DNA of 64,000 bases from Chitinophaga pollutisoli (GTDB lineage Bacteria > Bacteroidota > Bacteroidia > Chitinophagales > Chitinophagaceae), in the NCBI RefSeq assembly GCF_038396755.1, contig NZ_CP149822.1, forward strand, positions 4,742,001-4,806,000, written 5' to 3'. A model generated the notes under the pieces. That model had not been told where the DNA came from. It searched no databases and saw nothing but the letters and a program-made list of their open reading frames with translations. The position numbers and the translations under genes are program-made. Positions 1-64,000 of the stretch are shown here, one piece after another; positions within the stretch are counted from its first letter, which is position 1, and each line of letters opens with the position of its first letter.

Positions 1-194
1 GGAAGGAACGTACGCCTGGACAAGCGGCGGTGAAGTTTGTGCTGATGCATCCGGCGGTGACAAGCGCCGTGGCAGGCCTGCGCACCATGGCGCAATTGGA
101 GGACGTAGCGGCCGGAGCGCCGCGTTTTAATGAAGCGGAATACGAAATGCTCACCGCCAGCGTGCCCGTCCGCGAATACGAACAGCACGTCTGA
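1..194 (+). CDS. Aldo/keto reductase, C-terminal fragment
   Basis: The window opens inside a reading frame (codons begin at base 3) that runs 63 residues to a TGA at 192-194. The segment QAAVKFVLMHPAVTSAVAGL followed by LEDVAAGA matches the end of the aldo/keto reductase barrel, where the last strand and helix bind the NADPH phosphate. Family members are NADPH-dependent oxidoreductases of about 320 residues, so only the last fifth is here. The substrate cannot be told from this piece. Confidence 0.75.
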   Translation, partial: KERTPGQAAVKFVLMHPAVTSAVAGLRTMAQLEDVAAGAPRFNEAEYEMLTASVPVREYEQHV

Positions 195-243
195 ACGTGT
201 AATCGCTTCCGGCTAAACTAATAAGTTTGTTGTTGATACAGAA

Positions 244-280
244 AAGGCTGACCGCTTATCCGGTCAGCCTTGTATTTTTT
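244..280 (+). terminator. Rho-independent terminator of the aldo/keto reductase gene
   Basis: An 11-bp perfect stem (244-254 with 261-271, AAGGCTGACCG / CGGTCAGCCTT) with a 6-base loop is followed by a T-rich run to 280. It lies between two convergent genes; the T-run favours the plus strand, though the stem could stop both. Confidence 0.85.
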
Positions 281-293
281 ATCTGGAAGATGA

Positions 294-932
294 TTATTTC
301 TTCAGCAGCCCCTGGCGTTCCAGCGCCTGCACGAGCGCTTTGGTGTAGGACCGGGAGAAGTCGTCGATGCTGTTGGGATTGATGGTTTCCGATTGCACGG
401 AAAACAGCAGTGATTCGTTGCCGGCGTCATAGAGGTTGCTTTCGAGGAAGTAGGTTTTATCGGTGGTGTAGTACCCCGGGTTGTACATCATCGGGTAATA
501 ATAGTTGTAGTATCCCCAGAAACTGCCATACCAGCCCCAGGCGGGATACGGGGCGTAAGGGCCCGAACCCGGGACGTATCGGGTTTCGCTGGTTTTATCG
601 ACAACAGCCATGGTGAAAATGGCGTCTGCCCCCAGTTCGCGCACCTTGTTGAGAATGGCTTCTTTGGAGGGCACGTTTTCGCGGGTAAAGTTTGGCGGGA
701 AGATTTCGCCGCTTTTAATGGCTTTATAACCCCTGTCCTGCGCCGCGGCCGCCAGGTTGTTCTCGATACTTTGCTTGGCGGCCTGGTTGTGTACCATGGC
801 GGCAATGAAGATCGTGTTGTACGATTTTTCCGGAGCGTCGGGTGTTCTCCAGAAATTCGTGACCTGCGTGGTAGTGGCGCAGGCCGACAACAGCACGATG
901 GCAAACAGTGTCAGGTAGGATGAAGTTTTCAT
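294..932 (-). CDS. Lipoprotein of unknown function, aromatic-rich
   Basis: A 212-residue protein with a signal peptide and lipobox LLSAC (Cys18), so probably membrane-anchored in the envelope. Residues about 40-110 alternate helices and strands (IFIAAMVHNQAAKQSIENN, LGADAIFTMAVVD), a layout seen in small lipoproteins that resemble DUF4136-type proteins. Residues about 119-163 form a Tyr/Trp/Gly/Pro-rich stretch. The stop at 294-296 lies just past a terminator shared with the convergent upstream gene. It stands alone, 51 bases from the next gene on the same strand. I do not recognise a specific function. Confidence 0.7.
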   Translation of the reverse strand: MKTSSYLTLFAIVLLSACATTTQVTNFWRTPDAPEKSYNTIFIAAMVHNQAAKQSIENNLAAAAQDRGYKAIKSGEIFPPNFTRENVPSKEAILNKVRELGADAIFTMAVVDKTSETRYVPGSGPYAPYPAWGWYGSFWGYYNYYYPMMYNPGYYTTDKTYFLESNLYDAGNESLLFSVQSETINPNSIDDFSRSYTKALVQALERQGLLKK

Positions 933-983
933 GGTTTTGGTGCTTTTATACTAACCTAACAAGACACGTGAGGAAAAGTTGCG

Positions 984-1967
984 TTACCTGGCCTGCCAGA
1001 GTGCGTCGACAAACCAGTTTTTATCGTCCGTGAAGTTTTTCACCGGTGCGAACCCACAGCTGGAAGCCATTTCCCGGATGCCGTCGGGCGTGTATTTCTG
1101 GGAGATTTCCATGTATATGGGTTCGTCTTTCCGGAACCGGATGATGCTGCCGCCGATATGTACGGCCTGGTCGCGAAGGCTCACCAGGAAGCTTTTACAG
1201 GCGCCGGTGGACGGGTCATAAGTCGGGTAATGGAGGAAATGATGCCGCTGGAAATCGGCGTCCAGTTCGCGGTTGATGCGGGTGAGGAGGTTGAGGTTGA
1301 AGTCGCGGGTGAAGCCTTGCCGGTCGTTGTACGCATCGAGGATGAGGCGCGGGTTTTTCTGCAGATCGAAGCCGATGAGCAGGAAATCCCCCGGCCGCAG
1401 CTGGCGGCGCACTTCAGACAGGAAGCCCATGGCTTCTTCCGGCGTGAAATTCCCGATGCTGCTGCCCATGAACATCACCACGCGGGCGCGGCCAGGCGTT
1501 TGTCCAGAACGGGCCAGCATTTCCATGTATTCTCCGTTGAGCCCCTGGACGTCGAGGCCGGGAATCTGTTCGGGCAATGTATCCTGCAGGTGCCGGATGA
1601 TGTTGCCGGATATATCGATGGGATAATACCGGTTCCCTATGCCCGCGCGCATCCATTCGCGGAGGAGGTGGATGGACTTGGAAGCGTCTCCGGCGCCCAG
1701 TTCCACCAGGTCGGCCTGCGACGCCACGGCGCGGATGGCGGATACGATGGCGGCGGACTGCGTTTCCAGTATCTCCATTTCGCAACGCGTCAGGTAATAT
1801 TCCGGGCAATGCATGATCTGCTGGAACAGCGCATCGCCGGCGGCATCATAGAAATATTTGGACTGGAGCCTCTTGGGCTGCGATTGCAAGCCTTCCAAAA
1901 CGTCCCGTAAAAATGCCTGGCGCGCTTTGGAAACGGGCGCGGCCAGTGTAGCGGTTACTGATCTCAT
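984..1967 (-). CDS. egtD: L-histidine N-alpha-methyltransferase EgtD (ergothioneine synthesis)
   Basis: A 327-residue SAM-dependent enzyme predicted to trimethylate histidine to hercynine, the first step of ergothioneine synthesis. Visible family marks are PEYYLTRCEMEIL (55-67), the SAM-binding LVELGAGDASKS (87-98), MGSSIGNF (167-174), and IYMEISQKY (284-292), the region that carries substrate-binding glutamate in this family. Length is normal for EgtD. It is the last gene of a five-gene minus-strand operon and starts 3 bases after the EgtB stop, so translation is probably coupled. Pairing with EgtB makes the assignment firm; other methyltransferases of this fold are not found next to EgtB. 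Confidence 0.93.
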   Translation of the reverse strand: MRSVTATLAAPVSKARQAFLRDVLEGLQSQPKRLQSKYFYDAAGDALFQQIMHCPEYYLTRCEMEILETQSAAIVSAIRAVASQADLVELGAGDASKSIHLLREWMRAGIGNRYYPIDISGNIIRHLQDTLPEQIPGLDVQGLNGEYMEMLARSGQTPGRARVVMFMGSSIGNFTPEEAMGFLSEVRRQLRPGDFLLIGFDLQKNPRLILDAYNDRQGFTRDFNLNLLTRINRELDADFQRHHFLHYPTYDPSTGACKSFLVSLRDQAVHIGGSIIRFRKDEPIYMEISQKYTPDGIREMASSCGFAPVKNFTDDKNWFVDALWQAR

Positions 1968-1970
1968 CGG

Positions 1971-3152
1971 TTACGGTTTTATGGTTTTAGCCAGCCGGAT
2001 GCCTGTAAGCTGCCAGCGTAAATGCGGATGGAAAAAATTGCGGTATGTATGCCTGCTATGGCCCTCCGGTGTAAAATCGGACGCGCCGCGCAGCACTTTC
2101 TGGTTGACCATGAACTTGCCATTGTACTCCCCGACAGGCCCTGCCACGCGCTCGAATCCGGGATAGGGGAGATACGCGCTTTCCGTCCACTCCCAGCGCC
2201 GGCCCCAGTCGAACAGATGCGCCGCGGCTTCCCATTCGAATTCCGTGGGCAGGCGCATGCCTTTCCAGGCGGCGAATGCAGCAGCTTCGTAAAAACTGAT
2301 ATGACAGAGGGGCTCGTCGGGCTCAACGGGCTGAACGCCCTGCAAGGTGTACGTCATCCACCGGCCGTCTTCTTTATGCCAGTACATGGGCGCATGCACC
2401 TGATCGCGCTTCACCCAATCCCAGCCTTCTGCGTGCCAGTACGAAAATTCCTTATACCCGCCGGCGTCCATGAATGCGAGGAATTCGCCGTTGGTAACGG
2501 GGCGGTCCGCAATGGCGTAGGGCTCCAGGTAAACTTTGTGCCGGTCCAGCTCATTGTCGTAACAGAATCCCCCGCCTGAAAAGCCGATTTCATACACGCC
2601 ACCCTCCATGTTGATGAACTTCATGGCGGCGGCGGGCCGGGGCTGGGGTTGCTCTTCGGTGTCGTATGGCGGGAAGAGCGGGTTGTTGCCGAGGATAAAC
2701 TTGATGTCGGTCCACAACAGCTCCTGGTGCTGCTGCTCGTGCTGGCAGCCCAATGTCAGGAGGGTTGCTGCCTCAGCGGGGAGCGGTTGCGCGAGGAGCT
2801 GTTCCATGGCGGAATCAACGTATTTGCGGTATTTGTAGATTTCGTCTACGGTCGGACGGCTGAGATTGCCCCGGTTGGTGCGGATCACGCGGGCGCCGAG
2901 GCTTTCGTAGTAGCTGTTGAACACGAAGTTGAACATGGGATCGAACTCAACATATCCCGCCAGGAATTTTTTCAGCACCATCGTCTCGAAAAACCAGGTG
3001 GTATGCCCGAGGTGCCATTTCGGCGGGCTTACATCTTCTACAGGTTGTACCACATAATCCTCTTTTTGTAGCGGACGGCATATGGATTCCGTCCATTTCC
3101 GCACCTGCAGATATTGCCGCAGGAGCGCCGTGGGAGTAGTTACGTCTAACAT
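1971..3152 (-). CDS. egtB: Iron-dependent sulfoxide synthase EgtB (ergothioneine synthesis)
   Basis: A 393-residue two-domain enzyme that uses O2 and non-heme iron to attach a sulfur donor to hercynine, giving a sulfoxide. The N-terminal DinB-like domain (about 1-150) carries the iron ligands: histidine in WHLGHTTWF (47/50) and the pair H138 and H142 in CQHEQQHQE. The C-terminal FGE-like domain (about 175-393) shows FINMEGGVYEIG, MRLPTEFEWEAA and LRGASDF, ending in WQLTGIRLAK. No EgtC amidase and no EgtE lyase lie nearby; EgtC is dispensable if cysteine is the sulfur donor, and the C-S lyase must come from elsewhere. It starts 1 base after the transporter stop and is followed by EgtD after 3 bases. 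Confidence 0.92.
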   Translation of the reverse strand: MLDVTTPTALLRQYLQVRKWTESICRPLQKEDYVVQPVEDVSPPKWHLGHTTWFFETMVLKKFLAGYVEFDPMFNFVFNSYYESLGARVIRTNRGNLSRPTVDEIYKYRKYVDSAMEQLLAQPLPAEAATLLTLGCQHEQQHQELLWTDIKFILGNNPLFPPYDTEEQPQPRPAAAMKFINMEGGVYEIGFSGGGFCYDNELDRHKVYLEPYAIADRPVTNGEFLAFMDAGGYKEFSYWHAEGWDWVKRDQVHAPMYWHKEDGRWMTYTLQGVQPVEPDEPLCHISFYEAAAFAAWKGMRLPTEFEWEAAAHLFDWGRRWEWTESAYLPYPGFERVAGPVGEYNGKFMVNQKVLRGASDFTPEGHSRHTYRNFFHPHLRWQLTGIRLAKTIKP

Positions 3153-3153
3153 G

Positions 3154-4698
3154 TTAGTCTTTTTGCGTATTCAGATAACGCGTGAGATCGGAAATCGTGC
3201 GGATATGCAATTGCTCCGCCGCCGCTTCCCGCATCATCAGTGCGTATGCATTATTAAAACCGATAGGCTGCAGCCATTGCAGCCCGTATTGTTCCCCGAA
3301 CCTGGAACGTACGAATTGATAAGCGCTGTCTTTATCCCTCAGCCGGTCCGTCAGCGGTTCCTGCAAAATAACGAGGAGTCCGGTGCCGGTATATTCCGGA
3401 TAGAAGTCGATCTGATCGTTCGTCAATGCATCAAAACAAATTTTCGTGCCACCCAGGCCGGTTTTCGAAGAAATTGACAATTCCGTGTTGCCTTCCACGA
3501 GGATTTTGTACATCTCGCAAAGGATATATTGTTCTGTGAAGATCTTCGATCCCATGCGTACCACGCCTTTCTTTCCGTTCCGCGATGGTTTGTACAGCCC
3601 GTTTTCTTCCAGGAAACCGCGCGCCACGGCGGCAGGGCTTTCGTGCAGGAAATCCACGCGGTAATTAAGGTATGTCATCACCGAATCAGAGATGCGCCCC
3701 GCGAGGAGGTCCAGCGCGGGCCCTAGTTCGGGGAACCTTTCCAGCGCGTCTTTCCGCACTACCGGCGCGGCATGGTAAGGCGGGAAAATATGCTTGTCGT
3801 CGTCGAGCGTGATGAGTTGGAAGGCCCGGATGCGCCCGTCCGTACTGTATCCGCTCACCACATCCAGTTTCTCTTCATACAACGCCTGGTACATCACCGC
3901 GTCGTTGATCACAACGGTAGGAATGTTGAGCCCATATACCCGCCGCAACCCCGGCGAACCATCTTCCCGGCCCATGAACTCCGGCGTGAAACCTGCCAGT
4001 AGCTTGCCTTTGGTGGCCGGCACCATGGCTGAAACGGCGAATATGATCACCGCAGCGGCGCCCGCCCAGCGGAAGTGCCGCAGGCTCAGCTTCTGCGCTC
4101 TCGACAACAGGAAGTCAAACAATATAGCGAGCAACGCCGCTGGAATGGCGCCCGCCAGGATCATGCTGGTATTGTTCAGTGCGATGCCCCCGAAAATAAA
4201 TTCACCCAGCCCGCCCGCCGCGATGTAAGCCGCGAGCGTGGCCACACCTACGTTGATCACCGCCGCCGTACGGATGCCCGCGAGGATCACCGGCATGGCG
4301 AGCGGCAACTCCGCTTTGAACAACACCTGCCCGCGCGTCATTCCCATCGCCACCGCCGCTTCACGAACCGTTGCGTCTACCCCTTTGATACCGGTGTAAG
4401 TGTTGCGGATAATCGGAAGCAGCGCGTAGAGGAACAATGCGAAGATCGCCGGCTTGGGACCGATGCCCAGCAAGGGAATGAGAAAGCCCAACAGCGCAAT
4501 GCTGGGAATGGTTTGCATGACGCCGGCAAATCCCAGCGTAACGCCCGCCAGCTTTTGCTTCCGCGCGATAAGGATGCCAAGCGGCACGCCGGCCACTATC
4601 GCCAGCGCTACGGAAAGCAGCGTGAGGTGGATGTGCGTCCAGGTTTGCTCCAGCAGCTTGCCGGACTGGCTTTGCAGAAATTGGATGAATTCATTCAT
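3154..4698 (-). CDS. ABC transporter permease fused to a permuted substrate-binding domain (EgtU/OpuC type)
   Basis: A 514-residue inner-membrane protein. Residues 1-200 are an OpuC-type permease with the coupling motif EAAVAMGMTRGQVLFKAELP; a further membrane helix lies at about 210-228. The rest is a betaine/choline-type binding domain, but in swapped order: residues 233-368 (FMGREDGSPGL, GYSTDGRIRAF, DDDKHIFPPY, LNYRVD) match the C-terminal half of OpuCC, and residues 378-514 (VRMGSKIFTEQYI, GLGGTKICFDAL, YPEYTGTGLL, GFNNAYALM, TISDL) match its N-terminal half. The fused layout is that of EgtU, the ergothioneine importer of pneumococcus and Helicobacter. The gene overlaps the ATPase gene by 4 bases and abuts egtB, which supports ergothioneine over osmoprotectant as the substrate, by inference. 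Confidence 0.85.
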   Translation of the reverse strand: MNEFIQFLQSQSGKLLEQTWTHIHLTLLSVALAIVAGVPLGILIARKQKLAGVTLGFAGVMQTIPSIALLGFLIPLLGIGPKPAIFALFLYALLPIIRNTYTGIKGVDATVREAAVAMGMTRGQVLFKAELPLAMPVILAGIRTAAVINVGVATLAAYIAAGGLGEFIFGGIALNNTSMILAGAIPAALLAILFDFLLSRAQKLSLRHFRWAGAAAVIIFAVSAMVPATKGKLLAGFTPEFMGREDGSPGLRRVYGLNIPTVVINDAVMYQALYEEKLDVVSGYSTDGRIRAFQLITLDDDKHIFPPYHAAPVVRKDALERFPELGPALDLLAGRISDSVMTYLNYRVDFLHESPAAVARGFLEENGLYKPSRNGKKGVVRMGSKIFTEQYILCEMYKILVEGNTELSISSKTGLGGTKICFDALTNDQIDFYPEYTGTGLLVILQEPLTDRLRDKDSAYQFVRSRFGEQYGLQWLQPIGFNNAYALMMREAAAEQLHIRTISDLTRYLNTQKD

Positions 4699-5426
4699 GG
4701 CGCATCCCCTTTACCGTGAAGAAATGCCGCCACAAAGTCGTTTGCGGGATTTTGCTGTAATTCTTCCGGCGTGCCGGTTTGGATGAGTTTCCCTTTATCC
4801 ATGATACCGATATGGTCGCCCATCTCGAACGCGTCGCGGATGTCGTGCGTGACCATCACCACGGTTTTGCCTTTGAATTCGTCGAGCCCGGTGAATTCCT
4901 GCCGGATGCGGGCGCGGGTCACGGGGTCGAGAGCGCCGAAAGGCTCGTCCATCAGCAAAACCGGCGGATCAGCCGCGAGGGCGCGTGCGAGGCCTACGCG
5001 TTGTTGCTGTCCGCCGCTGAGCTGCGCGGGATATTGATGGGCGTGGCTTTCCCACGACAGTCCCAGCTTTTGAAGGAGGTCTTCGCTGCGCCGGCGGATG
5101 CGGAGTTTGTCCCAATGCAGCAATTTGGGCACGATGGCGATGTTTTCGGCTACGGTGTAATGCGGGAACAGCCCATATTGCTGCATGACGTATCCCATTT
5201 GCCGGCGGAGGATTTCCGGGCGGAGGCTGCGGGTATCTTTTCCACGGAACAGCACCTGCCCGCCGTCCGGGTCGATGAGTCGGTTGAGCATGCGCAGGGT
5301 CGTGGTTTTGCCGCTGCCGCTGGTGCCCAGCAGCATGAGGCGTCCGCCTTCCGGCACCCGGAAAGATACGCCCCGCACCGCTGGTACGCCTGCAAATGAT
5401 TTATAGAGCTGACTGGCTTCGATCAT
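4695..5426 (-). CDS. ABC transporter ATPase (EgtV/OpuCA type)
   Basis: A 243-residue ATPase that would power the permease/binding fusion encoded next. It has Walker A GTSGSGKT (34-41), the Q-loop in GYVMQQYGLFPH, the signature LSGGQQQ (136-142), Walker B LLMDEP with D160-E161, and the switch histidine in VTHD. It is shorter than osmoregulated OpuCA/ProV proteins because it ends at about the end of the catalytic domain and has no CBS pair; regulatory CBS domains sense ionic strength in those systems. Their absence fits a nutrient or antioxidant importer better than an osmoprotectant pump. It overlaps the flanking genes by 4 bases on each side. Confidence 0.9.
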   Translation of the reverse strand: MIEASQLYKSFAGVPAVRGVSFRVPEGGRLMLLGTSGSGKTTTLRMLNRLIDPDGGQVLFRGKDTRSLRPEILRRQMGYVMQQYGLFPHYTVAENIAIVPKLLHWDKLRIRRRSEDLLQKLGLSWESHAHQYPAQLSGGQQQRVGLARALAADPPVLLMDEPFGALDPVTRARIRQEFTGLDEFKGKTVVMVTHDIRDAFEMGDHIGIMDKGKLIQTGTPEELQQNPANDFVAAFLHGKGDAP

Positions 5427-6790
5427 GATTCGATGGACATAAACAGGTTATTGAGCGATTCCGAAAACGTGGGATGGGCGAAAACGCCGTCGCGCAGCTG
5501 CGCGCAGGTAATATTGCCCATCATGGCCATTTGCAGTACCGACATGATCTCGCCGCCGGCCACACTAAGAACCGACGCGCCGAGGATCCTGCCGGATGCT
5601 TTGTCTACCACGGCTTTCATCAACCCGCGCATATCGCCTGTCTCGATCCCCCGCGCCACGCGGGTCATGGGAAGCTTCGCCACGAGGATGTCCATCCCTT
5701 TTTCCCTGGCTTCCTGCTCCGTGATGCCGATACGCCCCAGTTCGGGATCGGTGAACATGCAATAAGGCACGGGCCTTTCATCTAAAGTAAGATTTTTATT
5801 TTCCAATAAGTTTTTAGCGACGATCACGTAATCGTTGTAGGAAATATGCGTGAACGCCGGCCCGCCTTTCACGTCGCCGAGCGCATAAATGCCGTTGATA
5901 TCCGTTTCCAGTTTATTGGTGACCGGGATGGTGCCCTGCGCCGTGCTATGGAGCCCTGTTTGTTCCAGCTGAAGGTCGCCGGTATTGGGCGTGCGGCCCG
6001 CCGCGATGAGCAGATGGCTGCATGTGATGCTGCGCTGCTGCCCGTCGGCAGTCAGTTCCAGGACAATAGAATCACCGGATTTCGATACGCGGTGCAATGC
6101 GGAACCGCAGCAAACCGTTATACCATCCTGCACAAGGATTTTCCGGATTTCTTCCGCCACGTCTTCATCTTCCTTTCCGAGTATCCGCGCATTTTTTTCC
6201 AGCAGCGTGACCTCCGCGCCGAACCGCCGGTACATCTGTCCCATTTCCATAGCTACGTACCCTGCGCCGAGGATGCATAAGTGTCTGGGCGTTTCGTCGA
6301 GATCGAGGATGGTGGTGGAAGTGAGGTAAGGCACGGTGTCGAGCCCTTCAATGGTTGGAATGGCCGGACGGGCGCCGGTGTTGATGAAGATATGCTCCGC
6401 ATGGAGGGTTTCGCCGTTTACATCCACGGTTTTCATGCCGGAGAAAACGGCTTTTCCTTCGATAAAATCTAGATTTTCGGTGGAAGCCACGGATTTGGTG
6501 AGGCTGGTGATGGACTGCTGCACGATTTTATCTTTCCTGGCTTTTACTTTCGATAATTCGACCTGCGAAGGATCCGCGGGAATACCGAACTGTGCGGCGC
6601 ATCCGGCGATGTAAGCGACACGGGCGGCGCCGATCATGGTTTTAGTGGGTGTACATCCGTCGTTGACGCAGGTGCCGCCGATCCGGCGTTTCTCAATCAG
6701 CGCGGTTTTCCAGCCTGCTCCGGCGAGCTTCCGCGCCAGCGGGGTTCCTGCCTGTCCGGCCCCGATAATGATGGCATCGTAATTTTTCAT
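5423..6790 (-). CDS. FAD/NAD(P)-dependent disulfide oxidoreductase, mercuric-reductase-like
   Basis: A 455-residue class-I pyridine nucleotide-disulfide oxidoreductase. It shows the FAD-binding IIIGAGQAG (8-15), the redox pair C41/C46 in GGTCVNDGCTPTK, the NAD(P)-binding CILGAGYVAMEMG, the second FAD motif YALGDV, and the C-terminal catalytic FAHPTFSE with the His-Glu dyad. The N-terminal heavy-metal domain and C-terminal cysteine pair of true mercuric reductases are missing. It is the first gene of the ergothioneine/transport operon and overlaps the ATPase by 4 bases. An inferred role is to reduce a disulfide in this pathway, possibly oxidised ergothioneine; lipoamide or glutathione-type substrates are alternatives not supported by context. 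Confidence 0.85.
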   Translation of the reverse strand: MKNYDAIIIGAGQAGTPLARKLAGAGWKTALIEKRRIGGTCVNDGCTPTKTMIGAARVAYIAGCAAQFGIPADPSQVELSKVKARKDKIVQQSITSLTKSVASTENLDFIEGKAVFSGMKTVDVNGETLHAEHIFINTGARPAIPTIEGLDTVPYLTSTTILDLDETPRHLCILGAGYVAMEMGQMYRRFGAEVTLLEKNARILGKEDEDVAEEIRKILVQDGITVCCGSALHRVSKSGDSIVLELTADGQQRSITCSHLLIAAGRTPNTGDLQLEQTGLHSTAQGTIPVTNKLETDINGIYALGDVKGGPAFTHISYNDYVIVAKNLLENKNLTLDERPVPYCMFTDPELGRIGITEQEAREKGMDILVAKLPMTRVARGIETGDMRGLMKAVVDKASGRILGASVLSVAGGEIMSVLQMAMMGNITCAQLRDGVFAHPTFSESLNNLFMSIES

Positions 6791-7123
6791 ATTGCAAGGG
6801 TTTTGCAGGCGCGGTAAAGCTACTATAACAAGTTGCGCCCATACAATGTTCGGATCGTGGATTCAGTGGTATGCGACGGAAAAAAAGCTCCCGTCCCCGC
6901 CTGACGCCTGTCATTCATCACATATCGGGCCGAATCTACTTTTGCATTATGAATCTGACACAAACTTAATACCGCTTCATACACCAGACAGCCGCCTCCG
7001 GGTAACCGGTGCGCCATTCATCCGGAAAAACCAGGGACGGGAGAAGCAACCGCAGCAAGACGAATAGCCACACGGAATGATGAAAAGACAGACCGGTTGT
7101 TTCTCGGGTAACCGCCTCCGTTA
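6791..7123. other. Intergenic region upstream of the ergothioneine operon
   Basis: No gene is supported in these 333 bases. The minus-strand promoter of the operon must lie here, but I see no clear CAAAnnTA (the minus-strand form of TAnnTTTG). On the plus strand TACTTTTG at 6937-6944 fits a -7 element but has no TTG partner at the right distance and no plus-strand gene close behind it. Confidence 0.5.
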
Positions 7124-7370
7124 TTAATGGTAGGCGATGTCTTCCAGCCGGCCCGGTTCCGGCAGCGTAATCACTGGCCCTTTGATGGCAACCAGTTTTT
7201 CCTGCTTGAATTCGCCGAGTGTACGGATCAACGATTCCGTCGCGGTTCCGGCCAGGGAAGCCAGTTCGTCCCTGGCGATGTTAACCTTGTACTGGCCAGT
7301 ACCCTGGTGATGTTGGCCTTGCGGGATTTGACGCATTGCCCGCAATTGAATAAATTAGAGATGCAAAACC
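7124..7370 (-). pseudogene. Remnant of a Crp/Fnr-family regulator (HTH end only)
   Basis: An open frame of 73 codons ends in the typical Crp/Fnr helix-turn-helix: VNIARDELASLAGTATES, then LIRTLGEFKQEKLVAIKG. The whole cyclic-nucleotide-type sensor domain is missing. Just upstream, a second frame reads VKSRKANITRVLAS, which resembles the short helix that precedes the DNA-binding domain, so at least one frameshift sits near 7290. Beyond about 7370 the neighbouring MoeA-like gene begins in the opposite direction. I read this as a truncated, frameshifted relic rather than a small working protein. Confidence 0.65.
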
Positions 7371-7377
7371 CAATGTT

Positions 7378-8598
7378 ATGATGACCGTATCGGAAGCTTA
7401 TACCGCCATGTTGCGCGCCGCAGCGGGTTTCGGCGTTACAACCGTATTGCTCGAAGCCGCGGAAGGGCGCATCCTGCGCGAAACCGTGCATGCCGACAGG
7501 CCCCTGCCGCCTTACGACCGCGTTACCGTCAACGGCCTGGCCATTGCCTTCGAAAGCTACGGACGCGGGCAGCGCGTGTTCGGATCCGGGGGCATCCAGG
7601 CAGCGGGGATGCCCCGCCAGCAGCTGGCCAATCTGGCAGACGGCATGGAAGTAATGCGCGGATCCGTTCTGCCCGACCTTACCGATACCGTGGTGCCGTT
7701 CGACCAGCTGGAAGTAACCGAGCACGAAGGGTTCCGCAGGTTTACGTTGACGGGCAACATCAGCCAGGGGCAACACATCCATCGCAAAGGCACCGATGCC
7801 CATGCCGGCAAACCCCTGCTGGAACCGGGCGTCCGGATCGGGCCGGCGGAGATCGGCGTACTGGCGGGCACGGGCAAAGCCGAAGTGAAAGTGAGCGCCC
7901 TGCCGAGGGTGTTGCTGGTGGCCACGGGGAACGAACTGGTGGAAGTACGGGATACACCCGAGCCGCACCAGGTCCGGTTGTCGAATGTTCATAGCCTGTC
8001 GGCGGGTTTGCAGGAACTGGGAATACCCACCGATATCGTGCACCTGGCCGACGAAAAGCACCGCATGTCGGAGGAATTACTGCCGCTGCTCTATCGTTGC
8101 GACGTGATGATCTGCACCGGCGCGGTGGGCGACGGGCGGTTCAACCACCTGCCCGAAGTGCTGGCCGAAGCCGGGATGGAAAAGATCGTGGACGGAGTGG
8201 GGCAGAAGCCCGGGAAACGCATCCTGTTTGGCAGGCTGCCCGGCGGGCCGGTGGTGTTTGCGCTGCCGGGGAATCCGCAATCGGTAATGACCAACTACGC
8301 CCGTTATATCCGGCCATGGCTGGAGGTTTGCCTGGGATTACCCGCCCGGGAGCCCGTGATGGCAAGGCTTTCAGAAACGCTGACGTTCGTCCGGCCGCTG
8401 GAATACTTTATTCCCGTCAAATTGTACATCTCCCGTGAAGCGGTTTTGCAGGCACTGCCCATCCCGCACCAGGGCTCCGGCGACCTCGCGGCGCTCACCC
8501 GGGCCGACGGTTTTATGTCCCTTCCATCTGTTTCAAACGTTTTCGAAGCCGGAAACGCATATCCGGTTTGGATTTTCAGGCAGAATTCTCCAATTTGA
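7378..8598 (+). CDS. MoeA-like molybdopterin molybdotransferase paralogue with altered active site
   Basis: A 406-residue protein that aligns over the full MoeA fold: domain with PPYDRVTVNGLAI (about 41-53), the GNELVEV..PEPHQVRLSNVHSL segment, and PGNPQSVMTNYARYIRPWL. MoeA inserts molybdate into adenylated molybdopterin. Bacteroidota MoeA usually reads PPFDRVTMDGIA and SGGVSKGKFDFLP; here these are PPYDRVTVNGLA and TGAVGDGRFNHLP, so two conserved aspartates are asparagine and the SGGVS loop is changed. No molybdenum cofactor gene or molybdoenzyme lies nearby. Activity as a molybdotransferase is therefore doubtful. Two consecutive ATG codons (7378, 7381) can start it. Confidence 0.8.
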   Translation: MMTVSEAYTAMLRAAAGFGVTTVLLEAAEGRILRETVHADRPLPPYDRVTVNGLAIAFESYGRGQRVFGSGGIQAAGMPRQQLANLADGMEVMRGSVLPDLTDTVVPFDQLEVTEHEGFRRFTLTGNISQGQHIHRKGTDAHAGKPLLEPGVRIGPAEIGVLAGTGKAEVKVSALPRVLLVATGNELVEVRDTPEPHQVRLSNVHSLSAGLQELGIPTDIVHLADEKHRMSEELLPLLYRCDVMICTGAVGDGRFNHLPEVLAEAGMEKIVDGVGQKPGKRILFGRLPGGPVVFALPGNPQSVMTNYARYIRPWLEVCLGLPAREPVMARLSETLTFVRPLEYFIPVKLYISREAVLQALPIPHQGSGDLAALTRADGFMSLPSVSNVFEAGNAYPVWIFRQNSPI

Positions 8599-8620
8599 TT
8601 CCGCTTAAAATTCCACCTTC

Positions 8621-9781
8621 ATGCCGATGGAACAAACGATGCGCTGGTTCGGGCCCAACGACCCCGTGAGCCTGCGCGATATCCGACAAGCCGGGTGCTC
8701 CGGCGTTGTGACTGCCCTTCACCACATTCCCGCAGGAGAAATCTGGCCGGTCGATGAAATCGAAATACGGAAAAAACGCCTCGAAGCGGAAGGCATGCGC
8801 TGGTCGGTTGTGGAAAGCCTGCCCGTGCATGAAGACATCAAAAAAGCCTCCGGGAATTACAAACAATATATCGCGAATTATAAAGTCAGCCTGCAAAACC
8901 TCGCCAGCTGCGGGGTGCAGACGGTCACATATAATTTCATGCCGGTAATGGACTGGATGCGGACGGATATTAATTACGAACTGCCCACCGGTGCCCGCGC
9001 GCTGTACTACGACCGGGCGGCTTTCATCGCCTTCGACCTTTTCCTGCTGAGGCGCCCCGGTGCGGAGGCGGATTACAGTCCCGCGGAAATCCATCTGGCC
9101 GAATCAAAACTGCAAACTTTAACCCCCTCGCAACGCGAAACGCTCTTCCATAATGCACTGCTGGGCCTGCCCGGCAGCGACGAGCGCTTTACCCGCGACG
9201 GCGTTCTGCACGCGTTGGCGCAATACGCTGAAATCGACGCCCCCAGGTTGCAGGCGCACCTGTTTTATTTCCTCCGTGAAATTGTTCCCGTAGCGGAATC
9301 CCTGGGCATCCGGCTCGCCATTCACCCCGATGATCCGCCGTATCCCTTGCTGGGCCTGCCTCGCATCGTGAGCACCGAAGCGCAGCTGCAAGCCATCCTG
9401 GACGCGGCGCCGGGCGCGGCAAACGGGCTTTGTTTCTGCACGGGATCCCTCGGCGTGCGGCCAGACAATGATCTTGCCGGGATCATCGAAAGGATGGGCG
9501 ACCGGATCCATTTTATCCATCTCCGCAACATCCGCCGCCATCAGAATGGTGATTTTTACGAAGCGGACCACCTCAACGGCGATGTGGATATGTACGCCGT
9601 GGTGCGCGCCCTCACGGAAACGATGCGCCGCCGCCATGTGCAGTTGCCCATGCGCCCGGATCACGGGCACCAGATGCTGGATGATCTCGCCAAACAAACC
9701 TATCCCGGCTACAGCGCCATCGGCCGGTTGAAAGGGCTTGCGGAGCTGAGGGGGCTGGAAATGGGTATATTGCGTAGTTAA
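8621..9781 (+). CDS. uxuA: Mannonate dehydratase UxuA
   Basis: A 386-residue protein matching the UxuA family, which dehydrates D-mannonate to 2-keto-3-deoxygluconate in hexuronate breakdown. Visible marks are MRWFGPNDPVSLRDIRQAG at the N-terminus, VTALHHIPAGEIW, LAIHPDDPPYPLLGLPRI with metal-binding histidine and aspartate, GLCFCTGSLG, FIHLRNIRR and MRPDHGHQML near the end. The start is either 8621 or the in-frame ATG at 8627, the latter giving MEQTMRWFG as usual for the family. It follows the MoeA-like gene after 22 bases on the same strand but has no evident functional link to it; no uxuB or uxaC is in the window. Confidence 0.95.
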   Translation: MPMEQTMRWFGPNDPVSLRDIRQAGCSGVVTALHHIPAGEIWPVDEIEIRKKRLEAEGMRWSVVESLPVHEDIKKASGNYKQYIANYKVSLQNLASCGVQTVTYNFMPVMDWMRTDINYELPTGARALYYDRAAFIAFDLFLLRRPGAEADYSPAEIHLAESKLQTLTPSQRETLFHNALLGLPGSDERFTRDGVLHALAQYAEIDAPRLQAHLFYFLREIVPVAESLGIRLAIHPDDPPYPLLGLPRIVSTEAQLQAILDAAPGAANGLCFCTGSLGVRPDNDLAGIIERMGDRIHFIHLRNIRRHQNGDFYEADHLNGDVDMYAVVRALTETMRRRHVQLPMRPDHGHQMLDDLAKQTYPGYSAIGRLKGLAELRGLEMGILRS

Positions 9782-9798
9782 AACTTTTCCTATCTTTG
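9770..9798 (+). promoter_or_regulatory. Candidate Bacteroidota-type promoter for the MFS gene
   Basis: TTG (9770-9772), 18 bases, then TATCTTTG (9791-9798), which matches TAnnTTTG exactly. It overlaps the uxuA stop region and would start a transcript about 95 bases ahead of the inferred TTG start codon of the transporter. Confidence 0.5.
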
Positions 9799-9899
9799 CC
9801 GGGCATTCTCCTCTCAATCCGCAATGAAATTTATTGTGTAATCATGTGTTGTGCCGTCCGGCGATTCCGGTCTGCCCGGCCTTTTATTCGAATCCTGCT

Positions 9900-11114
9900 T
9901 TGAAACGTTCGACTTATTTATCATTGATCCTCATCCTGGGAAGCCTCACCGCGCTCGGTCCCTTTACGATCGACATGTACCTGCCCGGCTTCCCCGCCAT
10001 TGCGGAAGATCTTGGGGTGGATGTGGAGCGCGTGGGCCTGACCCTGTCCAGTTATTTCGTGGGGATTTGCGTGGGACAATTGCTGTATGGCCCGCTGCTG
10101 GATCGTTTTGGGAGAAAGAAGCCGCTGTACATTGGCTTGCTGCTTTACATCGCAACGTCTGTCGGATGTGTGTTTTCCACCACGCTCGACAGCCTGATAT
10201 TCCTGCGCTTCTTCCAGGCGGTGGGCTCCTGTGCCGCTACCGTGGCGGCGATGGCGATGGTCCGCGATTTGTTCCCTGTACATGAAAACGCGAAAGTATT
10301 TGCGTTGCTGATGTTGGTGGTAGGCGCATCGCCCATGGTGGCCCCTACCGTTGGCGGATATGTGACAAGTTCCATCGGCTGGCATTCTGTATTTACGATA
10401 TTGGCCTGCATGGGTGCGCTCATGCTGGTGGCGTGTATACGCTGGCTGCCCGACAGCTTCAGGCCGGATACTTCACTGTCGCTCATGCCGGCGCCGATCG
10501 TCCGGAATTTCTGGTCCGTGTGGACGGTGCCGCAGTTTTACACTTATGCGCTGACGGGCGCCGTGTCTTTCTCTGCGTTGTTTACTTATGTTTCCGGTTC
10601 GCCGAAAGTTTTCATGCAGGTGTTTCATTTGTCGGATAAAGCGTATGGATGGGTATTTGCCGCGCTGAGCGTGGGTTTTATCGGTTCCAGCCAGGTGAAT
10701 ACGTTATTGCTGAGGCGATTCCGGAGTGAGCAGATCCTGCCGGTGGCGTTGACGGCAATGGCCGTTGCAGGAATTATTTTCGTTGCGGGTGCGAGGTTAG
10801 ACTTACTGGGTCTTGGCGGAACAATTGCCGTGCTAACGGTAATGTTATGTTGCCTGGGATTTGTGAACCCCAACACCGCGGCGCTTTGCCTGGCGCCTTT
10901 CGCGAAAAGTGCGGGAACGGCTTCCGCTTTGATGGGCGCGTTGCAAATGGGCGCCGGCGCGCTGGCATCCGTTTTCGTGAGCCTGTTCAAAGAAAATACG
11001 GCATTCCCGATGGCGCTCTGGATGGCGATCCCGGCGGTGATTTCGCTGGCGATACTTATGGGCGGACGGCGTGTGATCGCTTCCCGTAGTACCAGCCAAC
11101 AGGGCGTTATTTAG
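9900..11114 (+). CDS. MFS multidrug efflux transporter, Bcr/CflA type
   Basis: An inner-membrane transporter of about 404 residues with some twelve hydrophobic segments. The first helix carries LGPFTIDMYLPGFPAIAEDL, the hallmark of the Bcr/CflA drug:proton antiporters, and the loop after helix 2 has the MFS motif GPLLDRFGRKKPLYIG. Later MVRDLFP and MLVVGASPMVAPTVGGYV also fit. I place the start at a TTG (9900) because the frame upstream to the ATG at 9834 (MCNHVLCRPAIPVC...) is hydrophilic and unlike the family; 9834 stays possible. Substrate is unknown; export of toxic compounds is inferred from the family. Confidence 0.87.
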   Translation: MKRSTYLSLILILGSLTALGPFTIDMYLPGFPAIAEDLGVDVERVGLTLSSYFVGICVGQLLYGPLLDRFGRKKPLYIGLLLYIATSVGCVFSTTLDSLIFLRFFQAVGSCAATVAAMAMVRDLFPVHENAKVFALLMLVVGASPMVAPTVGGYVTSSIGWHSVFTILACMGALMLVACIRWLPDSFRPDTSLSLMPAPIVRNFWSVWTVPQFYTYALTGAVSFSALFTYVSGSPKVFMQVFHLSDKAYGWVFAALSVGFIGSSQVNTLLLRRFRSEQILPVALTAMAVAGIIFVAGARLDLLGLGGTIAVLTVMLCCLGFVNPNTAALCLAPFAKSAGTASALMGALQMGAGALASVFVSLFKENTAFPMALWMAIPAVISLAILMGGRRVIASRSTSQQGVI

Positions 11115-11163
11115 GTAGAGATACGGAATTGTGTTACATTCGGATAAAACCAAGCTACCCCTC

Positions 11164-11835
11164 ATGCCTGAAACCCTCAACGTCATACTGACTGGCGCCA
11201 CCGGAATGGTCGGAGAGGGCGTTCTGCTCGAATGCCTTGAAAATCCGCATGTAGAAAAGGTGCTGATCATCAACCGCCGCCCTTCCGGTTACACGCATCC
11301 CAAACTGCAGGAAATCATCCACGAAAATTTCTTCAACATACGGCCCATCGCCGGCCAGCTAACCGGTTATAACGCCTGTTTCTTTTGCCTGGGCGTAACT
11401 TCCGTGGGGAAGAGCGAGCCGGAATATTACCGGCAAACGTACGTGCTCACGATGCACTTCGCGGAAACCCTTGCAGACCGCAACCGTGACATCGCCTTTT
11501 GTTATGTTTCCGGCTCCGGAACCGACGGATCCGAACATGGCCGCGTGATGTGGGCGCGTGTAAAGGGAAAAACGGAGAATGATCTCATGAAGCTTCCTTT
11601 CCGTGCAGCTTTCGCATTTCGTCCGGGTTTGCTGAAAGCAACTCCGGGGCAGCGACACCTGTTGAAAGCCTATAAGTTTTTCGGCTGGATGTATCCATTT
11701 TTCCGATCCCTTTTCCCCGGTTTCGCCAGTTCGCTGCAAGAGCTGGGCAAAGCCATGATAGCCGTTTCCCGTAATGGGTACACGTCGAAAGTCATAGAGG
11801 TGCGCGATATCCACAAGCTCGCCGCCCTGCCCTGA
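11164..11835 (+). CDS. NAD(P)-binding epimerase/SDR-like protein
   Basis: About 223 residues with an N-terminal Rossmann motif VILTGATGMVGEGVLLECL and a following basic VLIINRRP, which suggests NADP binding. FFCLGVTSVGKSEPEYYRQTY and CYVSGSGTDGSEHGR correspond to the central sheet of the atypical short-chain dehydrogenase group often annotated as epimerase. The classic YxxxK is not obvious. I choose the ATG at 11164 (MPETLNVIL) over 11131 because the first eleven residues are not conserved-looking. The stop directly abuts the stop of the convergent thioredoxin-reductase-like gene with no gap. Substrate unknown. Confidence 0.8.
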   Translation: MPETLNVILTGATGMVGEGVLLECLENPHVEKVLIINRRPSGYTHPKLQEIIHENFFNIRPIAGQLTGYNACFFCLGVTSVGKSEPEYYRQTYVLTMHFAETLADRNRDIAFCYVSGSGTDGSEHGRVMWARVKGKTENDLMKLPFRAAFAFRPGLLKATPGQRHLLKAYKFFGWMYPFFRSLFPGFASSLQELGKAMIAVSRNGYTSKVIEVRDIHKLAALP

Positions 11836-12750
11836 TTACCAGGCTTCCATGGTAAGCATTCGGTTAGCATTCGTACCCGCGAGATGACCGCCGGCGACCG
11901 CCATGTACAGCTGGTGCAACCCGGGATGGGTGAGATCGCCGGCTGCAAACACGCCCGGGACGGTAGTTTCGTACACGGCGTTCACGGTCACTACGCCATC
12001 GGGGCTGATTTCACAACCCAATTGTTCCGCCAGCGAATTCCTGAACAAGACCTTTTCGGGTCTGTAATACACCGCACCGGTTTCCAGGGATTCTCCATTT
12101 TCCAGTTTTATGGCGACGCCCTGTCCACTGCGCTCCAACGAAGCGATGGGAGCGGTATTTACTTTGTATCCTTTCTCTTTGAATTTATCCAGCATTTCCG
12201 CGCCGATGCGGTTTTCGCCGTTGGTGAGGAAGGTGATATCGCTATGCCAGTTGGAAAGTGTAATAGCGTAATGCTCCGCTGCTTCTCCGTTGGCGATCAC
12301 GCAAACCGGTAACCGGCGCACTTCGTAGCCGTGGCAATAAGGGCAATGGATGACGCGGTCGCCCCACAATCCGGCCAGTCCGGGGATAGGAGCGAGGTTG
12401 TCTTGCACGCCGGTAGTGAGAATCACCTTTTTGGTGAAGAACCGTTCGCCGGTTTCAGTGGTAAGCTCGAACCCGTCATCTTTTTTCGCCGCGGTTGTCA
12501 CGATCGCCTGGTGGAGTTTCACGGTGTCGTAGGGTTGCAATTGTTCCCTGGCGATGCGAAGCAGCTCGGAGGGCGGCGTGTTGTCGCGCGTGAAGAAATT
12601 ATGGGCATGGGCCGCGGGCTTGTTGCGCGGCTCGCCGCCGTCGAGCACGATCGTGCGGCGTAGTGTGCGCCCCAGGGTGAGCGCGGCGCTGAGCCCCGCG
12701 GTTGCGCCGCCAACCACGGCGACTTCATATGTGTTGCTATTTGAAACCAT
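11836..12750 (-). CDS. FAD/NAD(P)-dependent oxidoreductase, thioredoxin-reductase-like
   Basis: A 304-residue flavoprotein with FAD-binding VVGGATAGLSAALTLGR (about 12-28), the redox site CPYCHGYE (about 137-144), an NAD(P)-binding region, and FAAGDLTHPGLHQLYMAVAGG near the end. The CPYCHG form differs from CATC of true thioredoxin reductase and is common in stand-alone reductases of unknown partner. No thioredoxin gene is adjacent. A sequence reading TATTTTTG on the minus strand (12755-12762) lies only four bases ahead of the start codon, so the message may be leaderless. Confidence 0.85.
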   Translation of the reverse strand: MVSNSNTYEVAVVGGATAGLSAALTLGRTLRRTIVLDGGEPRNKPAAHAHNFFTRDNTPPSELLRIAREQLQPYDTVKLHQAIVTTAAKKDDGFELTTETGERFFTKKVILTTGVQDNLAPIPGLAGLWGDRVIHCPYCHGYEVRRLPVCVIANGEAAEHYAITLSNWHSDITFLTNGENRIGAEMLDKFKEKGYKVNTAPIASLERSGQGVAIKLENGESLETGAVYYRPEKVLFRNSLAEQLGCEISPDGVVTVNAVYETTVPGVFAAGDLTHPGLHQLYMAVAGGHLAGTNANRMLTMEAW

Positions 12751-12754
12751 GTTG

Positions 12755-12762
12755 CAAAAATA
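12755..12762 (-). promoter_or_regulatory. Candidate -7 element directly before a start codon
   Basis: Minus-strand TATTTTTG matches TAnnTTTG. With a start site some 7 bases downstream the transcript would begin at or near the ATG of the oxidoreductase. No clear TTG partner is seen upstream, which keeps this uncertain. Confidence 0.35.
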
Positions 12763-12820
12763 GCTTTTCCTGCATCCGGGCCATTGTGTTTATGCCGGTC
12801 ATAATTGTACTTTTCACGGA

Positions 12821-14743
12821 TCAGCAGATGTGTTCCTTCCGGATGCCCAGTTTTTTCATTTTTGAATGGAGTGTTGTGGGTGGGATTTGCAGGAGTTCCG
12901 CGGCCCCGCCCGCGCCCCATACGCGGCCATTGCATTTTTTGAGGACGCTCAGGATGTGATCGCGCTCGTTTTCATGGATAGTCTTCACCCGGTTATCGAC
13001 GGGCGCGTGGATGGGGAGGTGTTCGGGTTGCCGGAAGCCGGGCAGGATGATCTCTTCGATCAGCGGTCCCCGGTTCAGCAGCATGCTGCGCTCGACCAGG
13101 TGCTCCAGTTCGCGGATGTTGCCGGGCCAGTGGTATTGTTGCAATTGCGCCATCACCTTGTCGGTGGTTCCCTGGATGCGTTTGCCTGTTTTGGCATTGA
13201 ACAGGTCGATGAAATGCTGGACGAGGGCGGGAACGTCTTCGGCGCGCTCGCGCAGGCTGGGAAGCGTCAGCGGAAAAACATTCAGACGGTAATACAGGTC
13301 GAGGCGGAAGCGGCCTTCGGCTACTTCTTTCTCCAGGTTCCGGTTGGTGGCGGCGATGAAGCGCACGTTGATTTTAATGGGCGCCCTGCTGCCGAGGCGT
13401 TCTATTTCCCGCTCCTGCAATACGCGCAGCAGTTTAGCCTGCAGTTCCACGGGCATTTCACCGATCTCGTCGAGGAAAACGGTACCGCCGTCGGCCTGCT
13501 CGAACTTGCCGATGCGGCGGTCTGCCGCGCCGGTGAATGCCCCTTTTTCGTGCCCGAACAATTCTGATTCGATCAGCGTTGCGGGCAGGGCCGCGCAGTT
13601 GACTTTCACGAAAGGCTTGCCCCGCCTGGGCGAGAGCTGATGGATGCAGTCTGCGATCCTTTCCTTGCCGGTGCCGCTTTCGCCGAGAATGAGGATCGAG
13701 GTGTCGATCGGGGCGGCTTGCGACAGGTGGTCGAATACTTTCAGCAAGAGATGGCTGTTGCCGACGATGCCGTCGAATACCTTTGCCGGTGGTGCTTTTT
13801 TGGCTGCCGGGGTGCCATCTCGCTCGGGAGCTATACCCGCGCTGCCTTCCGCCAATTCCGCCAGCAGATCACGCTGCCGCTGGCAGATGCCTGTGTGGAA
13901 TGGTAAGAAGGCATCCGGCAGTTTGCTGTAGAAATGCAGGATGCACGTGCGGCCGTTGGGTAATGCAAACGGATATACGAAAGAGGATTGCAACCGGAAT
14001 GATTTGGCAAGCTGATGCATGAGCGGAACGCTTTTCTGTTCCCGCGCAAAGTCTGCGCCGTTAAATATCGCCGGGGTTTCCCAGGGCTGGGCGGATTGCA
14101 GCTGCTGCACCACATCGGCCGGCATGCCGGTGATGTTCGACAGTTCTTCTCTTCCCAATTCCTGGTATTCGTTGAAGCCGATGCGGCGGTAATCCCGCAG
14201 ATGGCGGACCGCCCCGTTTTTCCGGAAACTGACGGAAAGGTATTCAAACGGAATGTAAGGCTGCAACGCAATCCCGGCTTGGAGCAGCCGTTGCTCTGGA
14301 GTTCCGCCGGCGGCCTGTAACTGCGCCAGCTCTTTCCGCAACGCAGTTTCCCGCCGCAGGTGCGATTCCAGGCTGTTCTCATGCCTGAACCGTGCGATTT
14401 CCAGCGTCGCCAGCACGTCCCTTTCCCTGAAAGGCTTCACCAGGAACCCGTATGGTTGCGTGGCTTTGGCGGCAGTGAGCACGTCCTGGCTCGAATTGGC
14501 GCTGAGATATATGAAGGCGATATGCTGTTCCCGCAGCTCATGCGCGAGGTCGATGCCGGTTTGCCGGCCTTTCAGGAAAATATCCAGCAGCACGAGGTCC
14601 GGCTTGTCTTGCCGGATCAGTTCCTGGGCTTGCGGCACCGACCGCGCGATCCCGCAAACCTTGTATCCTGATTTTTCCAGCATCAGCCGGAGATCATTCG
14701 CTTCTATAAACTGATCTTCCACAATCAGTACTTTTTCATTCAT
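12821..14743 (-). CDS. Sigma-54-dependent response regulator (NtrC family)
   Basis: A 640-residue transcription activator. A receiver domain (1-120) has the acidic pocket VEDQ and the phosphoacceptor D54 in LVLLDIFLKG, with K in FLVKPF. A middle segment (about 140-320) has no motif I recognise and may be a GAF-like sensor. The AAA+ domain (about 330-560) has GESGTGKE, the sigma-54 contact loop GAFTGA, and GGTVFLDEIGE. A Fis-type helix-turn-helix ends the protein (GGAAELLQIPPTTLHSKMKKLGI). It lies 31 bases downstream of a TPR histidine kinase on the same strand, its likely partner, which is interrupted. Targets would be sigma-54 promoters; none was identified here. Confidence 0.93.
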   Translation of the reverse strand: MNEKVLIVEDQFIEANDLRLMLEKSGYKVCGIARSVPQAQELIRQDKPDLVLLDIFLKGRQTGIDLAHELREQHIAFIYLSANSSQDVLTAAKATQPYGFLVKPFRERDVLATLEIARFRHENSLESHLRRETALRKELAQLQAAGGTPEQRLLQAGIALQPYIPFEYLSVSFRKNGAVRHLRDYRRIGFNEYQELGREELSNITGMPADVVQQLQSAQPWETPAIFNGADFAREQKSVPLMHQLAKSFRLQSSFVYPFALPNGRTCILHFYSKLPDAFLPFHTGICQRQRDLLAELAEGSAGIAPERDGTPAAKKAPPAKVFDGIVGNSHLLLKVFDHLSQAAPIDTSILILGESGTGKERIADCIHQLSPRRGKPFVKVNCAALPATLIESELFGHEKGAFTGAADRRIGKFEQADGGTVFLDEIGEMPVELQAKLLRVLQEREIERLGSRAPIKINVRFIAATNRNLEKEVAEGRFRLDLYYRLNVFPLTLPSLRERAEDVPALVQHFIDLFNAKTGKRIQGTTDKVMAQLQQYHWPGNIRELEHLVERSMLLNRGPLIEEIILPGFRQPEHLPIHAPVDNRVKTIHENERDHILSVLKKCNGRVWGAGGAAELLQIPPTTLHSKMKKLGIRKEHIC

Positions 14744-14774
14744 ACGGCGATATTTTCAATGTCAATATTACATA

Positions 14775-17700
14775 CTATGCCTGGCTGGCGGCGCTGAACG
14801 GAATTTCCTGCAATTCCGGCCGCTGATAAACTTCTTCCCGGAAACGGACAAGGATAGTAACCCCGTTCCGCCCCGATATGCTGAACGTACCCCCTACATC
14901 ATTGCTGAGGCCTTCCATCAGGCTCATCCCCAATGAGCCGCTTTGAGATGGCACGATATCTTCCCGCAACCCGCACCCGTTATCGGTAATCTCCAGTTCG
15001 AATTCCCCTGCATCCGAATTGCCGAAGCGAATGGAAATAATACCTTCTGCCTGGTCGGGGAATGCGTATTTAATGGAATTGGTGATGGCTTCGTTTAAAA
15101 TCAGGCCTACTGGTACGGCTTGCGACACATCGAGGTGTAGCGGCGCCACTTCCGTCCGGAAGGTAATCCGGCGGCCGGCGTCGAAACATTCAGAAAGGTA
15201 ATCCATCAATTCGTGGATGTAATGCGGCATGAAAATGAGCCCTACATTGTCGGACAGGTACAGCTTCTTGTGTATAAGAGAAATCGCCTGCACGCGGTGC
15301 TGGCTGTCGCGGATAGCAACGAGCGCTGCGTCGTTCTGCAGGTATGCGCTCTGGGTGTTGAGCAGGCTCATCACGATCTGGAGATTGTTTTTCACCCGGT
15401 GATGAATTTCTTTCAGCAGCCATTCCTTTTCCGTCAGCAGTTTTTCCAGCGAAGCGTTCTTCTGCCCGATTTCTACCTGCTTCTCCTGCAACGACTGGTT
15501 ATGCCGTTGTTTGAGCCGGTAGCCATTGATGAGCAATCCGATGATAATCACCAAAAGCCCCGCGCCGGCAAATGTCACATTGCGGGTGAGGCGTTCCTTA
15601 TCTAGCAGTCCGGCCTGCATGGCCTGATCATTTTTCAGCAATTTGATATCTTTTTCTTTCAGCAAGAGATCCTGCCCTTTGCGCTCCGCGTCAAAAATGC
15701 TTTGCTGCCGTTCGAGATCCGCTTTCTGGAAATTGGATTCCAGCAGCATGCGCTGTTCTGTAAGCAATTGGATACGTTGTTGCCGGTACCTTATTTCCTG
15801 TTCCTGCAGCAACAATTCCTGGTCTTTCTTCTCTGTTTCGTATTGGATCTGCAATTCGGAGATCTGCCTGCTTTTGGCGACATTGAACAGGGAGTCGGTG
15901 AAATATTTGTACAGCTGAAAGTGGCCGATGGCTTCTTTGTAATTGCCCATAGCGGAATCGCAACGGAAGAGTAAGTAATGGGCATTGTTGGTCAGCGCGA
16001 TGCTGGCGATATCCGGCTGGAAGCGGATCGCTTTGCGCAGGTGTTCCGATGCCTTTGTGTAATGCCCCTGGTCGAGGAAAAACCGGCCGGCGTAAAAATG
16101 GATGATGGAATAGAACCGGTCGCCTACTTTAATCCTGTCGACGCTGGCAAGTGATGCGTAGAATTGTTTCTCCGCTTCTTCCATCTGTCCCAGCGCCTGG
16201 TAGGCCAGTCCGGCCGCGCAATGCATGAGGTGGGTGGGATAATATCCAACGGGCGGTTGGGTGCGATACATGCGTTGTACAAATTCCAGGGCTTCCGCCG
16301 CGGAGCAGTACCGTATCAGCAATTCGGTAAATCTTATGACCGCGTAATAATCGAAATGAATATAGTTGTGCCTGGACTGGTACATCACCTGGCGGTAGTG
16401 CTCAATGCTTTTCTCATGTTGGCCGAGATCGAGGTGGATGTCGGCCAGCCGGATGCGGATCGTATTGGCCATTACCGTGTCTTTGCGTTCTTCGGCCAGG
16501 CGTAATGCCGTCATGGCATGCCGGAGCGCGCTGCTGAGATCGCCGCGGAAGTGAGCGAGATGGGCAAGGTGCCGGTAAATTTTGTACCCTTCCGCATGTA
16601 ATTTGCCGGCATGTTTGGCGGATAATTCCTGCAAAACCCTGGTGGCTTCTTCGGGACGGGCATCTTCCTGGAGATAATTAGCTTCTTCAGTCCCGAAGTT
16701 CAATTCGTTTTCAACACTCCCGGCGGCGGCAAAGTGAATCCGCGCGTGGTGATATGCTTCCGCGATATGGGTGTATAACGGGCGCTGTCGCCGAATACTA
16801 CTGCCTAAATGTGCCCATATCTCCGCCATTTTCCGCTGGTTGTTTACCCCTTGATATTTCTCCAGCGCCAACCCGTAATAATAGCGTGCTTTCCCGATAT
16901 CTCCCAGCATGCAAAGGGATTTTCCCAAATCCAGCCACGCTTCTATACGCAGGCTGTCCTGTTTCAGGGCGTCCGCAATGCGTAAGGCGTTGCTGAGATA
17001 ATTGACGGAAATGCTGAGCTGTGTAACGTCGAAAGACGGAAACCCCTTTTGGTACTGTTTCCCGAGATCCAGGTATTTCCGGAACTGTTGGAACGCCGTG
17101 ACCTGCGTTTCGCGGGAAGGTGATAATGCCGCCTGCATCAGATCCATGTCTTTCAGCAGTTTTTTAAGCTGGGCGATGTTGGTTGCGTTGCGGGCCGCTT
17201 CAAAGCCTGCGAGTGCAATTTGCGCGTATTTCCGGGCGCTGTCTGCATTGATTGCTGTTGTCATGTGCCACATGGCTACTGCATGCGCCATCTCTCCGGC
17301 ATGTTCCGGCAGCATTGCCGGTAAATACGGTTTGATGCGGTCCTGGCGTTTCCTGAATAATTCAATCAGTGCGAGTATATAATAATTCCTTTGTTCGTAT
17401 TCGGTGGTTTTCAGTTCCCGGCCCACCTGGATGGATTGCTGCGCATATTTCGCTGAGCTGTCCAGCTCCTGGGCGGTCCTGTCGTTGCGGGCCACATAAT
17501 CGTAAGCGATCTGGTGAAGGGCGCGGGCGCGGTAATCGGCCGGGATTTCCGGGAGGAATGCGGTAGCCTTTGCCAGTTGCTTGCTTTCTATATATGCCGT
17601 TACCACTGCGTGGGCGGCGTGGTGCGTCACCATCGGATGCTTTTCTTCCTTTGGCACGGCCAGGGCTTTGTGGCCGTAATACAGCGCCGTATCCAGGTCA

Positions 17701-17822
17701 TATGCGTATTCTGCACTTTTGTAGGTGTAATGAAAAGAGAGGTTCGCATAGATGGAAAGCCGTTGCTCGGGCGTGAGCAGATGAATCACTTCGTTCGCCC
17801 GCCAGGGTGTTTTCATATCCAT
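14775..17822 (-). CDS. TPR histidine kinase (HisKA_2 type), main fragment of an interrupted gene
   Basis: A 1015-residue frame. The first two thirds are tetratricopeptide-like helical repeats (for example GDIGKARYYYGLALEKY, LGQHEKSIEHYRQVMYQSR, MGNYKEAIGHFQLYKYF), followed by a long coiled coil, one membrane helix (LVIIIGLLINGY), then EIHHRVKNNLQIVMSLL with the phosphoacceptor histidine and an HATPase domain (LNEAITNSIKYAF, ITDNGCGLRED, GSLGMSLMEGL). The signal peptide and first repeat are encoded immediately upstream in the same frame but cut off by one TAA (17838-17840). The adjacent sigma-54 response regulator is the probable partner. Without the signal peptide the sensor part could not reach the periplasm, so function is doubtful. 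Confidence 0.85.
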   Translation of the reverse strand: MDMKTPWRANEVIHLLTPEQRLSIYANLSFHYTYKSAEYAYDLDTALYYGHKALAVPKEEKHPMVTHHAAHAVVTAYIESKQLAKATAFLPEIPADYRARALHQIAYDYVARNDRTAQELDSSAKYAQQSIQVGRELKTTEYEQRNYYILALIELFRKRQDRIKPYLPAMLPEHAGEMAHAVAMWHMTTAINADSARKYAQIALAGFEAARNATNIAQLKKLLKDMDLMQAALSPSRETQVTAFQQFRKYLDLGKQYQKGFPSFDVTQLSISVNYLSNALRIADALKQDSLRIEAWLDLGKSLCMLGDIGKARYYYGLALEKYQGVNNQRKMAEIWAHLGSSIRRQRPLYTHIAEAYHHARIHFAAAGSVENELNFGTEEANYLQEDARPEEATRVLQELSAKHAGKLHAEGYKIYRHLAHLAHFRGDLSSALRHAMTALRLAEERKDTVMANTIRIRLADIHLDLGQHEKSIEHYRQVMYQSRHNYIHFDYYAVIRFTELLIRYCSAAEALEFVQRMYRTQPPVGYYPTHLMHCAAGLAYQALGQMEEAEKQFYASLASVDRIKVGDRFYSIIHFYAGRFFLDQGHYTKASEHLRKAIRFQPDIASIALTNNAHYLLFRCDSAMGNYKEAIGHFQLYKYFTDSLFNVAKSRQISELQIQYETEKKDQELLLQEQEIRYRQQRIQLLTEQRMLLESNFQKADLERQQSIFDAERKGQDLLLKEKDIKLLKNDQAMQAGLLDKERLTRNVTFAGAGLLVIIIGLLINGYRLKQRHNQSLQEKQVEIGQKNASLEKLLTEKEWLLKEIHHRVKNNLQIVMSLLNTQSAYLQNDAALVAIRDSQHRVQAISLIHKKLYLSDNVGLIFMPHYIHELMDYLSECFDAGRRITFRTEVAPLHLDVSQAVPVGLILNEAITNSIKYAFPDQAEGIISIRFGNSDAGEFELEITDNGCGLREDIVPSQSGSLGMSLMEGLSNDVGGTFSISGRNGVTILVRFREEVYQRPELQEIPFSAASQA

Positions 17823-17837
17823 GTACAGGTTGGCGAG

Positions 17838-18122
17838 TTAGTAATGGCACCAGACGTAGGTTTCCTCCCGCTTGGTATGATTGGCGAGTTTCCTTGCCTG
17901 GTCCAGGCAATAGTAGGCGCTGTCGAGATCGGATTTTACTTCTCCCGGTTTGTGCATGTACTCCCGCCCAAGCGACATGAAATAGTCCGCACGGGCGGTG
18001 TCGTTGGTAGCCATGGCGATGGAGTCACGCCAGGACGGTGCGACCTGGGCGGCGGCGGGTGTTAGCCAGCAAGTAGCCAGCAGTGAAAGCATCAGGATGA
18101 TATGGAAGCGCGTACAACTCAT
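17838..18122 (-). pseudogene. N-terminal piece of the interrupted TPR histidine kinase
   Basis: A 94-codon frame with a signal peptide (IILMLSLLATCWLTPAAAQ) and the first TPR-like helices (ADYFMSLGREYMHKPGEVKS, DLDSAYYCLDQARKLA). It ends VWCHY then TAA. Reading through that stop gives LANLYMDM and joins the downstream kinase frame without a shift, so the two pieces were one protein of about 1115 residues. A single C-to-T change (CAA to TAA) would explain it. The start overlaps the end of the kinase fossil upstream by 4 bases. Confidence 0.8.
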
Positions 18123-18700
18123 GCGATTAGCAATGTTAGGAATGATGGGTGGTGGATAAGGGGATGGATGATGGTAACTCCGGCCAAATGAATCCGGATA
18201 TCGCGGCTGGTATTGCCCGGCGGCTTATAAACGAAGCCGACATTAACCCACTGGTACAGTTTTTTATGGATCAGCGAAATGGTCTGCACGTGGTGCTGGC
18301 TGTCGCGGATGGCGATCAGCGCGGCGTCGTTGCGGATAAAGGCGTCCTGGCGCCGGAAATTGTTTTCGAAATGCAACCAGGAGTAGCCCATCCCGGGCAT
18401 ATCATTCTTCTGCGCGTAGTGGGCGAGTGTCAGGTCGTAGTGTTCTTTTGCTTTCACGAACCCGTTTATTGTGCAGTACGTTTTTCCCATTTCAGTCCAG
18501 GCGTCGATATGGGCGGGGGAAATGGAATCGCGGAGCGCCGGCGCCACCTGCGCGAAAGCAGTGGATACAGGCATGATCAGCCGGCTGATGAAAAGGCAGG
18601 CGATCAGGACCAAGGAATATTTTCGGATTATCTGCATGCTGCAATGCGCAAAGATGTTGAATGGTGATGGGAAGTGCGAAAAGCAGGAGCGGTCGGGCAA
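18119..18700 (-). pseudogene. Fossil of a second TPR histidine kinase with internal deletions
   Basis: A frame of 193 codons (likely original start at 18637, MQIIRKYSLVLI) combines a signal peptide ending AFAQVAPALRDSI, one stretch of TPR (IDAWTEMGKTYCTINGFVKA and following), and then without transition DAALIAIRDSQHHVQTISLI-HKKLYQ. The TPR stretch resembles IEAWLDLGKSLCMLGDIGKA of the neighbouring kinase, and the last part resembles its NDAALVAIRDSQHRVQAISL-IHKKLY near the phosphoacceptor. Hundreds of codons between them are missing, as is the ATPase domain. It is a collapsed paralogue, not a working kinase. Confidence 0.75.
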
Positions 18701-19109
18701 AAGGCGAACCAGGTGCGTATCATGTCTTAAAATTTACAGAACTCTTCCTCAAAAACAGGCCAAAGCCGCAAGATGCCCGGCAGGCACCGAATGAAAATCT
18801 TCCGCACAATTGCCAGTGTAGCGGGGTTGCAGGATTGATTGGTGATGATGTAGAATTGAAGGCTGGGCGGATAGCGATCCTGAAGATACCACTTTATTTC
18901 GTAGCCGGCGCCCCGAACCACGAAATTTCGTGGAATGACGTCTGTGGGTGATAATGCCGGAACTTGAAATTGCCACTTTATTTCGTTGCTTTTACGGGTG
19001 TTGCCACGATATTTCGATGGAGGAGCAGGTCAAGGTGTGCGCTAAGGCTTGCTGGGCAAGGGGTTGGTGATGTGGCACTGCATTTGGCCTGTCTCTCAAA
19101 ACACGCTAT
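18701..19109. other. Intergenic region holding four CCACnnnATTTCG repeats
   Basis: No coding frame is supported in these 409 bases. The right half carries four copies of a 16-17 base motif (listed separately). The plus-strand promoter of the alpha/beta hydrolase gene should lie at the right end, but no clean TAnnTTTG was found. Confidence 0.5.
18889..19020. repeat. Four copies of CCAC-N3-ATTTCG-TNG
   Basis: Copies are CCACTTTATTTCGTAG (18889-18904), CCACGAAATTTCGTGG (18918-18933, a perfect 16-bp palindrome), CCACTTTATTTCGTTG (18973-18988) and CCACGATATTTCGATGG (19004-19020). Start-to-start distances are 29, 55 and 31. All are in the same orientation. They could be protein binding sites or the multiple internal repeats of a decayed insertion-sequence end. 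Confidence 0.6.
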
Positions 19110-19880
19110 ATGAAAACAATCGTTTTTCTGACCGGCTGCTTCGTCCATCATTCCTGCTGGGACGAATGGAAGGTATATTTCGAAAAGGAAGGGTATACCT
19201 GTATCGTTCCGCCCTGGCCGCATAAGAACGAGCCCGCCGCCACGCTGCGCGCCCGCCAGCCGGACCCCGCCATCGCTTCCATCCGGCTGGCCGACCTGAA
19301 GAATTACTTCAGCGACATCATCTCCGCTTTGCCGCAAAAGCCCATTCTCATCGGGCGTTCGTTTGGCGGGTTGCTGGTGCAGCTGATGTTGCAGCGCGAT
19401 ATCGCATCGGCGGGCGTGGCCATTCATTCTGTGCCGCCGGCGGGGGTGCTTTCTACCGCGTTTTCCTTCTATCGCGCGACCTGGGGGCCGTTGGGCCTTT
19501 TCACGCCGGCGTCGAAGACTTTCCTCATGTCAGTTCCGCAATGGCAATATGCGTTTACCAACGGCCTGCCTTTGCAGGAGCAGCAGGCAACGTACGACCA
19601 GCTGGTGATCCCCGAATCCAAACGGGTAGCGCGCGATGGTTTGGGCAAGGAAGCGAAGATCGATTTCAGGAAGCCCCACGTGCCGTTACTCTTCGTGGCC
19701 GGCGAAAAAGACCATATCATGCCGGCTTCGCTGAACCACACCAACTTTAAAAAGTACAGCAAAAGCGAAGGCGTCCTGGAATACAAGTTCTTTTCCGGGA
19801 AAACGCACTCTGTGCTGGGGCAGAAGGGCTGGGAAGAAAATGCGGCCTTCATTCACGGCTGGCTGAAACAACATGTGTAA
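19110..19880 (+). CDS. Alpha/beta-fold hydrolase
   Basis: A 256-residue cytoplasmic protein of the alpha/beta hydrolase fold. The oxyanion region VFLTGCFVHHSCWDEW follows strand 3, the nucleophile elbow is GRSFGGL (Arg in place of the usual His), the acid is in VAGEKDHIMPA and the catalytic histidine in GKTHSVLGQKGWEE. The lid region is moderately long. Esterases, haloperoxidase-like and lactonase-like members share these features, so the substrate cannot be named. It is a single-gene unit ended by a terminator at 19936-19963. The start at 19110 gives the normal first beta strand. Confidence 0.87.
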   Translation: MKTIVFLTGCFVHHSCWDEWKVYFEKEGYTCIVPPWPHKNEPAATLRARQPDPAIASIRLADLKNYFSDIISALPQKPILIGRSFGGLLVQLMLQRDIASAGVAIHSVPPAGVLSTAFSFYRATWGPLGLFTPASKTFLMSVPQWQYAFTNGLPLQEQQATYDQLVIPESKRVARDGLGKEAKIDFRKPHVPLLFVAGEKDHIMPASLNHTNFKKYSKSEGVLEYKFFSGKTHSVLGQKGWEENAAFIHGWLKQHV

Positions 19881-19935
19881 ATCTGTTCATCATAAAAGTA
19901 ACTGATAGTGTAACAGTTGTAGGTTAACTGAATCC

Positions 19936-19963
19936 ACCGGAATAGTCCTGTTCCGGTTTTTTT
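19936..19963 (+). terminator. Rho-independent terminator after the hydrolase gene
   Basis: A 7-bp stem (19936-19942 with 19951-19957, ACCGGAA / TTCCGGT) with an 8-base loop runs into seven T. Confidence 0.8.
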
Positions 19964-20004
19964 CGTTTATTTTCGCGCCGGGCCGCCACGGTCCGCGGTA
20001 CAGT

Positions 20005-20931
20005 ATGGCTACTACTCAATCAAGGCAGGATAAGCGGTTTAAGACGTTCGTGTATTCGTTCAGGGAAGCGTTCCGTGTTTTGCAGGCGAACGACCCTTTG
20101 CGGATGGCGGGCGCCACGGCTTTCTTCACTACTTTCGCCCTTCCGGCGATTCTCATCATCATTATACAAGCATTGCGGTTGCTGTTCGAGCCACGTATCA
20201 TTACGCGGCAGCTGTTCGGCGAGCTGAAGGAAGTGATCGGGCCGGAAGCCACGCATGAAGTAGTGGAAACGCTCCAGGCCTTCAGGGGCATCGCGCAGAA
20301 CTGGCTCATCGCGGGGATCGGCTTCGTGTTCCTGCTTTTCGTGGCCACCACGCTGCTCAAGGTAATGACGGGCTCGGTGAACCAGCTGTGGAGCATCAGG
20401 CCGGTGGTACGCGGCAATTTCAGGATGATCATGGTGTCGCGGCTCAAAGGCGTGGCGCTTATCCTGGCAACCGGGGTGCTCTTCGTGGTGGGGATCGTAG
20501 GGGATTCCGCCTCGGCGTTTATCGGCCAATACCTGCTCAATTACTGGCCCGATGTGGGCGTCTACTACAACAGCGCCCTGCAATACCTCCTCTCCGTAAT
20601 CACCGCCACCTTGTGGTTCTCCCTGGTACTATACCTGTTGCCCGACGGACGGCTCAACTGGAAGGTGCTGCTCACCGGCGCCTTCGTGACCGGTATCCTG
20701 TTCAACATCGGGAAAATCATTCTGCGCTGGTTGCTGACCTACAGCAACATCAACAGCATTTACGGCGCCTCAGCCTCAATGGTGCTATTGTTGTTGTTTG
20801 TTTTCTATGTTTCGCTTATCTTTTACTACGGGGCCACCTTTGCCAATGTGTGGGCCAACGCCAGCGGAAAGCCCGTCCAGCCCCGGAAATATGCCATCAG
20901 ATACCAGCTGCAGGACGTGAAACCGGAGTAA
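20005..20931 (+). CDS. YihY/BrkB-family inner membrane protein
   Basis: A 308-residue membrane protein with about six hydrophobic helices. Family marks are the N-terminal ANDPLRMAGATAFFTTFALP, the central LLFVATTLLKVMTGSVNQLWSI, and the conserved ending ASMVLLLLFVFYVSLIFYYGATFANVWA. The family was once called ribonuclease BN in error; its members are membrane proteins of unsettled function. It is transcribed alone between a terminator and the promoter of a GntR regulator. Confidence 0.9.
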   Translation: MATTQSRQDKRFKTFVYSFREAFRVLQANDPLRMAGATAFFTTFALPAILIIIIQALRLLFEPRIITRQLFGELKEVIGPEATHEVVETLQAFRGIAQNWLIAGIGFVFLLFVATTLLKVMTGSVNQLWSIRPVVRGNFRMIMVSRLKGVALILATGVLFVVGIVGDSASAFIGQYLLNYWPDVGVYYNSALQYLLSVITATLWFSLVLYLLPDGRLNWKVLLTGAFVTGILFNIGKIILRWLLTYSNINSIYGASASMVLLLLFVFYVSLIFYYGATFANVWANASGKPVQPRKYAIRYQLQDVKPE

Positions 20932-20945
20932 TCCGGAGGCAGGAC

Positions 20946-20977
20946 TTTGACGGTATGCTTTTTCTTGTTTACTTTTA
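20946..20977 (+). promoter_or_regulatory. Candidate promoter of the GntR regulator gene
   Basis: TTTG (20946-20949), 20 bases, then TACTTTTA (20970-20977), one base off TAnnTTTG. The start codon follows 28 bases later. Confidence 0.4.
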
Positions 20978-21005
20978 CAGCAGAATTTCGTATACAAAAC
21001 TACCC

Positions 21006-21638
21006 ATGAAAATAGATTCCTTAGCGAATAAAGTATATGTTGACCTCCGCCGTCAGATATTATCCAACCAGTTGGTTCCCGGTATGCGCCTCAAGGAAGA
21101 TGAATGGGCGAAGAAGGCGGCGGTGAGCCGGATGGCCGTCCGCGAGGCGCTGACGCGCCTGCTGGGAGAGAACCTGGTGGTATTCGGGGAGAAGGGCGGT
21201 TATTTCGTGAAATCGATGACCCCGAACGATATTAAGGAAATCCGCGAATTGCGGGAGCTCCTGGAACTGGGCGCCCTCCGCCTCCTGGCGCAGAAACCCA
21301 ACCCGGCCCTGCTCGATACGCTCGAAAAAATCTGTGAAGATTTCTCCGATATGGTCGAAAAAGGCTACCTCGGCGGTGCCTGCGATGCCGACATGAAGTT
21401 CCACGAAACCCTCATTTCCGGCGCCTGCAACGCCAAACTCCTCGAGCTTTACCAATACAGCAACATCCCGCTCTTCCATATGAAACTGGGGCACCTGCTG
21501 ATGGACGATTACGCCCAAACCGACCGGGAGCACCGCCAGATCGTGAGCGCGCTCCGGAAGCAGGATCTGAAGCTGGCGCAATCCACGCTGGTAAAGCATC
21601 TCGAAAGAGGGGAGGAGACGGCCCTCGGCCTGATCTGA
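21006..21638 (+). CDS. GntR-family regulator with FCD ligand-binding domain
   Basis: A 210-residue transcription factor. The winged helix (about 1-70) has KVYVDLRRQILSNQLVPGMR, the recognition region VSRMAVREALTRLLGENLV, and the wing FGEKGGYFVKS. The all-helical FCD domain follows, with LRELLELGALRLLA, metal-type residues in ADMKFHETLISGA and DREHRQIVSAL. Such proteins sense sugar acids or other carboxylates. The frame is open far upstream, but MKIDSLANKVY at 21006 is the right start. It lies 1.5 kb ahead of the SusC locus, which holds sugar-acid-type enzymes, so it is the best candidate for its regulator. A strong terminator follows. Confidence 0.9.
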   Translation: MKIDSLANKVYVDLRRQILSNQLVPGMRLKEDEWAKKAAVSRMAVREALTRLLGENLVVFGEKGGYFVKSMTPNDIKEIRELRELLELGALRLLAQKPNPALLDTLEKICEDFSDMVEKGYLGGACDADMKFHETLISGACNAKLLELYQYSNIPLFHMKLGHLLMDDYAQTDREHRQIVSALRKQDLKLAQSTLVKHLERGEETALGLI

Positions 21639-21660
21639 TTTATAAGATTATATAAAAAGC

Positions 21661-21698
21661 AAAGCGGCGCCCCTGTTGGAGGCGCCGCTTTTATTTTG
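21661..21698 (+). terminator. Terminator between GntR and lipoprotein genes
   Basis: An 11-bp stem (21661-21671 with 21681-21691, AAAGCGGCGCC / GGCGCCGCTTT) with a 9-base loop continues into TTATTTTG. It lies between two convergent genes and has A residues on the other side, so it may work in both directions. Confidence 0.85.
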
Positions 21699-21721
21699 TT
21701 CATTGTTAATGCGCGAAAATA

Positions 21722-22657
21722 CTACCACTGTACCACGGTGGTATCGCCGGACCAGGCCTGGTTTACCTTGATCTGGTAAGTACTGCTGGCGCCGCCGCCG
21801 TAAAGGAAACCCGAGAGGCTGGTTACCTTGTTGGTGGTAACTGGCACATTGTTGATAGTTTTTGACATGGCGGCACCGGTGTTTTTGTCCTTATAATACA
21901 GTACCACGTTCACGGAATAATGGGAACCGAAGAGGTAATCCTGGAAAGTGGTATTGCTTATACGCGTCATCCAGCGGGTCCACCAAAAATCAGGCGCGGA
22001 AATGTCCCCGTTTGAGATTTTCCAGTGAAGGGTGGTGGGGAGGATGCGGGCAGTCAGCTCGTTGTAAGGGTGGGAGGCCGGCAGCGCGTCTTTCACTTCT
22101 ACCGTTATTTTGCCTACAACACGCTCCAGGGACAGGTCCTGGATTGTACCGCTGCCGTTGGCCGTTACTTCGAACTGGAATTTTTTCAGGAAGATGTCGC
22201 CGGCATTTCTGATCGTGGTGCTGTCTGCTTCCACGAAGGGATGGAGGGCGTGATAATTAATATTGGGTTGTTCGGGTGATACCACCGGGTCGGCGTTCAC
22301 CAGCAGTTTGCCGGTGGAAGCTGCCACGAGGATGGTGTAATCGCCCGCTGCCAGGGAGTCGTTGATCGTACCGAACGATGTGCTAAGGGTGTCGAAGGAT
22401 TTATAGGAAACCCTGGTGCCGGATGCATCGTAAGCAACATAATAAAGGTTGGCGATATCAGTCATGCTGGAATCACGGTAAGCATCGCCGGGAGCTTTGC
22501 GGGCGGTGCGCTGCATGTCCGATTGCTTGCGGATAAAGTCGCCGAGGTTGAATTGAACAGCTTGCTTATCAGTTGGTGCTGCCGGTGTTGGGATGTCGGA
22601 TTCCTGCGCGCAGGAAAACAACGTCACGGCCAGCAGCGCGAATAAAGAATGTTTCAT
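21722..22657 (-). CDS. Lipoprotein, possibly fimbrillin/Mfa2-like
   Basis: A 311-residue envelope protein with signal peptide and lipobox in MKHSLFALLAVTLFSC. The body is beta-rich: LYYVAYDASGTRVSYKSF, AAGDYTILVAAST, FLKKFQFEVTANGSGTIQDL, SLERVVGKITVEVKDA. This layout (two beta-sandwich halves, VVGKITVEV at the domain start) recalls fimbrial anchor lipoproteins of Bacteroidota, but no pilus gene is near and the match is tentative. The frame is open to 22720, but the ATG at 22657 places the signal peptide correctly. It is transcribed away from the SusC gene, with 446 bases between them. Confidence 0.6.
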   Translation of the reverse strand: MKHSLFALLAVTLFSCAQESDIPTPAAPTDKQAVQFNLGDFIRKQSDMQRTARKAPGDAYRDSSMTDIANLYYVAYDASGTRVSYKSFDTLSTSFGTINDSLAAGDYTILVAASTGKLLVNADPVVSPEQPNINYHALHPFVEADSTTIRNAGDIFLKKFQFEVTANGSGTIQDLSLERVVGKITVEVKDALPASHPYNELTARILPTTLHWKISNGDISAPDFWWTRWMTRISNTTFQDYLFGSHYSVNVVLYYKDKNTGAAMSKTINNVPVTTNKVTSLSGFLYGGGASSTYQIKVNQAWSGDTTVVQW

Positions 22658-22845
22658 GTGAAAATGAATTGGTGTGGGATTGAAAGTTGAATTTGCGGGT
22701 AACGGTGTGAAGTGATGCACGTCACATAGGCATGGGATTTAGTGATTAATGAACGGGCAAAAATACCGCTTTTCCTCAAATAATAAAATTTTCATACACA
22801 ATCCCTGCCTTCTTACTACTCCCGATTTTTTCTTGAATTATTTTT

Positions 22846-22871
22846 TTGTTTACAAAAGAAGTATATATTTG
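22846..22871 (+). promoter_or_regulatory. Candidate susC promoter
   Basis: TATATTTG at 22864-22871 matches TAnnTTTG exactly. The nearest TTG (22846-22848) is 15 bases upstream, a little short of the usual spacing. Confidence 0.5.
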
Positions 22872-22889
22872 TAGACATAGTTATGAACA

Positions 22890-22903
22890 CGTGTACGTAC
22901 CCG
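22890..22903. promoter_or_regulatory. Candidate operator in the susC leader
   Basis: CGTGTACGTACCCG differs by one base from CGGGTACGTACCCG, the core of the perfect palindrome at 36521-36540. It sits about 19 bases after the -7 element, where a bound repressor would block transcription. Confidence 0.45.
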
Positions 22904-23103
22904 GAATTTATTCAGGAGGGGTAGATGTCCGGGAGATTAACATTCAGCCAGCAATTTTGAACATACCGTCATGAGAAACTCCGCTGCGGGCGGACAGGGG
23001 GTGCTTTGCCCTTTTCCCGCCATAGCGGTCCGGAACCAGCTTAACAGCCGCGCCGAGCGCGGAGGCTTTATTTCTTAACCGTCATTTTATTAACCAAAGC
23101 ATC

Positions 23104-26100
23104 ATGAAAGGAAGAAACCTTTACCTCTTTGGGTTACTCGTTGCACTCGCCGGCCTCATTTCCACGCGGCCCGCAACGGCCCAGGATGCCCGCGAAATCA
23201 AAGGGACCGTGGTCGACAGCATCGGACAAACGCCGCTACCCGGCGTAACGATCTTTGTGAAAGGCACCAGCACCGGCGCCGCCACTTCGCCCACCGGAGA
23301 ATTCACCATTCGCGCGGCAGAAAATACCATTCTCGTCGTTTCCTACATCGGGTACGATAAAATCGAAGTGCCCGTGGGCGGACGTACCACCATCCGCATC
23401 CAGCTCGCCCAGAGCAAAACCATGCTGAACGAAACCGTCGTGATCGGATACGGCACCATGAAGAAAAGCTCTGTAACCGCATCGGTAACCAAAGTAGAGA
23501 ACACCATCCTCGACCAGGTGCCCGCCGGCCGCCCGGAAGCCGCCCTCGTTGGCCGCCTCGCAGGTGTTAACATCTCGCAGAACCGCAGCCAGCCCGGCCA
23601 GGCGCCCACCATCCGCATCCGCGGCGCCAGCTCTATCGACGCCGGCAACGAACCGCTGGTCGTAATCGACGGTGTGCCCGGCGGCAACCTCGGCATGATC
23701 AACATGAACGATGTGCAATCCATCGAAGTATTGAAAGATGCATCCTCCGCCGCCATCTACGGCTCCCGCGCTGCAGGCGGCGTTATCATCGTTACCATGA
23801 AAAAAGGTTCCGCAGGCAAAACACGCTTCAACTTCAACGGCTTCGCCGGTGTCGCCAAAGCCCGCCTGCACGACGACTGGATCACCGGCCAGGAGTACTA
23901 CGACTACGCCGTGAAATTCCAGAACCGCGAATGGTACTGGGATGATCCCAACAGCGACCTGACGATCCCCGTTTGGGGTGACGCCCGCCGCCCCTCCACC
24001 CGCCAGGTGAACCCCGTTATCAACAACGGCGCCAACATTATCTGGCAGGACGAAGTGATGCAGACCGCACCCATCCAGAGCTACAACATCTCTGCCAGCG
24101 GCGGTACGGAAAAAATGACTTACTATGTTTCCGGTACGTATAAAGACGAAGTCGGAACACTTAAAAATACCTGGTTCAAAAGCTACGGCGTTCGCGCAAA
24201 TGTGGACGTGAAGGCCTCCAGGGCCGTGTCCGTCGGTTTCATGCTGAACCCTTCGTACAGCAAGCGCCGCCTGTCGGAACGTGTGGTGAGCGACTACGCC
24301 AAGATTCCCAGCTTCGTGGAGCGCCGGCGCGCAGACGGTACCTATCCCCGCCCGCGTGATTACTGGGGCGCCGTAGTATCCGGTCAAACGAACCCGATGG
24401 CCATCATCGACGGTACTTACAGCTATGGCGCCACTTTCTCCAACGTGGGTGAAGCTTACCTGAAAATTGACCTGGCGAAAGGGCTGTCGTTCCGCTCTTC
24501 CGTAGGTTCCACCATCGCGTACAACAATTCCGACTTCTTCCAGAAAAGCAATGCGCTGTCCACCTTCGTAAACTCGGGGAATGAGATCGTTACGTCCAAT
24601 ATCAACATGCTGAACGAAAACGTGCTGAGCTACAATGCAACCTTGCGCGGCGGACACGAACTTTCGGCTATCGCGGGCGCTTCTTACCAGAAGAACCGTT
24701 CCGAAGGATCGTATATGTATGCGATTCCCAACTCGTACAACAACGAATATGTGCATACGCTGAACAACGCGCAGATCAACCCGGCGGCATCTTACACGAT
24801 TAACTCCGCCTGGGGCCTGGTTTCTTACTTCAGCCGGGTGCATTACGGATATAAAGAGAAATACCTGGTGTCCGCGTCCATCCGTACAGATGGCAGCTCG
24901 CGTTTTGGCCCGAATAACAAATGGGGTTACTTCCCCTCCGCATCCGTGGCCTGGCGTGTGAAACAGGAAGAATTCATGAAAGGGATCAGCGCCATCAGCG
25001 ACCTGAAAGTTCGCGCCAGCTATGGCGTTACCGGCAACTTCAACATCGGCGACTTCCAATACCTGGGGCAGATCAAGGACGCGATCTATTCTCCGAATGG
25101 TGCCGTGATCAAAGGCCTTGCCCAGGACAATTATGAGAATTTCAACCTGGGTTGGGAAAAAACGAAGGGATACGATTTCGGTATCGAGATCGGATTGCTG
25201 AAGAACAGGATCCAGATCGTGGCGGATTACTATGACAAACGCACTTACGACCTGTTGTATGCGGTATCTGTTCCCGGCACTACCGGCTTCGCCAGTGCGC
25301 TTACCAACGTGGGCGACGTGAGCAACAAGGGTTTTGAAATTGAACTGACGACGCGCAATATCGTACAGCCGGATTTCTCCTGGCAAACTTCCTTCAACGT
25401 AGCCATGAATAAAAACCGGGTGGAAGACCTGGGAGGCGTGCAGGAACGTATCTCTACGGATGCCACCAGCGGAATGTCGTGGATACTGCGGGTAGGGGAA
25501 CCGATGTTCTCGTACTTCGGTTACCGCTCTATCGGGGTGTATAAAGACCAGGAGTCCCTGGTTAATTCGCCGAAACTGCCCGGCACCAAGCCCGGCATGC
25601 CGATTTATGAAGACAGGAACGGCGACGGAGCCCTGACGCCGGCCGACAGGCAGGTGTTGGGAAACTTCCAGCCCAAAGCCATCCTCGGAATGGTGAACAA
25701 CTTCACTTATAAGAATTTCGATTTGAGCATCGCCATGCAGGCATCTCTTGGCGCGAAAATGTTCACATATGAGAACCAGTTCTACCAGGGCGCGCTCCTC
25801 GGGGCGATGCGCCGTTCACTGGTAGAAGACCAATGGTGGTCGCCCAGTGAGCCCGGCAACGGCAAAATGCCCGGCGCTTCGCTCACGACGCTGACCCGCC
25901 AGGGCGGATCCGATATTTATATGGAAGACGCCAGCTTCCTGGCCATCCGGAACATCAACCTCGGATACTCCCTGCCGGATGCCATGTTCAAGCGGCTCGG
26001 CATCAACTCCTTCCGTGCATATCTCACCGCCGGTAATCCTTTTATGTTTACTAAAAAAGGATTCCATGGGTACAATCCGGAAGGCACCACACTCGGCGAG

Positions 26101-26190
26101 ATCGGCGGTATTGCCAGCCGGCCCGGTTATAACGCAGGATCGGAACCCATCAATCGCGTGTACGCCGTTGGTTTCAACTTTAACTTCTAA
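23104..26190 (+). CDS. susC: SusC/RagA-type TonB-dependent outer-membrane transporter
   Basis: A 1028-residue receptor. A signal peptide (ends TRPATAQ) is followed by a carboxypeptidase-regulatory-like domain (IKGTVVDSIGQTPLPGVTIF, ATSPTGEFTIRA, YIGYDKIEV), the plug domain (VIGYGTMKKSSVTASVTKVE, RLAGVNISQNRSQPGQAPTI, VVIDGVPGG, YGSRAAGGVIIVTMKKG) and a barrel that ends in aromatic VYAVGFNFNF. It imports oligomeric or bulky substrates with its SusD partner, which starts 11 bases later. The substrate is not known; genes downstream suggest sugar acids, amino sugars or lipid-linked compounds. Confidence 0.95.
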   Translation: MKGRNLYLFGLLVALAGLISTRPATAQDAREIKGTVVDSIGQTPLPGVTIFVKGTSTGAATSPTGEFTIRAAENTILVVSYIGYDKIEVPVGGRTTIRIQLAQSKTMLNETVVIGYGTMKKSSVTASVTKVENTILDQVPAGRPEAALVGRLAGVNISQNRSQPGQAPTIRIRGASSIDAGNEPLVVIDGVPGGNLGMINMNDVQSIEVLKDASSAAIYGSRAAGGVIIVTMKKGSAGKTRFNFNGFAGVAKARLHDDWITGQEYYDYAVKFQNREWYWDDPNSDLTIPVWGDARRPSTRQVNPVINNGANIIWQDEVMQTAPIQSYNISASGGTEKMTYYVSGTYKDEVGTLKNTWFKSYGVRANVDVKASRAVSVGFMLNPSYSKRRLSERVVSDYAKIPSFVERRRADGTYPRPRDYWGAVVSGQTNPMAIIDGTYSYGATFSNVGEAYLKIDLAKGLSFRSSVGSTIAYNNSDFFQKSNALSTFVNSGNEIVTSNINMLNENVLSYNATLRGGHELSAIAGASYQKNRSEGSYMYAIPNSYNNEYVHTLNNAQINPAASYTINSAWGLVSYFSRVHYGYKEKYLVSASIRTDGSSRFGPNNKWGYFPSASVAWRVKQEEFMKGISAISDLKVRASYGVTGNFNIGDFQYLGQIKDAIYSPNGAVIKGLAQDNYENFNLGWEKTKGYDFGIEIGLLKNRIQIVADYYDKRTYDLLYAVSVPGTTGFASALTNVGDVSNKGFEIELTTRNIVQPDFSWQTSFNVAMNKNRVEDLGGVQERISTDATSGMSWILRVGEPMFSYFGYRSIGVYKDQESLVNSPKLPGTKPGMPIYEDRNGDGALTPADRQVLGNFQPKAILGMVNNFTYKNFDLSIAMQASLGAKMFTYENQFYQGALLGAMRRSLVEDQWWSPSEPGNGKMPGASLTTLTRQGGSDIYMEDASFLAIRNINLGYSLPDAMFKRLGINSFRAYLTAGNPFMFTKKGFHGYNPEGTTLGEIGGIASRPGYNAGSEPINRVYAVGFNFNF

Positions 26191-26201
26191 TCGCAATCAG
26201 C

Positions 26202-27677
26202 ATGAAAAGAATATTTTTCTCCCTGCAGGCATTGGTCATTTTACTCGGCGCAGCCGGATGCCACGACAGCCTGCTGAATATGCGTCCGGAATCCATCCTT
26301 ACCAACGATCAGTTTTACCGGACTTCTTCCGACATGAACAGGGCGGTAGTAGGCGTTTACAGCGCGCTCCAGGCGCGCAGGATGACGGACTATATCACCA
26401 TGGAAATTCCTTCCGATAACATTTACTATTTCGGCATTACCCCGGTTCAGGGCGCTTCCGATATCGACGGCTTTTCCGTAACACCCGATAACCAGTTGCT
26501 GGATGCCTTTTGGCTGAACAATTACAAAGGGATCTTCCGCGCCAACGAAGTCCTGAAATATATTGACAGGCCCATCGACTATACCGGCACTGCAAAGGAT
26601 CAGTATATCGGCGAGGCGAAGTTCCTTCGCGCGCAGTTTTATTTCGACCTGGTGCGCGCCTTCGGTGGCGTGCCGCTGGTAACAACGGCACTGACCATGG
26701 ACGAAGCCCGCGGTGTGGGCAGAAGTTCGGCGGATGAGGTTTATAACCTGATTATCGCCGATCTTAAAGATGCGATCGAAAAGCTGCCGATGCCCGGCAG
26801 CATGCAAAAGGGACGAACCAGCAAAGGCGCGGCTACCGCGTTGCTCGGTAAAGTATACATCTACAAGAAGGACTATCCCAATGCGAAAACGGTGCTGGAT
26901 AAAGCAGTGGCGGACTTTGGTTATGACCTCACGACTGACTTCTCCACGCTGTGGAATACCACCACGGAAGATAACAGCGAGATCGTATTCGCGATGAAAT
27001 ATGTGGAAAGCCTCAACAGCCAGACTTATTCCAGCGCATTCATCCCAAATGGCGGCGTGTTTGGCCTGGTCGACCGCGGCACGGAAAAGATCCGGCCGTC
27101 CTGGAGCCTGAATAAGTTGTATATCGCCGGCGATAAGCGTAAAGCCAATACCATCAACGATACTTTGATCACGCCGACAACACCGGGAACGAAAACATTT
27201 TATCCTTACGGGGTGAAATTCGCTGCGAAGCACCTGCTGGACAACTCCGGGCAGGATATCCCGGTGATGCGCTTTGCGGATGTATTGTTGTTGCATGCGG
27301 AGGCACTGTATAATTCCAATGATAAGGCCGGCGCGCTCATTGCGCTGAACCGCGTGCGCCAGCGCGCATTCGGAGACGCCAGCCATAATTACACCGCAGC
27401 GGATATCGCCGCACCAGCAGACTTCCTCGATAAGCTGCTGCTGGAACGCCAGCTGGAACTGGCTTTTGAGGGAGATCGCTGGTTCGACTTGGTGCGTACC
27501 GGTAAATTCCTGACGGTGATGACCAAGGAGGAACGCCTGTATGTGCCGGCTAACAATGCCGCGCAAACGGTAACGCTCACGCCGAAAGATTATATGGCCG
27601 TGTTCCCCATTCCGCAGCCGCAGATCGACCAGTACGCGGCGGGTGTATTGACGCAGAACGAAGGATATAACAAATAA
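26202..27677 (+). CDS. susD: SusD/RagB-type surface lipoprotein
   Basis: A 491-residue substrate-binding lipoprotein that caps the SusC barrel on the cell surface. Lipobox GAAGC, then LLNMRPESILTNDQFYRTSSDMNRAVVGVYSALQ typical of the SusD N-terminus, TPR-like helices (GEAKFLRAQFYFDLVRAFGGVPLVT), the SKGAATALLGKVY segment, and the conserved end of the RagB domain DLVRTGKF, followed by VFPIPQPQIDQ. Length is normal. It follows susC after 11 bases; a 311-base structured region separates it from the catabolic genes downstream. Confidence 0.95.
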   Translation: MKRIFFSLQALVILLGAAGCHDSLLNMRPESILTNDQFYRTSSDMNRAVVGVYSALQARRMTDYITMEIPSDNIYYFGITPVQGASDIDGFSVTPDNQLLDAFWLNNYKGIFRANEVLKYIDRPIDYTGTAKDQYIGEAKFLRAQFYFDLVRAFGGVPLVTTALTMDEARGVGRSSADEVYNLIIADLKDAIEKLPMPGSMQKGRTSKGAATALLGKVYIYKKDYPNAKTVLDKAVADFGYDLTTDFSTLWNTTTEDNSEIVFAMKYVESLNSQTYSSAFIPNGGVFGLVDRGTEKIRPSWSLNKLYIAGDKRKANTINDTLITPTTPGTKTFYPYGVKFAAKHLLDNSGQDIPVMRFADVLLLHAEALYNSNDKAGALIALNRVRQRAFGDASHNYTAADIAAPADFLDKLLLERQLELAFEGDRWFDLVRTGKFLTVMTKEERLYVPANNAAQTVTLTPKDYMAVFPIPQPQIDQYAAGVLTQNEGYNK

Positions 27678-27723
27678 TATCAGAAAGGATGATGAAGCGC
27701 TCCGGCTCCGCACGGGATCAGAA

Positions 27724-27910
27724 GCATGCGACATGGAAATGTCGTGCGGACGGGAGTATTGGCTCCTGCGACACCGCAGGAGATGGAAAGAGAAAGTAAA
27801 GCCCGGTTGTGCAGACAGCCGTGGAGAAAGAAAGGACGACCGCAAGCCGGGAGGGCATCCTCCCGGCGGGTCGTTATCCCGCCACAGGCGCATCCGCCAT
27901 TAAAAGGCGG
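27724..27910 (+). ncRNA. Run of stem-loops between susD and the catabolic genes
   Basis: No gene is supported between 27678 and 27988. Successive hairpins are visible: 27729-27734 with 27739-27744 around a GGAA tetraloop, extendable by G-U pairs; 27763-27769 with 27776-27782 (CTCCTGC / GCAGGAG); 27846-27854 with 27859-27867 (GCCGGGAGG / CCTCCCGGC); 27865-27870 with 27878-27883 (GGCGGG / CCCGCC); 27894-27898 with 27906-27910. The third and fourth share bases 27865-27867, so they exclude each other. It could be an mRNA stability element, a regulatory RNA or a repeat family; a named RNA family was not recognised. Confidence 0.45.
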
Positions 27911-27988
27911 GTGGAATGGCTGGATGAACGCAGCCTCCGGAACAATGATCTGAAATAGTCTTTTTTTGAATATAACCGTTACAAGTTT

Positions 27989-29310
27989 ATGAATGCATGG
28001 CCCAAATCATTCGCATTATTACAGGAGAATGAAAAATGGATTCCCGGCGGCGTAGTATCGCTGAACCGCAAATCCGAACCTAACATCTGCTTCGTGAAAG
28101 GGAAAGGCAGCCGTGCCTGGGACCTGGAAGGCAACGAGTACATCGATTACCAGGCGGGCTTTGCAGCTGCGTTCCTTGGCCACAACGATGCCGACGTGAA
28201 CCGCGCCGTGGAATCCGTTCTCCATGCCGATTCGCTCCTGATGAGCGCCGGCCCCACCAACCTGGAAGGCATTTTCGCCGAGCTGTTCGTGAAGCATGTG
28301 CCCACGGCCGACAGCATCCAGATCACCACCACCGGTTCCGAAGCCACCTACCACGCGATCCGCATTGCCCGCGCCGTTACCGGCCGCGACCATGTGATCG
28401 TTATGCAGGGCGGTTACAACGGATGGCACAATGATGTGGCCTGCAACGTGATCAGTCCGCTGGCAGACATCGGCCCCCGCGTGAGCCCCGGCGAATACCC
28501 GATCGACCCGCTGTCGGCCGGTATCCCCGCCAGCCACCAGGCCCTCGTGCATGTGGTCAACTACAACGATATCGATTCCATCAAATACGTGCTGAAGCGC
28601 TACCCCGTAGCCTGTGTGATCATGGAGCCCATCCTGCAGAACGTAGGCATCCTCAAACCGCAGGAAGGATACCTGCAGGCATTGCGCCAGCTCGCTGATA
28701 CGGAAGGCTTCCTGCTCATCTTCGACGAAGTGAAAACCGGTTTCCGCCACGCACTCGGCGGGTACCAGTCCATCTGTGGCGTAACCCCCGACCTCAGCTC
28801 ATTCGGCAAGGCCGTAGCCAACGGTTACCCCATGGGCGTGATCGCAGGCAAGAAGGAATACATGGATTATTTCATCCATCCCGAAAAAGGAAAAGAGTGC
28901 TCATCGCCGGCACTTACAACGCGCACCCGCTGACCACCGCCGCGGCCATCGCCACGGTGGAGAAGCTCGCCGATCCCAAAGCCGACGTGTATGGCCATGT
29001 GGAAAGGCTCGGCGCAACGCTGGAAAAAGGACTAAATGAGATCTTCGCCAAAAAGGGCCGTCCGTTCCACGTAGCGCGGCAGGGTTCCGCCTATTGCGTA
29101 TATTTTATGGACCACGTTCCCGTGGATTTTCATGATATTGCCATCAACCACGATTTCGCATTCGACAAAACGTACCGGGAAAAGCTCATCACCGAGGGGA
29201 TTTTTAACTTCCCCACACCGATCAAGCAGGGCAGTATTTCTTATGCGCATACCGAAGCGGACATCGCTGAGACATTGGAAAAAACTCAAAAAATCGTTGC
29301 GGCCATATGA
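27989..29310 (+). pseudogene. Class-III aminotransferase (glutamate-1-semialdehyde aminomutase-like), frameshifted
   Basis: Two overlapping frames (27989-28933 and 28897-29310) together make a full class-III PLP enzyme of about 440 residues. The first part has IPGGVVSLNRKSEP, RAWDLEGNEYIDY, TTTGSEATYHAIRIAR, LLIFDEVKTGFRHALGG and the PLP lysine in SSFGKAVANGYPMG; the second starts LIAGTYNAHPLTTAAAIATV and ends in the normal C-terminal domain. Adding one A to the run at 28891-28894 restores GKRVLIAGTY. So one base is lost, by mutation or by sequencing error. If real, the shortened product lacks the domain that closes the active site. It overlaps the next gene by 4 bases, as in an operon. Confidence 0.85.
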
Positions 29311-30485
29311 AAATAACGGCAATTGAAACGCAGGTATGCCATGCGCGGATGCGCAACTGGATATTCGTGAAAGTGATCACCGACCAGCCCGGCTTGTACG
29401 GATGGGGTGAAGCCACCCTGGAATGGCATACCCGTTCCGTGGTGGGGGCTATCGAAGATATTTCGCAATTACTGATCGGGGAAGACCCCCGGCGTATCGA
29501 ATACCTCTGGCAGATGATGTACCGCCAGCACTTCTGGCACGGCAACGGCATCGTGCGGGGCACCGCCATTTCCGGCATCGACCTCGCCCTGTGGGACATC
29601 CTCGGCAAAATCCACAACGTGCCCTGCCATGAGCTTTGGGGCGGCCGTGTGCGCGATTACATCCGGCTGTACTGCCACCTCGGCGGCGGTAAAATGGAGG
29701 ATTTCTATGAAACCCGCGCCGACGACGCCCATCGCTTCGGCGAGCTGGCGCAGCAAGCCGTGGAAGAAGGGTTTACCGCCTTCAAATCCATGGCCGTTCC
29801 CGAAACCATGCCCCTCGAAGGCCTCCGCCCGATCCGGTACGCCGAAGCCTGCGTGAAAGCCATGCGCGACGCCGTAGGCGAGGATATCGACATCATGGTG
29901 GATTGCCACGCGCGCCCCAGTCCGCTGATGGGCATGCAGTTCGCCAGGGCGCTGGAGCCCTATGGCCTGTACTTCTTCGAAGAACCCTGCTGGCCCGAAG
30001 CCATGGACGGCATCGCAGCTATCCAGGCGGCCGTGAGCACGCCCATCGCCAGTGGTGAGCGCCTCGTAGGCGTGGCCGCCTTCAAGGATATGCTGGAAAA
30101 ACGCGCCGTGAGCGTGTTGCAACCCGATATCACCCACTGCGGAGGCCTCAGCGAAGTACGCCGCATCGCCGCCCTGGCAGACGCGTACCGCGTTGCCCTG
30201 GCGCCGCATAACCCGCAAGGCCCCGTAAGCACGGCGGCTTCCATCGAACTCGGGTTTGCCACGCCCTCGTATGCCATTTGCGAAAGCGTGCACAGCGACG
30301 TGCCCTGGCGCGAAGAAGTAGTAAGTGAAGGTTTCGTAGTCGAGAAGAAAGGACGTATCGTGAAGCCGAACAACCGGCCCGGGCTCGGCATCGAAATCAA
30401 TGAAGACGTGGTGAAGAAACATCCCTTCCAGCAGGAAGTGTTGCAACGATCCTTCTACCGCGATGGCGCCGTGGGCGACTGGTAA
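29307..30485 (+). CDS. Enolase-superfamily sugar-acid dehydratase (galactonate/gluconate dehydratase-like)
   Basis: A 392-residue protein of the mandelate racemase group. The N-terminal capping domain (about 1-120, [20 protein letters not shown]) is followed by a barrel with metal ligands in [18 protein letters not shown] and ASGERLVG, and the acid-base residues in [13 protein letters not shown] and APHNPQGP. The APHNPQGP histidine is typical of acid-sugar dehydratases such as DgoD, which form 2-keto-3-deoxy sugar acids. The exact sugar acid cannot be fixed by eye. It overlaps the aminotransferase frame by 4 bases and is followed by an SDR gene after 24 bases. Confidence 0.88.
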
Positions 30486-30509
30486 ACCATATTTTAATAA
30501 ATCATTCAT

Positions 30510-31268
30510 ATGTTCAACGGTACAACACTCGCCGTCAGCGGTGGTTTGGGAGATATAGGGAGCGCCGTGGCGAAGGCTTTCGCCGCACTGGGCGCGAACA
30601 TCGCCATTGGCGACGTATTGCCGGAGGACAGGGCCGCGTCCTTGCTCCTGGAGATCGAGAGCAGGGGCGTGGCTGCTCATTACACCCGCGTGGATGTGAC
30701 GGACGCCAAGGCGGTAGACCATTGGATCCAAACCGCCGAAGCCTCACTGGGGCCCGTGCGGATGGTAGTGGCCAATGCCGCGACCGTAACCATCGCCGGG
30801 CTGTTCGACGTCACAGCTGATCAGTGGTCGCGCGAGATCGACATTAACCTGAACGGCGCCTTTTACCTCACGCGCGCCGCGGCGCGCCGGCTGGTAGAGA
30901 AAAAGCTCACCGGCAGCATTGTGTTTGTAGGCAGCTGGGCGGCGGAAGCCGTGCATCGCGGCATCCCGGCCTATGCGGTGTCAAAGGCGGGCATGCGGAT
31001 GCTGTGCAAGAGCATGGCGTTGGAACTGGCGCCCCATGGTATCATGGTTAACGAAATCGCGCCGGGTTATGTAGACGCTGGCGTGAGCCGCCAGGTGTGG
31101 GAAAAATCCCCTGAGCAACGGGAAGCCGCGGCGCGGAAAACGCCCGTCGGCAAACTGATCACACCCGCCGAAATCGCGCGGGAGATCGTCAAACTCTGCG
31201 ATCCGCAAAACCGCCACATCACCGGCTCCACGCTGCTGATGGACGGCGGCCTCAACTTATTACGCTAA
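30510..31268 (+). CDS. Short-chain dehydrogenase/reductase
   Basis: A 252-residue NAD(P)-dependent oxidoreductase with cofactor motif SGGLGDIGSAVAKAF (near residue 10), DVTDAKAV, ANAATVTIAG, the catalytic serine in VFVGSWAAE, the YxxxK pair in YAVSK, and the closing ITGSTLLMDGGL. The acidic residue after strand 2 (AIGDV) suggests NAD rather than NADP. In this operon it probably oxidises or reduces a sugar or sugar acid before or after the dehydratase step. It lies 24 bases after the dehydratase gene. Confidence 0.92.
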   Translation: MFNGTTLAVSGGLGDIGSAVAKAFAALGANIAIGDVLPEDRAASLLLEIESRGVAAHYTRVDVTDAKAVDHWIQTAEASLGPVRMVVANAATVTIAGLFDVTADQWSREIDINLNGAFYLTRAAARRLVEKKLTGSIVFVGSWAAEAVHRGIPAYAVSKAGMRMLCKSMALELAPHGIMVNEIAPGYVDAGVSRQVWEKSPEQREAAARKTPVGKLITPAEIAREIVKLCDPQNRHITGSTLLMDGGLNLLR

Positions 31269-31282
31269 ACGAAACGCCAGGA

Positions 31283-32670
31283 ATGCATTCACCTGCCATG
31301 CCTCCATTCCACCCCGCCGCTTTCGCCGGCAGGATAGGGGTGGCGCAAAGAGATATCACACCGCCTGTCGGCATCTTCGCCCGAAACTGGGGAGCGGCCA
31401 GGCACGACGTGGCATCCGGCATTCACCGGCCGCTCATGCTGGTATGTGCTACATTCGCCACAGACGCGTCCGCCGAGCCGCTCGTGCTCATCGGCGCCGA
31501 CCTCGGCTGGTGGAAAAGCGCGCAGGATGAAAGGACCCTCCGTGAAGGCATCCTCAAAGCCCTTGGTCTGGATGCTTCGCGGCTTATGTTCTGCCTGTCG
31601 CACACCCATGCGGGGCCCGGTACTTTCAGTGAAGACGCCGTGAAACCCGGTGGTGAGCACATCCTTCCTTTCCTGCAAAAAGTGCAGGATATGGCCATCG
31701 AAGCGGCGAAGGAAGCGCTGGCATCCGCCGCGCCCGCCACGCTCAGCTGGCAATACGGGCACTGCAGCCTCGCCGTGAACCGCGACCTGCCCGAACCGGG
31801 GGGCAACGTTACCTGGTAGGCATGAACCCCGCTGAAAAGGCGGACGATACCCTCCTCACCGGGCGCATCACCAACGCGGAAGGCGCCGTGATGGGAACGA
31901 TCGTCAATTATGCCTGCCATCCCACCACGCTGGCCTGGGACAACGAACTGATTTCGCCGGATTACATAGGCGCCATGCGGGAAACAGTGGAACATGCCAC
32001 CGGGGCGCCCTGCCTTTTCCTGCAGGGTGCGTCCGGAGAGCTTTCCCCGGGCGAGCAATACAGCGGCGATACCGCCCTGGCCGACCGTTATGGCCGCCAG
32101 CTCGGCCTTGCCGTGCTCTCTTCGCTCAACGGCATGTTGCCCGCGGGGAAAGCACTCGTATTCGAAGGCGCGGTGGAATCCGGCGCGCCGCTGGGGATCT
32201 GGCGCGAGGGGGACTTTTCACCTTCCACCGACCTCAAGGCCGAAATGAAAGTGATCTCCATGCCGCTGAAAGACCTGCCCACCCTCGCCGAAATCGAGGC
32301 GCAATGGGCGGCTTGCGAAGACCATGTGCGCAAGGAACGCCTTTGGCGGCAGCGGGGTATCCGCAAATCCCTGGGCGACGGCTCCCATGCCGATATGCCA
32401 TTATGGGTCTGGAAACTTGGCGGCGCAATGCTCGCCGGCCAGCCCAACGAAGCCTATTCCAACTTTCAGACAGATCTGCGCCAGGCGCTGGCGCCCGCTG
32501 CCGTAGCGGTGATCAACATCGTAAACGGTTACGCGGGGTACCTGCCGCCGGCCGGACATTACCAGCGCGACAGCTACGCCGTTTGGCAAACGCCTTTCGC
32601 CGCCGGCGGCCTTGAGCTGCTGACGCGCACCGCGCTGGATATTTCCCATCAACTGAACCGACCTGCATGA
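31283..32670 (+). pseudogene. Neutral/alkaline ceramidase-like hydrolase, frameshifted
   Basis: Frames 31283-31819 and 31822-32670 together give a protein of about 460 residues resembling the N-terminal domain of neutral ceramidases. The first has GRIGVAQRDITPPVGIFARN, ADLGWW and the metal site in SHTHAGPGT; the second has VNYACHPTTL, LFLQGASGELSP and ends in NIVNGYAGYLPP followed by GHYQRDSYAVWQT. At 31796-31803 the sequence reads CCGGGGGGC; one more G would restore PEPGGQRYLVGMNPAEKAD across the junction. No signal peptide is seen, so an intracellular amidase or esterase role is possible. The 3' end overlaps the symporter start by 4 bases. Confidence 0.82.
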
Positions 32671-34238
32671 ATCTCCAATTGACAGCGCTCGACGCCGCAA
32701 TTTTCGGCGTGTATATCCTCGGGGTAATCGCCCTGGGTGTATACGCCTCCCGTCAAAACAAGAAAACGCGCCGTGATTATTTCCTGGCAGGGGATAAGAT
32801 GTCGTGGTGGATGATCGGGGGCAGCATTATTGCGGCCAACATCAGCAGCCATCACCTGGTAGGGGCCATGGGCGCGGCGTATAACCGCGGCTTCGTAGCC
32901 ATCGCCATGGAATGGGGCGCCATCCTGCTTGGGTTCAACGCCCTGTTGTGGATTTTCCTTCCCTTTTATATCCGGAATGGATTTTATACCGTACCTGAAT
33001 TCCTCGAAAGGCGCTTCAGCGGCGCGGCGCGCACCACTTACGCGGGCCTCATCCTGCTGACGTATATTTTCGTGGAGATCAGCGCCGTATTGTATCTCGG
33101 AGCCGTTTCGCTGAACACGCTGTTCGGTTTCGATATCATGGTCTGCGTGTTGATCCTGTCGGTGCTGACCGGCATTTACACCATCCTGGGCGGCCTGCGC
33201 GCCGTGATCTGGACGGAAATGCTGCAACTCGGGGTACTGGTGTTGGGCGGCATCATCCTCACCTTCGCCACCGTTTCAAAAGCCGGCGGTATTTCGGCGG
33301 TGCTGGAAACTTCGAAAGACTGGGACCTAATTCTCCCCGCCACCGATCCCGACTTCCCATGGACCATGTACCTGGGCGGGCTCGTTTGCATCAGCGTTTT
33401 TTATTGCGCGACCAACCAGTTCCTCGTCCAGCGCGTGCTGGCGGCGAAGAACGAATGGCATGCGCGGATGGGCGTGGTGTTCGGGGATTACCTCAAGTTT
33501 TTCGTTCCGCTTATCATTACGGTTCCCGCATTGGTGGCGCCGAAATTGTTCCCTGACCTGGAAAAGCCGGACCAGCTCTTCTCCGTACTGGTGGCCAACC
33601 TGCTGCCTTCGGGATTGGTAGGATTGGTGATGGCGGGGCTGATCGCGGCGGTGATGTCGCACCTGAGCGGGGCCATCAATTCCTGCACATCTATTCTTAC
33701 AAACGACATTTACCTGCCTTATTTCAAGAAAGACGCCACCGATGAACAGGCCGTGCGTTTCGGAAAGCTTTCCGGCGCGGTGGTGATTATCGTAGGAGTG
33801 GCCTGTTCCGCGCTTTTTATATCGCATAGCGAGAAGCCGGTATTCCTCTATCTCATGAACGCTTACGGTTGGTTTACGCCGGGCATCGCCACGATGTTCC
33901 TGCTGGGGATCCTGTGGAAACGCTCTACCAACGCAGGCGCTTTGGCGGCCGGGGTACTCACCATCCCGTTGTCCATCATCCTGGATCAGGCACTGCCCGG
34001 CATGCCGTTCTTCAACCGCACCGGCATCGTTTTCTGGACCTGCATGATCGTGTGCGTGGTGGTGAGCCTGATGACGAAGCCGAAGCCGGAAGCCGAACTG
34101 GCCGGGCTGATCTGGAATAAGGAAAGCATGAAACTGCCCGAAGACCAGCGCGCCCTGAACCGCGGGCTGCGCAATCCCGCCTTCTGGTGGGCGATCATCA
34201 CGGCGGCGGTACTGTTCTTCTACATCCGTTTCGCTTAA
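32667..34238 (+). CDS. Sodium:solute symporter (SSS/SGLT family)
   Basis: A 523-residue inner-membrane transporter with some 13-14 hydrophobic helices. Early marks are DYFLAGDKMSWWMIGGSIIAANISSHH (first part of the sodium site region) and ILGGLRAVIWTEMLQ; later SHLSGAINSCTSILTNDIY matches the conserved SSS segment before helix 9. The SGLT-like form (LAGDKMSWW, YFCATNQ-like VFYCATNQFLVQRVLAAKN) is typical for sugar or polyol uptake. It is the last gene of the locus that begins with susC and would bring the released monomer into the cytoplasm. A terminator follows at 34262-34295. Confidence 0.93.
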   Translation: MNLQLTALDAAIFGVYILGVIALGVYASRQNKKTRRDYFLAGDKMSWWMIGGSIIAANISSHHLVGAMGAAYNRGFVAIAMEWGAILLGFNALLWIFLPFYIRNGFYTVPEFLERRFSGAARTTYAGLILLTYIFVEISAVLYLGAVSLNTLFGFDIMVCVLILSVLTGIYTILGGLRAVIWTEMLQLGVLVLGGIILTFATVSKAGGISAVLETSKDWDLILPATDPDFPWTMYLGGLVCISVFYCATNQFLVQRVLAAKNEWHARMGVVFGDYLKFFVPLIITVPALVAPKLFPDLEKPDQLFSVLVANLLPSGLVGLVMAGLIAAVMSHLSGAINSCTSILTNDIYLPYFKKDATDEQAVRFGKLSGAVVIIVGVACSALFISHSEKPVFLYLMNAYGWFTPGIATMFLLGILWKRSTNAGALAAGVLTIPLSIILDQALPGMPFFNRTGIVFWTCMIVCVVVSLMTKPKPEAELAGLIWNKESMKLPEDQRALNRGLRNPAFWWAIITAAVLFFYIRFA

Positions 34239-34261
34239 AATTTTGTACACATAGACGACCG

Positions 34262-34295
34262 CGGGGGTGGGGCATTGTCCTCATCCCCGTTTTTT
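34262..34295 (+). terminator. Terminator of the SusCD/catabolic locus
   Basis: An 8-bp stem with one G-T pair (34262-34269 with 34282-34289, CGGGGGTG / CATCCCCG) is followed by six T. Confidence 0.85.
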
Positions 34296-34341
34296 ATGTC
34301 GTGCAATCCCGTTATTTTCATGGTTGAAAACCGGGAATGCG

Positions 34342-34689
34342 ATGCAAACTCCAACCTCTATCCAGGAACTGGCGAAAGATACCACGCCCTTCGGCATGGA
34401 GCTGGCCGTACAGGTAGCCGTGCGCCTGGAAGAGGGCAACTCGATCGGCGTGCGGCGCGCAGGCTATTGCGGAATGGGAATGGAAAAAGATGAATATGGC
34501 GACTACATGTACGGCGAGCTCTACACCGGCATCATCCAAAAGCCGCTTTGCTTCCGCACCCGGGAAGCGTTCGTGGACTGGCTTTCCCAACAATCCACCG
34601 CCTCCCTGGCCCGCCTTGACGCGGAAGACCCCCGGAAAAGAGGTTTCCTCGTCATCACCCGCGAACGATTACTGGCTTTTGTATTGTAA
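34342..34689 (+). CDS. Small protein of unknown function
   Basis: A soluble-looking product of 115 residues if started at the ATG at 34342 (MQTPTSIQELAKDTTPFGME); the frame is open to 34267 but that part overlaps the terminator of the upstream gene. It has no signal peptide or membrane segment. Alternating hydrophobic strands (AVQVAVRLEEGNSIGVRRAG) and a C-terminal helix FRTREAFVDWLSQQS suggest a compact alpha/beta fold. I recognise no family. It converges with the dehydrogenase-cytochrome gene across a repeat-bearing gap. Confidence 0.6.
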   Translation: MQTPTSIQELAKDTTPFGMELAVQVAVRLEEGNSIGVRRAGYCGMGMEKDEYGDYMYGELYTGIIQKPLCFRTREAFVDWLSQQSTASLARLDAEDPRKRGFLVITRERLLAFVL

Positions 34690-34734
34690 AGTTCCTCGTG
34701 AAGGGGGGGCCAGGTCCGGCGGTCTTTACTCCGG

Positions 34735-34874
34735 GGTTACAGCAGGGTTACTAAAGGTTAACTTTAGGTCTAATGTGGGGTTACTATAGGGATAATAAGG
34801 GTAAATGCAATACAGTAAGGGGTTACAAAGGATTTATATACATTACATATACATTACCGGAACGTACAGGTTAC
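34735..34874 (+). repeat. Direct repeats of GGTTAC between convergent genes
   Basis: GGTTAC occurs at 34735, 34746, 34779, 34821 and 34869, with GGTTAA at 34756; most are preceded by one to three further G. Start-to-start distances are 11, 10, 23, 42 and 48 bases, so most fall near whole helical turns. All point the same way. The gap lies downstream of both flanking genes, so this is not a promoter region. Confidence 0.6.
34836..34857 (+). repeat. Perfect tandem duplication of an 11-mer
   Basis: ATATACATTAC occurs twice back to back inside the GGTTAC repeat region. Confidence 0.8.
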
Positions 34875-34898
34875 CCTTCTTTCGCCCTTCCGTAAAGC

Positions 34899-34945
34899 GG
34901 AAAGGTGGCCTGCCTGTACATGCCGTACGCCGGGGCCACCTTTCC
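34899..34945. terminator. Long perfect hairpin downstream of the dehydrogenase-cytochrome gene
   Basis: A 12-bp perfect stem (34899-34910 with 34934-34945, GGAAAGGTGGCC / GGCCACCTTTCC) encloses 23 bases. Neither side has a strong T-run, so it may protect mRNA 3' ends or terminate weakly. Confidence 0.55.
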
Positions 34946-34962
34946 AAATAGTTGATTCATAA

Positions 34963-36474
34963 TTATTTCGCAGGTTTTCGCCCTGCTTTAATATCCGCAT
35001 CCGAAATGCCAGTCGCCTGATTGCTCCAGGCCGAACGAATGTGCGTGGCCACGGCGGCGAGGTCTTCGTCAGACAGGAACTGGAACGCGGGCATCTGCTC
35101 GGTGGCGGTGGACTTGCTGCCGTTCAGTAAGATGTGAATGAGTGCTTCGGGCTTGCCCGTAACGATCTGGCTCTGGTCGAGGGCGGGGAAGGATCCGGTT
35201 ACGCCTTTTCCGTCAGCTTTATGGCAGGCTTCGCAATAACTTTTGTAAATGGCGGCTCCCTTATCCACGGGTGCTGCGGGCGCTGCTGCGGCGCCGGGGA
35301 GGATGATGAGCCCCTTCGTGTCGGCGATGGGCGAGAGGCGGATGATCCGGTCGTCGGCCGGGATGGGGAACCCTTTGCCGGGGTTCCAGTCGCGGTTGCT
35401 GGTGGCCAGGTAGATATCGCCATCCGGCGAAACGCAAACGCCCCGGATGCGCCCGAAGTGCTGGGTAAAATACACTTTCTCGTCCAGTACGGAATCTCTT
35501 GCATCGTTCAGCCGGATCACATGCAGGCTGGCGCCTTTGAGGGTGCCCAGCAACAGGGTGTTTTGCCAGTCGCGGATCGCGGGATGATTATAGTAGGCGA
35601 TGCCGGCCGGTGCGATGGTGGGCGTCCAGGCTTTTGCCGGAGGCGTGAAGTCTGTGGTGTCGGCATGGGCTTTTTCGGCGGGCCGGTCAGCGTAGCCTTC
35701 GATGTGAGGCCAGGCGTAATAAGCCGCTTTGCGGATGAAGTTCAGCTCATCGTCGGTGGCGTCGCCATGTTCGGAGGCGAAGAGATGCCCGTTGTCCGTG
35801 AAAGTGAGGCCCTGGATATTGCGGTGACCGCGCGACCACATGTAATTGCCCGGGTAGGGATTATCGTCGGGTACCGAGCCGTCTGCATTCAGGCGGAGCA
35901 CTTTCCCGTTGAGTTTGGAAATATCGCCGGCGTACTCGTCGTGGTGCGCGTCGCCGGTGGAGAAATATACTTTGCCGTCGGGCCCGACGATAACGCGGGA
36001 GCCGTTGTGGCCGGTGTTGCCGGGGAATTCCAGGAGAATTTTCGTATCGGTGAGGGTGTCTTCCCCACGGGTGTATCGCACCAGGCGGGAAACGATGAGG
36101 GAATCCGCCGTGCGATGGGTGTAATCGAGATATACGTATGGTTCGGTGGGATGCACGGCCATGCCCAGCAGGCCCAGCGAGCGGTGGCGGTATACTTCGG
36201 GAATGGTGAGCAGCAGTTGTTGCTTTCCCGTAACCGGGTCAACTTTACTGACGGTGCCGCTCTGTTCGGTGAACCAGATATGCCCGTCGGGCCCCCAGCA
36301 GATTTCCCAGGGAACGTTGAGCCCTTCGGCTACGGTGGATACGCCTATGCTGGTGGAATCCAGTTCCAGCGCGGCGGTGACGGTCTGGTTGAATCGCTTC
36401 CCGGGTCCGTTGCAGGATAATAACATCCCGGCGGGTACTAAAGCAGGCAGCAGGTATGAAAGCCATTTTTTCAT
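34963..36474 (-). CDS. PQQ-type sugar dehydrogenase fused to cytochrome c (lipoprotein)
   Basis: A 503-residue periplasmic or surface lipoprotein (lipobox LLSC, Cys21). Residues about 45-390 form a glucose/sorbosone dehydrogenase beta-propeller: VAEGLNVPWEICWGPDGHIW, LGLLGMAVHP, GPDGKVYFSTGD, WSRGHRNIQGLTF, ASEHGDATDDELN, IAPAGIAYY. A C-terminal cytochrome c domain has the haem site CEACH and an axial methionine in EQMPAF. The family oxidises aldoses to lactones with pyrroloquinoline quinone and passes electrons through the haem. It diverges from an SMP-30 lactonase gene, which would open the lactone formed. A perfect palindrome lies 47 bases ahead of its start. Confidence 0.9.
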   Translation of the reverse strand: MKKWLSYLLPALVPAGMLLSCNGPGKRFNQTVTAALELDSTSIGVSTVAEGLNVPWEICWGPDGHIWFTEQSGTVSKVDPVTGKQQLLLTIPEVYRHRSLGLLGMAVHPTEPYVYLDYTHRTADSLIVSRLVRYTRGEDTLTDTKILLEFPGNTGHNGSRVIVGPDGKVYFSTGDAHHDEYAGDISKLNGKVLRLNADGSVPDDNPYPGNYMWSRGHRNIQGLTFTDNGHLFASEHGDATDDELNFIRKAAYYAWPHIEGYADRPAEKAHADTTDFTPPAKAWTPTIAPAGIAYYNHPAIRDWQNTLLLGTLKGASLHVIRLNDARDSVLDEKVYFTQHFGRIRGVCVSPDGDIYLATSNRDWNPGKGFPIPADDRIIRLSPIADTKGLIILPGAAAAPAAPVDKGAAIYKSYCEACHKADGKGVTGSFPALDQSQIVTGKPEALIHILLNGSKSTATEQMPAFQFLSDEDLAAVATHIRSAWSNQATGISDADIKAGRKPAK

Positions 36475-36520
36475 CGTGTATGCATAATCGTTATCACAGA
36501 CATGGAAACGGCACCCTAAT

Positions 36521-36540
36521 TTTCGGGTACGTACCCGAAA
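36521..36540. promoter_or_regulatory. Perfect 20-bp palindrome between divergent sugar-oxidation genes
   Basis: TTTCGGGTACGTACCCGAAA is symmetrical over all 20 bases. It sits between the starts of the dehydrogenase-cytochrome gene (36474, minus) and the SMP-30 gene (36603, plus), so it is probably an operator controlling both. The GT-N4-AC core is compatible with a GntR-type regulator, and a 13/14 core match lies in the susC leader. Confidence 0.75.
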
Positions 36541-36602
36541 GATAGGAATATTTTGCTGTTAATGGGTGCAGACGTGGATTTTATTTAATAATTTTCCGCC
36601 CG

Positions 36603-37481
36603 ATGAAAATGCATGAAAGGATAGTGGCTTCGCGATGGATCGAAGCAGGGCTAATGCTCGGGGAAAGTCCCCGCTGGGATGCGGCGTATGAACGCTGGAT
36701 ATGGGTGGATATCGCCGCCGGGAAAGTATTCACGAGAGAAGAATCGACCGGGGAAATCCGCAGCTGGAGCCCCGGGGACCACGTTTCCCTCGCCCTTCCC
36801 GAAAGCCGGAACCACCTCCTGATAGCGCAGCAGGGAGGAATTTTCTTCCTCGACCTGCAAAACGGCGATATCACGCCGGTTACGGATTTGGGCATTACCT
36901 GGGACGGACTCCGCTGCAACGACGGCGCCGCCGACGCGCAGGGCCGCCTCTGGATCGGCACCACGGCATTCGATCATCGCCCGGGCGGTGGCGACTTGTA
37001 TGTTATTGACGGGGATCTCCGCGCGGAAGTGCGCTATCCCGCCGTAGCCTGCTCCAACGGCGTCACCTGGTCGCCCGATGGCAGCACGATGTATTACACC
37101 GACAGTCTGGCCCGCACCATCGTCGCCTTCGACTTCCTGCCCGATGGCACACTGCGGCATGAGCGCGTTATCATCACCATTCCGCCCGCCGATGGCGTCC
37201 CCGACGGGATGGCCTGCGACGCGGAAGGCATGCTCTGGATCGCGCTGTGGGGCGGTTTTGGCGTGGGAAGATATAACCCTGCTACCGGTGAGCGCATCGG
37301 TTTCGTGGAAGTGCCCGTTCCCAATGCCACCGCCTGCTGCTTCGGCGGCGAACAACTCGACCAGCTGGTAATTACCACCGCCGCCAAGGAAACCGACTTG
37401 TCACAATACCCCCTTGCCGGAGATCTTTTTACGGCAAAACCAGGCGTGGCGGGACTTCCGGCCAGTTCTACCGACTTCTGA
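36603..37481 (+). CDS. SMP-30/gluconolactonase-family protein
   Basis: A 292-residue six-bladed propeller enzyme without signal peptide, predicted to hydrolyse sugar lactones. Metal and active-site marks are LGESPRWDA (Glu), RCNDGAADAQGRLWIGT (Asn/Asp), ACSNGVTWSPDGSTMYYTDS (Asn) and GVPDGMACDAEGMLWIALWG (Asp). It is divergent from the sugar dehydrogenase gene and shares its palindromic operator; dehydrogenase plus lactonase would turn an aldose into an aldonic acid, although the dehydrogenase acts outside the cytoplasm. A terminator follows at 37528-37566. Confidence 0.92.
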   Translation: MKMHERIVASRWIEAGLMLGESPRWDAAYERWIWVDIAAGKVFTREESTGEIRSWSPGDHVSLALPESRNHLLIAQQGGIFFLDLQNGDITPVTDLGITWDGLRCNDGAADAQGRLWIGTTAFDHRPGGGDLYVIDGDLRAEVRYPAVACSNGVTWSPDGSTMYYTDSLARTIVAFDFLPDGTLRHERVIITIPPADGVPDGMACDAEGMLWIALWGGFGVGRYNPATGERIGFVEVPVPNATACCFGGEQLDQLVITTAAKETDLSQYPLAGDLFTAKPGVAGLPASSTDF

Positions 37482-37527
37482 ATCAATCATTTATAACCAC
37501 ATTTTTACGTCATCATACGTAGCGTGC

Positions 37528-37566
37528 GCACGGCGCCGGCAGGTATTTGCCGGTGCCGTGCCTTTT
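37528..37566 (+). terminator. Terminator after the SMP-30 gene
   Basis: A 14-bp stem with one G-T pair (37528-37541 with 37548-37561) and loop GGTATT is followed by CTTTTCC. Confidence 0.8.
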
Positions 37567-37763
37567 CCTGCCATTCATATTTCCTCCCGACCATCCGTCA
37601 ATCCCCTGAAACTTTCCTGCCGCCGCCACGTCTTTATCTTGTTGGCTACCACACCGGAAAATATTCGTCAAATAATCCAGTGTGGCGGTTTTGGGATGAA
37701 CGGCCCGTTAAATCCGTGCATCCTTCCGAACTTTAAATATCATCCTTACAGCAACTTTTAACC

Positions 37764-40187
37764 TTGTTTATGCAACTCCGCTCCAGTCTCTTATTGTTGA
37801 TCCTTTTCGTGTGCGTTTCTTCTTCCACATTCGCGCAGCGCAATATCTACCTTAAAATCACCGATGCGGGAGGGAGCCCGCTTCCATTCGCCAGCGTCGT
37901 CGTGAAAAAGGCGGGAGATTCCTCGCTTGTGAAAGGGCAGATGAGCGATGCCGACGGTAAGATCCAGTTTGAATCCATCCACCCCGGAAAGTATTTCATC
38001 GAAGCTTCGCAGATGGGGTTTACCACCGCGCGCACGGAGGCTTTCCAATTGCAGGATAAGCCCGTCAACCTCAATAACCTCGTTTTGCAATCTTCCCCCA
38101 AAAGCCTGAAAGGCGTGGAGGTAACGGCGCAGAAACCATTCGTGGAAAGAGGCGAAGGAAAAACGACCCTTAACGTGGAAGGCAGTGTGGCGGCGGCGGG
38201 CAACTCCGTCCTTGACCTGCTCCGCCGCGCGCCCGGCGTAACGGTGGATAAAGACGATAACCTCGTGCTGAAAGGCAAACAGGGCGTTACGGTGATGATT
38301 GACGGCAAGCTGACTTACCTCTCCAACGAAGCGCTCGCGGAACTGCTGAAAAGCATGAACGCGGAAGGGGTGAATGCCATCGAGATTATTACCAGTCCGG
38401 GTGCGAAATACGATGCCGCCGGATCTTCGGGCATCATCAATATCAAAACGAAAAAAGGCCAGCTGACGGGCTTCAACGGTTCCGTAAGTCTTTCCGGCGG
38501 CGTGGGGCGCTACTTTTATTACAGCACCGGCGTAACGCTCAACTGGAGAACGAAGAAGTTCAACGCATTCGGCAACCTCAACTGGGGCGACCGGCAGGGC
38601 TTCAATACCCGTGAGCTGAAACGTAAGGTGGGAGGGGACGAGCCTTTGCATTACCGGCAGTCGGTTTTCCAGAAAAACGATTTTCTCAACCGTTCCGGCA
38701 AAATCGGGTTTGATTATTTCCTGAATGATAAACAAACGATCGGCGTGATGGTGAACGGATATACCAACGCCTTCTGGCGTTCCGCCCCCAGCGCCACGGA
38801 GATCATGAATCCCGGCCAGCCTGCCGATTCGGTATTGCATACATCGGTCATCGGCAACAACCGTTTCCGGAGCACCGCCGTTAACCTGAACTACAAACTC
38901 AAGATCGATACCAGCGGTTCAGAATTCTCTATGGACGCGGACTACATGAAATTCTACAATCGTATGGGCACCCATCTTTCCGACTATATGCAACGGAACA
39001 GCGACGGCGCGATCCTCAACGAAAGCGCGCTCCGCAGCGTGCCGCATACCCGCATCACCATCCGCAGCATAAAGGCCGACTGGGTACAGTCGCTCGGGAA
39101 AGGCTATAAGCTGGAAGCCGGCGCCAAAGGAAGTTTCGTGGAAACGAACAACAACATGGTGTACGATTCACTGGTAGGCGGCATGTACAAACCCGTGCTT
39201 TCGCAGTACGACCAGTTTGTCTATGCGGAAGATGTGCTGGCGGGCTACACCACTTTCAAAAAGAGCTGGAAGGTGTTCGACGTAACGGCAGGATTGCGGG
39301 TGGAGCATACGATGTCGGACGCGAATTCGGTGTCGATGAAAAACCGTATCAAGCGGAATTATACCGACTTCTTCCCCAATTTCACCATTGATTATAAACT
39401 GGCGGAAGACCATAAGATCGGCGCCACGTATAACAAGCGCATCAACCGGCCGGGTTACGGGCAATTAAATCCGTTCATGTTTTTCCTGGATAAATACACT
39501 TTCTTCCGCGGCAATTCCTATCTCACGCCGGAGTATACGCATAACACGGAGCTGTCGTACACGTTCAAAAACAAGTACATTTTCACGGCGGGATATACGC
39601 AGTCCAACGATGTGGTGAACGAGTACCTGTTTTTGAATGAGGAAACGAAAGTGACGACCAGCACGGTGCTGAACATCGGCACGCGCAAGAACTGGTCGGC
39701 CGAAGTAACGTTGCCGGTGGATTTCACGAAATGGTGGAACTCCAATACCAACGGCTCGTTTTTTCACAACCAGTACTGGATAAAAGACCCGAAGGGTGAT
39801 TTTACCACGAAGAGCCTTTCCTGGTATTTCAACTCCACGCAAACATTCTCGTTGCCGAAGGATATCAAGATCGAGCTGAGCGGCTGGTACGAGGCGCCGA
39901 ACGTGTATGGCATCTGGCGCTCGCGGGGCATGTGGGCGGCGAATGCAGGTGTACAGAAAACGGTGTTGCAGAAGAAAGGAACGTTGAAAGTAAGCGTCAA
40001 CGATCTGTTCGCTTCCGCGCGGTTCAGGGGCACGGCTGATTTCAACGGCGTATACCTGGATGTGAACAACCGCTGGCAAAACCGTACGCTGAACGTTTCC
40101 TTTACTTACCGTTTCGGCAATTCTAAAGTGGAAAGCGCGCGCGAGCGGAAGGCGGGGAGTGAAGAAGAGAGCCGCCGGGCGGGTTGA
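37764..40187 (+). CDS. TonB-dependent receptor of the outer membrane beta-barrel family
   Basis: An 807-residue outer-membrane protein. A signal peptide (ends SSSTFAQ) precedes a carboxypeptidase-regulatory-like domain (IYLKITDAGGSPLPFASVVV, SDADGKIQFESI), a plug (LDLLRRAPGVTVDKDDNLVL, VTVMIDGKLTYLS, AIEIITSPGAKYDAAGSSGI) and a barrel of about 600 residues that ends in a typical strand (LNVSFTYRFGN) with a short charged tail. It lacks a SusD partner and differs from SusC in its plug, as in the group that handles siderophores, peptides or stress-related substrates. A second in-frame ATG at 37770 is an equally good start. Confidence 0.9.
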   Translation: MFMQLRSSLLLLILFVCVSSSTFAQRNIYLKITDAGGSPLPFASVVVKKAGDSSLVKGQMSDADGKIQFESIHPGKYFIEASQMGFTTARTEAFQLQDKPVNLNNLVLQSSPKSLKGVEVTAQKPFVERGEGKTTLNVEGSVAAAGNSVLDLLRRAPGVTVDKDDNLVLKGKQGVTVMIDGKLTYLSNEALAELLKSMNAEGVNAIEIITSPGAKYDAAGSSGIINIKTKKGQLTGFNGSVSLSGGVGRYFYYSTGVTLNWRTKKFNAFGNLNWGDRQGFNTRELKRKVGGDEPLHYRQSVFQKNDFLNRSGKIGFDYFLNDKQTIGVMVNGYTNAFWRSAPSATEIMNPGQPADSVLHTSVIGNNRFRSTAVNLNYKLKIDTSGSEFSMDADYMKFYNRMGTHLSDYMQRNSDGAILNESALRSVPHTRITIRSIKADWVQSLGKGYKLEAGAKGSFVETNNNMVYDSLVGGMYKPVLSQYDQFVYAEDVLAGYTTFKKSWKVFDVTAGLRVEHTMSDANSVSMKNRIKRNYTDFFPNFTIDYKLAEDHKIGATYNKRINRPGYGQLNPFMFFLDKYTFFRGNSYLTPEYTHNTELSYTFKNKYIFTAGYTQSNDVVNEYLFLNEETKVTTSTVLNIGTRKNWSAEVTLPVDFTKWWNSNTNGSFFHNQYWIKDPKGDFTTKSLSWYFNSTQTFSLPKDIKIELSGWYEAPNVYGIWRSRGMWAANAGVQKTVLQKKGTLKVSVNDLFASARFRGTADFNGVYLDVNNRWQNRTLNVSFTYRFGNSKVESARERKAGSEEESRRAG

Positions 40188-40215
40188 TGAAGACATTATC
40201 CTTTGCCATATGAAG

Positions 40216-40245
40216 CCCGGCGATGCATATGCGCCGGGTTTTTTT
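40216..40245 (+). terminator. Terminator after the TonB-dependent receptor gene
   Basis: A 7-bp stem (40216-40222 with 40232-40238, CCCGGCG / CGCCGGG) with a 9-base loop is followed by seven T. Confidence 0.88.
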
Positions 40246-40259
40246 GTATATTCAGGGGT

Positions 40260-41408
40260 ATGAAAATTCCACGTATCCTGATTGTAGCCATGCTGGTGCT
40301 GGGCGCTTCCTCCGTGATGGCGCAGCACCGGTTGCCCGCCTGGGCGATGGGCGGGTTCGTTCGCCCGGAGGGGCGCAACCCCGTTATCTCCCCCGACAGC
40401 CTGAATTTGTTCTGGTGCCCTATGCTGGGCGATTCCATCGCCTGGGAATCGAACGACACCTTTAACCCCGCCGCGGCGGTGAAAGACGGGAATATCGTAT
40501 TGCTGTACCGTGCCGAAGACAAATCGGGCGTAAAGATCGGCCACCGCACTTCCCGCCTGGGGCACGCCGTGAGCACAGACGGGGTCGCTTTTGACCGGAT
40601 GAAAACGCCGGTGATGTACCCGGGAGAAGATAACCAGAAGGAAAACGAATGGCCCGGCGGCTGTGAGGATCCCCGCGTGGCGATGACCAGCGATGGATTA
40701 TACGTAATGCTCTACACCCAGTGGAACCGGAAAGTAGCGCGCCTGGGCGTGGCCACCTCCCGCGACCTCATCCATTGGGAAAAGCACGGGCCGGCCTTTC
40801 AAAAGGCATATGGCGGGAAGTTCCATGAAACCTGGAGCAAATCGGCTTCGCTGGTAACGGAGATCGTTGACGGTAAACAGGTAATTACTAAAATTAAAGG
40901 CCGGTATTTCATGTATTGGGGCGAGCGCGGGATCCACGGGGCATGGTCCGACAACCTGAAAGATTGGGAACCGGTGGTGGATGAGAAAGGAAACCTCCGG
41001 TCGTTCATCCGTCCACGCGATGGGTATTTCGACAGCGACCTGACGGAATGCGGCCCCCCGGCCATCAAGACCCCCGCGGGCTACCTGCTGCTCTATAACG
41101 GCAAGAACAAATCCGGCGCCAACCGTGACGCGCGCTTCAATGCCAACGCGTATTGCGCAGGGCAGGTGCTTTTCGACCCGGAAGACCCCACGAAGCCCGT
41201 CGGCCGGCTGGACGCGCCGTTCCTCCGTCCAATGGCGCCTTTCGAGAAGAGCGGGCAGTATAAAGATGGAACCGTGTTCATCGAAGGCATGGCTTTCCAT
41301 GGCGGGAAGTGGTACCTGTATTACGGGTGCGCCGATTCGAAAGTAGGCGTCGCCGTCTTCGACCCATCGCAGCCCGCCGCGGCGGACCCGCTGCCGGATG
41401 CGCCCTGA
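40260..41408 (+). CDS. GH130-type glycoside phosphorylase/hydrolase, secreted
   Basis: A 382-residue five-bladed propeller protein with signal peptide (MKIPRILIVAMLVLGASSVMAQ). Family marks are NDTFNPAAAVKDGNIVLLYRAED, WPGGCEDPRVA (the GGCEDPR motif that holds the catalytic region), YTQWNRKVARLGVATSRDLIHW, DLTECGPPAIKTPAGYLLLY and the late KWYLYYGCADSKVGVA. GH130 members act on beta-mannosides, by phosphorolysis in the cytoplasm or hydrolysis when exported; the signal peptide favours hydrolysis. The ATG at 40260 is chosen because it starts the signal peptide; the frame is open to 40203. Confidence 0.88.
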   Translation: MKIPRILIVAMLVLGASSVMAQHRLPAWAMGGFVRPEGRNPVISPDSLNLFWCPMLGDSIAWESNDTFNPAAAVKDGNIVLLYRAEDKSGVKIGHRTSRLGHAVSTDGVAFDRMKTPVMYPGEDNQKENEWPGGCEDPRVAMTSDGLYVMLYTQWNRKVARLGVATSRDLIHWEKHGPAFQKAYGGKFHETWSKSASLVTEIVDGKQVITKIKGRYFMYWGERGIHGAWSDNLKDWEPVVDEKGNLRSFIRPRDGYFDSDLTECGPPAIKTPAGYLLLYNGKNKSGANRDARFNANAYCAGQVLFDPEDPTKPVGRLDAPFLRPMAPFEKSGQYKDGTVFIEGMAFHGGKWYLYYGCADSKVGVAVFDPSQPAAADPLPDAP

Positions 41409-41431
41409 TTCCGCCGCTCGTCATTTCCGGC

Positions 41432-41461
41432 TTGTATTATTGGCTGTTATGCGTAGATTTA
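41432..41461 (+). promoter_or_regulatory. Candidate promoter of the amidohydrolase gene
   Basis: TTG (41432-41434), 19 bases, TAGATTTA (41454-41461), one base off TAnnTTTG. The start codon follows 24 bases later. Confidence 0.42.
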
Positions 41462-41485
41462 GTAACTATCTTACCCTTAACGCTT

Positions 41486-42568
41486 ATGCTAAGAACTTAT
41501 GCCATGGCCGGTTGCCTCCTTTGCGCCGCCGCCGCGAACGCACAAAAAATGGATTTCGAAAAATATGATCCCGTATCCACGCTCAAAGTGGCCGAACATC
41601 CCATTTCCCGCGCGAAATTTCCGTTCATAGACATTCACAACCACCAGGGCAATATGGGCACCGCCTCGCTGGAAAGCCTCGCCAGCGAAATGGACCGCCT
41701 CAACATGCGGGTCATGATCAATCTCAGCGGCGGCAATGGCAGCAGGCTCAAAGCCATGACCGACAATATCAAAGCCCATGCGCCCAAACGCTTCGTCGTT
41801 TTCGCCAATATCGATTTCAACGGGATCGGGGAAGAAGGCTGGACCGCCAAAGCCGTGGCCCAGCTGGAACAGGATGCGCGCGAAGGCGCGGGCGGGCTGA
41901 AGATCTTCAAAAACCTGGGCCTCAGCGTGAAAGACAATAAAGGCAACCGCATCAAAGTCGACGATCCCCGGCTGGACGCCATCTGGGCCAAATGCGGCGA
42001 GCTGAAAATGCCCGTGCTCATACACACCGCCGATCCCAAACCTTTCTGGGATCCCGTGGATGAACATAATGAGCGTTGGCTCGAAATCGTGACCCATCCG
42101 GGACGTAAACGCGGTCCGGATAATCCCGCGCCCTGGGAAACGCTCATCGCCGAGCAACACCGGGTGTTTAAAAAGCATCCCAAAACCACGTTCATCAACG
42201 CGCACTTCGGCTGGTTCGCCAACGACCTGGCGCACCTGTCCAAACTGATGGATGAAATGCCCAATATCGTGGTGGAATTCGGCGCCGTAATCGCGGAGCT
42301 GGGCCGCCAGCCGCAGGCCGCCAGAGCTTTCTTCACGAAGTACCAGGACAGGATCCTTTTTGGTAAAGACTCCTGGGTGCCCGCCGAATATGCGACCTAT
42401 TTCCGCGTCCTCGAAACGGGCGATGAATATTTTCCTTACCACAAGAAATACCACGCGTTCTGGCGCATGTATGGCCTCAACCTGCCCGACAATATCCTCA
42501 AGAAGGTATATTACAAAAACGCGCTCCGCATCCTTCCTAAAGTCGATAAAACGCAATTCCCGGATTGA
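41486..42568 (+). CDS. Secreted amidohydrolase (amidohydrolase_2 family)
   Basis: A 360-residue TIM-barrel hydrolase with signal peptide (MLRTYAMAGCLLCAAAANAQ). The metal motif is FPFIDIHNHQGN; further conserved pieces are VLIHTADPKPFWDP, FINAHFGWFANDLAHLSKLM, NIVVEFGAVIAELGR and ILFGKDSWVP with the closing aspartate. Family members hydrolyse or decarboxylate small aromatic or lactone substrates; an exported form suggests action on external material. The frame is open to 41309, but the ATG at 41486 starts the signal peptide and follows a candidate promoter. Confidence 0.87.
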   Translation: MLRTYAMAGCLLCAAAANAQKMDFEKYDPVSTLKVAEHPISRAKFPFIDIHNHQGNMGTASLESLASEMDRLNMRVMINLSGGNGSRLKAMTDNIKAHAPKRFVVFANIDFNGIGEEGWTAKAVAQLEQDAREGAGGLKIFKNLGLSVKDNKGNRIKVDDPRLDAIWAKCGELKMPVLIHTADPKPFWDPVDEHNERWLEIVTHPGRKRGPDNPAPWETLIAEQHRVFKKHPKTTFINAHFGWFANDLAHLSKLMDEMPNIVVEFGAVIAELGRQPQAARAFFTKYQDRILFGKDSWVPAEYATYFRVLETGDEYFPYHKKYHAFWRMYGLNLPDNILKKVYYKNALRILPKVDKTQFPD

Positions 42569-42696
42569 TTTTCATAGACGGCTGAACTTCCGGGTATGCT
42601 GACGTGCCCGCGGGGAATTGCATTGCCGCCTCAAATTGCAGCAGAACGGGCGCAATTGCCGGTTTCATAACTGACATTTAAGCCGTAATTTGCAGC

Positions 42697-43155
42697 ATGC
42701 AGTATAAAATGGAAAAGCCGGTGCGCGGCACCATCGGAGAAGTGAAATACCGCTGCGTGATGGAATGGCGGAACGGGACATTTATCGCGGATGAGCCGGT
42801 TAAATCCGGCGGGCAGGACAGCGGGCCCGACCCTTTCACCCTTTTCCTTTCCTCCCTCGCTTCCTGCACGCTGGCCACCCTGCGGATGTACATCGACCGC
42901 AAGGGTTGGGACATTCCTTCCATCACCGTCAACTGCAACATGTGGCAACGCATCTCCGACGGCAACCTGATGTCTTTCATCGACCGCGACGTGTATTTCC
43001 ACCCGGATGCTGATGCGGAGCAAAAAGAACGGCTGTTGCAGATCGCGAAAGCCTGCCCTATTTCAAAAATGCTGGAAAGCACGATGGTGATCCGTACGGA
43101 AATCAACGGGGCGGATGCGTATTCGGATGAGATGATTGCACGCGCGGAAAATTAG
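42697..43155 (+). CDS. OsmC-family protein
   Basis: A 152-residue protein of the OsmC/Ohr fold, which reduces organic hydroperoxides with a pair of cysteines. Both are visible: LFLSSLASCTLATLRMYI and KACPISKMLEST. The central helix and the VNCNMWQRISDG strand fit the family. Length is typical for the YhfA-like branch. It is followed by an acyl-CoA dehydrogenase gene after 21 bases, so the two may be co-transcribed, but a joint role is not obvious. Confidence 0.92.
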   Translation: MQYKMEKPVRGTIGEVKYRCVMEWRNGTFIADEPVKSGGQDSGPDPFTLFLSSLASCTLATLRMYIDRKGWDIPSITVNCNMWQRISDGNLMSFIDRDVYFHPDADAEQKERLLQIAKACPISKMLESTMVIRTEINGADAYSDEMIARAEN

Positions 43156-43176
43156 CAACTAATAAATTGACATATC

Positions 43177-44538
43177 ATGGCAGGAACCCTGGAAAAGATC
43201 CGGCAGGCCTATCGCCTGTTCAAATCCATCGATTTCGACCAGCTCAACAAGCTGTCGCGCAAAGTGGATCTGCAAAAGATAATGGAAGGATTTTCCAAAC
43301 TGGACGACAAACAGTTGAAAGGTTTGATGAAGATGATGGACGGCGGGGGGAAGAAAGAGAAAGTGTTACCCGAAATCAATGCCGACTTCTACGAGCTGCA
43401 TCTCCGCCTGAGCGACGAAGACCGCGCCCTCCAGCTAAAGGTCCGCGAGTTCATGGAACGCGAAATCAAGCCGATCGTGAATAATTACTGGCTGCATGAT
43501 GAGTTCCCGTATGAAGTGATTCCGAAGTTCGCGGAACTGGACGTTTGCGGCCTTACGTATCAGGGCTACGGCTGCCCCGGCAAATCGTTCCTTATGGAAG
43601 GCATTATCGCCATGGAAATGGGAAGGGTCGACGCCAGTATTGCTACATTCTTCGGTGTGCAGAGTGGCCTGGCCATGGGCTCCATTTACGGCTGCGGTTC
43701 CGAAGAACAAAAGCAGGAATGGCTGCCGGGCATGCAGCAGTTCAAAACCATCGGCGCCTTCGGCCTCACGGAACCGGAAGTGGGTTCCGGCGCGGCGGGA
43801 GGGCTCACCGTTACCGCGCAGCGCACGGCTGACGGATGGGTGCTTAACGGCCAGAAGAAATGGATCGGCAACGCCCCCTTCGCCGATGTAACCGTTATCT
43901 GGGCCAAAGACCTGGGCGACGGCGAAGTGAAAGGCTTCCTCGTGCGCAAAGGCACCCCCGGATTCAACGTAGAAAAAATCAAAGGGAAAATGGCATTGCG
44001 CATCGTGCAGAATGGCCTCATCACCCTCGAAAATTGCGTGGTGGAAGAAAAAGACCGCCTGCAAAACGCCAACTCCTTCCGCGACACGGCCCGCGTGCTC
44101 CAGATGACCCGCGCCGGCGTGGCATGGATGGCCGTTGGCTGCGCCCGCGGCGCGTACGAAAACGCACTGGATTATACCCGCAGACGGAAACAGTTCGGGC
44201 GGCCCATCGCCTCGTTCCAGCTGATTCAAAACCACCTGGTAGAAATGCTCAGCAACCTCACCGCGATGCAGTCGCTCGTGTTCCGCCTGTCGGAACTGCA
44301 GGACCAGGGCCTGTTGAAAGACGAGCACGCGTCGCTGGCCAAGGTGTTCTGCTCCCTCCGCACCCGCGACATCGTGAGCCGCGCGCGGGAAGTGATGGGC
44401 GGTAATGGCATCCTGCTGGAACACAACGTGGCGCGCTTCGTAGCCGACGCGGAAGCCATTTACTCCTACGAAGGCACCAAAGAAATCAATTCGCTCATCG
44501 TTGGCCGGGCTATCACCGGTTTCAGCGCGTTCGTTTAG
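43177..44538 (+). CDS. Acyl-CoA dehydrogenase family protein (glutaryl-CoA dehydrogenase-like)
   Basis: A 453-residue flavoenzyme. Residues about 70-453 are a standard acyl-CoA dehydrogenase: FGVQSGLAMGSIYGCGSEEQ, the FAD/substrate loop GAFGLTEPEVGSGAAGGLTV, QKKWIGNAPFADVTVIW, and the C-terminal YSYEGTKEINSLIVGRAITG, where the catalytic glutamate of this subgroup sits. VMGGNGILLEHNVARF fits the glutaryl-CoA-type branch. Residues 1-70 are an extra helical, lysine-rich segment (DQLNKLSRKVDLQKIMEGFS, KQLKGLMKMMDGGGKKEK) not part of the family fold. It follows osmC by 21 bases and ends at a strong terminator. Confidence 0.92.
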   Translation: MAGTLEKIRQAYRLFKSIDFDQLNKLSRKVDLQKIMEGFSKLDDKQLKGLMKMMDGGGKKEKVLPEINADFYELHLRLSDEDRALQLKVREFMEREIKPIVNNYWLHDEFPYEVIPKFAELDVCGLTYQGYGCPGKSFLMEGIIAMEMGRVDASIATFFGVQSGLAMGSIYGCGSEEQKQEWLPGMQQFKTIGAFGLTEPEVGSGAAGGLTVTAQRTADGWVLNGQKKWIGNAPFADVTVIWAKDLGDGEVKGFLVRKGTPGFNVEKIKGKMALRIVQNGLITLENCVVEEKDRLQNANSFRDTARVLQMTRAGVAWMAVGCARGAYENALDYTRRRKQFGRPIASFQLIQNHLVEMLSNLTAMQSLVFRLSELQDQGLLKDEHASLAKVFCSLRTRDIVSRAREVMGGNGILLEHNVARFVADAEAIYSYEGTKEINSLIVGRAITGFSAFV

Positions 44539-44560
44539 TCATACACCTTTTTACGACCGG

Positions 44561-44589
44561 GCCGGCGTCTTTGGGCGCCGGCTTTTTTT
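44561..44589 (+). terminator. Terminator after the acyl-CoA dehydrogenase gene
   Basis: A 7-bp stem (44561-44567 with 44576-44582, GCCGGCG / CGCCGGC) with an 8-base loop and seven T. Confidence 0.9.
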
Positions 44590-44726
44590 ATGGGGATGAT
44601 AAGCACCCGTTAACCGGCCATCTTTCAGAAATTCCTTAACTTACATATTCCGAAACAGCAGCCCCGTTCCACGCCCCGTCAGCGCATACCGTATATCTAC
44701 AGCCCCATATCTCAAACCCCAGTGTC

Positions 44727-46316
44727 ATGCAATACTTTGATTTTCACACCCATCCCATCCTGAAACAATTGTTCAGCGAGTCCGGCGGCGTTACTGATAT
44801 GATCGGCCGCAACGAAGTGAAGGTGCTGCAATCGCAGTGTACCGATATTCCGAACATCATCCAGTCGCAAATCCACCCTTCGCAGCTGGCCCACTACCCT
44901 GATGGCGTGCTCATGGGCGTAGTGCTCTACAGCATGGAAAGCTACCTGGCGGCGGAAGTGATCCCGCTGCGGCAGCATCTCCGCAACGGCTCGCAACACA
45001 AGCTCTCGGAGCCGTTGCTGAAGAAGATCGTGCGCAATGATCTCAAGGCTTACACCGATTTCCTCGTAAACCGCACCCTGAAAGCCTATCTCGACAACAG
45101 CGACATCTTCCAGGTTGTAACGCCCGAAAGTTTCGCCGGCGGCCTTCCTTCCAACCGTATCCATATTTTTTTCGTGGTGGAGGGATGCCATTCCTTCGTG
45201 GACAGCGTTAACCGCACTGGCGAAGGCAAGGTGTTTCCCGTGCAGGAGATCGTCGATAACCTCGACAAGCTACTGGCGCGGGAGATTCCCATCCTGGCCG
45301 TCAACCTCACCCACATGCAGCAATCGAGCCTCTGCAACCACGCTTTCGGCATCCAGCTGACCAATCCCAAACCTTTCTTTCCTTACGGCAACGGCATGCA
45401 GCCGGATGGGTACGACGTGGCGCAAGCCCTGTTCGACCGCGGCATCCATCCCGACCTGAAGCATATGAGCTTCAAATCCCGCCGCGACCTTATGCGGGCC
45501 ATCGACGGTACAGGCGATGCCACCATGCACGCTCCCATGCCTTTACTGTGCACACATGCCGGCTTCACAGGGATTTCTTTCGGCGAGTGGCCGGAATATA
45601 TGGCGCTCGCCCGGGCGGAGGGGCCCGTGGTGAGAATTGAAATGGCGAAGACGCTGTCGATCGACAGCATGCCATCTTCCATTTGCACGCCTACTTTCAA
45701 TATGACCACCATTAACCTGTTCGATGAGGAAATCGCCTGGATCGTGCAGCATGGCGGGATGATCGGGCTGTCGATGGACCGGCGCATCCTAGGATATGTA
45801 GACCCCTTTGACGCGGATGTAGACGGCCGGCTGGACGGCGATTTTGTAGTGGACACCGATTTCATTTCGCTCCCGGAATGGGATGACCTGGGCATCGACC
45901 TGGAAAAGTACCGCGATAAAGTCGATGACGCGCAATGCCTCACCGTGGGGCGCCTGCGGCAGAACTGGGAAGAGCAGGGAACACAGGAACGGTGGTACTA
46001 CGATCATATTTTCCTCCACCTGAAACATTACCTGCAAACCTGTCTGCGCGCCGGTATTCCGCTTGAAACTTCGATCAAACATATCACCATCGGCAGCGAT
46101 TTCGATGGGTTGATCAATCCGTTTATCACCATGCCCGGCGTGAAGGACATGGAACGCCTGAAGCGCTATGTCCGCAGCGATTTCAAGGGATATCTCTCCC
46201 AATTGGAAGATGCTGCGGGTTGGTACCGCGAGCTGGATGTGGACCGTTTCGCGGAGAACCTTTTCTTTGAAAACGGGTACCGGTTTGTGAAGGCATTCAT
46301 GGAGCGGAGAGTATGA
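44727..46316 (+). CDS. Peptidase M19/renal-dipeptidase-like metalloenzyme
   Basis: A 529-residue protein without signal peptide. Metal-binding pieces of the amidohydrolase superfamily are visible: FDFHTHPIL at the start, FFVVEGCHSFVDS (bridging glutamate and histidine region), LAVNLTHMQQSSLCNHAFG, LLCTHAGFTGI, IVQHGGMIGLSMDRRILG and HITIGSDFDGLINPF, which matches the IGSDFDG of membrane dipeptidases. It is longer than standard M19 enzymes (about 400 residues), with extra segments at about 90-150 and 360-420. Hydrolysis of dipeptides or N-acyl amino acids is the family role; the substrate is not determinable. Confidence 0.75.
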   Translation: MQYFDFHTHPILKQLFSESGGVTDMIGRNEVKVLQSQCTDIPNIIQSQIHPSQLAHYPDGVLMGVVLYSMESYLAAEVIPLRQHLRNGSQHKLSEPLLKKIVRNDLKAYTDFLVNRTLKAYLDNSDIFQVVTPESFAGGLPSNRIHIFFVVEGCHSFVDSVNRTGEGKVFPVQEIVDNLDKLLAREIPILAVNLTHMQQSSLCNHAFGIQLTNPKPFFPYGNGMQPDGYDVAQALFDRGIHPDLKHMSFKSRRDLMRAIDGTGDATMHAPMPLLCTHAGFTGISFGEWPEYMALARAEGPVVRIEMAKTLSIDSMPSSICTPTFNMTTINLFDEEIAWIVQHGGMIGLSMDRRILGYVDPFDADVDGRLDGDFVVDTDFISLPEWDDLGIDLEKYRDKVDDAQCLTVGRLRQNWEEQGTQERWYYDHIFLHLKHYLQTCLRAGIPLETSIKHITIGSDFDGLINPFITMPGVKDMERLKRYVRSDFKGYLSQLEDAAGWYRELDVDRFAENLFFENGYRFVKAFMERRV

Positions 46317-46370
46317 AAAAGGCCGGCCCAAATGAGCCAGCCCTGTCTTAACCTGATGCGTACGGGCATA

Positions 46371-47690
46371 TTAGCCCTGAAATGATTTTACAGCTTCGCC
46401 AAGATCGTATACCGTGGCCGCGGGAAATGCCGCAGCTACGATGCTGCTGCCTGCCGCACTGCGGTAACCGCCCGCGCAATGCACCACGATGGGTTTGCCA
46501 GTGGGGATTTCAGCGGTGCGTTCGCGGAGCTGGTGCAACGGTATGGCGACAGCGCCAGGGAAAAGAAGGCCTGCCGCGGTTTCCGAATCATTGCGGACGT
46601 CTACGATGGTGAATTGTTCCGGGTTTTTGCGGAATGCTTCCACATCGAGCGCGGGCGTTACGGCGGTACCGCCCTGTGCAATGCCAGTACCGGCGATAAA
46701 GGACTCGTAGCCGATTTTGGCGGTCCTGCGCAGGAGGTCGTCGAGACGCACTGTATCTGCGGCCAGGAGCACATAACATTCTTCGGGCGCTACGATACTG
46801 CCCAGCCATGTTTCGAACTTGCCGCCTTCCATCAGGTTGATGGAGCCGGGGATGTGGCCTTCCTTGAATATATTTTCGGGCCGCGTATCAATCACGACCG
46901 CGGTAGATTTGGCGCAACCGGGGATTTTCCGGATGGCGGCTTCCATGTCTTCCGCGCCCTGGCGGTTGATGGAGACGTCGTACGGGAAATATTTCGGGAT
47001 GAAGGGCTGTTCGGAAAGCAGCGCTTTAACGAATTCGGCCTGCGTCATGTCCTGCAACGACCAGTTCGTTTCCTTCTGTTCGCCGATCGTGGCGCTGGGG
47101 GAAGATGAGAGGTTCTTCCCGCAGAGGGAGCCGGAACCGTGTCCGGGGTATACTACCACATCGTTGGGCAGGGTCATGAGTTTTTTGCGGAGGGAATTGT
47201 ACATATCCACGGCCAACGCTTCGCGTTTGGCGGATACTTTCCCTGTATGTTCCCGCAGATCGGGGCGTCCGCAATCGCCGATGAACAGCGTGTCGCCGGT
47301 GAATACAGCGGTTGGGCCGCCGTTTTCTTCCAGCACGATGCTGATGCTGTCAGGCGAGTGGCCCGGGGTGTTCAGCGCCTTCAGCACGGCACCTCCGCCC
47401 AGGTCGATGGTATCGCCCTCGTCGAAGGTTTTGTGCGGGTAGGCGGCTTCCAGGATGCGCGAGCAATAAAGCGTGGCGCCCATGGCGTTGTGTAACTCGA
47501 GATGGCTGCTCACGAAGTCCGCGTGCGGATGGGTTTCGATCACACCGGTGATATTTGAATTTTCAGCGGCGGCATGCTCCAGGTAAGGAAGCGGATCGCG
47601 GCCGGGGTCTACCAGCACCGTGCCATTAGGGCCGGTGATGGCGTAGGAAAAATGTGCTAATGCTTTATCTTCAAATTGTCTGATTTTCAT
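46371..47690 (-). CDS. MBL-fold hydrolase with two rhodanese domains (persulfide dioxygenase-like)
   Basis: A 439-residue cytoplasmic sulfur-metabolism protein. The metallo-beta-lactamase domain (about 1-240) has ETHPHADFVSSHLEL, NTPGHSPDSISIVL, FTGDTLFIGDCGRPDL and VVYPGHGSGSLCG, as in glutathione-persulfide dioxygenases (ETHE1 type). Two rhodanese domains follow: the first (about 250-345) lacks the active cysteine (VLLAADTVR at the site), the second (about 350-439) has it in VVHCAGGYRSAAGSS. Such proteins oxidise or relay sulfane sulfur. A perfect CRP-type box precedes the gene and the adjacent Crp-family gene points the same way, so it is likely a direct target. Confidence 0.9.
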   Translation of the reverse strand: MKIRQFEDKALAHFSYAITGPNGTVLVDPGRDPLPYLEHAAAENSNITGVIETHPHADFVSSHLELHNAMGATLYCSRILEAAYPHKTFDEGDTIDLGGGAVLKALNTPGHSPDSISIVLEENGGPTAVFTGDTLFIGDCGRPDLREHTGKVSAKREALAVDMYNSLRKKLMTLPNDVVVYPGHGSGSLCGKNLSSSPSATIGEQKETNWSLQDMTQAEFVKALLSEQPFIPKYFPYDVSINRQGAEDMEAAIRKIPGCAKSTAVVIDTRPENIFKEGHIPGSINLMEGGKFETWLGSIVAPEECYVLLAADTVRLDDLLRRTAKIGYESFIAGTGIAQGGTAVTPALDVEAFRKNPEQFTIVDVRNDSETAAGLLFPGAVAIPLHQLRERTAEIPTGKPIVVHCAGGYRSAAGSSIVAAAFPAATVYDLGEAVKSFQG

Positions 47691-48039
47691 TACTGTCGTT
47701 TTTACAAATGTCGTGATTGGTCCTGGCTGGTTCTGTGACTGCGGTCACAATGCAAAGGTCGGTTTTGTCGTTTCCCGGGCCATTGACCACCGTCATCGCT
47801 GCCACTGATTTCATACCGCAGTCCATGTGGCAGTTTTTTCCGGAAAGGCCCACGCAGCCCCGTTCCTGCGATTCCGCCGGGGTTGCTGATGCCTACCGAT
47901 CCCGGGCCCGCAAGGGAACAGGGGCATGTCGTCGCCCGTCCCAATCCGAACGGCCAGTCGTATACCTGTGCTATATTGAATTTTTCGTAGGATTACATTA
48001 TGCAACTTGCAGTTGCGCGCACGTGAGCTCAAGTCATCG
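47691..48039. other. Intergenic region with CRP-type box
   Basis: No coding frame is supported in these 349 bases; short minus-strand frames lack recognisable features. It contains the CRP-type site at 47734-47749 and, on the minus strand, GACATTTG at 47705-47712, one base off a TAnnTTTG -7 element for the MBL/rhodanese gene. Confidence 0.55.
47734..47749. promoter_or_regulatory. CRP-type binding site TGTGA-N6-TCACA
   Basis: TGTGACTGCGGTCACA is a perfect match to the CRP consensus. Its centre is about 43 bases upstream of the start site expected from the -7-like element at 47705-47712, the place of a class-II activator that replaces the -33 contact. Confidence 0.75.
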
Positions 48040-48681
48040 TTACAGCATTTCGATATACTGGCGATGGAGTTTTACTTTGCCTTGCTGCTCCAGTTTCTTC
48101 AGCAGCCGGCTGATGACTTCGCGCGAAGAGTGTAGGTCGGTGGCGATTTCGCTGTGTGTGATATGCAGTTTGCTGGTGTGGAGTTTTTCACGCTGGTTGT
48201 CGAGGTAGTAGACCAGGCGCTCGTCCATGGCGCGGAATGCGATGTGGTCGATAAGGGTGAGGAGTTCCTCGAAACGGTCGCGGTAAGTTTCCACCACAAA
48301 GTTGTACCAGCCTTTGTAGCGCTGCATGAAGTTTTCCATGTACTTCACGGGAATGAGGATCACGGTACTGTCTTCAATGGCTTTGAGCATGACGCCGCTG
48401 GTTTCCTGCTGCTGGCTGCAAACCATCGAAAGGGCGCAGGCGCTGCCGGGTTCCAGGTAATACATAAAGATCTCGCCTTCGTCGTGCCCTTCGCGGTAAA
48501 GCTTAAGGCGCCCTTCGGCTACCAAAACAGTGGAACGGATGTTCTGGCCCGTCCGCATGAGGGTTTCCCCGGCGGGAATGTTCCGTATTTCCGCGATTTC
48601 CGCCAATTCTTCCCGCAACTCCGGCTCGAACTGTGGAAAATGATCGTCAATGTAAGCGCTTGTTTCCGTGTTCATACCCAC
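48040..48681 (-). CDS. Crp/Fnr-family transcription regulator
   Basis: A 213-residue regulator. The N-terminal jelly-roll sensor (about 20-130) has NIPAGETLMRTGQNIRSTVL, VAEGRLKLYREG and PGSACALSMVCSQQQETSGV, then the dimer helix, and a winged helix at the end: HITHSEIATDLHSSREVISRLLKKLEQQG. The recognition helix keeps the R-E-x-x-x-R pattern of CRP, which reads TGTGA. The cAMP-binding arginine motif is not preserved, so the signal is probably something else. Next downstream on the same strand, after a 349-base gap, is an MBL/rhodanese gene with a perfect TGTGA-N6-TCACA site. Start at 48681 or the in-frame ATG at 48675; the pncB stop lies 3 bases before. Confidence 0.92.
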   Translation of the reverse strand: MGMNTETSAYIDDHFPQFEPELREELAEIAEIRNIPAGETLMRTGQNIRSTVLVAEGRLKLYREGHDEGEIFMYYLEPGSACALSMVCSQQQETSGVMLKAIEDSTVILIPVKYMENFMQRYKGWYNFVVETYRDRFEELLTLIDHIAFRAMDERLVYYLDNQREKLHTSKLHITHSEIATDLHSSREVISRLLKKLEQQGKVKLHRQYIEML

Positions 48682-48684
48682 AAT

Positions 48685-49863
48685 TTACGGATTTTGCCCG
48701 TCATCGATCCCCAGCACCAGCTTCGCCTGCCGGATCATTTCCGGGCTGCCGGTGTATTTGCCGGGCTCGTCGGACAGCTTTACGACTTCGGTCCATTCGC
48801 CGTTGTGCGGACTGGTAGCCGTCATTTTGATGACGATGTTCATGGCTTCGGGGCCAGCGTCGTTGGTGAGGCTGGTGCCGATACCGAACGACATGCCGAT
48901 CCTTCCCCGGCAATGTTCCGCTATCCTGGCCACTTTTTCGACGTTGAGGCCGTCGGAGAAGATGATCGTTTTGCTGAGGGGATCGATGCCCATTTTTTTA
49001 TAGTGATGGATGACCTTATCCGCGAATGCGAGCGGGTCGCCGCTGTCGTGCCGTACGCCGTCAAACAGTTTGGAATACATTTTATCGAACTGGTGGAGGA
49101 AAACATCGGTGGTGTAGGTGTCCGACAAAGCGATGCCCAGGTCGCCGCGATAAACGTTCACCCAATTTTCCAATCCTGTCGCGTTCGACATTTTAAAACC
49201 GAACCGGGCGGCGTGGAACATGAACCATTCGTGGGCATGCGTGCCGATGGGTTTGGTCTGGAACATCATGGCGAGGTGGACGTTGCTGGTGCCGATGAAG
49301 GATCCGGTGCCGTACTGCTGCAGCGCGTCCACCACCAGTTTATGCACTTTGTAGGAATATCGCCTGCGCGTCCCGAAGTCAGCCACGGTAACGCCCAGTT
49401 GCCGGTACTGCTCTATTTTCCGGCGGGTGTTGTCCAGGATGGCATCGTTGGAAATCCTTTCGGCGTGGCGGAGCGTGTAATATAGTTCGCAGATAAGGGA
49501 CATGATGGGCACTTCCCAGAGGATGGTGCGGTACCAAAGCCCTTCCACGCCTACTTCCAGCTGTTCGCCTTCCTGCGAGATGCGGACCTCTTCCGGGTTG
49601 TAGCGATAGCCTTCCAGGAAGTCGAGGTACACGGGGTCGAGGTAGGGGCATGTAAGCTCCAGGAAATGTTTCTCCTTGCGGGTGAGCTGCATGCCGGCCA
49701 TATCGTCCAGCGCTTTGCGGAGCGCGTCGGCGAAGCCGGGAGGGAATGCGTGTTTGCCGCGGTTGATGAACTTGTAACGCGCGCGGGCATACGGGAACAG
49801 TCGGATCACGCCCTGCTGCATGGTGAATTTGTAGAAGTCGTTGTCGAGGATGGAAGAAAGCAT
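48685..49863 (-). CDS. pncB: Nicotinate phosphoribosyltransferase PncB
   Basis: A 392-residue enzyme that makes nicotinate mononucleotide from nicotinate and PRPP with ATP, in NAD salvage. Marks are LDNDFYKFTMQQ at the N-terminus, YKFINRGKHAFPPGF, the phosphorylated-histidine neighbourhood and DFGTRRRYSYKVHKLV, IGTSNVHLAMMF, PIGTHAHEWFM, GVRHDSGDPLAFADK and SFGIGTSLTNDAG. The ATG at 49863 (MLSSILDND) matches the family start; the frame is open to 49902. It lies between the injection-type protein gene and the Crp-family gene on the same strand with very short gaps, so the three may be one transcript. Confidence 0.95.
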   Translation of the reverse strand: MLSSILDNDFYKFTMQQGVIRLFPYARARYKFINRGKHAFPPGFADALRKALDDMAGMQLTRKEKHFLELTCPYLDPVYLDFLEGYRYNPEEVRISQEGEQLEVGVEGLWYRTILWEVPIMSLICELYYTLRHAERISNDAILDNTRRKIEQYRQLGVTVADFGTRRRYSYKVHKLVVDALQQYGTGSFIGTSNVHLAMMFQTKPIGTHAHEWFMFHAARFGFKMSNATGLENWVNVYRGDLGIALSDTYTTDVFLHQFDKMYSKLFDGVRHDSGDPLAFADKVIHHYKKMGIDPLSKTIIFSDGLNVEKVARIAEHCRGRIGMSFGIGTSLTNDAGPEAMNIVIKMTATSPHNGEWTEVVKLSDEPGKYTGSPEMIRQAKLVLGIDDGQNP

Positions 49864-49905
49864 AGTGAAGAAATAACGCTGCCGGGGGGCAGAATGTTTC
49901 ATACG

Positions 49906-51450
49906 TTACTGGCCGGTGAGCTTCACAAATGCCGGAGCGAAATCTACCGCGAGGAAGAACCGCAAGTCGTTGGACGGCAGTTTATCGTCCTGGGCATCGA
50001 TTTTATAGTATTCCATCCCTGTTTTAAGCATATCGAAAAAGGTCAGCCTGCCCTGGATGCCCATCATATTGGGCGAATGTTCGTTGAATGGATCTTGTTT
50101 GCCGTAGTTGAACGTAAAGTCCACACCGGATTTGAGCGGGTTGGGAAATCCCTGGGCGGTGTATTTGTGCATGAAGGAGAGGTTGGTGCGGAAGTCCATG
50201 GCTCCGGGTTGCCCGCCGGAAGGGAGGAGGCCACCGCCGGCGGCGCCGAATTTAAAATTGAATTGTTTGGAGTCCAGGATATTGAATTGTGCGGCGGCAT
50301 TGAGCCTGCCGCGCCAGGGCGCTTCAGCATCCGGACGGTAATTGGCTTCGCCGGAGAGGTCGAGGAGGGAGAGGCGCCCGAAGTTGCGCATGGAGAACCC
50401 GCCGCGGCCGTATGCTTCGAGGAGCTGGTCGCCGTTGAAGCGGCCGCCGCCTTCTGCCAGTCCGTACAATCCTTTGTCGCCGCCATAGAGCCCGAGCATG
50501 AACTTGTGTTGTTCTTTAGGATCGGGTTTGCCTGTGATGGCTTCGGAATGTGCGTATTGGAAGTAGGGGAAAAGCTCGAATCCTTTGTACCCTGGTTTGT
50601 CTTTTTCGTTCCCGGGGTATTTGCCGAGGGCAGAGGCGAGGTTGAAGCCAAGGCCCAGGCTGAGTTTCTTTTGGTCGGCTTTTTCGTCGGTGCCGGAGTA
50701 TTTCAGTTCGAACGCCTTGGGTGGCTGGTAGAAGGGCGGGCGCCAGCGGTCGTCGGGGATATTGTCGAGCATGAAGGGCCGGGCGAATCCAGGGGGCGGC
50801 TCTGTCCATTTTTTTGTAGCGGGGCCGATGATGGAGGTGAAATCGAGCTCGCTGCCGGTGAGGGCGTTAAGGCCCACGAGGCCGCTTTGGAGGAGGGCGC
50901 CGGAAATGAGGAAGATGCCGAGGTTTTGTTTGGCATACCGGGGAATTTTCTCGCCGAGGTATTTTTCCATGTCCATATGCAGCGCCATGGAAGCGAGGTT
51001 GATCCAGGTACCGGAGACGCCGGTGAGCTGTTCGGCCATTTCGAGGCCTTTGGAGAAGTCGACTTTGCTGCCGTAAGGCGAGCCGGTCTGCAGTTGCAAG
51101 GCATAGAACACGTTCCAGAGCGACATGATCTCCTTGCTGATGAGCTCCTGTCCGAATTTGGGATCGAAGAGGGTGTTGGTGCCGTTTTGTTTGGCGGCGA
51201 GGTAGGATTGCTGCCAGCGCTTGGGCCAGTTAATGATGAGATCGTCGAACAGCTGGCAGAAAACTTCGAAGGATCCGAAGGAGATCGGTACGTCGTCTTC
51301 TTTCTTGGCGGGTGCTGCGGGATCGTCTTGTTTCTGCACGGAAGCGGGCGCCGGTGTAAAGAATGGCGGTGCGGATTGCGGGGCGTGCCCGAAGAAGGGC
51401 TTCGCCGGCTTCGGGGATGCGGGGCCTTTGGCGTGGGTAGGTGTAGCCAT
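49906..51450 (-). CDS. Signal-less beta-rich protein with eCIS-cargo-like N-terminus
   Basis: A 514-residue protein I cannot name. The Pro-rich N-terminus has two PFF motifs (18-20 in AKPFFGHAP, 29-31 in APPFFTPAP) and then VQKQ (38-41), the style of leader found on Bacteroidota proteins linked to extracellular contractile injection systems and DUF4157 proteins. Residues about 55-215 are helical (SFEVFCQLFDDLIINWPKRW, TGVSGTWINLASMALHMDME) with a hydrophobic stretch LGIFLISGALLQSGLVGLNA. Residues about 270-514 look like repeated beta hairpins (FKFGAAGGGLLPSGG, GVDFTFNYGKQDPF, FFLAVDFAPAFVKL) as in an outer-membrane barrel. There is no signal peptide. It precedes pncB. Confidence 0.6.
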   Translation of the reverse strand: MATPTHAKGPASPKPAKPFFGHAPQSAPPFFTPAPASVQKQDDPAAPAKKEDDVPISFGSFEVFCQLFDDLIINWPKRWQQSYLAAKQNGTNTLFDPKFGQELISKEIMSLWNVFYALQLQTGSPYGSKVDFSKGLEMAEQLTGVSGTWINLASMALHMDMEKYLGEKIPRYAKQNLGIFLISGALLQSGLVGLNALTGSELDFTSIIGPATKKWTEPPPGFARPFMLDNIPDDRWRPPFYQPPKAFELKYSGTDEKADQKKLSLGLGFNLASALGKYPGNEKDKPGYKGFELFPYFQYAHSEAITGKPDPKEQHKFMLGLYGGDKGLYGLAEGGGRFNGDQLLEAYGRGGFSMRNFGRLSLLDLSGEANYRPDAEAPWRGRLNAAAQFNILDSKQFNFKFGAAGGGLLPSGGQPGAMDFRTNLSFMHKYTAQGFPNPLKSGVDFTFNYGKQDPFNEHSPNMMGIQGRLTFFDMLKTGMEYYKIDAQDDKLPSNDLRFFLAVDFAPAFVKLTGQ

Positions 51451-51694
51451 TGGATGGGGGGTTGGGGTGGGTATGAAGTTACGAAAAAATTAAGCAGCTA
51501 AATCTAATGAAATGAATAGTTTGTACTGTTGTTTTATTTTTATATATTCGATTTAGTCAATTTGAATGCGCTTCCGGTTTTAAATAGACAAGAAAAATAA
51601 TTTGGCATTTCACATCAGAGAATTTTGACCTGAGTTTTATTGCAAAGCCCCAATTGTTAATTCTATTTTTTTAAATCGAAATCCCATCCACATT

Positions 51695-52774
51695 ATGGAC
51701 TTCAAAGACATTATCAAGCAATTAGGAGATCGCGCAGTGAAAATTAAAGATTCTGTGAATACAGAGGAAGCGACTAAGAATGCATTTATCATGCCTTTTA
51801 TACAAGCGTTAGGCTACGATGTTTTTAATCCCCTTGAAGTAACTCCAGAGTATGTTGCAGATTTAGGGATTAAACAGGGCGAAAAGGTAGACTATGTAAT
51901 TTTTAAAGATACAATTCCAACAATTATCATCGAATGTAAATGGCATGGTGCCGCTTTAGATGTTTTTAATTCACAACTTTTCAGGTATTTTCATGTTTCC
52001 AAAGCTAAGTTTGGACTTTTGACAAATGGATTTGAATATAGATTTTATACAGACTTGGTGGAACCAAATAAAATGGATGAAAAGCCATTCTTTACTTTCA
52101 ATTTAACCGATATTAAAGATAATCAAATCGAAGAATTAAAGAAGTTTCATAAAAACTACTATGATCTTGAAACAATCGTAAATACTGCCAGTGATCTAAA
52201 GTACACCAATGAATTAAAAGCTTTGATTCATGCTGAATTGAATGCGCCTTCGGAAAATTTTGTTCGGCACTTTTCAAAACCCATATATAATGGAATGATG
52301 ACTGGTAAAGTAATTGAACAGTTTACAGTTTTAGTAAAAAAATCTATCACGCAATATATTAACGATCTTATTACAGAAAGATTGAAATCTGCGTTAACAA
52401 AAGAATCAGAAGTACAAAAGAATGACGTAGAACAGCCAGTGATTAAACAGGGAGATGTTTCAAGAGTAAATACAACTGCCGAGGAATTAGAAGCGTTTTA
52501 CATTGTTAAGGCGATTCTACGTGCGAAAGTAGACGGAGAGAGAATTCATTTTAGAGATGCCCAATCCTATTTTGCGATAATGTTAGATGATAATAACAGA
52601 AAGTCAATCTGCAGATTGTATTTAGGTACAACAAAAAAGGCTATCGGACTTTTTGATGCCGATAGGAAAGAGTCGCGGAATGAATTGAGTAAGATCGATG
52701 ATATTTACAAGTTTGCCGAACAATTGTTGAATACCGTGAGTCTTTTTGAGACTCCGGCACTTTCGTTAAAATAG
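51695..52774 (+). CDS. Stand-alone HsdR N-terminal-type nuclease (PD-(D/E)xK)
   Basis: A 359-residue protein whose first 150 residues resemble the nuclease domain of type I restriction subunits: EEATKNAFIMPFIQALGYDVFNP, then D66 in KVDYVIF and E80-K82 in TIIIECKWHG, the D-ExK site, followed by LFRYFHVSKAKFGLLTNGFEY and RFYTDL. There is no helicase. The C-terminal half (about 255-359) forms a separate beta-rich module (AFYIVKAILRAKVDGERIHF and following). No HsdM or HsdS gene is near. The gene is AT-rich, unlike its neighbours, so it was probably acquired by transfer. A role in defence against foreign DNA is inferred. Confidence 0.82.
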   Translation: MDFKDIIKQLGDRAVKIKDSVNTEEATKNAFIMPFIQALGYDVFNPLEVTPEYVADLGIKQGEKVDYVIFKDTIPTIIIECKWHGAALDVFNSQLFRYFHVSKAKFGLLTNGFEYRFYTDLVEPNKMDEKPFFTFNLTDIKDNQIEELKKFHKNYYDLETIVNTASDLKYTNELKALIHAELNAPSENFVRHFSKPIYNGMMTGKVIEQFTVLVKKSITQYINDLITERLKSALTKESEVQKNDVEQPVIKQGDVSRVNTTAEELEAFYIVKAILRAKVDGERIHFRDAQSYFAIMLDDNNRKSICRLYLGTTKKAIGLFDADRKESRNELSKIDDIYKFAEQLLNTVSLFETPALSLK

Positions 52775-52830
52775 TTACTTTTTGTTTATAATTTCTAAGT
52801 GTTCATGTTTACGTTTTTTTCTTCCCGAAG

Positions 52831-53278
52831 TTGAATGGCGGCTTATCAAAATCAATGAATAGCATTGAAAATCCAAATAAGTTAATGCCAACAACTATTA
52901 ACATGTCAATGATGTCATCCATACGTGAATATTTGAAGTTAATAATATCCACCTTGGGCATGTTCCTGTTGACAGGTATCGTGCTTGCCGTTTGGTTGGT
53001 TGTAAAATCAGATGCTACCGGCTATCTCATAATGTCCAGGGTTATTATCATACTGATGGCAACAGGACTTTCAGCTATGGCTGCACATGGATAATCCTAT
53101 TATGGATACCCCAGGGGCTCAGCTGGCGGGGCGTATTGACATTCAACGCGCTTTCCCAATACCTGTTGTTCTCCTGTACTTTAGTTACGGTGAACAAGTT
53201 GAGAAACAGATCGCGATGAATGTATTGAAAAATGAAATACGAAAATTTTCAAGCAGGAAATTCTTGAAAAATACATAA
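52831..53278 (+). pseudogene. Small membrane protein, probably frameshifted
   Basis: The frame 52831-53094 encodes two hydrophobic helices (LKLIISTLGMFLLTGIVLAV and YLIMSRVIIILMATGLSAMA) and stops; the frame 53087-53278 continues with GAQLAGRIDIQRAFPIPVVLLYFSYGE and a basic tail. Joining them near 53090-53100 would give a protein of about 145 residues. I do not recognise the family. It belongs to the AT-rich insert and follows the nuclease gene by 56 bases. Confidence 0.4.
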
Positions 53279-53290
53279 ATGTTGGTGTGA

Positions 53291-53824
53291 TTACCGGTTC
53301 CCTTCCACTTTAAAAACATCCGGATGTTCGGGAGCGTAGGCGATGCGGATGATGTCGCCGGGGTTGTAGTGGCGGGAGCTTGTGAAGCGCTCTTTCATCC
53401 ATCGGGCTCCTGCCTGGTAGCGGATCCAGGTTTCATAGAAATATTGTTGCCGGCCTTCCTGCAAATGTACTTCAATAACGGTTGCGGAGGTGGTGTGTAG
53501 CGGCCCCTTCAGCCAGGAGCCCGCCAGCCTGTCGGAAGCCCTGTCGGCCAGCAGCGCGTTGCCGCCGATCAATACCGCCAGGCCCCCCAGCAGCAAAATC
53601 TTCTTCCCTCTCAGCCAATTCCTGCGATCCGGCTGATACTTCGCATCGCCTTGCTGCCAGAGCGACCCGAAGCAGAGGAACCCCAGCATCAACCATCCCC
53701 CCGCCAAAAACAACAGCGCCAGCACATCGTACAGTAGCCGCTGCCGGTAACCGCAAAGGTACCAGATCAGGGAGCCCCCCGCAATCAGCAGGAGCGATAT
53801 AGCCAGCCGGGTGTTGCGTTTCAT
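53291..53824 (-). CDS. Small membrane protein, DUF3592-like
   Basis: A 177-residue protein with three hydrophobic helices (SLLLIAGGSLIWYLCGY, LALLFLAGGWLMLGFLCFG, ILLLGGLAVLIGGNALL) and a C-terminal soluble domain of beta strands (SATVIEVHLQEGRQQYFYET, DIIRIAYAPEHPDVFKVEG) typical of DUF3592-type proteins. The conserved ending V.Y.P..P resembles that family. It is the last gene of the cytochrome oxidase operon and overlaps the cytochrome c gene by 4 bases, so it may help assemble or modulate the oxidase, by context only. Confidence 0.7.
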   Translation of the reverse strand: MKRNTRLAISLLLIAGGSLIWYLCGYRQRLLYDVLALLFLAGGWLMLGFLCFGSLWQQGDAKYQPDRRNWLRGKKILLLGGLAVLIGGNALLADRASDRLAGSWLKGPLHTTSATVIEVHLQEGRQQYFYETWIRYQAGARWMKERFTSSRHYNPGDIIRIAYAPEHPDVFKVEGNR

Positions 53825-54363
53825 GATTCAGGCCCGTTGCTTTCGTGCATTTTCTTTTCTATGCTTTTAATGTTCACCAAAAATACCAACAATAATATGA
53901 TCACCACTATCAGCAGCACATACGCCACCATGAAAGGGAAGTTATAAATACTCAACGGCATCAGGCTGGGCGTGAGGTGGCCGGGCCTGTCGAAAGGTGC
54001 GTCGTCTTTCGGCGCCGCCGCCGCTTCCTGTTTCACGAAGGCGATGATTGACCGCACCTGCTCGTCATTAAGGTCAGGATGGTCTGGCATCACCACCTGG
54101 TTGTATTCGTTGAAAATGGCCAGGGCCGCGGCATCACCGGTTTTAATCATAGCCTGCGACGATTGGATGAACCGGATGATCCATTCTTCCGGGCGCCTTT
54201 CATCCACTCCCGCCAGCGCCGGTCCCGTCAGTTTCTTGTGGACGTTATGGCACGAGGCGCACCGTGCCAGGAACAACTTTTTTCCTTCTTCCGCATCCGC
54301 CGCCACCAGGCGGCAACTCAGCAAAAGCGCTACGGTCAGGATGTGAATGCCTTTAACGTTCAT
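53821..54363 (-). CDS. Membrane-anchored cytochrome c
   Basis: A 180-residue c-type cytochrome. A signal sequence (MNVKGIHILTVALLLSCRLV) leads to the haem site CASCHNVHKKLTGPAL; an axial methionine is in QVVMPDHPDLNDEQ. A C-terminal membrane helix (FMVAYVLLIVVIILLLVFLV) anchors it. It probably delivers electrons to the ba3-type oxidase encoded in the same operon. The ATG at 54363 overlaps the end of the SCO gene by 11 bases; the frame is open to 54384. Confidence 0.88.
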   Translation of the reverse strand: MNVKGIHILTVALLLSCRLVAADAEEGKKLFLARCASCHNVHKKLTGPALAGVDERRPEEWIIRFIQSSQAMIKTGDAAALAIFNEYNQVVMPDHPDLNDEQVRSIIAFVKQEAAAAPKDDAPFDRPGHLTPSLMPLSIYNFPFMVAYVLLIVVIILLLVFLVNIKSIEKKMHESNGPES

Positions 54364-54997
54364 GTTGCAGTTTTTTGATATCATCGAGGAGGAGCCGCAC
54401 TTCTTTTTCCGAAGTGCCGCTGTAATATCCGCGGATGTATTGAAGGGAATCGAGTAAAACGAGGCGGTCGCTGTGGATGAAATCCTCCGGCCCGCCGTCC
54501 CCTTCCGTCGCCGTTATGAATAACCCTTTCCGGGCGAAACGGTAGAGCTCTCGCTTGTCGCCGGTGAGCAGCTGCCAGTTGCCCTGACCGTAACCTTTTT
54601 GCCGGATATACGCCTGTAGTTTTTGGGGCGTATCGTGCCCGGGGTCTACCGTCACGGAAACCAGGTTTATGTCTGCCCCGCTGTCCTGGATTTTTTGCAT
54701 CTGCTCCATCATCACAGGGCAGATCGTGGGACAGGAAGTGAAAAACAAATGGGCGACCGTGATACGTCCTTTCCAATCTTCACTGTCCACCGGCAGGTTG
54801 CCTGCCGAAGTAAACGCGAAATGCTGTAGCCGGAAAGCTTTCTCTGGCCGATGCATATCCTCGAAGTTTTCGCCGTACCAGGGCAGGGGCGCATACTTTT
54901 GCTCCGCCAGCCGCACGATGCCGTATGCCGCCAGCGGCAAACCGACGATCACCAGCATAAAAGCCTTCCAGGATTTTAGTATGTTCAGCCGTGGCAT
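54353..54997 (-). CDS. SCO1/SenC-family copper chaperone
   Basis: A 214-residue thioredoxin-fold protein with an N-terminal membrane anchor (AFMLVIVGLPLAAYGIV) and the copper site C89xxxC93 in FFTSCPTICPVMM. A later histidine in FIHSDRLVLLD completes the usual CxxxC...H set. SCO proteins load or reduce the CuA centre of oxidase subunit II, whose gene lies upstream in the same operon. Length is typical. Confidence 0.93.
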   Translation of the reverse strand: MPRLNILKSWKAFMLVIVGLPLAAYGIVRLAEQKYAPLPWYGENFEDMHRPEKAFRLQHFAFTSAGNLPVDSEDWKGRITVAHLFFTSCPTICPVMMEQMQKIQDSGADINLVSVTVDPGHDTPQKLQAYIRQKGYGQGNWQLLTGDKRELYRFARKGLFITATEGDGGPEDFIHSDRLVLLDSLQYIRGYYSGTSEKEVRLLLDDIKKLQHER

Positions 54998-55003
54998 ATG
55001 GTA

Positions 55004-56680
55004 TTATTTGCGTACCACCGGCACCGGGTCCGTCGGTTTGTACGGCGGCGCCTTGCGGTTGGTGTTGTTGAGCGCGTCCGAAATCGCGGGCGCGTAAGTG
55101 AGGAAAATGATCAGGCCCATGATCGCCAGCCAGGGCCTGAAGCTGTCTAGCAGGGGCACACGGCGCTCCTCATGCAGGGTTTCGCTCACCGGCAAATCAA
55201 TGACCGGTTCGGCGGAACGCCTGCGCAGGCAGGTGCCGAAGAATGAAATGAAGTACAGCAATCCCGCCGTAAACATGATCCCGCCGCCCGCAAGCCCCAG
55301 CATCGACGATACCACCCAATACGGATTGAACTGTTCGCTGGAAGGATTGAGGTAAGTAAGGCCCATATTCGTCCGCCGCGGCTCGCCGATCAGCCCGCCA
55401 TACATCAATCCGGCGGAGAAAATCAATACCCCCACCGTCCACAGGTAGGGTACGATGGTATTGAGCACCGGCGCGAAGATGCGCTTGCCGCTCAGTTGCG
55501 ACAACATATAAATGCTCATCCCGAGGATCGCGAGGAAAACGGGACCGCCGACCGTGAGGTGGAAGTGCCCGGGAATGAAGGAGGTGTTGTGTACCACATT
55601 GTTCAGGGAATAGGATGCGTTCACCAGGCCGGTCAGTCCTCCGAAAATGAACAGGATAAGCCCGTTGATGAGATAGCCGAACAGGAACACGTCTTTCCGG
55701 AAGAAAGGCAGCTTCCAGATCCAGCTCCACAATCCTTTTGCGCCCCGTAACCTCGCTGCATATTCCAGCGACGCGGCGATGGTGAATGCCGTGATGAAGC
55801 TGGGAATGGCTACGCCGAAGGTGAGGATCGACTGGGTGATTTTGACGCCGCGCCCGATGGAAGGGTCGCCGAACTGGTGGTGCACGCCGATGGGGATCGA
55901 CAAGATGAGGAAGATGAAGAACGCGATGCGCCCCGCATTCCCGGAATACAGCTTTCCGCCGGCGAGTTTGGGCAGCATGGTGTAAAACATGATATAGGAA
56001 GGCAGCAGCCAAAAGTACACCAGCGCATGCCCGAAGAACCAGAAAAGCGTGCGGGCCAGCATGATGTTGATCTCCTGCACCCAGCCAAGGCTCCAGGGCA
56101 CCAGCATCACCAACACTTCATACGCTACCGCCAGCGTACACACGAACCAGATCGTAAAATTCACCAGCGTGCCGATAACGGCCACGGGCGTAGATTCGTT
56201 GGGGTTTTCCTTCTTCCACCGCAGGTACATCCCGATCCAGTCGAGATACGGGATCCAGGACCCGATGATGAGCATGGCCGTGCCGATGTAAAACGCGGGA
56301 TGCGCCTTCAAGGGCGGATAAAATGTATACAACACCGATGCCTTCCCCGCCAGGATGGCCGCCGCGGCCAGGCCGGTGCCAGCCACCATCAGAAGCATCG
56401 ACAAAAACGTGGCGGTCCTGTTCGGCTCGCGTTTCGTGTAAAAAAACATGGTGGCGTGCCCGAAGGCCACGGCGAAGAAGGTCGTGAGCACGATCGCATT
56501 GATGACACCATGCAACGTGAGCCCCTGGTAATAGTCCAGGCCCGCTACAGACGTGCGCTGGATCACCCCCGAACGGTAAATCACCTGCATCAGCCCGTGA
56601 TAAATACCGATGGTGAGCAGCAGAATAGGTACGAACAGCTCGATGAGTAGAATCGTGCGTAAAGAACGGCTTACCTGCAT
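55004..56680 (-). CDS. Cytochrome c oxidase subunit I, ba3 type
   Basis: A 558-residue haem-copper oxidase subunit with about 13 membrane helices. Haem a/b ligands are visible in LHGVINAIVLTTFFAVAFGH; the CuB region has WFFGHALVYFWLLPSY and GVHHQFGDPSIG; the late haem ligands are in NTSFIPGHFHLTVGGPVFLA. The lack of the glutamate of A-type oxidases and the overall pattern fit B-type (ba3) enzymes, which work at low oxygen. The ATG at 56680 (MQVSRSLRT) is the natural start; an upstream extension to 56758 would overlap subunit II. It is followed by the SCO gene after 6 bases. Confidence 0.93.
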   Translation of the reverse strand: MQVSRSLRTILLIELFVPILLLTIGIYHGLMQVIYRSGVIQRTSVAGLDYYQGLTLHGVINAIVLTTFFAVAFGHATMFFYTKREPNRTATFLSMLLMVAGTGLAAAAILAGKASVLYTFYPPLKAHPAFYIGTAMLIIGSWIPYLDWIGMYLRWKKENPNESTPVAVIGTLVNFTIWFVCTLAVAYEVLVMLVPWSLGWVQEINIMLARTLFWFFGHALVYFWLLPSYIMFYTMLPKLAGGKLYSGNAGRIAFFIFLILSIPIGVHHQFGDPSIGRGVKITQSILTFGVAIPSFITAFTIAASLEYAARLRGAKGLWSWIWKLPFFRKDVFLFGYLINGLILFIFGGLTGLVNASYSLNNVVHNTSFIPGHFHLTVGGPVFLAILGMSIYMLSQLSGKRIFAPVLNTIVPYLWTVGVLIFSAGLMYGGLIGEPRRTNMGLTYLNPSSEQFNPYWVVSSMLGLAGGGIMFTAGLLYFISFFGTCLRRRSAEPVIDLPVSETLHEERRVPLLDSFRPWLAIMGLIIFLTYAPAISDALNNTNRKAPPYKPTDPVPVVRK

Positions 56681-56685
56681 AAGGT

Positions 56686-57138
56686 TTATTTTCTGGGATA
56701 GTTGACAATAATTTCCGCTTCCATATTCTGATGGCCCGTGCCGCAAAACTCGTGGCATACAATCTTGTAAACACCCGGTTCCGTGAATTTGACGGTGGTT
56801 TTGGACACACCGCCGGGAACCGCCATGAGGTTCACGTTTTTATCGAACACATTGAAACCATGCACCACATCCAGCGAAGTCACAAACAAATCCACTTCAC
56901 TCCCCACCGGGATGTAACTGATGGCCGGTTCAAAATTCCACATGCGCGCCACGTAGAATATCTGGTATGTCCTGCCGTCGATTTGCTCCACCCGCGCAGT
57001 TTCGTAAGTTTTGTTGTAAGGCAGGCACTCCGTTACGTCTTGCCGCTTGGCGCCAAGCGCGTAGAAAATGGAGAAGATGAATAGCGCCGAAACGGTAAGC
57101 GCGGTGATGATGACGTTTCTTTCATATCTATCCAGCAT
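56686..57138 (-). CDS. Cytochrome c oxidase subunit II, ba3 type (CuA)
   Basis: A 150-residue protein with one N-terminal membrane helix (VIITALTVSALFIFSIFYAL) and a cupredoxin domain. All CuA ligands are present: H93 in DVVHGF, then C128, E130, C132, H136 and M139 in CHEFCGTGHQNM. The short form with a single helix matches ba3 oxidases. It lies between the 44-residue subunit (11 bases upstream) and subunit I. Confidence 0.93.
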   Translation of the reverse strand: MLDRYERNVIITALTVSALFIFSIFYALGAKRQDVTECLPYNKTYETARVEQIDGRTYQIFYVARMWNFEPAISYIPVGSEVDLFVTSLDVVHGFNVFDKNVNLMAVPGGVSKTTVKFTEPGVYKIVCHEFCGTGHQNMEAEIIVNYPRK

Positions 57139-57149
57139 AAATTCCGGGT

Positions 57150-57284
57150 TTAAGACCGGGCCAGCATCACGAAGTAGATGCCGAACCAGATAACAAGTCC
57201 GAGAAATATCAGCAAAGCAAAAAATGCGACGGCTCCGCGTGGAACGAATTTTTCCGGAGACTCGCGGGATTCAGATTTGGCCAT
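57150..57284 (-). CDS. Small single-helix subunit of the ba3-type oxidase
   Basis: A 44-residue frame: MAKSESRESPEKFVPRGAVA, then the membrane helix FFALLIFLGLVIWFGIYFVM and a short end LARS. The layout (short polar head with EKFVPRG, one helix with aromatic WFGIYF) matches subunit IIa of ba3 oxidases, which packs beside subunit I. It is the first gene of the oxidase operon, 11 bases ahead of subunit II. Its small size makes it easy to miss in automatic annotation. Confidence 0.8.
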   Translation of the reverse strand: MAKSESRESPEKFVPRGAVAFFALLIFLGLVIWFGIYFVMLARS

Positions 57285-57407
57285 GGGAGGGATATTTGGT
57301 TGTATTAAATTACAATGACAAGCCGGAATTGTTTAGTCGCCCGGTAATTCCGGCACGTATTTCCACGCATTTTCCAGAAAAAGTGTAAATCCTTGTAAAT
57401 CAGGTAT

Positions 57408-57415
57408 TATTTTTG
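57408..57415 (+). promoter_or_regulatory. Candidate -7 element ahead of a lipoprotein gene
   Basis: TATTTTTG fits TAnnTTTG but is 164 bases from the start codon, and the nearest TTG is only 12 bases upstream. The 295 bases between 57285 and 57579 hold no gene I can support. Confidence 0.3.
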
Positions 57416-57579
57416 CCCTTTCGGCCAAGCCCAGGCCCGGAATCGACAGCAGCATATATCCTTCCCCTTTCTAGCCGGGAAAGCATGCGCCTGTTCCTTC
57501 CAGCCCGGCAACCGTATAGCAGCAACGGAACCATGACATACCATGTCTGATTATTGTATCATCTAAAACCAGTCTCATT

Positions 57580-58269
57580 ATGAAACAAAGGAAAACCTTT
57601 GTGTTGTTAACCGCCGCCTGTCTAGCGGCCTTCACTTTTATTGCGTGCAGCAAGTCCGATAAAAAGGACGACGGTCCCCAAACACCGCAGGAACAGCCCG
57701 GTAAGATTCCCGGCCTCGGCGAAGCCCCTGGAACACCGGAAGGCACTGCGCTTACGTATCCCGCAGGCGTAACGCTGGCTTCCACGAAGATTTACGGGCA
57801 GGTTTGCGATACCGCGTACGAAGTGGGTACCGGCGGCGTTGTGGAAGTATGCGTAGCGTTGGCCAACAACAATGCGACGGACGTCACGTTCACCCTTCCC
57901 GCCGGACTGGTGATCCTGGCCGACGACCTGTCGTACCAGCACGGCCTGCTCATCCAGAATTTTAACGTCGTGCTCAAAGCAAAGCGCACCACGAGAGTCG
58001 GCATCAAACTGTTGTGCCTCAACGCGGAAAGAAGGCCCAGCTCTTCCGACAAGACGTATAAAATCGGCCCCGTTACCAGCAGTCCGCTTATCCGCCAGCT
58101 GTGCGAAAACCTGAAGAATAAGAAAGTAGCCCGTAAAGAATTCGCGGACGAAGACCAGTACTTCATGGTGGCCACATCGCTCCAGGGACTGGTGTGGGCA
58201 TACACCGACGGAGATGGCTACGATGCCACGATGCTCGCCCGCTTGCTGGCCGAGATCCCGAACAAATAA
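57580..58269 (+). CDS. Lipoprotein of unknown function
   Basis: A 229-residue envelope protein with signal peptide and lipobox FIACS, a charged Asp/Lys and Pro-rich linker (about 25-55), then a globular part that seems beta-rich (YGQVCDTAYEVGTGGVVEVC, VALANNNATDVTFTLPAGLV) and a helical end (LIRQLCENLKNKKVARKEFA). Five cysteines after the lipobox may form disulfides. No family was recognised. It is a single-gene unit ended by a strong terminator, between the oxidase operon and the hybrid regulator. Confidence 0.7.
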   Translation: MKQRKTFVLLTAACLAAFTFIACSKSDKKDDGPQTPQEQPGKIPGLGEAPGTPEGTALTYPAGVTLASTKIYGQVCDTAYEVGTGGVVEVCVALANNNATDVTFTLPAGLVILADDLSYQHGLLIQNFNVVLKAKRTTRVGIKLLCLNAERRPSSSDKTYKIGPVTSSPLIRQLCENLKNKKVARKEFADEDQYFMVATSLQGLVWAYTDGDGYDATMLARLLAEIPNK

Positions 58270-58289
58270 TCCCGAAAAGGATATTCAGG

Positions 58290-58321
58290 AAAATCCCGGT
58301 GTGTTGCTGCGCCGGGATTTT
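58290..58321 (+). terminator. Terminator after the lipoprotein gene
   Basis: A 10-bp perfect stem (58290-58299 with 58312-58321, AAAATCCCGG / CCGGGATTTT) with a 12-base loop. Confidence 0.8.
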
Positions 58322-58649
58322 CATTCTGGGGTTCACCCATCCTTCTGTCATCCTTCATCCATCCTTTAAGCAAACCCCCTCAAACCTGTACCACCATTGG
58401 ACAAGCTTAAAGGATCATTGAAGGATGTCAGTAGTATGTCAGGAGGTTTTGCAAAACGGTTTTTACCGGTTGAATGAAGATTTGTGGGATAATACTTCAT
58501 TGATTATCAATAATAAATGGCCGTCGGTGAGCTATTGCGTACCCGATAAAGATGGAAGCGCCGGGTTTTCAAAACCGAAAATTGTACTATCTTTTGCCGG
58601 ACCGGTTGCGGCCGGACAGTGGACAATTGAACCGTTAAATGAAAATTCC
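58322..58649. other. Upstream region of the hybrid regulator gene
   Basis: No separate gene is supported. The frame of the regulator is open back to 58425, but the residues it would add are not like any signal peptide. The region holds the first copy of a 16-bp site (58499-58514) and TATCTTTTG at 58588-58596, close to a -7 element with one extra base. Confidence 0.5.
58499..58514 (+). promoter_or_regulatory. 16-bp site, copy 1 (before the hybrid regulator)
   Basis: ATTGATTATCAATAAT contains the palindrome TTGATTATCAA. Its exact reverse complement occurs at 62733-62748, between the regulator and the GH31 gene. Confidence 0.6.
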
Positions 58650-61600
58650 ATGTTGAGGCTTCTTATGCCGGCCTTGCTTCTTTGTTGCCAGCTCACAGTG
58701 CGGGCGCAGCCTCCGTGGCAGTTCGATCTGATCGACAGCCGCAACGGCCTTTCCAGCAACCAGGTCAATTCCATCGTCAAAGGCCCTGACGGCTTTATGT
58801 GGATCGGCACCATCGCCGGTCTGAACCGGTATGATGGCCATACTTTCCGCATATTCCGCCATGTGGCGGGCGATTCTTCTACCCTGAACGACGATTTCAT
58901 CAACCAGGTGGTGCCCGGGCCGCATAATACGCTTTGGGTGCAAACCCCCAACGGCTGGAACCGTTACGATCCGCATACTGAAACCTTTACCGCCCGCGTC
59001 CGCCCGCATCTCGCGGCGATGGGCGTCCCCGACGATAATTTCACTGTGATGTGCGCTGATAGCGAAGGCCGCTTCTGGTTTGCGGTGCCGGGAAAAGGGC
59101 TCTATGGATACAACCCCGCCGACCGCCGCCGCCTGCCGCCTTTGCCGCTGTATTCGGCGAACGTGGCCGGTATCGCGCCGGGACCGGGCGGTTCCGTTTG
59201 GGTGGTGTATGCCGAGGGCGTCCTCGACAGGATAGACCCATCCGCCCGCAAGTGCGTCCACCGCACCGAAGCCATCCGTCAGCTCGATCCCCAACCCAAC
59301 CCCGCCTACCGGCTCTTTACCGATACGGAAGGCGACGTCTGGATTTACGCCTATGGCACTTCGCGCGGAGCGGCCTGCTACAAGTCCGCTACCGGCGAGC
59401 TGGCCATCCTCCGGAAAAATGGCGGCAAAGCGCGGCTCAACAACGATATCATCAACGGTATTACGCAGGACGGTAACGGCCTCATCTGGATCGCGACCGA
59501 CCACGGGGGCGTAAACGTGCTCGATAAAAAGGATTTTTCCGTCCGCTACCTCGTGAACAACGAGCAGGACGCGCGGAGCATCAGCCAGAACAGCATCAAT
59601 TCCATTTACCGCGACGATCAGGGCATCATTTGGCTGGGCACTTTCAAAAAAGGGATGAACCGTTATCACGCCGGCATCCCGCGTTTCCCCGTTTACCAGC
59701 ACCGGCCTAATCAACCCGGCTCGCTGCCTTATAATGACGTCAACCGTTTCGTGGAAGATAAATCCGGCAACCTCTGGATCGGGACCAACGGCGGCGGTTT
59801 ATTGTATTTCGATCGCGCGGCGAACACCTACACCCGCTATCTCCACGATCCTTCGAACCGCAACAGCATTTCCAGCAACGTAATTGTGAGCCTGCTGATT
59901 GACAGGGAAGGAAAGCTCTGGATCGGTACCTATTTCGGCGGCCTCGACTGCTTCGACGGCCAGCGGTTCACCAATTACCGGCATAGCGACGCGGATCCGA
60001 ACAGCCTGGCCGACGACAGGGTGTGGGAGATTTATGAAGACAGCAGGGCCCGCCTTTGGATCGGCACGCTCAGTCAGGGCCTCATCGGTTTCGACCGTAA
60101 GGCCGGCGTATTCAAAAAATACATGCCCCAGGGCTCCAAATCCAATTACATCGCCGCCATCCACGAAGACCGCGCCGGTGATCTCTGGATCGGTACTTCT
60201 TTCGGTATCGACGTGATGGACCACCGCACGGGGCTTTTCCGCCACTTCGAGCATCGCGAGCAAGACGCCGGCAGCCTGAGCCATAATAATGTAACCGCTT
60301 TTTGCCAGGACAGTCGCGGTATCCTCTGGATCGCCACACATGACGGCCTCAACCGCTGGGACCCCGCGCGCGGGAGCTTCATCCGGTATGGCCGCGAGCA
60401 CGGGCTGCCCGACAATACCATTCTCACCCTCCTGGAAGACGACGACAAACACCTATGGCTCAGTACACCCAACGGCCTATGCCGCGCCACGGTGCTCTCC
60501 TCCGGGGATTCCATCCGGTTGCAGACCCGGAACTTCGATGAGTCGGACGGGTTGCAGGGGCGGCAGTTCAATGAGAACGCCGCGCTGAAAACCCGGAAAG
60601 GGGAGCTGGTGTTCGGCGGCGCCAACGGTTTCAATATTTTTGAAACGGCCTCACTACGCAACAGGCCTGCGTCGCCGGAGATTGTATTCACCGATCTGCA
60701 ATTGTTCAACCAGCCGGTGCTTGCGGGCAAGGAATATAATGGACGGATCGTGCTGCCGCAGTCCATCAGCGCGGCCAGAGCGTTAACATTCCGTTATAAC
60801 CAGAATGTGTTTACGGTAGAATTTGCAGCGCTGGAGTTCGTGAACCCGCATAAGATCCGGTATGCTTATCAATTGAAAGGCTTTAGCGACGAATGGTTGT
60901 ATACCGACAGCCGCAACCGTAAGGCAACTTTCACCAACCTGAATCCAGGCCAGTATACATTATTGGTAAAAGCCGCGGGCGACGACGGGCAGTGGAGCCC
61001 CGCGCCCCTGGCGCTCAGCATTCGCATACTGCCGCCGTGGTGGCTCACGAAGATCGCCTGGGTGGGTTACGCCCTGCTGCTTATCGCCGCATTGATCGCA
61101 GCGCGGCACGGGGTGCTCCGCCGCGCGAGGGCGCGCTTCCGCATCGAGCGCGAGCGTCAGGAAGCGCAGCGGCTGCATGAGCTGGATATGATGAAGATCC
61201 GCTTCTTCACCAACGTAAGCCACGAATTCAGAACGCCACTTTCCCTCATCATTTCACCGGTGGAGAAGATGGTGCGCGAATCGAAACAGCCGGAGGAGAA
61301 ACGCCAGTTCCAGCTCATCCACCGCAACGCGCGGCGCCTCCTCAATATGGTGAACCAGCTGCTGGATTTCAGGAAACTGGAAGAACACGAGCTCCGGCTC
61401 GCAAAATCCCCTGGCGATATCATCGCGTTCATCCGCGAGGTGTCTTTCTCGTTTTCAGATATGGCGGAGAACAAAGGGATTGGTTTCGCGTTTCATGCAG
61501 GCCGTGACCGGCTGTTCACCACTTTCGACCACGACAAACTGGAAAGGGTGTTGTTCAATTTATTGTCGAACGCGTTCAAATTCACCCAGGCCGGCGGGCG

Positions 61601-62729
61601 TGTTTCGGTGACCGTAGCGCTGGAAGGCCCGCCCACCGCCGGGCAGCTGCATATCCACGTGGCGGACACCGGCATAGGGATCGCGCCGGAAAAGCAGGAA
61701 AAAATCTTCGAACGCTTCTTCCAGGATGCCATCCCCGGCTCCCTGGTGAACCAGGGCAGCGGCATCGGGCTGTCGATCACGAAAGAATTTGTGCGGTTGC
61801 ACGGCGGATCTGTTTCGGTGGAAAGCAGGGAAAACGAAGGCAGTACTTTTACTGTAATTCTTCCCGTAACGGTATTGCGGGAAGACGCCGAGCCGGTTAC
61901 GATTGCCGAATGTACGGAAGCGCCCCAGGAAACGCCGGCACCTCCGCCCAACCGGCAAAAAGGGAAACGCAAAACGATCCTGGTGGTGGAAGACAATGAA
62001 GATTTCCGCTTCTATATTAAAGACAACCTGAAACCCTGGTACGACGTGCTCGAAGCGGCCGACGGGAAAGCAGGTTGGCAAAAAGCGCTCTCCGGCCACC
62101 CGGACCTCATCGTTTCCGACATCAGCATGCCGGAAATGAACGGCATCGACCTCTGCCGCAAAATCCGTGACGACCGCCGCACGACGTCTATCCCCGTCAT
62201 CCTGCTTACCGCCCTCACCGGCGAAGAGCAACAGCTGACCGGCCTTGAAACCGGCGCCAGCGATTATATGACCAAGCCCTTCAACGTCGAAATCCTTCTT
62301 TCACGCATCCGCAACCTGCTCAACCAGCAGGAAAATATCCGCAAAACCTACCAGAAACAAGTGCAGGTAGTGGCCTCCAACCCGGAAACCGCGCCGGTTG
62401 AAGACGATTTCGTGCGCAGGGCGCTGGCATACGTGGAACGGCAACTGTCTGACCCCGAATTGTCGGTGGAAGGCCTCAGCCGCGAGATGCTCCTGAGCCG
62501 GGCGGCCCTGTACAAAAAACTGTTCACCCTCACCGGTCAGACGCCGGCGGAATTCATCCGCCATATCCGCTTGCAAAGAGCGAAGCAATTACTGGAAAAA
62601 GGGAACACGACGGTAGCCGAAGTAGCCTACCAGGTCGGCTTCAACAATCCAAAACTCTTCGCCAAAACATTTAAGGAAACCTATGGCCAGCTGCCCAGCT
62701 CGTACCTGAAAAATCGCCAGGCCGAATAA
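58650..62729 (+). CDS. Hybrid two-component system regulator (sensor kinase, receiver and AraC-type HTH in one protein)
   Basis: A 1359-residue inner-membrane regulator. After a signal peptide (MLRLLMPALLLCCQLTVRAQ) come about 14 propeller blades with the repeated GLNRYDG / LWIGT pattern, then a Y_Y_Y domain (about 700-790), a membrane helix (about 797-818), the kinase with phosphoacceptor histidine in NVSHEFRTPLSL (about 857), an ATPase domain (DTGIGIAPEKQEKIFERFFQ), a receiver with aspartate near 1154 in LIVSDISMPEMNG, and an AraC-type HTH (about 1257-1359). Such proteins sense oligosaccharides in the periplasm and switch on the matching degradation genes. Exact inverted 16-bp sites flank it, one ahead of the GH31 gene, which is its likely target. 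Confidence 0.95.
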   Translation: MLRLLMPALLLCCQLTVRAQPPWQFDLIDSRNGLSSNQVNSIVKGPDGFMWIGTIAGLNRYDGHTFRIFRHVAGDSSTLNDDFINQVVPGPHNTLWVQTPNGWNRYDPHTETFTARVRPHLAAMGVPDDNFTVMCADSEGRFWFAVPGKGLYGYNPADRRRLPPLPLYSANVAGIAPGPGGSVWVVYAEGVLDRIDPSARKCVHRTEAIRQLDPQPNPAYRLFTDTEGDVWIYAYGTSRGAACYKSATGELAILRKNGGKARLNNDIINGITQDGNGLIWIATDHGGVNVLDKKDFSVRYLVNNEQDARSISQNSINSIYRDDQGIIWLGTFKKGMNRYHAGIPRFPVYQHRPNQPGSLPYNDVNRFVEDKSGNLWIGTNGGGLLYFDRAANTYTRYLHDPSNRNSISSNVIVSLLIDREGKLWIGTYFGGLDCFDGQRFTNYRHSDADPNSLADDRVWEIYEDSRARLWIGTLSQGLIGFDRKAGVFKKYMPQGSKSNYIAAIHEDRAGDLWIGTSFGIDVMDHRTGLFRHFEHREQDAGSLSHNNVTAFCQDSRGILWIATHDGLNRWDPARGSFIRYGREHGLPDNTILTLLEDDDKHLWLSTPNGLCRATVLSSGDSIRLQTRNFDESDGLQGRQFNENAALKTRKGELVFGGANGFNIFETASLRNRPASPEIVFTDLQLFNQPVLAGKEYNGRIVLPQSISAARALTFRYNQNVFTVEFAALEFVNPHKIRYAYQLKGFSDEWLYTDSRNRKATFTNLNPGQYTLLVKAAGDDGQWSPAPLALSIRILPPWWLTKIAWVGYALLLIAALIAARHGVLRRARARFRIERERQEAQRLHELDMMKIRFFTNVSHEFRTPLSLIISPVEKMVRESKQPEEKRQFQLIHRNARRLLNMVNQLLDFRKLEEHELRLAKSPGDIIAFIREVSFSFSDMAENKGIGFAFHAGRDRLFTTFDHDKLERVLFNLLSNAFKFTQAGGRVSVTVALEGPPTAGQLHIHVADTGIGIAPEKQEKIFERFFQDAIPGSLVNQGSGIGLSITKEFVRLHGGSVSVESRENEGSTFTVILPVTVLREDAEPVTIAECTEAPQETPAPPPNRQKGKRKTILVVEDNEDFRFYIKDNLKPWYDVLEAADGKAGWQKALSGHPDLIVSDISMPEMNGIDLCRKIRDDRRTTSIPVILLTALTGEEQQLTGLETGASDYMTKPFNVEILLSRIRNLLNQQENIRKTYQKQVQVVASNPETAPVEDDFVRRALAYVERQLSDPELSVEGLSREMLLSRAALYKKLFTLTGQTPAEFIRHIRLQRAKQLLEKGNTTVAEVAYQVGFNNPKLFAKTFKETYGQLPSSYLKNRQAE

Positions 62730-62732
62730 AGA

Positions 62733-62748
62733 ATTATTGATAATCAAT
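62733..62748 (-). promoter_or_regulatory. 16-bp site, copy 2 (before the GH31 gene)
   Basis: ATTATTGATAATCAAT is the exact reverse complement of 58499-58514. It lies 4 bases after the regulator stop and 137 bases ahead of the GH31 start. Confidence 0.6.
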
Positions 62749-62884
62749 TGTTTGGTCGTTTGGGTTGACATTTTGATACCCTTTTATAGACGATCCTGTA
62801 CCCTCATTTTTGCATAGTGACCGTAGTTTCGGGGCGAACCGATTTACCAACGGAGGATTCCACGCATCCTGAGAAACGATTACT

Positions 62885-64000
62885 ATGGGAGGATATTTAT
62901 TGACACGTTACAGAAAAGCTGCGGGCTTATTATTTACCTGTTTATTATTGGCGGGCGCCGCAAAAGCCGGGGAAAACGACAAGTTCGTCCGCACCCGAGA
63001 CGGCGTCATTTTGTACCCGGACGCGCGAACGTCCGGCGGGGTGCAGGCAGTGCGCCTGCAAGTGATAAGGGGCAACATCATCCGGGTGACGGCCTCGCCC
63101 GAAAAGACATTTCCCGATCCGAAGAGCCTCATGATTACATTCCAGCCGCAAACTGTTAAGTGGACGCTGGAAGAGAAGGGCGGGTCGCTCGTGCTGAAGG
63201 CCCCGGGCATCACCGCAAATATTTTAAAGCAAACGGGGGCGGTGTCCTTTACCGACCCTTCCGGCAAGCCGCTCATCGCTGAAAGAAGCTGGAACGGCCG
63301 CGCCGTGGCGCCTGTCGTGTTTGAAGGGCAGCCGTCGTGGAGCATCCGGCAGACATTCGAATCCGGGCCCGACGATGGGTTTTTCGGCCTGGGGCAGCAC
63401 CAGGAAAGCATATATAATTATAAAGGCCAGCAGGTTTTTCTCTGGCAGAACAATACCGAAGTGGCGGTGCCATTCCTGCTCGGCGCGCGGAATTACGGCG
63501 TGCTGTGGGATAATTATAGCTACACGCTGGCAGGTGATGCGCGCGAGCTGATGCCGCTTTCGCGCCTGCGGCTGTTCGATAAAAATGGCAAAGAAGGCTG
63601 GCTGACGGCCTCCTACAGCAACGATCGCAAGCAGCCGGAGAACGCGGCGTTCACGAAAGCGGAATCCTTAATCGATTATGCCTGGCTGGACGATACGAAG
63701 AAGCTTATTCCCGAGGGTTTTCCCTTGCAGGATGGCGCGATCACCTGGGAAGGCAACATCGTTTCCGGGTTTTCGGGCGACCATCTTTTCCGCGTGGTAT
63801 ACGGCGGGTATGTGAAGATTTGGCTCGACGGCAAGCTGCTGGCCGACAACTGGCGCCAGGCCTGGAACCCGGCTTCCGTTTCGTTGCAATTGCCGCTGGA
63901 AAAAGACCGGAAGCATCATCTCAAAATTCAATGGACGCCCGACGGCACCGCTTCCTACCTCACGGTGAAGTGGCTGCCGCCCGCGCCGGCTGCTGACCGC
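62885..64000 (+). CDS. GH31-family glycosidase (alpha-xylosidase-like), N-terminal part
   Basis: An open frame of 372 codons from an ATG to the window edge. A signal peptide (AAGLLFTCLLLAGAAKAGEN) is followed by the N-terminal beta-sandwich of GH31 (VQAVRLQVIRGNIIRVTASP, WSIRQTFESGPDDGFFGLGQ, VAVPFLLGARNYGVLWDNYS). From about 250 on, a second beta module (VSGFSGDHLFRVVYGGYVKI, WLDGKLLADNWRQAWNP) looks like a PA14 insertion, as in alpha-xylosidases acting on xyloglucan. The catalytic barrel is beyond the edge. It follows the hybrid regulator by 155 bases, with a copy of the regulator-linked 16-bp site between them. Confidence 0.85.
   Translation, partial: MGGYLLTRYRKAAGLLFTCLLLAGAAKAGENDKFVRTRDGVILYPDARTSGGVQAVRLQVIRGNIIRVTASPEKTFPDPKSLMITFQPQTVKWTLEEKGGSLVLKAPGITANILKQTGAVSFTDPSGKPLIAERSWNGRAVAPVVFEGQPSWSIRQTFESGPDDGFFGLGQHQESIYNYKGQQVFLWQNNTEVAVPFLLGARNYGVLWDNYSYTLAGDARELMPLSRLRLFDKNGKEGWLTASYSNDRKQPENAAFTKAESLIDYAWLDDTKKLIPEGFPLQDGAITWEGNIVSGFSGDHLFRVVYGGYVKIWLDGKLLADNWRQAWNPASVSLQLPLEKDRKHHLKIQWTPDGTASYLTVKWLPPAPAADR

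Follow-up and report, generated by a model that had tools for sequence, protein, structure and literature searches.

A putative five-gene operon in a Chitinophaga soil bacterium probably makes and recaptures a single sulfur betaine, with ergothioneine the most likely one, and keeps it in the reduced state. The gene arrangement is widespread in Bacteroidota and is not due to chance. Since genes for synthesis, an importer and a reductase share one putative operon, we suggest that ergothioneine producers scavenge and recycle the compound as well; uptake or recapture of ergothioneine (or hercynine), together with its re-reduction in a producer, is the best reading and a rather likely one. The first-pass annotation had proposed that making, importing and possibly re-reducing are coupled here, or that the transporter recaptures leaked product. 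Co-occurrence and conserved gene order speak for this coupling, whereas an EgtU in the pneumococcal sense is not supported.

In the window, that is, the whole stretch of 64,000 nucleotides that was analyzed, five minus-strand ORFs lie head to tail at positions 984–6790. They encode an FAD-dependent pyridine-nucleotide disulfide reductase (455 aa, 5423–6790; PF07992 and PF02852) with a CxxxxC motif (GGTCVNDGC) and a C-terminal HPTFSE dyad; an EgtV-like ABC ATPase of the ProV type (243 aa, 4695–5426; PF00005); an EgtU-like permease/binding-domain fusion (514 aa, 3154–4698; PF00528 and PF04069); an EgtB sulfoxide synthase (393 aa, 1971–3152; TIGR03440); and an EgtD histidine Nα-methyltransferase (327 aa, 984–1967; TIGR03438). 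The junctions measure −4 (reductase/EgtV), −4 (EgtV/EgtU), +1 (EgtU/EgtB) and +3 bases (EgtB/EgtD), so that ORFs, strand and the 4-base overlaps or 1- to 3-base gaps are as first annotated. A putative −7-like box (TAAGTTTG) precedes the reductase start by 178 bases; it carries no weight in the argument. Two flanking families, named DUF427 and DinB-like from one identified member of each, were considered as operon members and rejected, because the 5 of 20 sets in which each one adjoins the cluster are too few.

EgtD passed the TIGR03438 cut-off (309.7 against 290.9 bits), and in an alignment with 4uy5 its Y56, N166, Y206, E282 and S284, which we take to be the histidine-site residues, were identical. 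EgtB scored 542.3 bits against TIGR03440 (cut-off 360) and 357.4 bits against the SenA selenoneine synthase model, under its cut-off of 420. When aligned to 6qki, EgtB retained the catalytic H-x3-H (HEQQH), WHLGH and YY motifs, presumably the iron-binding histidines and the Tyr pair. EgtC and EgtE, already noted as absent in the first-pass annotation, gave no match above the model cut-off anywhere in the 6.08 Mb genome, with best scores of 115.7 against 400 bits for EgtE (TIGR04343) and 25.6 against 218.65 bits for EgtC (TIGR03442). The best TIGR04343 match is a presumably SufS-like gene adjoining a presumably SufD-like one, and this model also gave sub-cut-off matches in 14/14 control genomes. 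In one congener, EgtD has a class V PLP enzyme as its neighbor (148.9 bits to TIGR04343). This enzyme was rejected as the lyase of the window organism, because at E 1e-30 or better no more than 11 of 147 family genomes had it, that of the window not being one of them, among up to 11 or 12 scored candidates per genome. Another genus has, at three loci (L266–L268), a gene after EgtD that belongs to a class I/II aminotransferase family, as assigned by Pfam on one copy (L266).

The transporter fusion has the order permease, C half, N half. Its permease domain spans residues 1–215 (4054–4698; PF00528 at residues 37–208). By alignment, the C half of the binding domain (residues 229–370; 3589–4014) corresponds to EgtUC chain residues 135–276 and precedes the N half (residues 376–510; 3169–3573), in which residues 382–507 correspond to chain residues 10–134; the binding domain is thus circularly permuted. 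The swapped order was found in 40/40 full-length proteins of this permuted class, the window protein included. The domain resembles EgtU/ProX in sequence and OpuAC in segment order, and EgtUC is its closest solved sequence. The 50 matches listed by the alignment search VIA-align were mostly to the permease; EgtUC was not among them, which has no bearing on its relation to the binding domain, and 8dp6, which we take to be the H. pylori EgtU chain, was likewise not among the alignment matches listed. Most EgtV orthologues carry roughly 75 additional C-terminal residues that the window ATPase lacks; assignment of this extension as a CBS domain was dropped after two orthologues gave no Pfam match. 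A second type of fused transporter in the phylum carries the binding domain before the permease (SBD-first).

The gene order reductase-EgtV-EgtU-EgtB-EgtD, which the first-pass annotation had proposed searching for in Bacteroidota, was contiguous in 55 of the 80 named loci (the best 80 among at least 525 relatives), and EgtB and EgtD were both present in 75 of these 80. Within the family of the window organism, EgtV-EgtU-EgtB-EgtD formed a series uninterrupted by any further called ORF in 15 of the 18 other loci of full length. Among 147 family genomes, EgtD was present in 20/20 with the permuted transporter and in 4/127 without it (by genus, 14/14 vs 3/86), and, among the limited number of candidates scored per genome, a full-length permuted transporter was found in none of the 123 genomes lacking full-length EgtD, EgtD fragments in two genomes (G134, G051) not being counted as present. 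In a phylum sample of 395 genomes, EgtD accompanied 22/22 permuted and 30/31 SBD-first transporters, 52 of 53 fused transporters in all, against a background of 128/395 after two weak rows (G381, G518) were dropped; absences in this sample, including the lack of an EgtD match in the one SBD-first exception (G287), refer to three scored candidates per genome. The permuted type was contiguous with EgtB/EgtD in 12 of 21 other phylum-sample loci, and SBD-first genes had both EgtB and EgtD nearby in 6 of 18 checked stretches; permuted transporters without EgtB/EgtD nearby numbered 6/21 in the phylum and 3/18 in the family. Because the genomes are related, Fisher tests on this co-occurrence overstate independence, and the named loci overlap the genome samples and are not independent of them. 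These results reverse the expectation, taken over from other bacteria, of an importer in organisms unable to make ergothioneine: in the genomes searched, no permuted transporter of full length turned up without EgtD.

The binding pocket was compared with that of EgtU. In the C half, the equivalents of EgtU E375, R379, Y419 and Y443 are E240, R244, Y284 and Y308; the N-half pocket positions are K385, I386, F387, G417, T418, Y436, T439, F481, N483 and Y485. All EgtU cage and contact residues (K242, T275, T296, N339, Y341, E375, R379, Y419 and Y443) are kept, while the specificity residues G244, F293 and Y337 are replaced by F387, Y436 and F481. In an alignment of 38 of the 40 permuted proteins (L143 and L044, with stops in match rows, were left out), position 244 is F in 34 and Q in 4, and positions 293 and 337 are Y and F in 38/38; SBD-first proteins have F, Y and F in 16/16 (16 of 18 found, without L162 and L165). 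The carboxylate and ammonium contacts are retained in 38/38 permuted proteins and the cage residue Y419 in 32/38, with Ser in its place in six operon-borne members. AfProX, the glycine-betaine binder of Archaeoglobus, has F, Y and F at the three specificity positions, as does the window protein, whereas it has Asp where the window has N483, the Asn of EgtU N339. With its binding domain permuted and these three residues as in AfProX, the protein does not fit the name EgtU in the pneumococcal sense. According to passages of the pneumococcal EgtU paper, the G244F exchange lowers ergothioneine binding about 100-fold, and H. pylori takes up ergothioneine in part through a transporter that falls outside the SpEgtU-like subcluster (PMC9732360). 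Given this precedent and the kept cage, carboxylate contacts and N339, ergothioneine is still a possible ligand; the case for it rests on genomics and not on the pocket.

Two other ligands were therefore weighed. The AfProX-like residues at 244, 293 and 337 would suit a general importer of glycine betaine or choline as osmoprotectants that shares the operon by chance, and such a role is conceivable because the window protein is the sole PF04069 match in the genome, in which a search for a BCCT carrier gave no match. We consider this improbable: there is no reason for osmolyte import to require a biosynthesis gene, yet the transporter is in 0/123 family genomes without full-length EgtD, 52/53 fused transporters of the phylum sample are in EgtD genomes, and N339 is Asn as in EgtU and not Asp as in AfProX. 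Import of hercynine (trimethylhistidine), the substrate of EgtB, in place of ergothioneine appears similarly doubtful. A sulfur-free ligand would account for the retained carboxylate and ammonium contacts together with the loss of G244, a neighbor of the water network that surrounds the thione, and of the F293/Y337 pair, and would agree with the strict tie to EgtD genomes. However, EgtD is retained although a supply of hercynine from outside would leave it without a task, and in excerpts of PMC9732360 hercynine elicits hardly any response from pneumococcal EgtU, while its binding to the S. aureus protein was undetectable.

The reductase raises a comparable question, since it could serve general oxidant defense, as an enzyme of the RclA, hypothiocyanous acid (HOSCN) or mercuric reductase type co-regulated under oxidative stress and unrelated to ergothioneine. 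Its best solved relative is 6kgy, presumably E. coli RclA, and the RclA, HOSCN reductase and MerA models match it, but below their cut-offs; it also fell under those for mycothione and glutathione reductase and under that of every model among the 25 listed of 59. Orthologues (46% identity or more, the next match being 34%) were present in 15 of 147 family genomes among up to 11 or 12 scored candidates per genome, and all 15 have EgtD. The reductase lies beside EgtB/EgtD even in four loci without the transporter gene, which is encoded elsewhere or missing (L261, L262, L265, L270); in one genome (G007), the orthologue and EgtV-EgtU-EgtB-EgtD are on different contigs. Reductases beside EgtD in two further loci (L269, L271) are only 25–31% identical to that of the window and were dropped as support. 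Among the orthologues in fetched loci, the CxxxxC and HPTFSE motifs are retained in 83/85 and 84/85, and the last 20 residues contain Cys in none of 85. With its occurrence confined to EgtD genomes, general oxidant defense is a rather unlikely role.

In the favored reading of synthesis, recapture and re-reduction, EgtD would trimethylate histidine to hercynine, and EgtB, predicted to be of type II from its family membership and kept catalytic residues, would couple hercynine with cysteine as a sulfoxide. Hercynine 2-sulfenic acid may then be freed by a PLP C-S lyase that is not dedicated to this pathway and is encoded elsewhere in the genome. By analogy with mycobacterial EgtE, this acid would yield ergothioneine with a reductant; passages of PMC4493562 describe the EgtE product as a sulfenic acid requiring one. 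Using NAD(P)H, the operon reductase could reduce the sulfenic acid or the disulfide of ergothioneine, either directly or via a partner thiol. The ABC importer with its permuted binding domain would recapture leaked ergothioneine, its candidate ligand, or alternatively take in outside ergothioneine or hercynine, for example, of fungal origin. More tentatively, Bacteroidota ergothioneine makers may run a closed cycle from one operon, in which synthesis is joined by a dedicated NAD(P)H reductase of new specificity and a permuted, retuned importer. It is just as tentatively that we see in the latter a Tyr-cage domain permuted into the OpuAC order and tuned to ergothioneine or hercynine through a pocket unlike that of pneumococcal EgtU.

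Passages of the pneumococcal EgtU paper, the main text of which mentions neither "Bacteroid" nor "EgtB", describe import of ergothioneine by bacteria that do not produce it (PMC9732360). By titles and abstract openings, we found no description of such an operon in the open-licence ergothioneine literature, and Bacteroidetes appeared in no open-licence paper found on ergothioneine with EgtB, EgtD or a transporter; an earlier account elsewhere is possible. Since the transporter is tied, in many families of a single phylum, to genomes with the synthesis genes, it becomes testable whether producers leak and recapture ergothioneine or scavenge it, and in the reductase there is a concrete candidate enzyme for returning oxidized ergothioneine, or lyase-derived sulfenic acid, to the thione.

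Several known systems share parts of this arrangement. The nearest solved relative of EgtB is the Cabther enzyme of Chloracidobacterium (6qki, 6o6l, 8qf6; 443 bits), which has the same H-x3-H and YY pair; unlike it, the window EgtB has a transporter and a reductase as gene neighbors. Class I flavin disulfide reductases of the RclA/MerA type have the same CxxxxC and C-terminal His-Glu as the window enzyme, whereas the C-terminal Cys pair of mercuric reductase is missing from its orthologues. Pneumococcal EgtU (PMC9732360) and H. pylori EgtUV likewise consist of a permease fused to a binding domain and a separate ATPase. Pneumococcal EgtU, however, has the canonical N-C order, and, unlike EgtU of S. 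pneumoniae, the window transporter adjoins EgtB/EgtD and a reductase and occurs in EgtD genomes. AfProX also has the canonical order. The permuted half order is that of OpuAC/OpuA of Lactococcus and Bacillus, which are 14–22% identical to the window protein. In passages of PMC2861598, the OpuAC ligand cage consists of three Trp; in contrast to this Trp prism, the window domain has one Trp (W475, in residues 229–514) and a Tyr cage, and, unlike OpuA, its ATPase has no CBS match. The permuted binding domain bridges two subgroups of betaine binders with different segment orders and different ligand cages.

The window's genome is a single contig of 6.08 Mb, and the five-gene cluster recognized in the first-pass annotation was confirmed. 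The ORFs of the disulfide reductase (5423-6790), EgtV (4695-5426), EgtU (3154-4698), EgtB (1971-3152), and EgtD (984-1967) lie on the minus strand, head to tail in this order, with junctions of −4, −4, +1, and +3 bases. In the profile search, both EgtD and EgtB exceeded the NCBI curated cut-offs, and EgtB missed the SenA cut-off by 63 bits. EgtB aligned best with the Cabther (Chloracidobacterium) enzyme and retains both the HEQQH and the YY motif; the aligned EgtD keeps the histidine-site residues. The reductase falls among the class I pyridine-nucleotide disulfide oxidoreductases and carries both CxxxxC and a C-terminal His-Glu pair. EgtU is 88% identical to that of a Chitinophaga pinensis isolate, which points to a Chitinophaga as the likely source. 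EgtV is 241-246 aa long in the window and at three other loci (L032, L146, and L150), whereas almost all remaining orthologues among L033-L049 and L136-L156 have 305-367 aa, and one has 465; the C-terminal extension of the longer forms (about 75 aa) gave no Pfam match in two proteins tried. A DUF427 gene (L043:12854-13135) and a DinB-like gene (L047:5800-6300) were each seen near the cluster, at four other loci apiece as well.

Among 147 Chitinophagaceae genomes, EgtU was full length in 19, counting the window's own, and cut short by a contig end in one more. EgtD was present in all 20 and, without EgtU, in four others (26 family EgtD rows, two of them fragments). EgtV-EgtU-EgtB-EgtD were contiguous at 15 of the 18 other full-length family loci, preceded by the reductase at 10 of the 18, and the three remaining genomes carry EgtD elsewhere. 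The complete order from reductase to EgtD, singled out earlier for a Bacteroidota search, was recovered at 55 of 80 named loci. These loci are the top 80 among 525 relatives, from Chitinophaga, Mucilaginibacter, Pedobacter, Dyadobacter, Chryseobacterium, and other genera, and the set overlaps the unnamed one. Within these best 80, six loci had the order EgtD-EgtB-EgtV-EgtU, 75 had both EgtB and EgtD, and all 80 shared the domain order of the window EgtU, in which the permease precedes a binding domain with swapped halves (permuted transporter). At two of the five loci without both genes (L193 and L220), the contig stops just past the transporter gene; at L213, L248, and L257, the missing genes were not called within the downstream sequence present.

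In a phylum sample of 395 genomes, the permuted transporter occurred in 22, all with EgtD, against an EgtD background of 130 (128 once two weak rows were removed). A fusion with a canonical binding domain ahead of the permease (SBD-first; permease match E 1.4e-39 or better, frame of about 480-600 aa) occurred in a further 31, of which 30 had EgtD. A script verified this order at 18 of 19 fetched loci, and match rows from the genome of the 19th (L173), which it missed, give the same order. EgtB and EgtD shared the stretch at 6 of 18 SBD-first loci, contiguous and co-directed at three. At the 21 other permuted phylum loci, the transporter was contiguous with EgtB and EgtD in 12, had EgtD within a few genes in three, and had neither nearby in six. 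One permuted locus (L143, genome G223) has an in-frame TAA within the EgtU match. Fisher P values were very small, at 4.5e-21 (family), 1.5e-14 (by genus), and 2.7e-28 (both fusions, phylum), but the genomes do not count as independent samples; the fairer figure is the tally of EgtD by genus, 14/14 with the transporter versus 3/86 without.

Fourteen contact and specificity positions of pneumococcal EgtU were drawn from PMC9732360. By alignment, the window EgtU keeps K242, I243, T275, T296, N339, Y341, E375, R379, Y419, and Y443, with G244 changed to F, F293 to Y, Y337 to F, and T274 to G. Position 274 is tolerant, since a structure of T274G EgtUC (the binding domain) with ergothioneine exists, according to its title. 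The glycine-betaine binder AfProX also has F, Y, and F at 244, 293, and 337, whereas it has Asp at N483 of the window EgtU. In 38 aligned permuted proteins, Y293 and F337 were invariant and position 244 was F in 34 and Q in four; all 16 aligned SBD-first proteins had F, Y, and F. Ser replaces the cage tyrosine Y419 in six transporters (L042 and L045-L049), all within full five-gene operons. PMC9732360 states that the specificity residues are absent from other subclusters, some of whose members take part, at lower affinity, in the ergothioneine uptake of H. pylori. The pocket sequence fits a quaternary-ammonium betaine and cannot name which one; from the gene association, we infer ergothioneine. 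An importer of osmolytes seems unlikely to us, yet this alternative keeps some weight because EgtU is the genome's sole PF04069 match and the search there turned up no BCCT carrier. The earlier interpretation of ergothioneine synthesis coupled to import is partly supported and extended: the synthesis-transport association stood.

The first-pass annotation had noted no EgtC or EgtE, and neither model reached its cut-off in the 6.08-Mb genome. With cysteine as the EgtB substrate, which the closeness of this EgtB to the cysteine-using Chloracidobacterium enzyme suggests, no EgtC would be expected. A housekeeping C-S lyase may suffice, since yeast given the first fungal gene alone produced ergothioneine in small amounts (PMC11993508). 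A class I/II aminotransferase directly following EgtD in three genomes of one genus (L266:6237-7349, L267, and L268) is a candidate lyase for its group. In a Chitinophaga congener, the gene convergent to EgtD encodes a class V PLP enzyme resembling EgtE and SufS (L046:12695-13876), which was rejected for the window organism, being found in 11/147 family genomes and not in this one. Elsewhere, an EgtA-like glutamate-cysteine ligase (L269:4327-5619; 178.5 bits, below cut-off) is flanked on one side by EgtD and on the other by a flavin reductase that is only distantly related.

By gene association, the reductase belongs with ergothioneine synthesis. Orthologues (46% identity or more; next best match, 34%) occurred in 15 of the 147 family genomes, all with EgtD. 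They adjoin EgtB/EgtD where the transporter lies elsewhere (L261, L262, and L265), and one genome without the transporter (G018, L270) has the order EgtD-reductase-EgtB; the three family transporter loci without EgtB and EgtD (L033, L034, and L037) lack the reductase too. However, no orthologue was found in 9 of the 24 EgtD-bearing family genomes, and the one in G007 sits on a different contig from EgtV-EgtU-EgtB-EgtD. The full CxxxxC pattern was present in 83, and the HP-x-x-x-E dyad in 84, of 85 orthologues at fetched loci. A role is suggested by EgtE chemistry, because the mycobacterial enzyme cleaves the sulfoxide to release a sulfenic acid, with ergothioneine as the sole product once a reductant is present (PMC4493562). 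In another genome without the transporter (L271), three divergent flavin disulfide reductases stand in a row beside EgtD.

PMC12689799 mentions a suggestion that M. smegmatis actively secretes ergothioneine and states that no exporter is yet identified. An importer in a producer could recapture leaked product or scavenge from fungi; both would fit, as ecological inferences. The gene set is widespread in Bacteroidota, and its transporter is tied to EgtD-bearing genomes. No description of such an operon was found in the open-licence papers searched. Its parts are known, and the joining of a permuted betaine importer and a pathway-linked reductase to ergothioneine-synthesis genes appears new.
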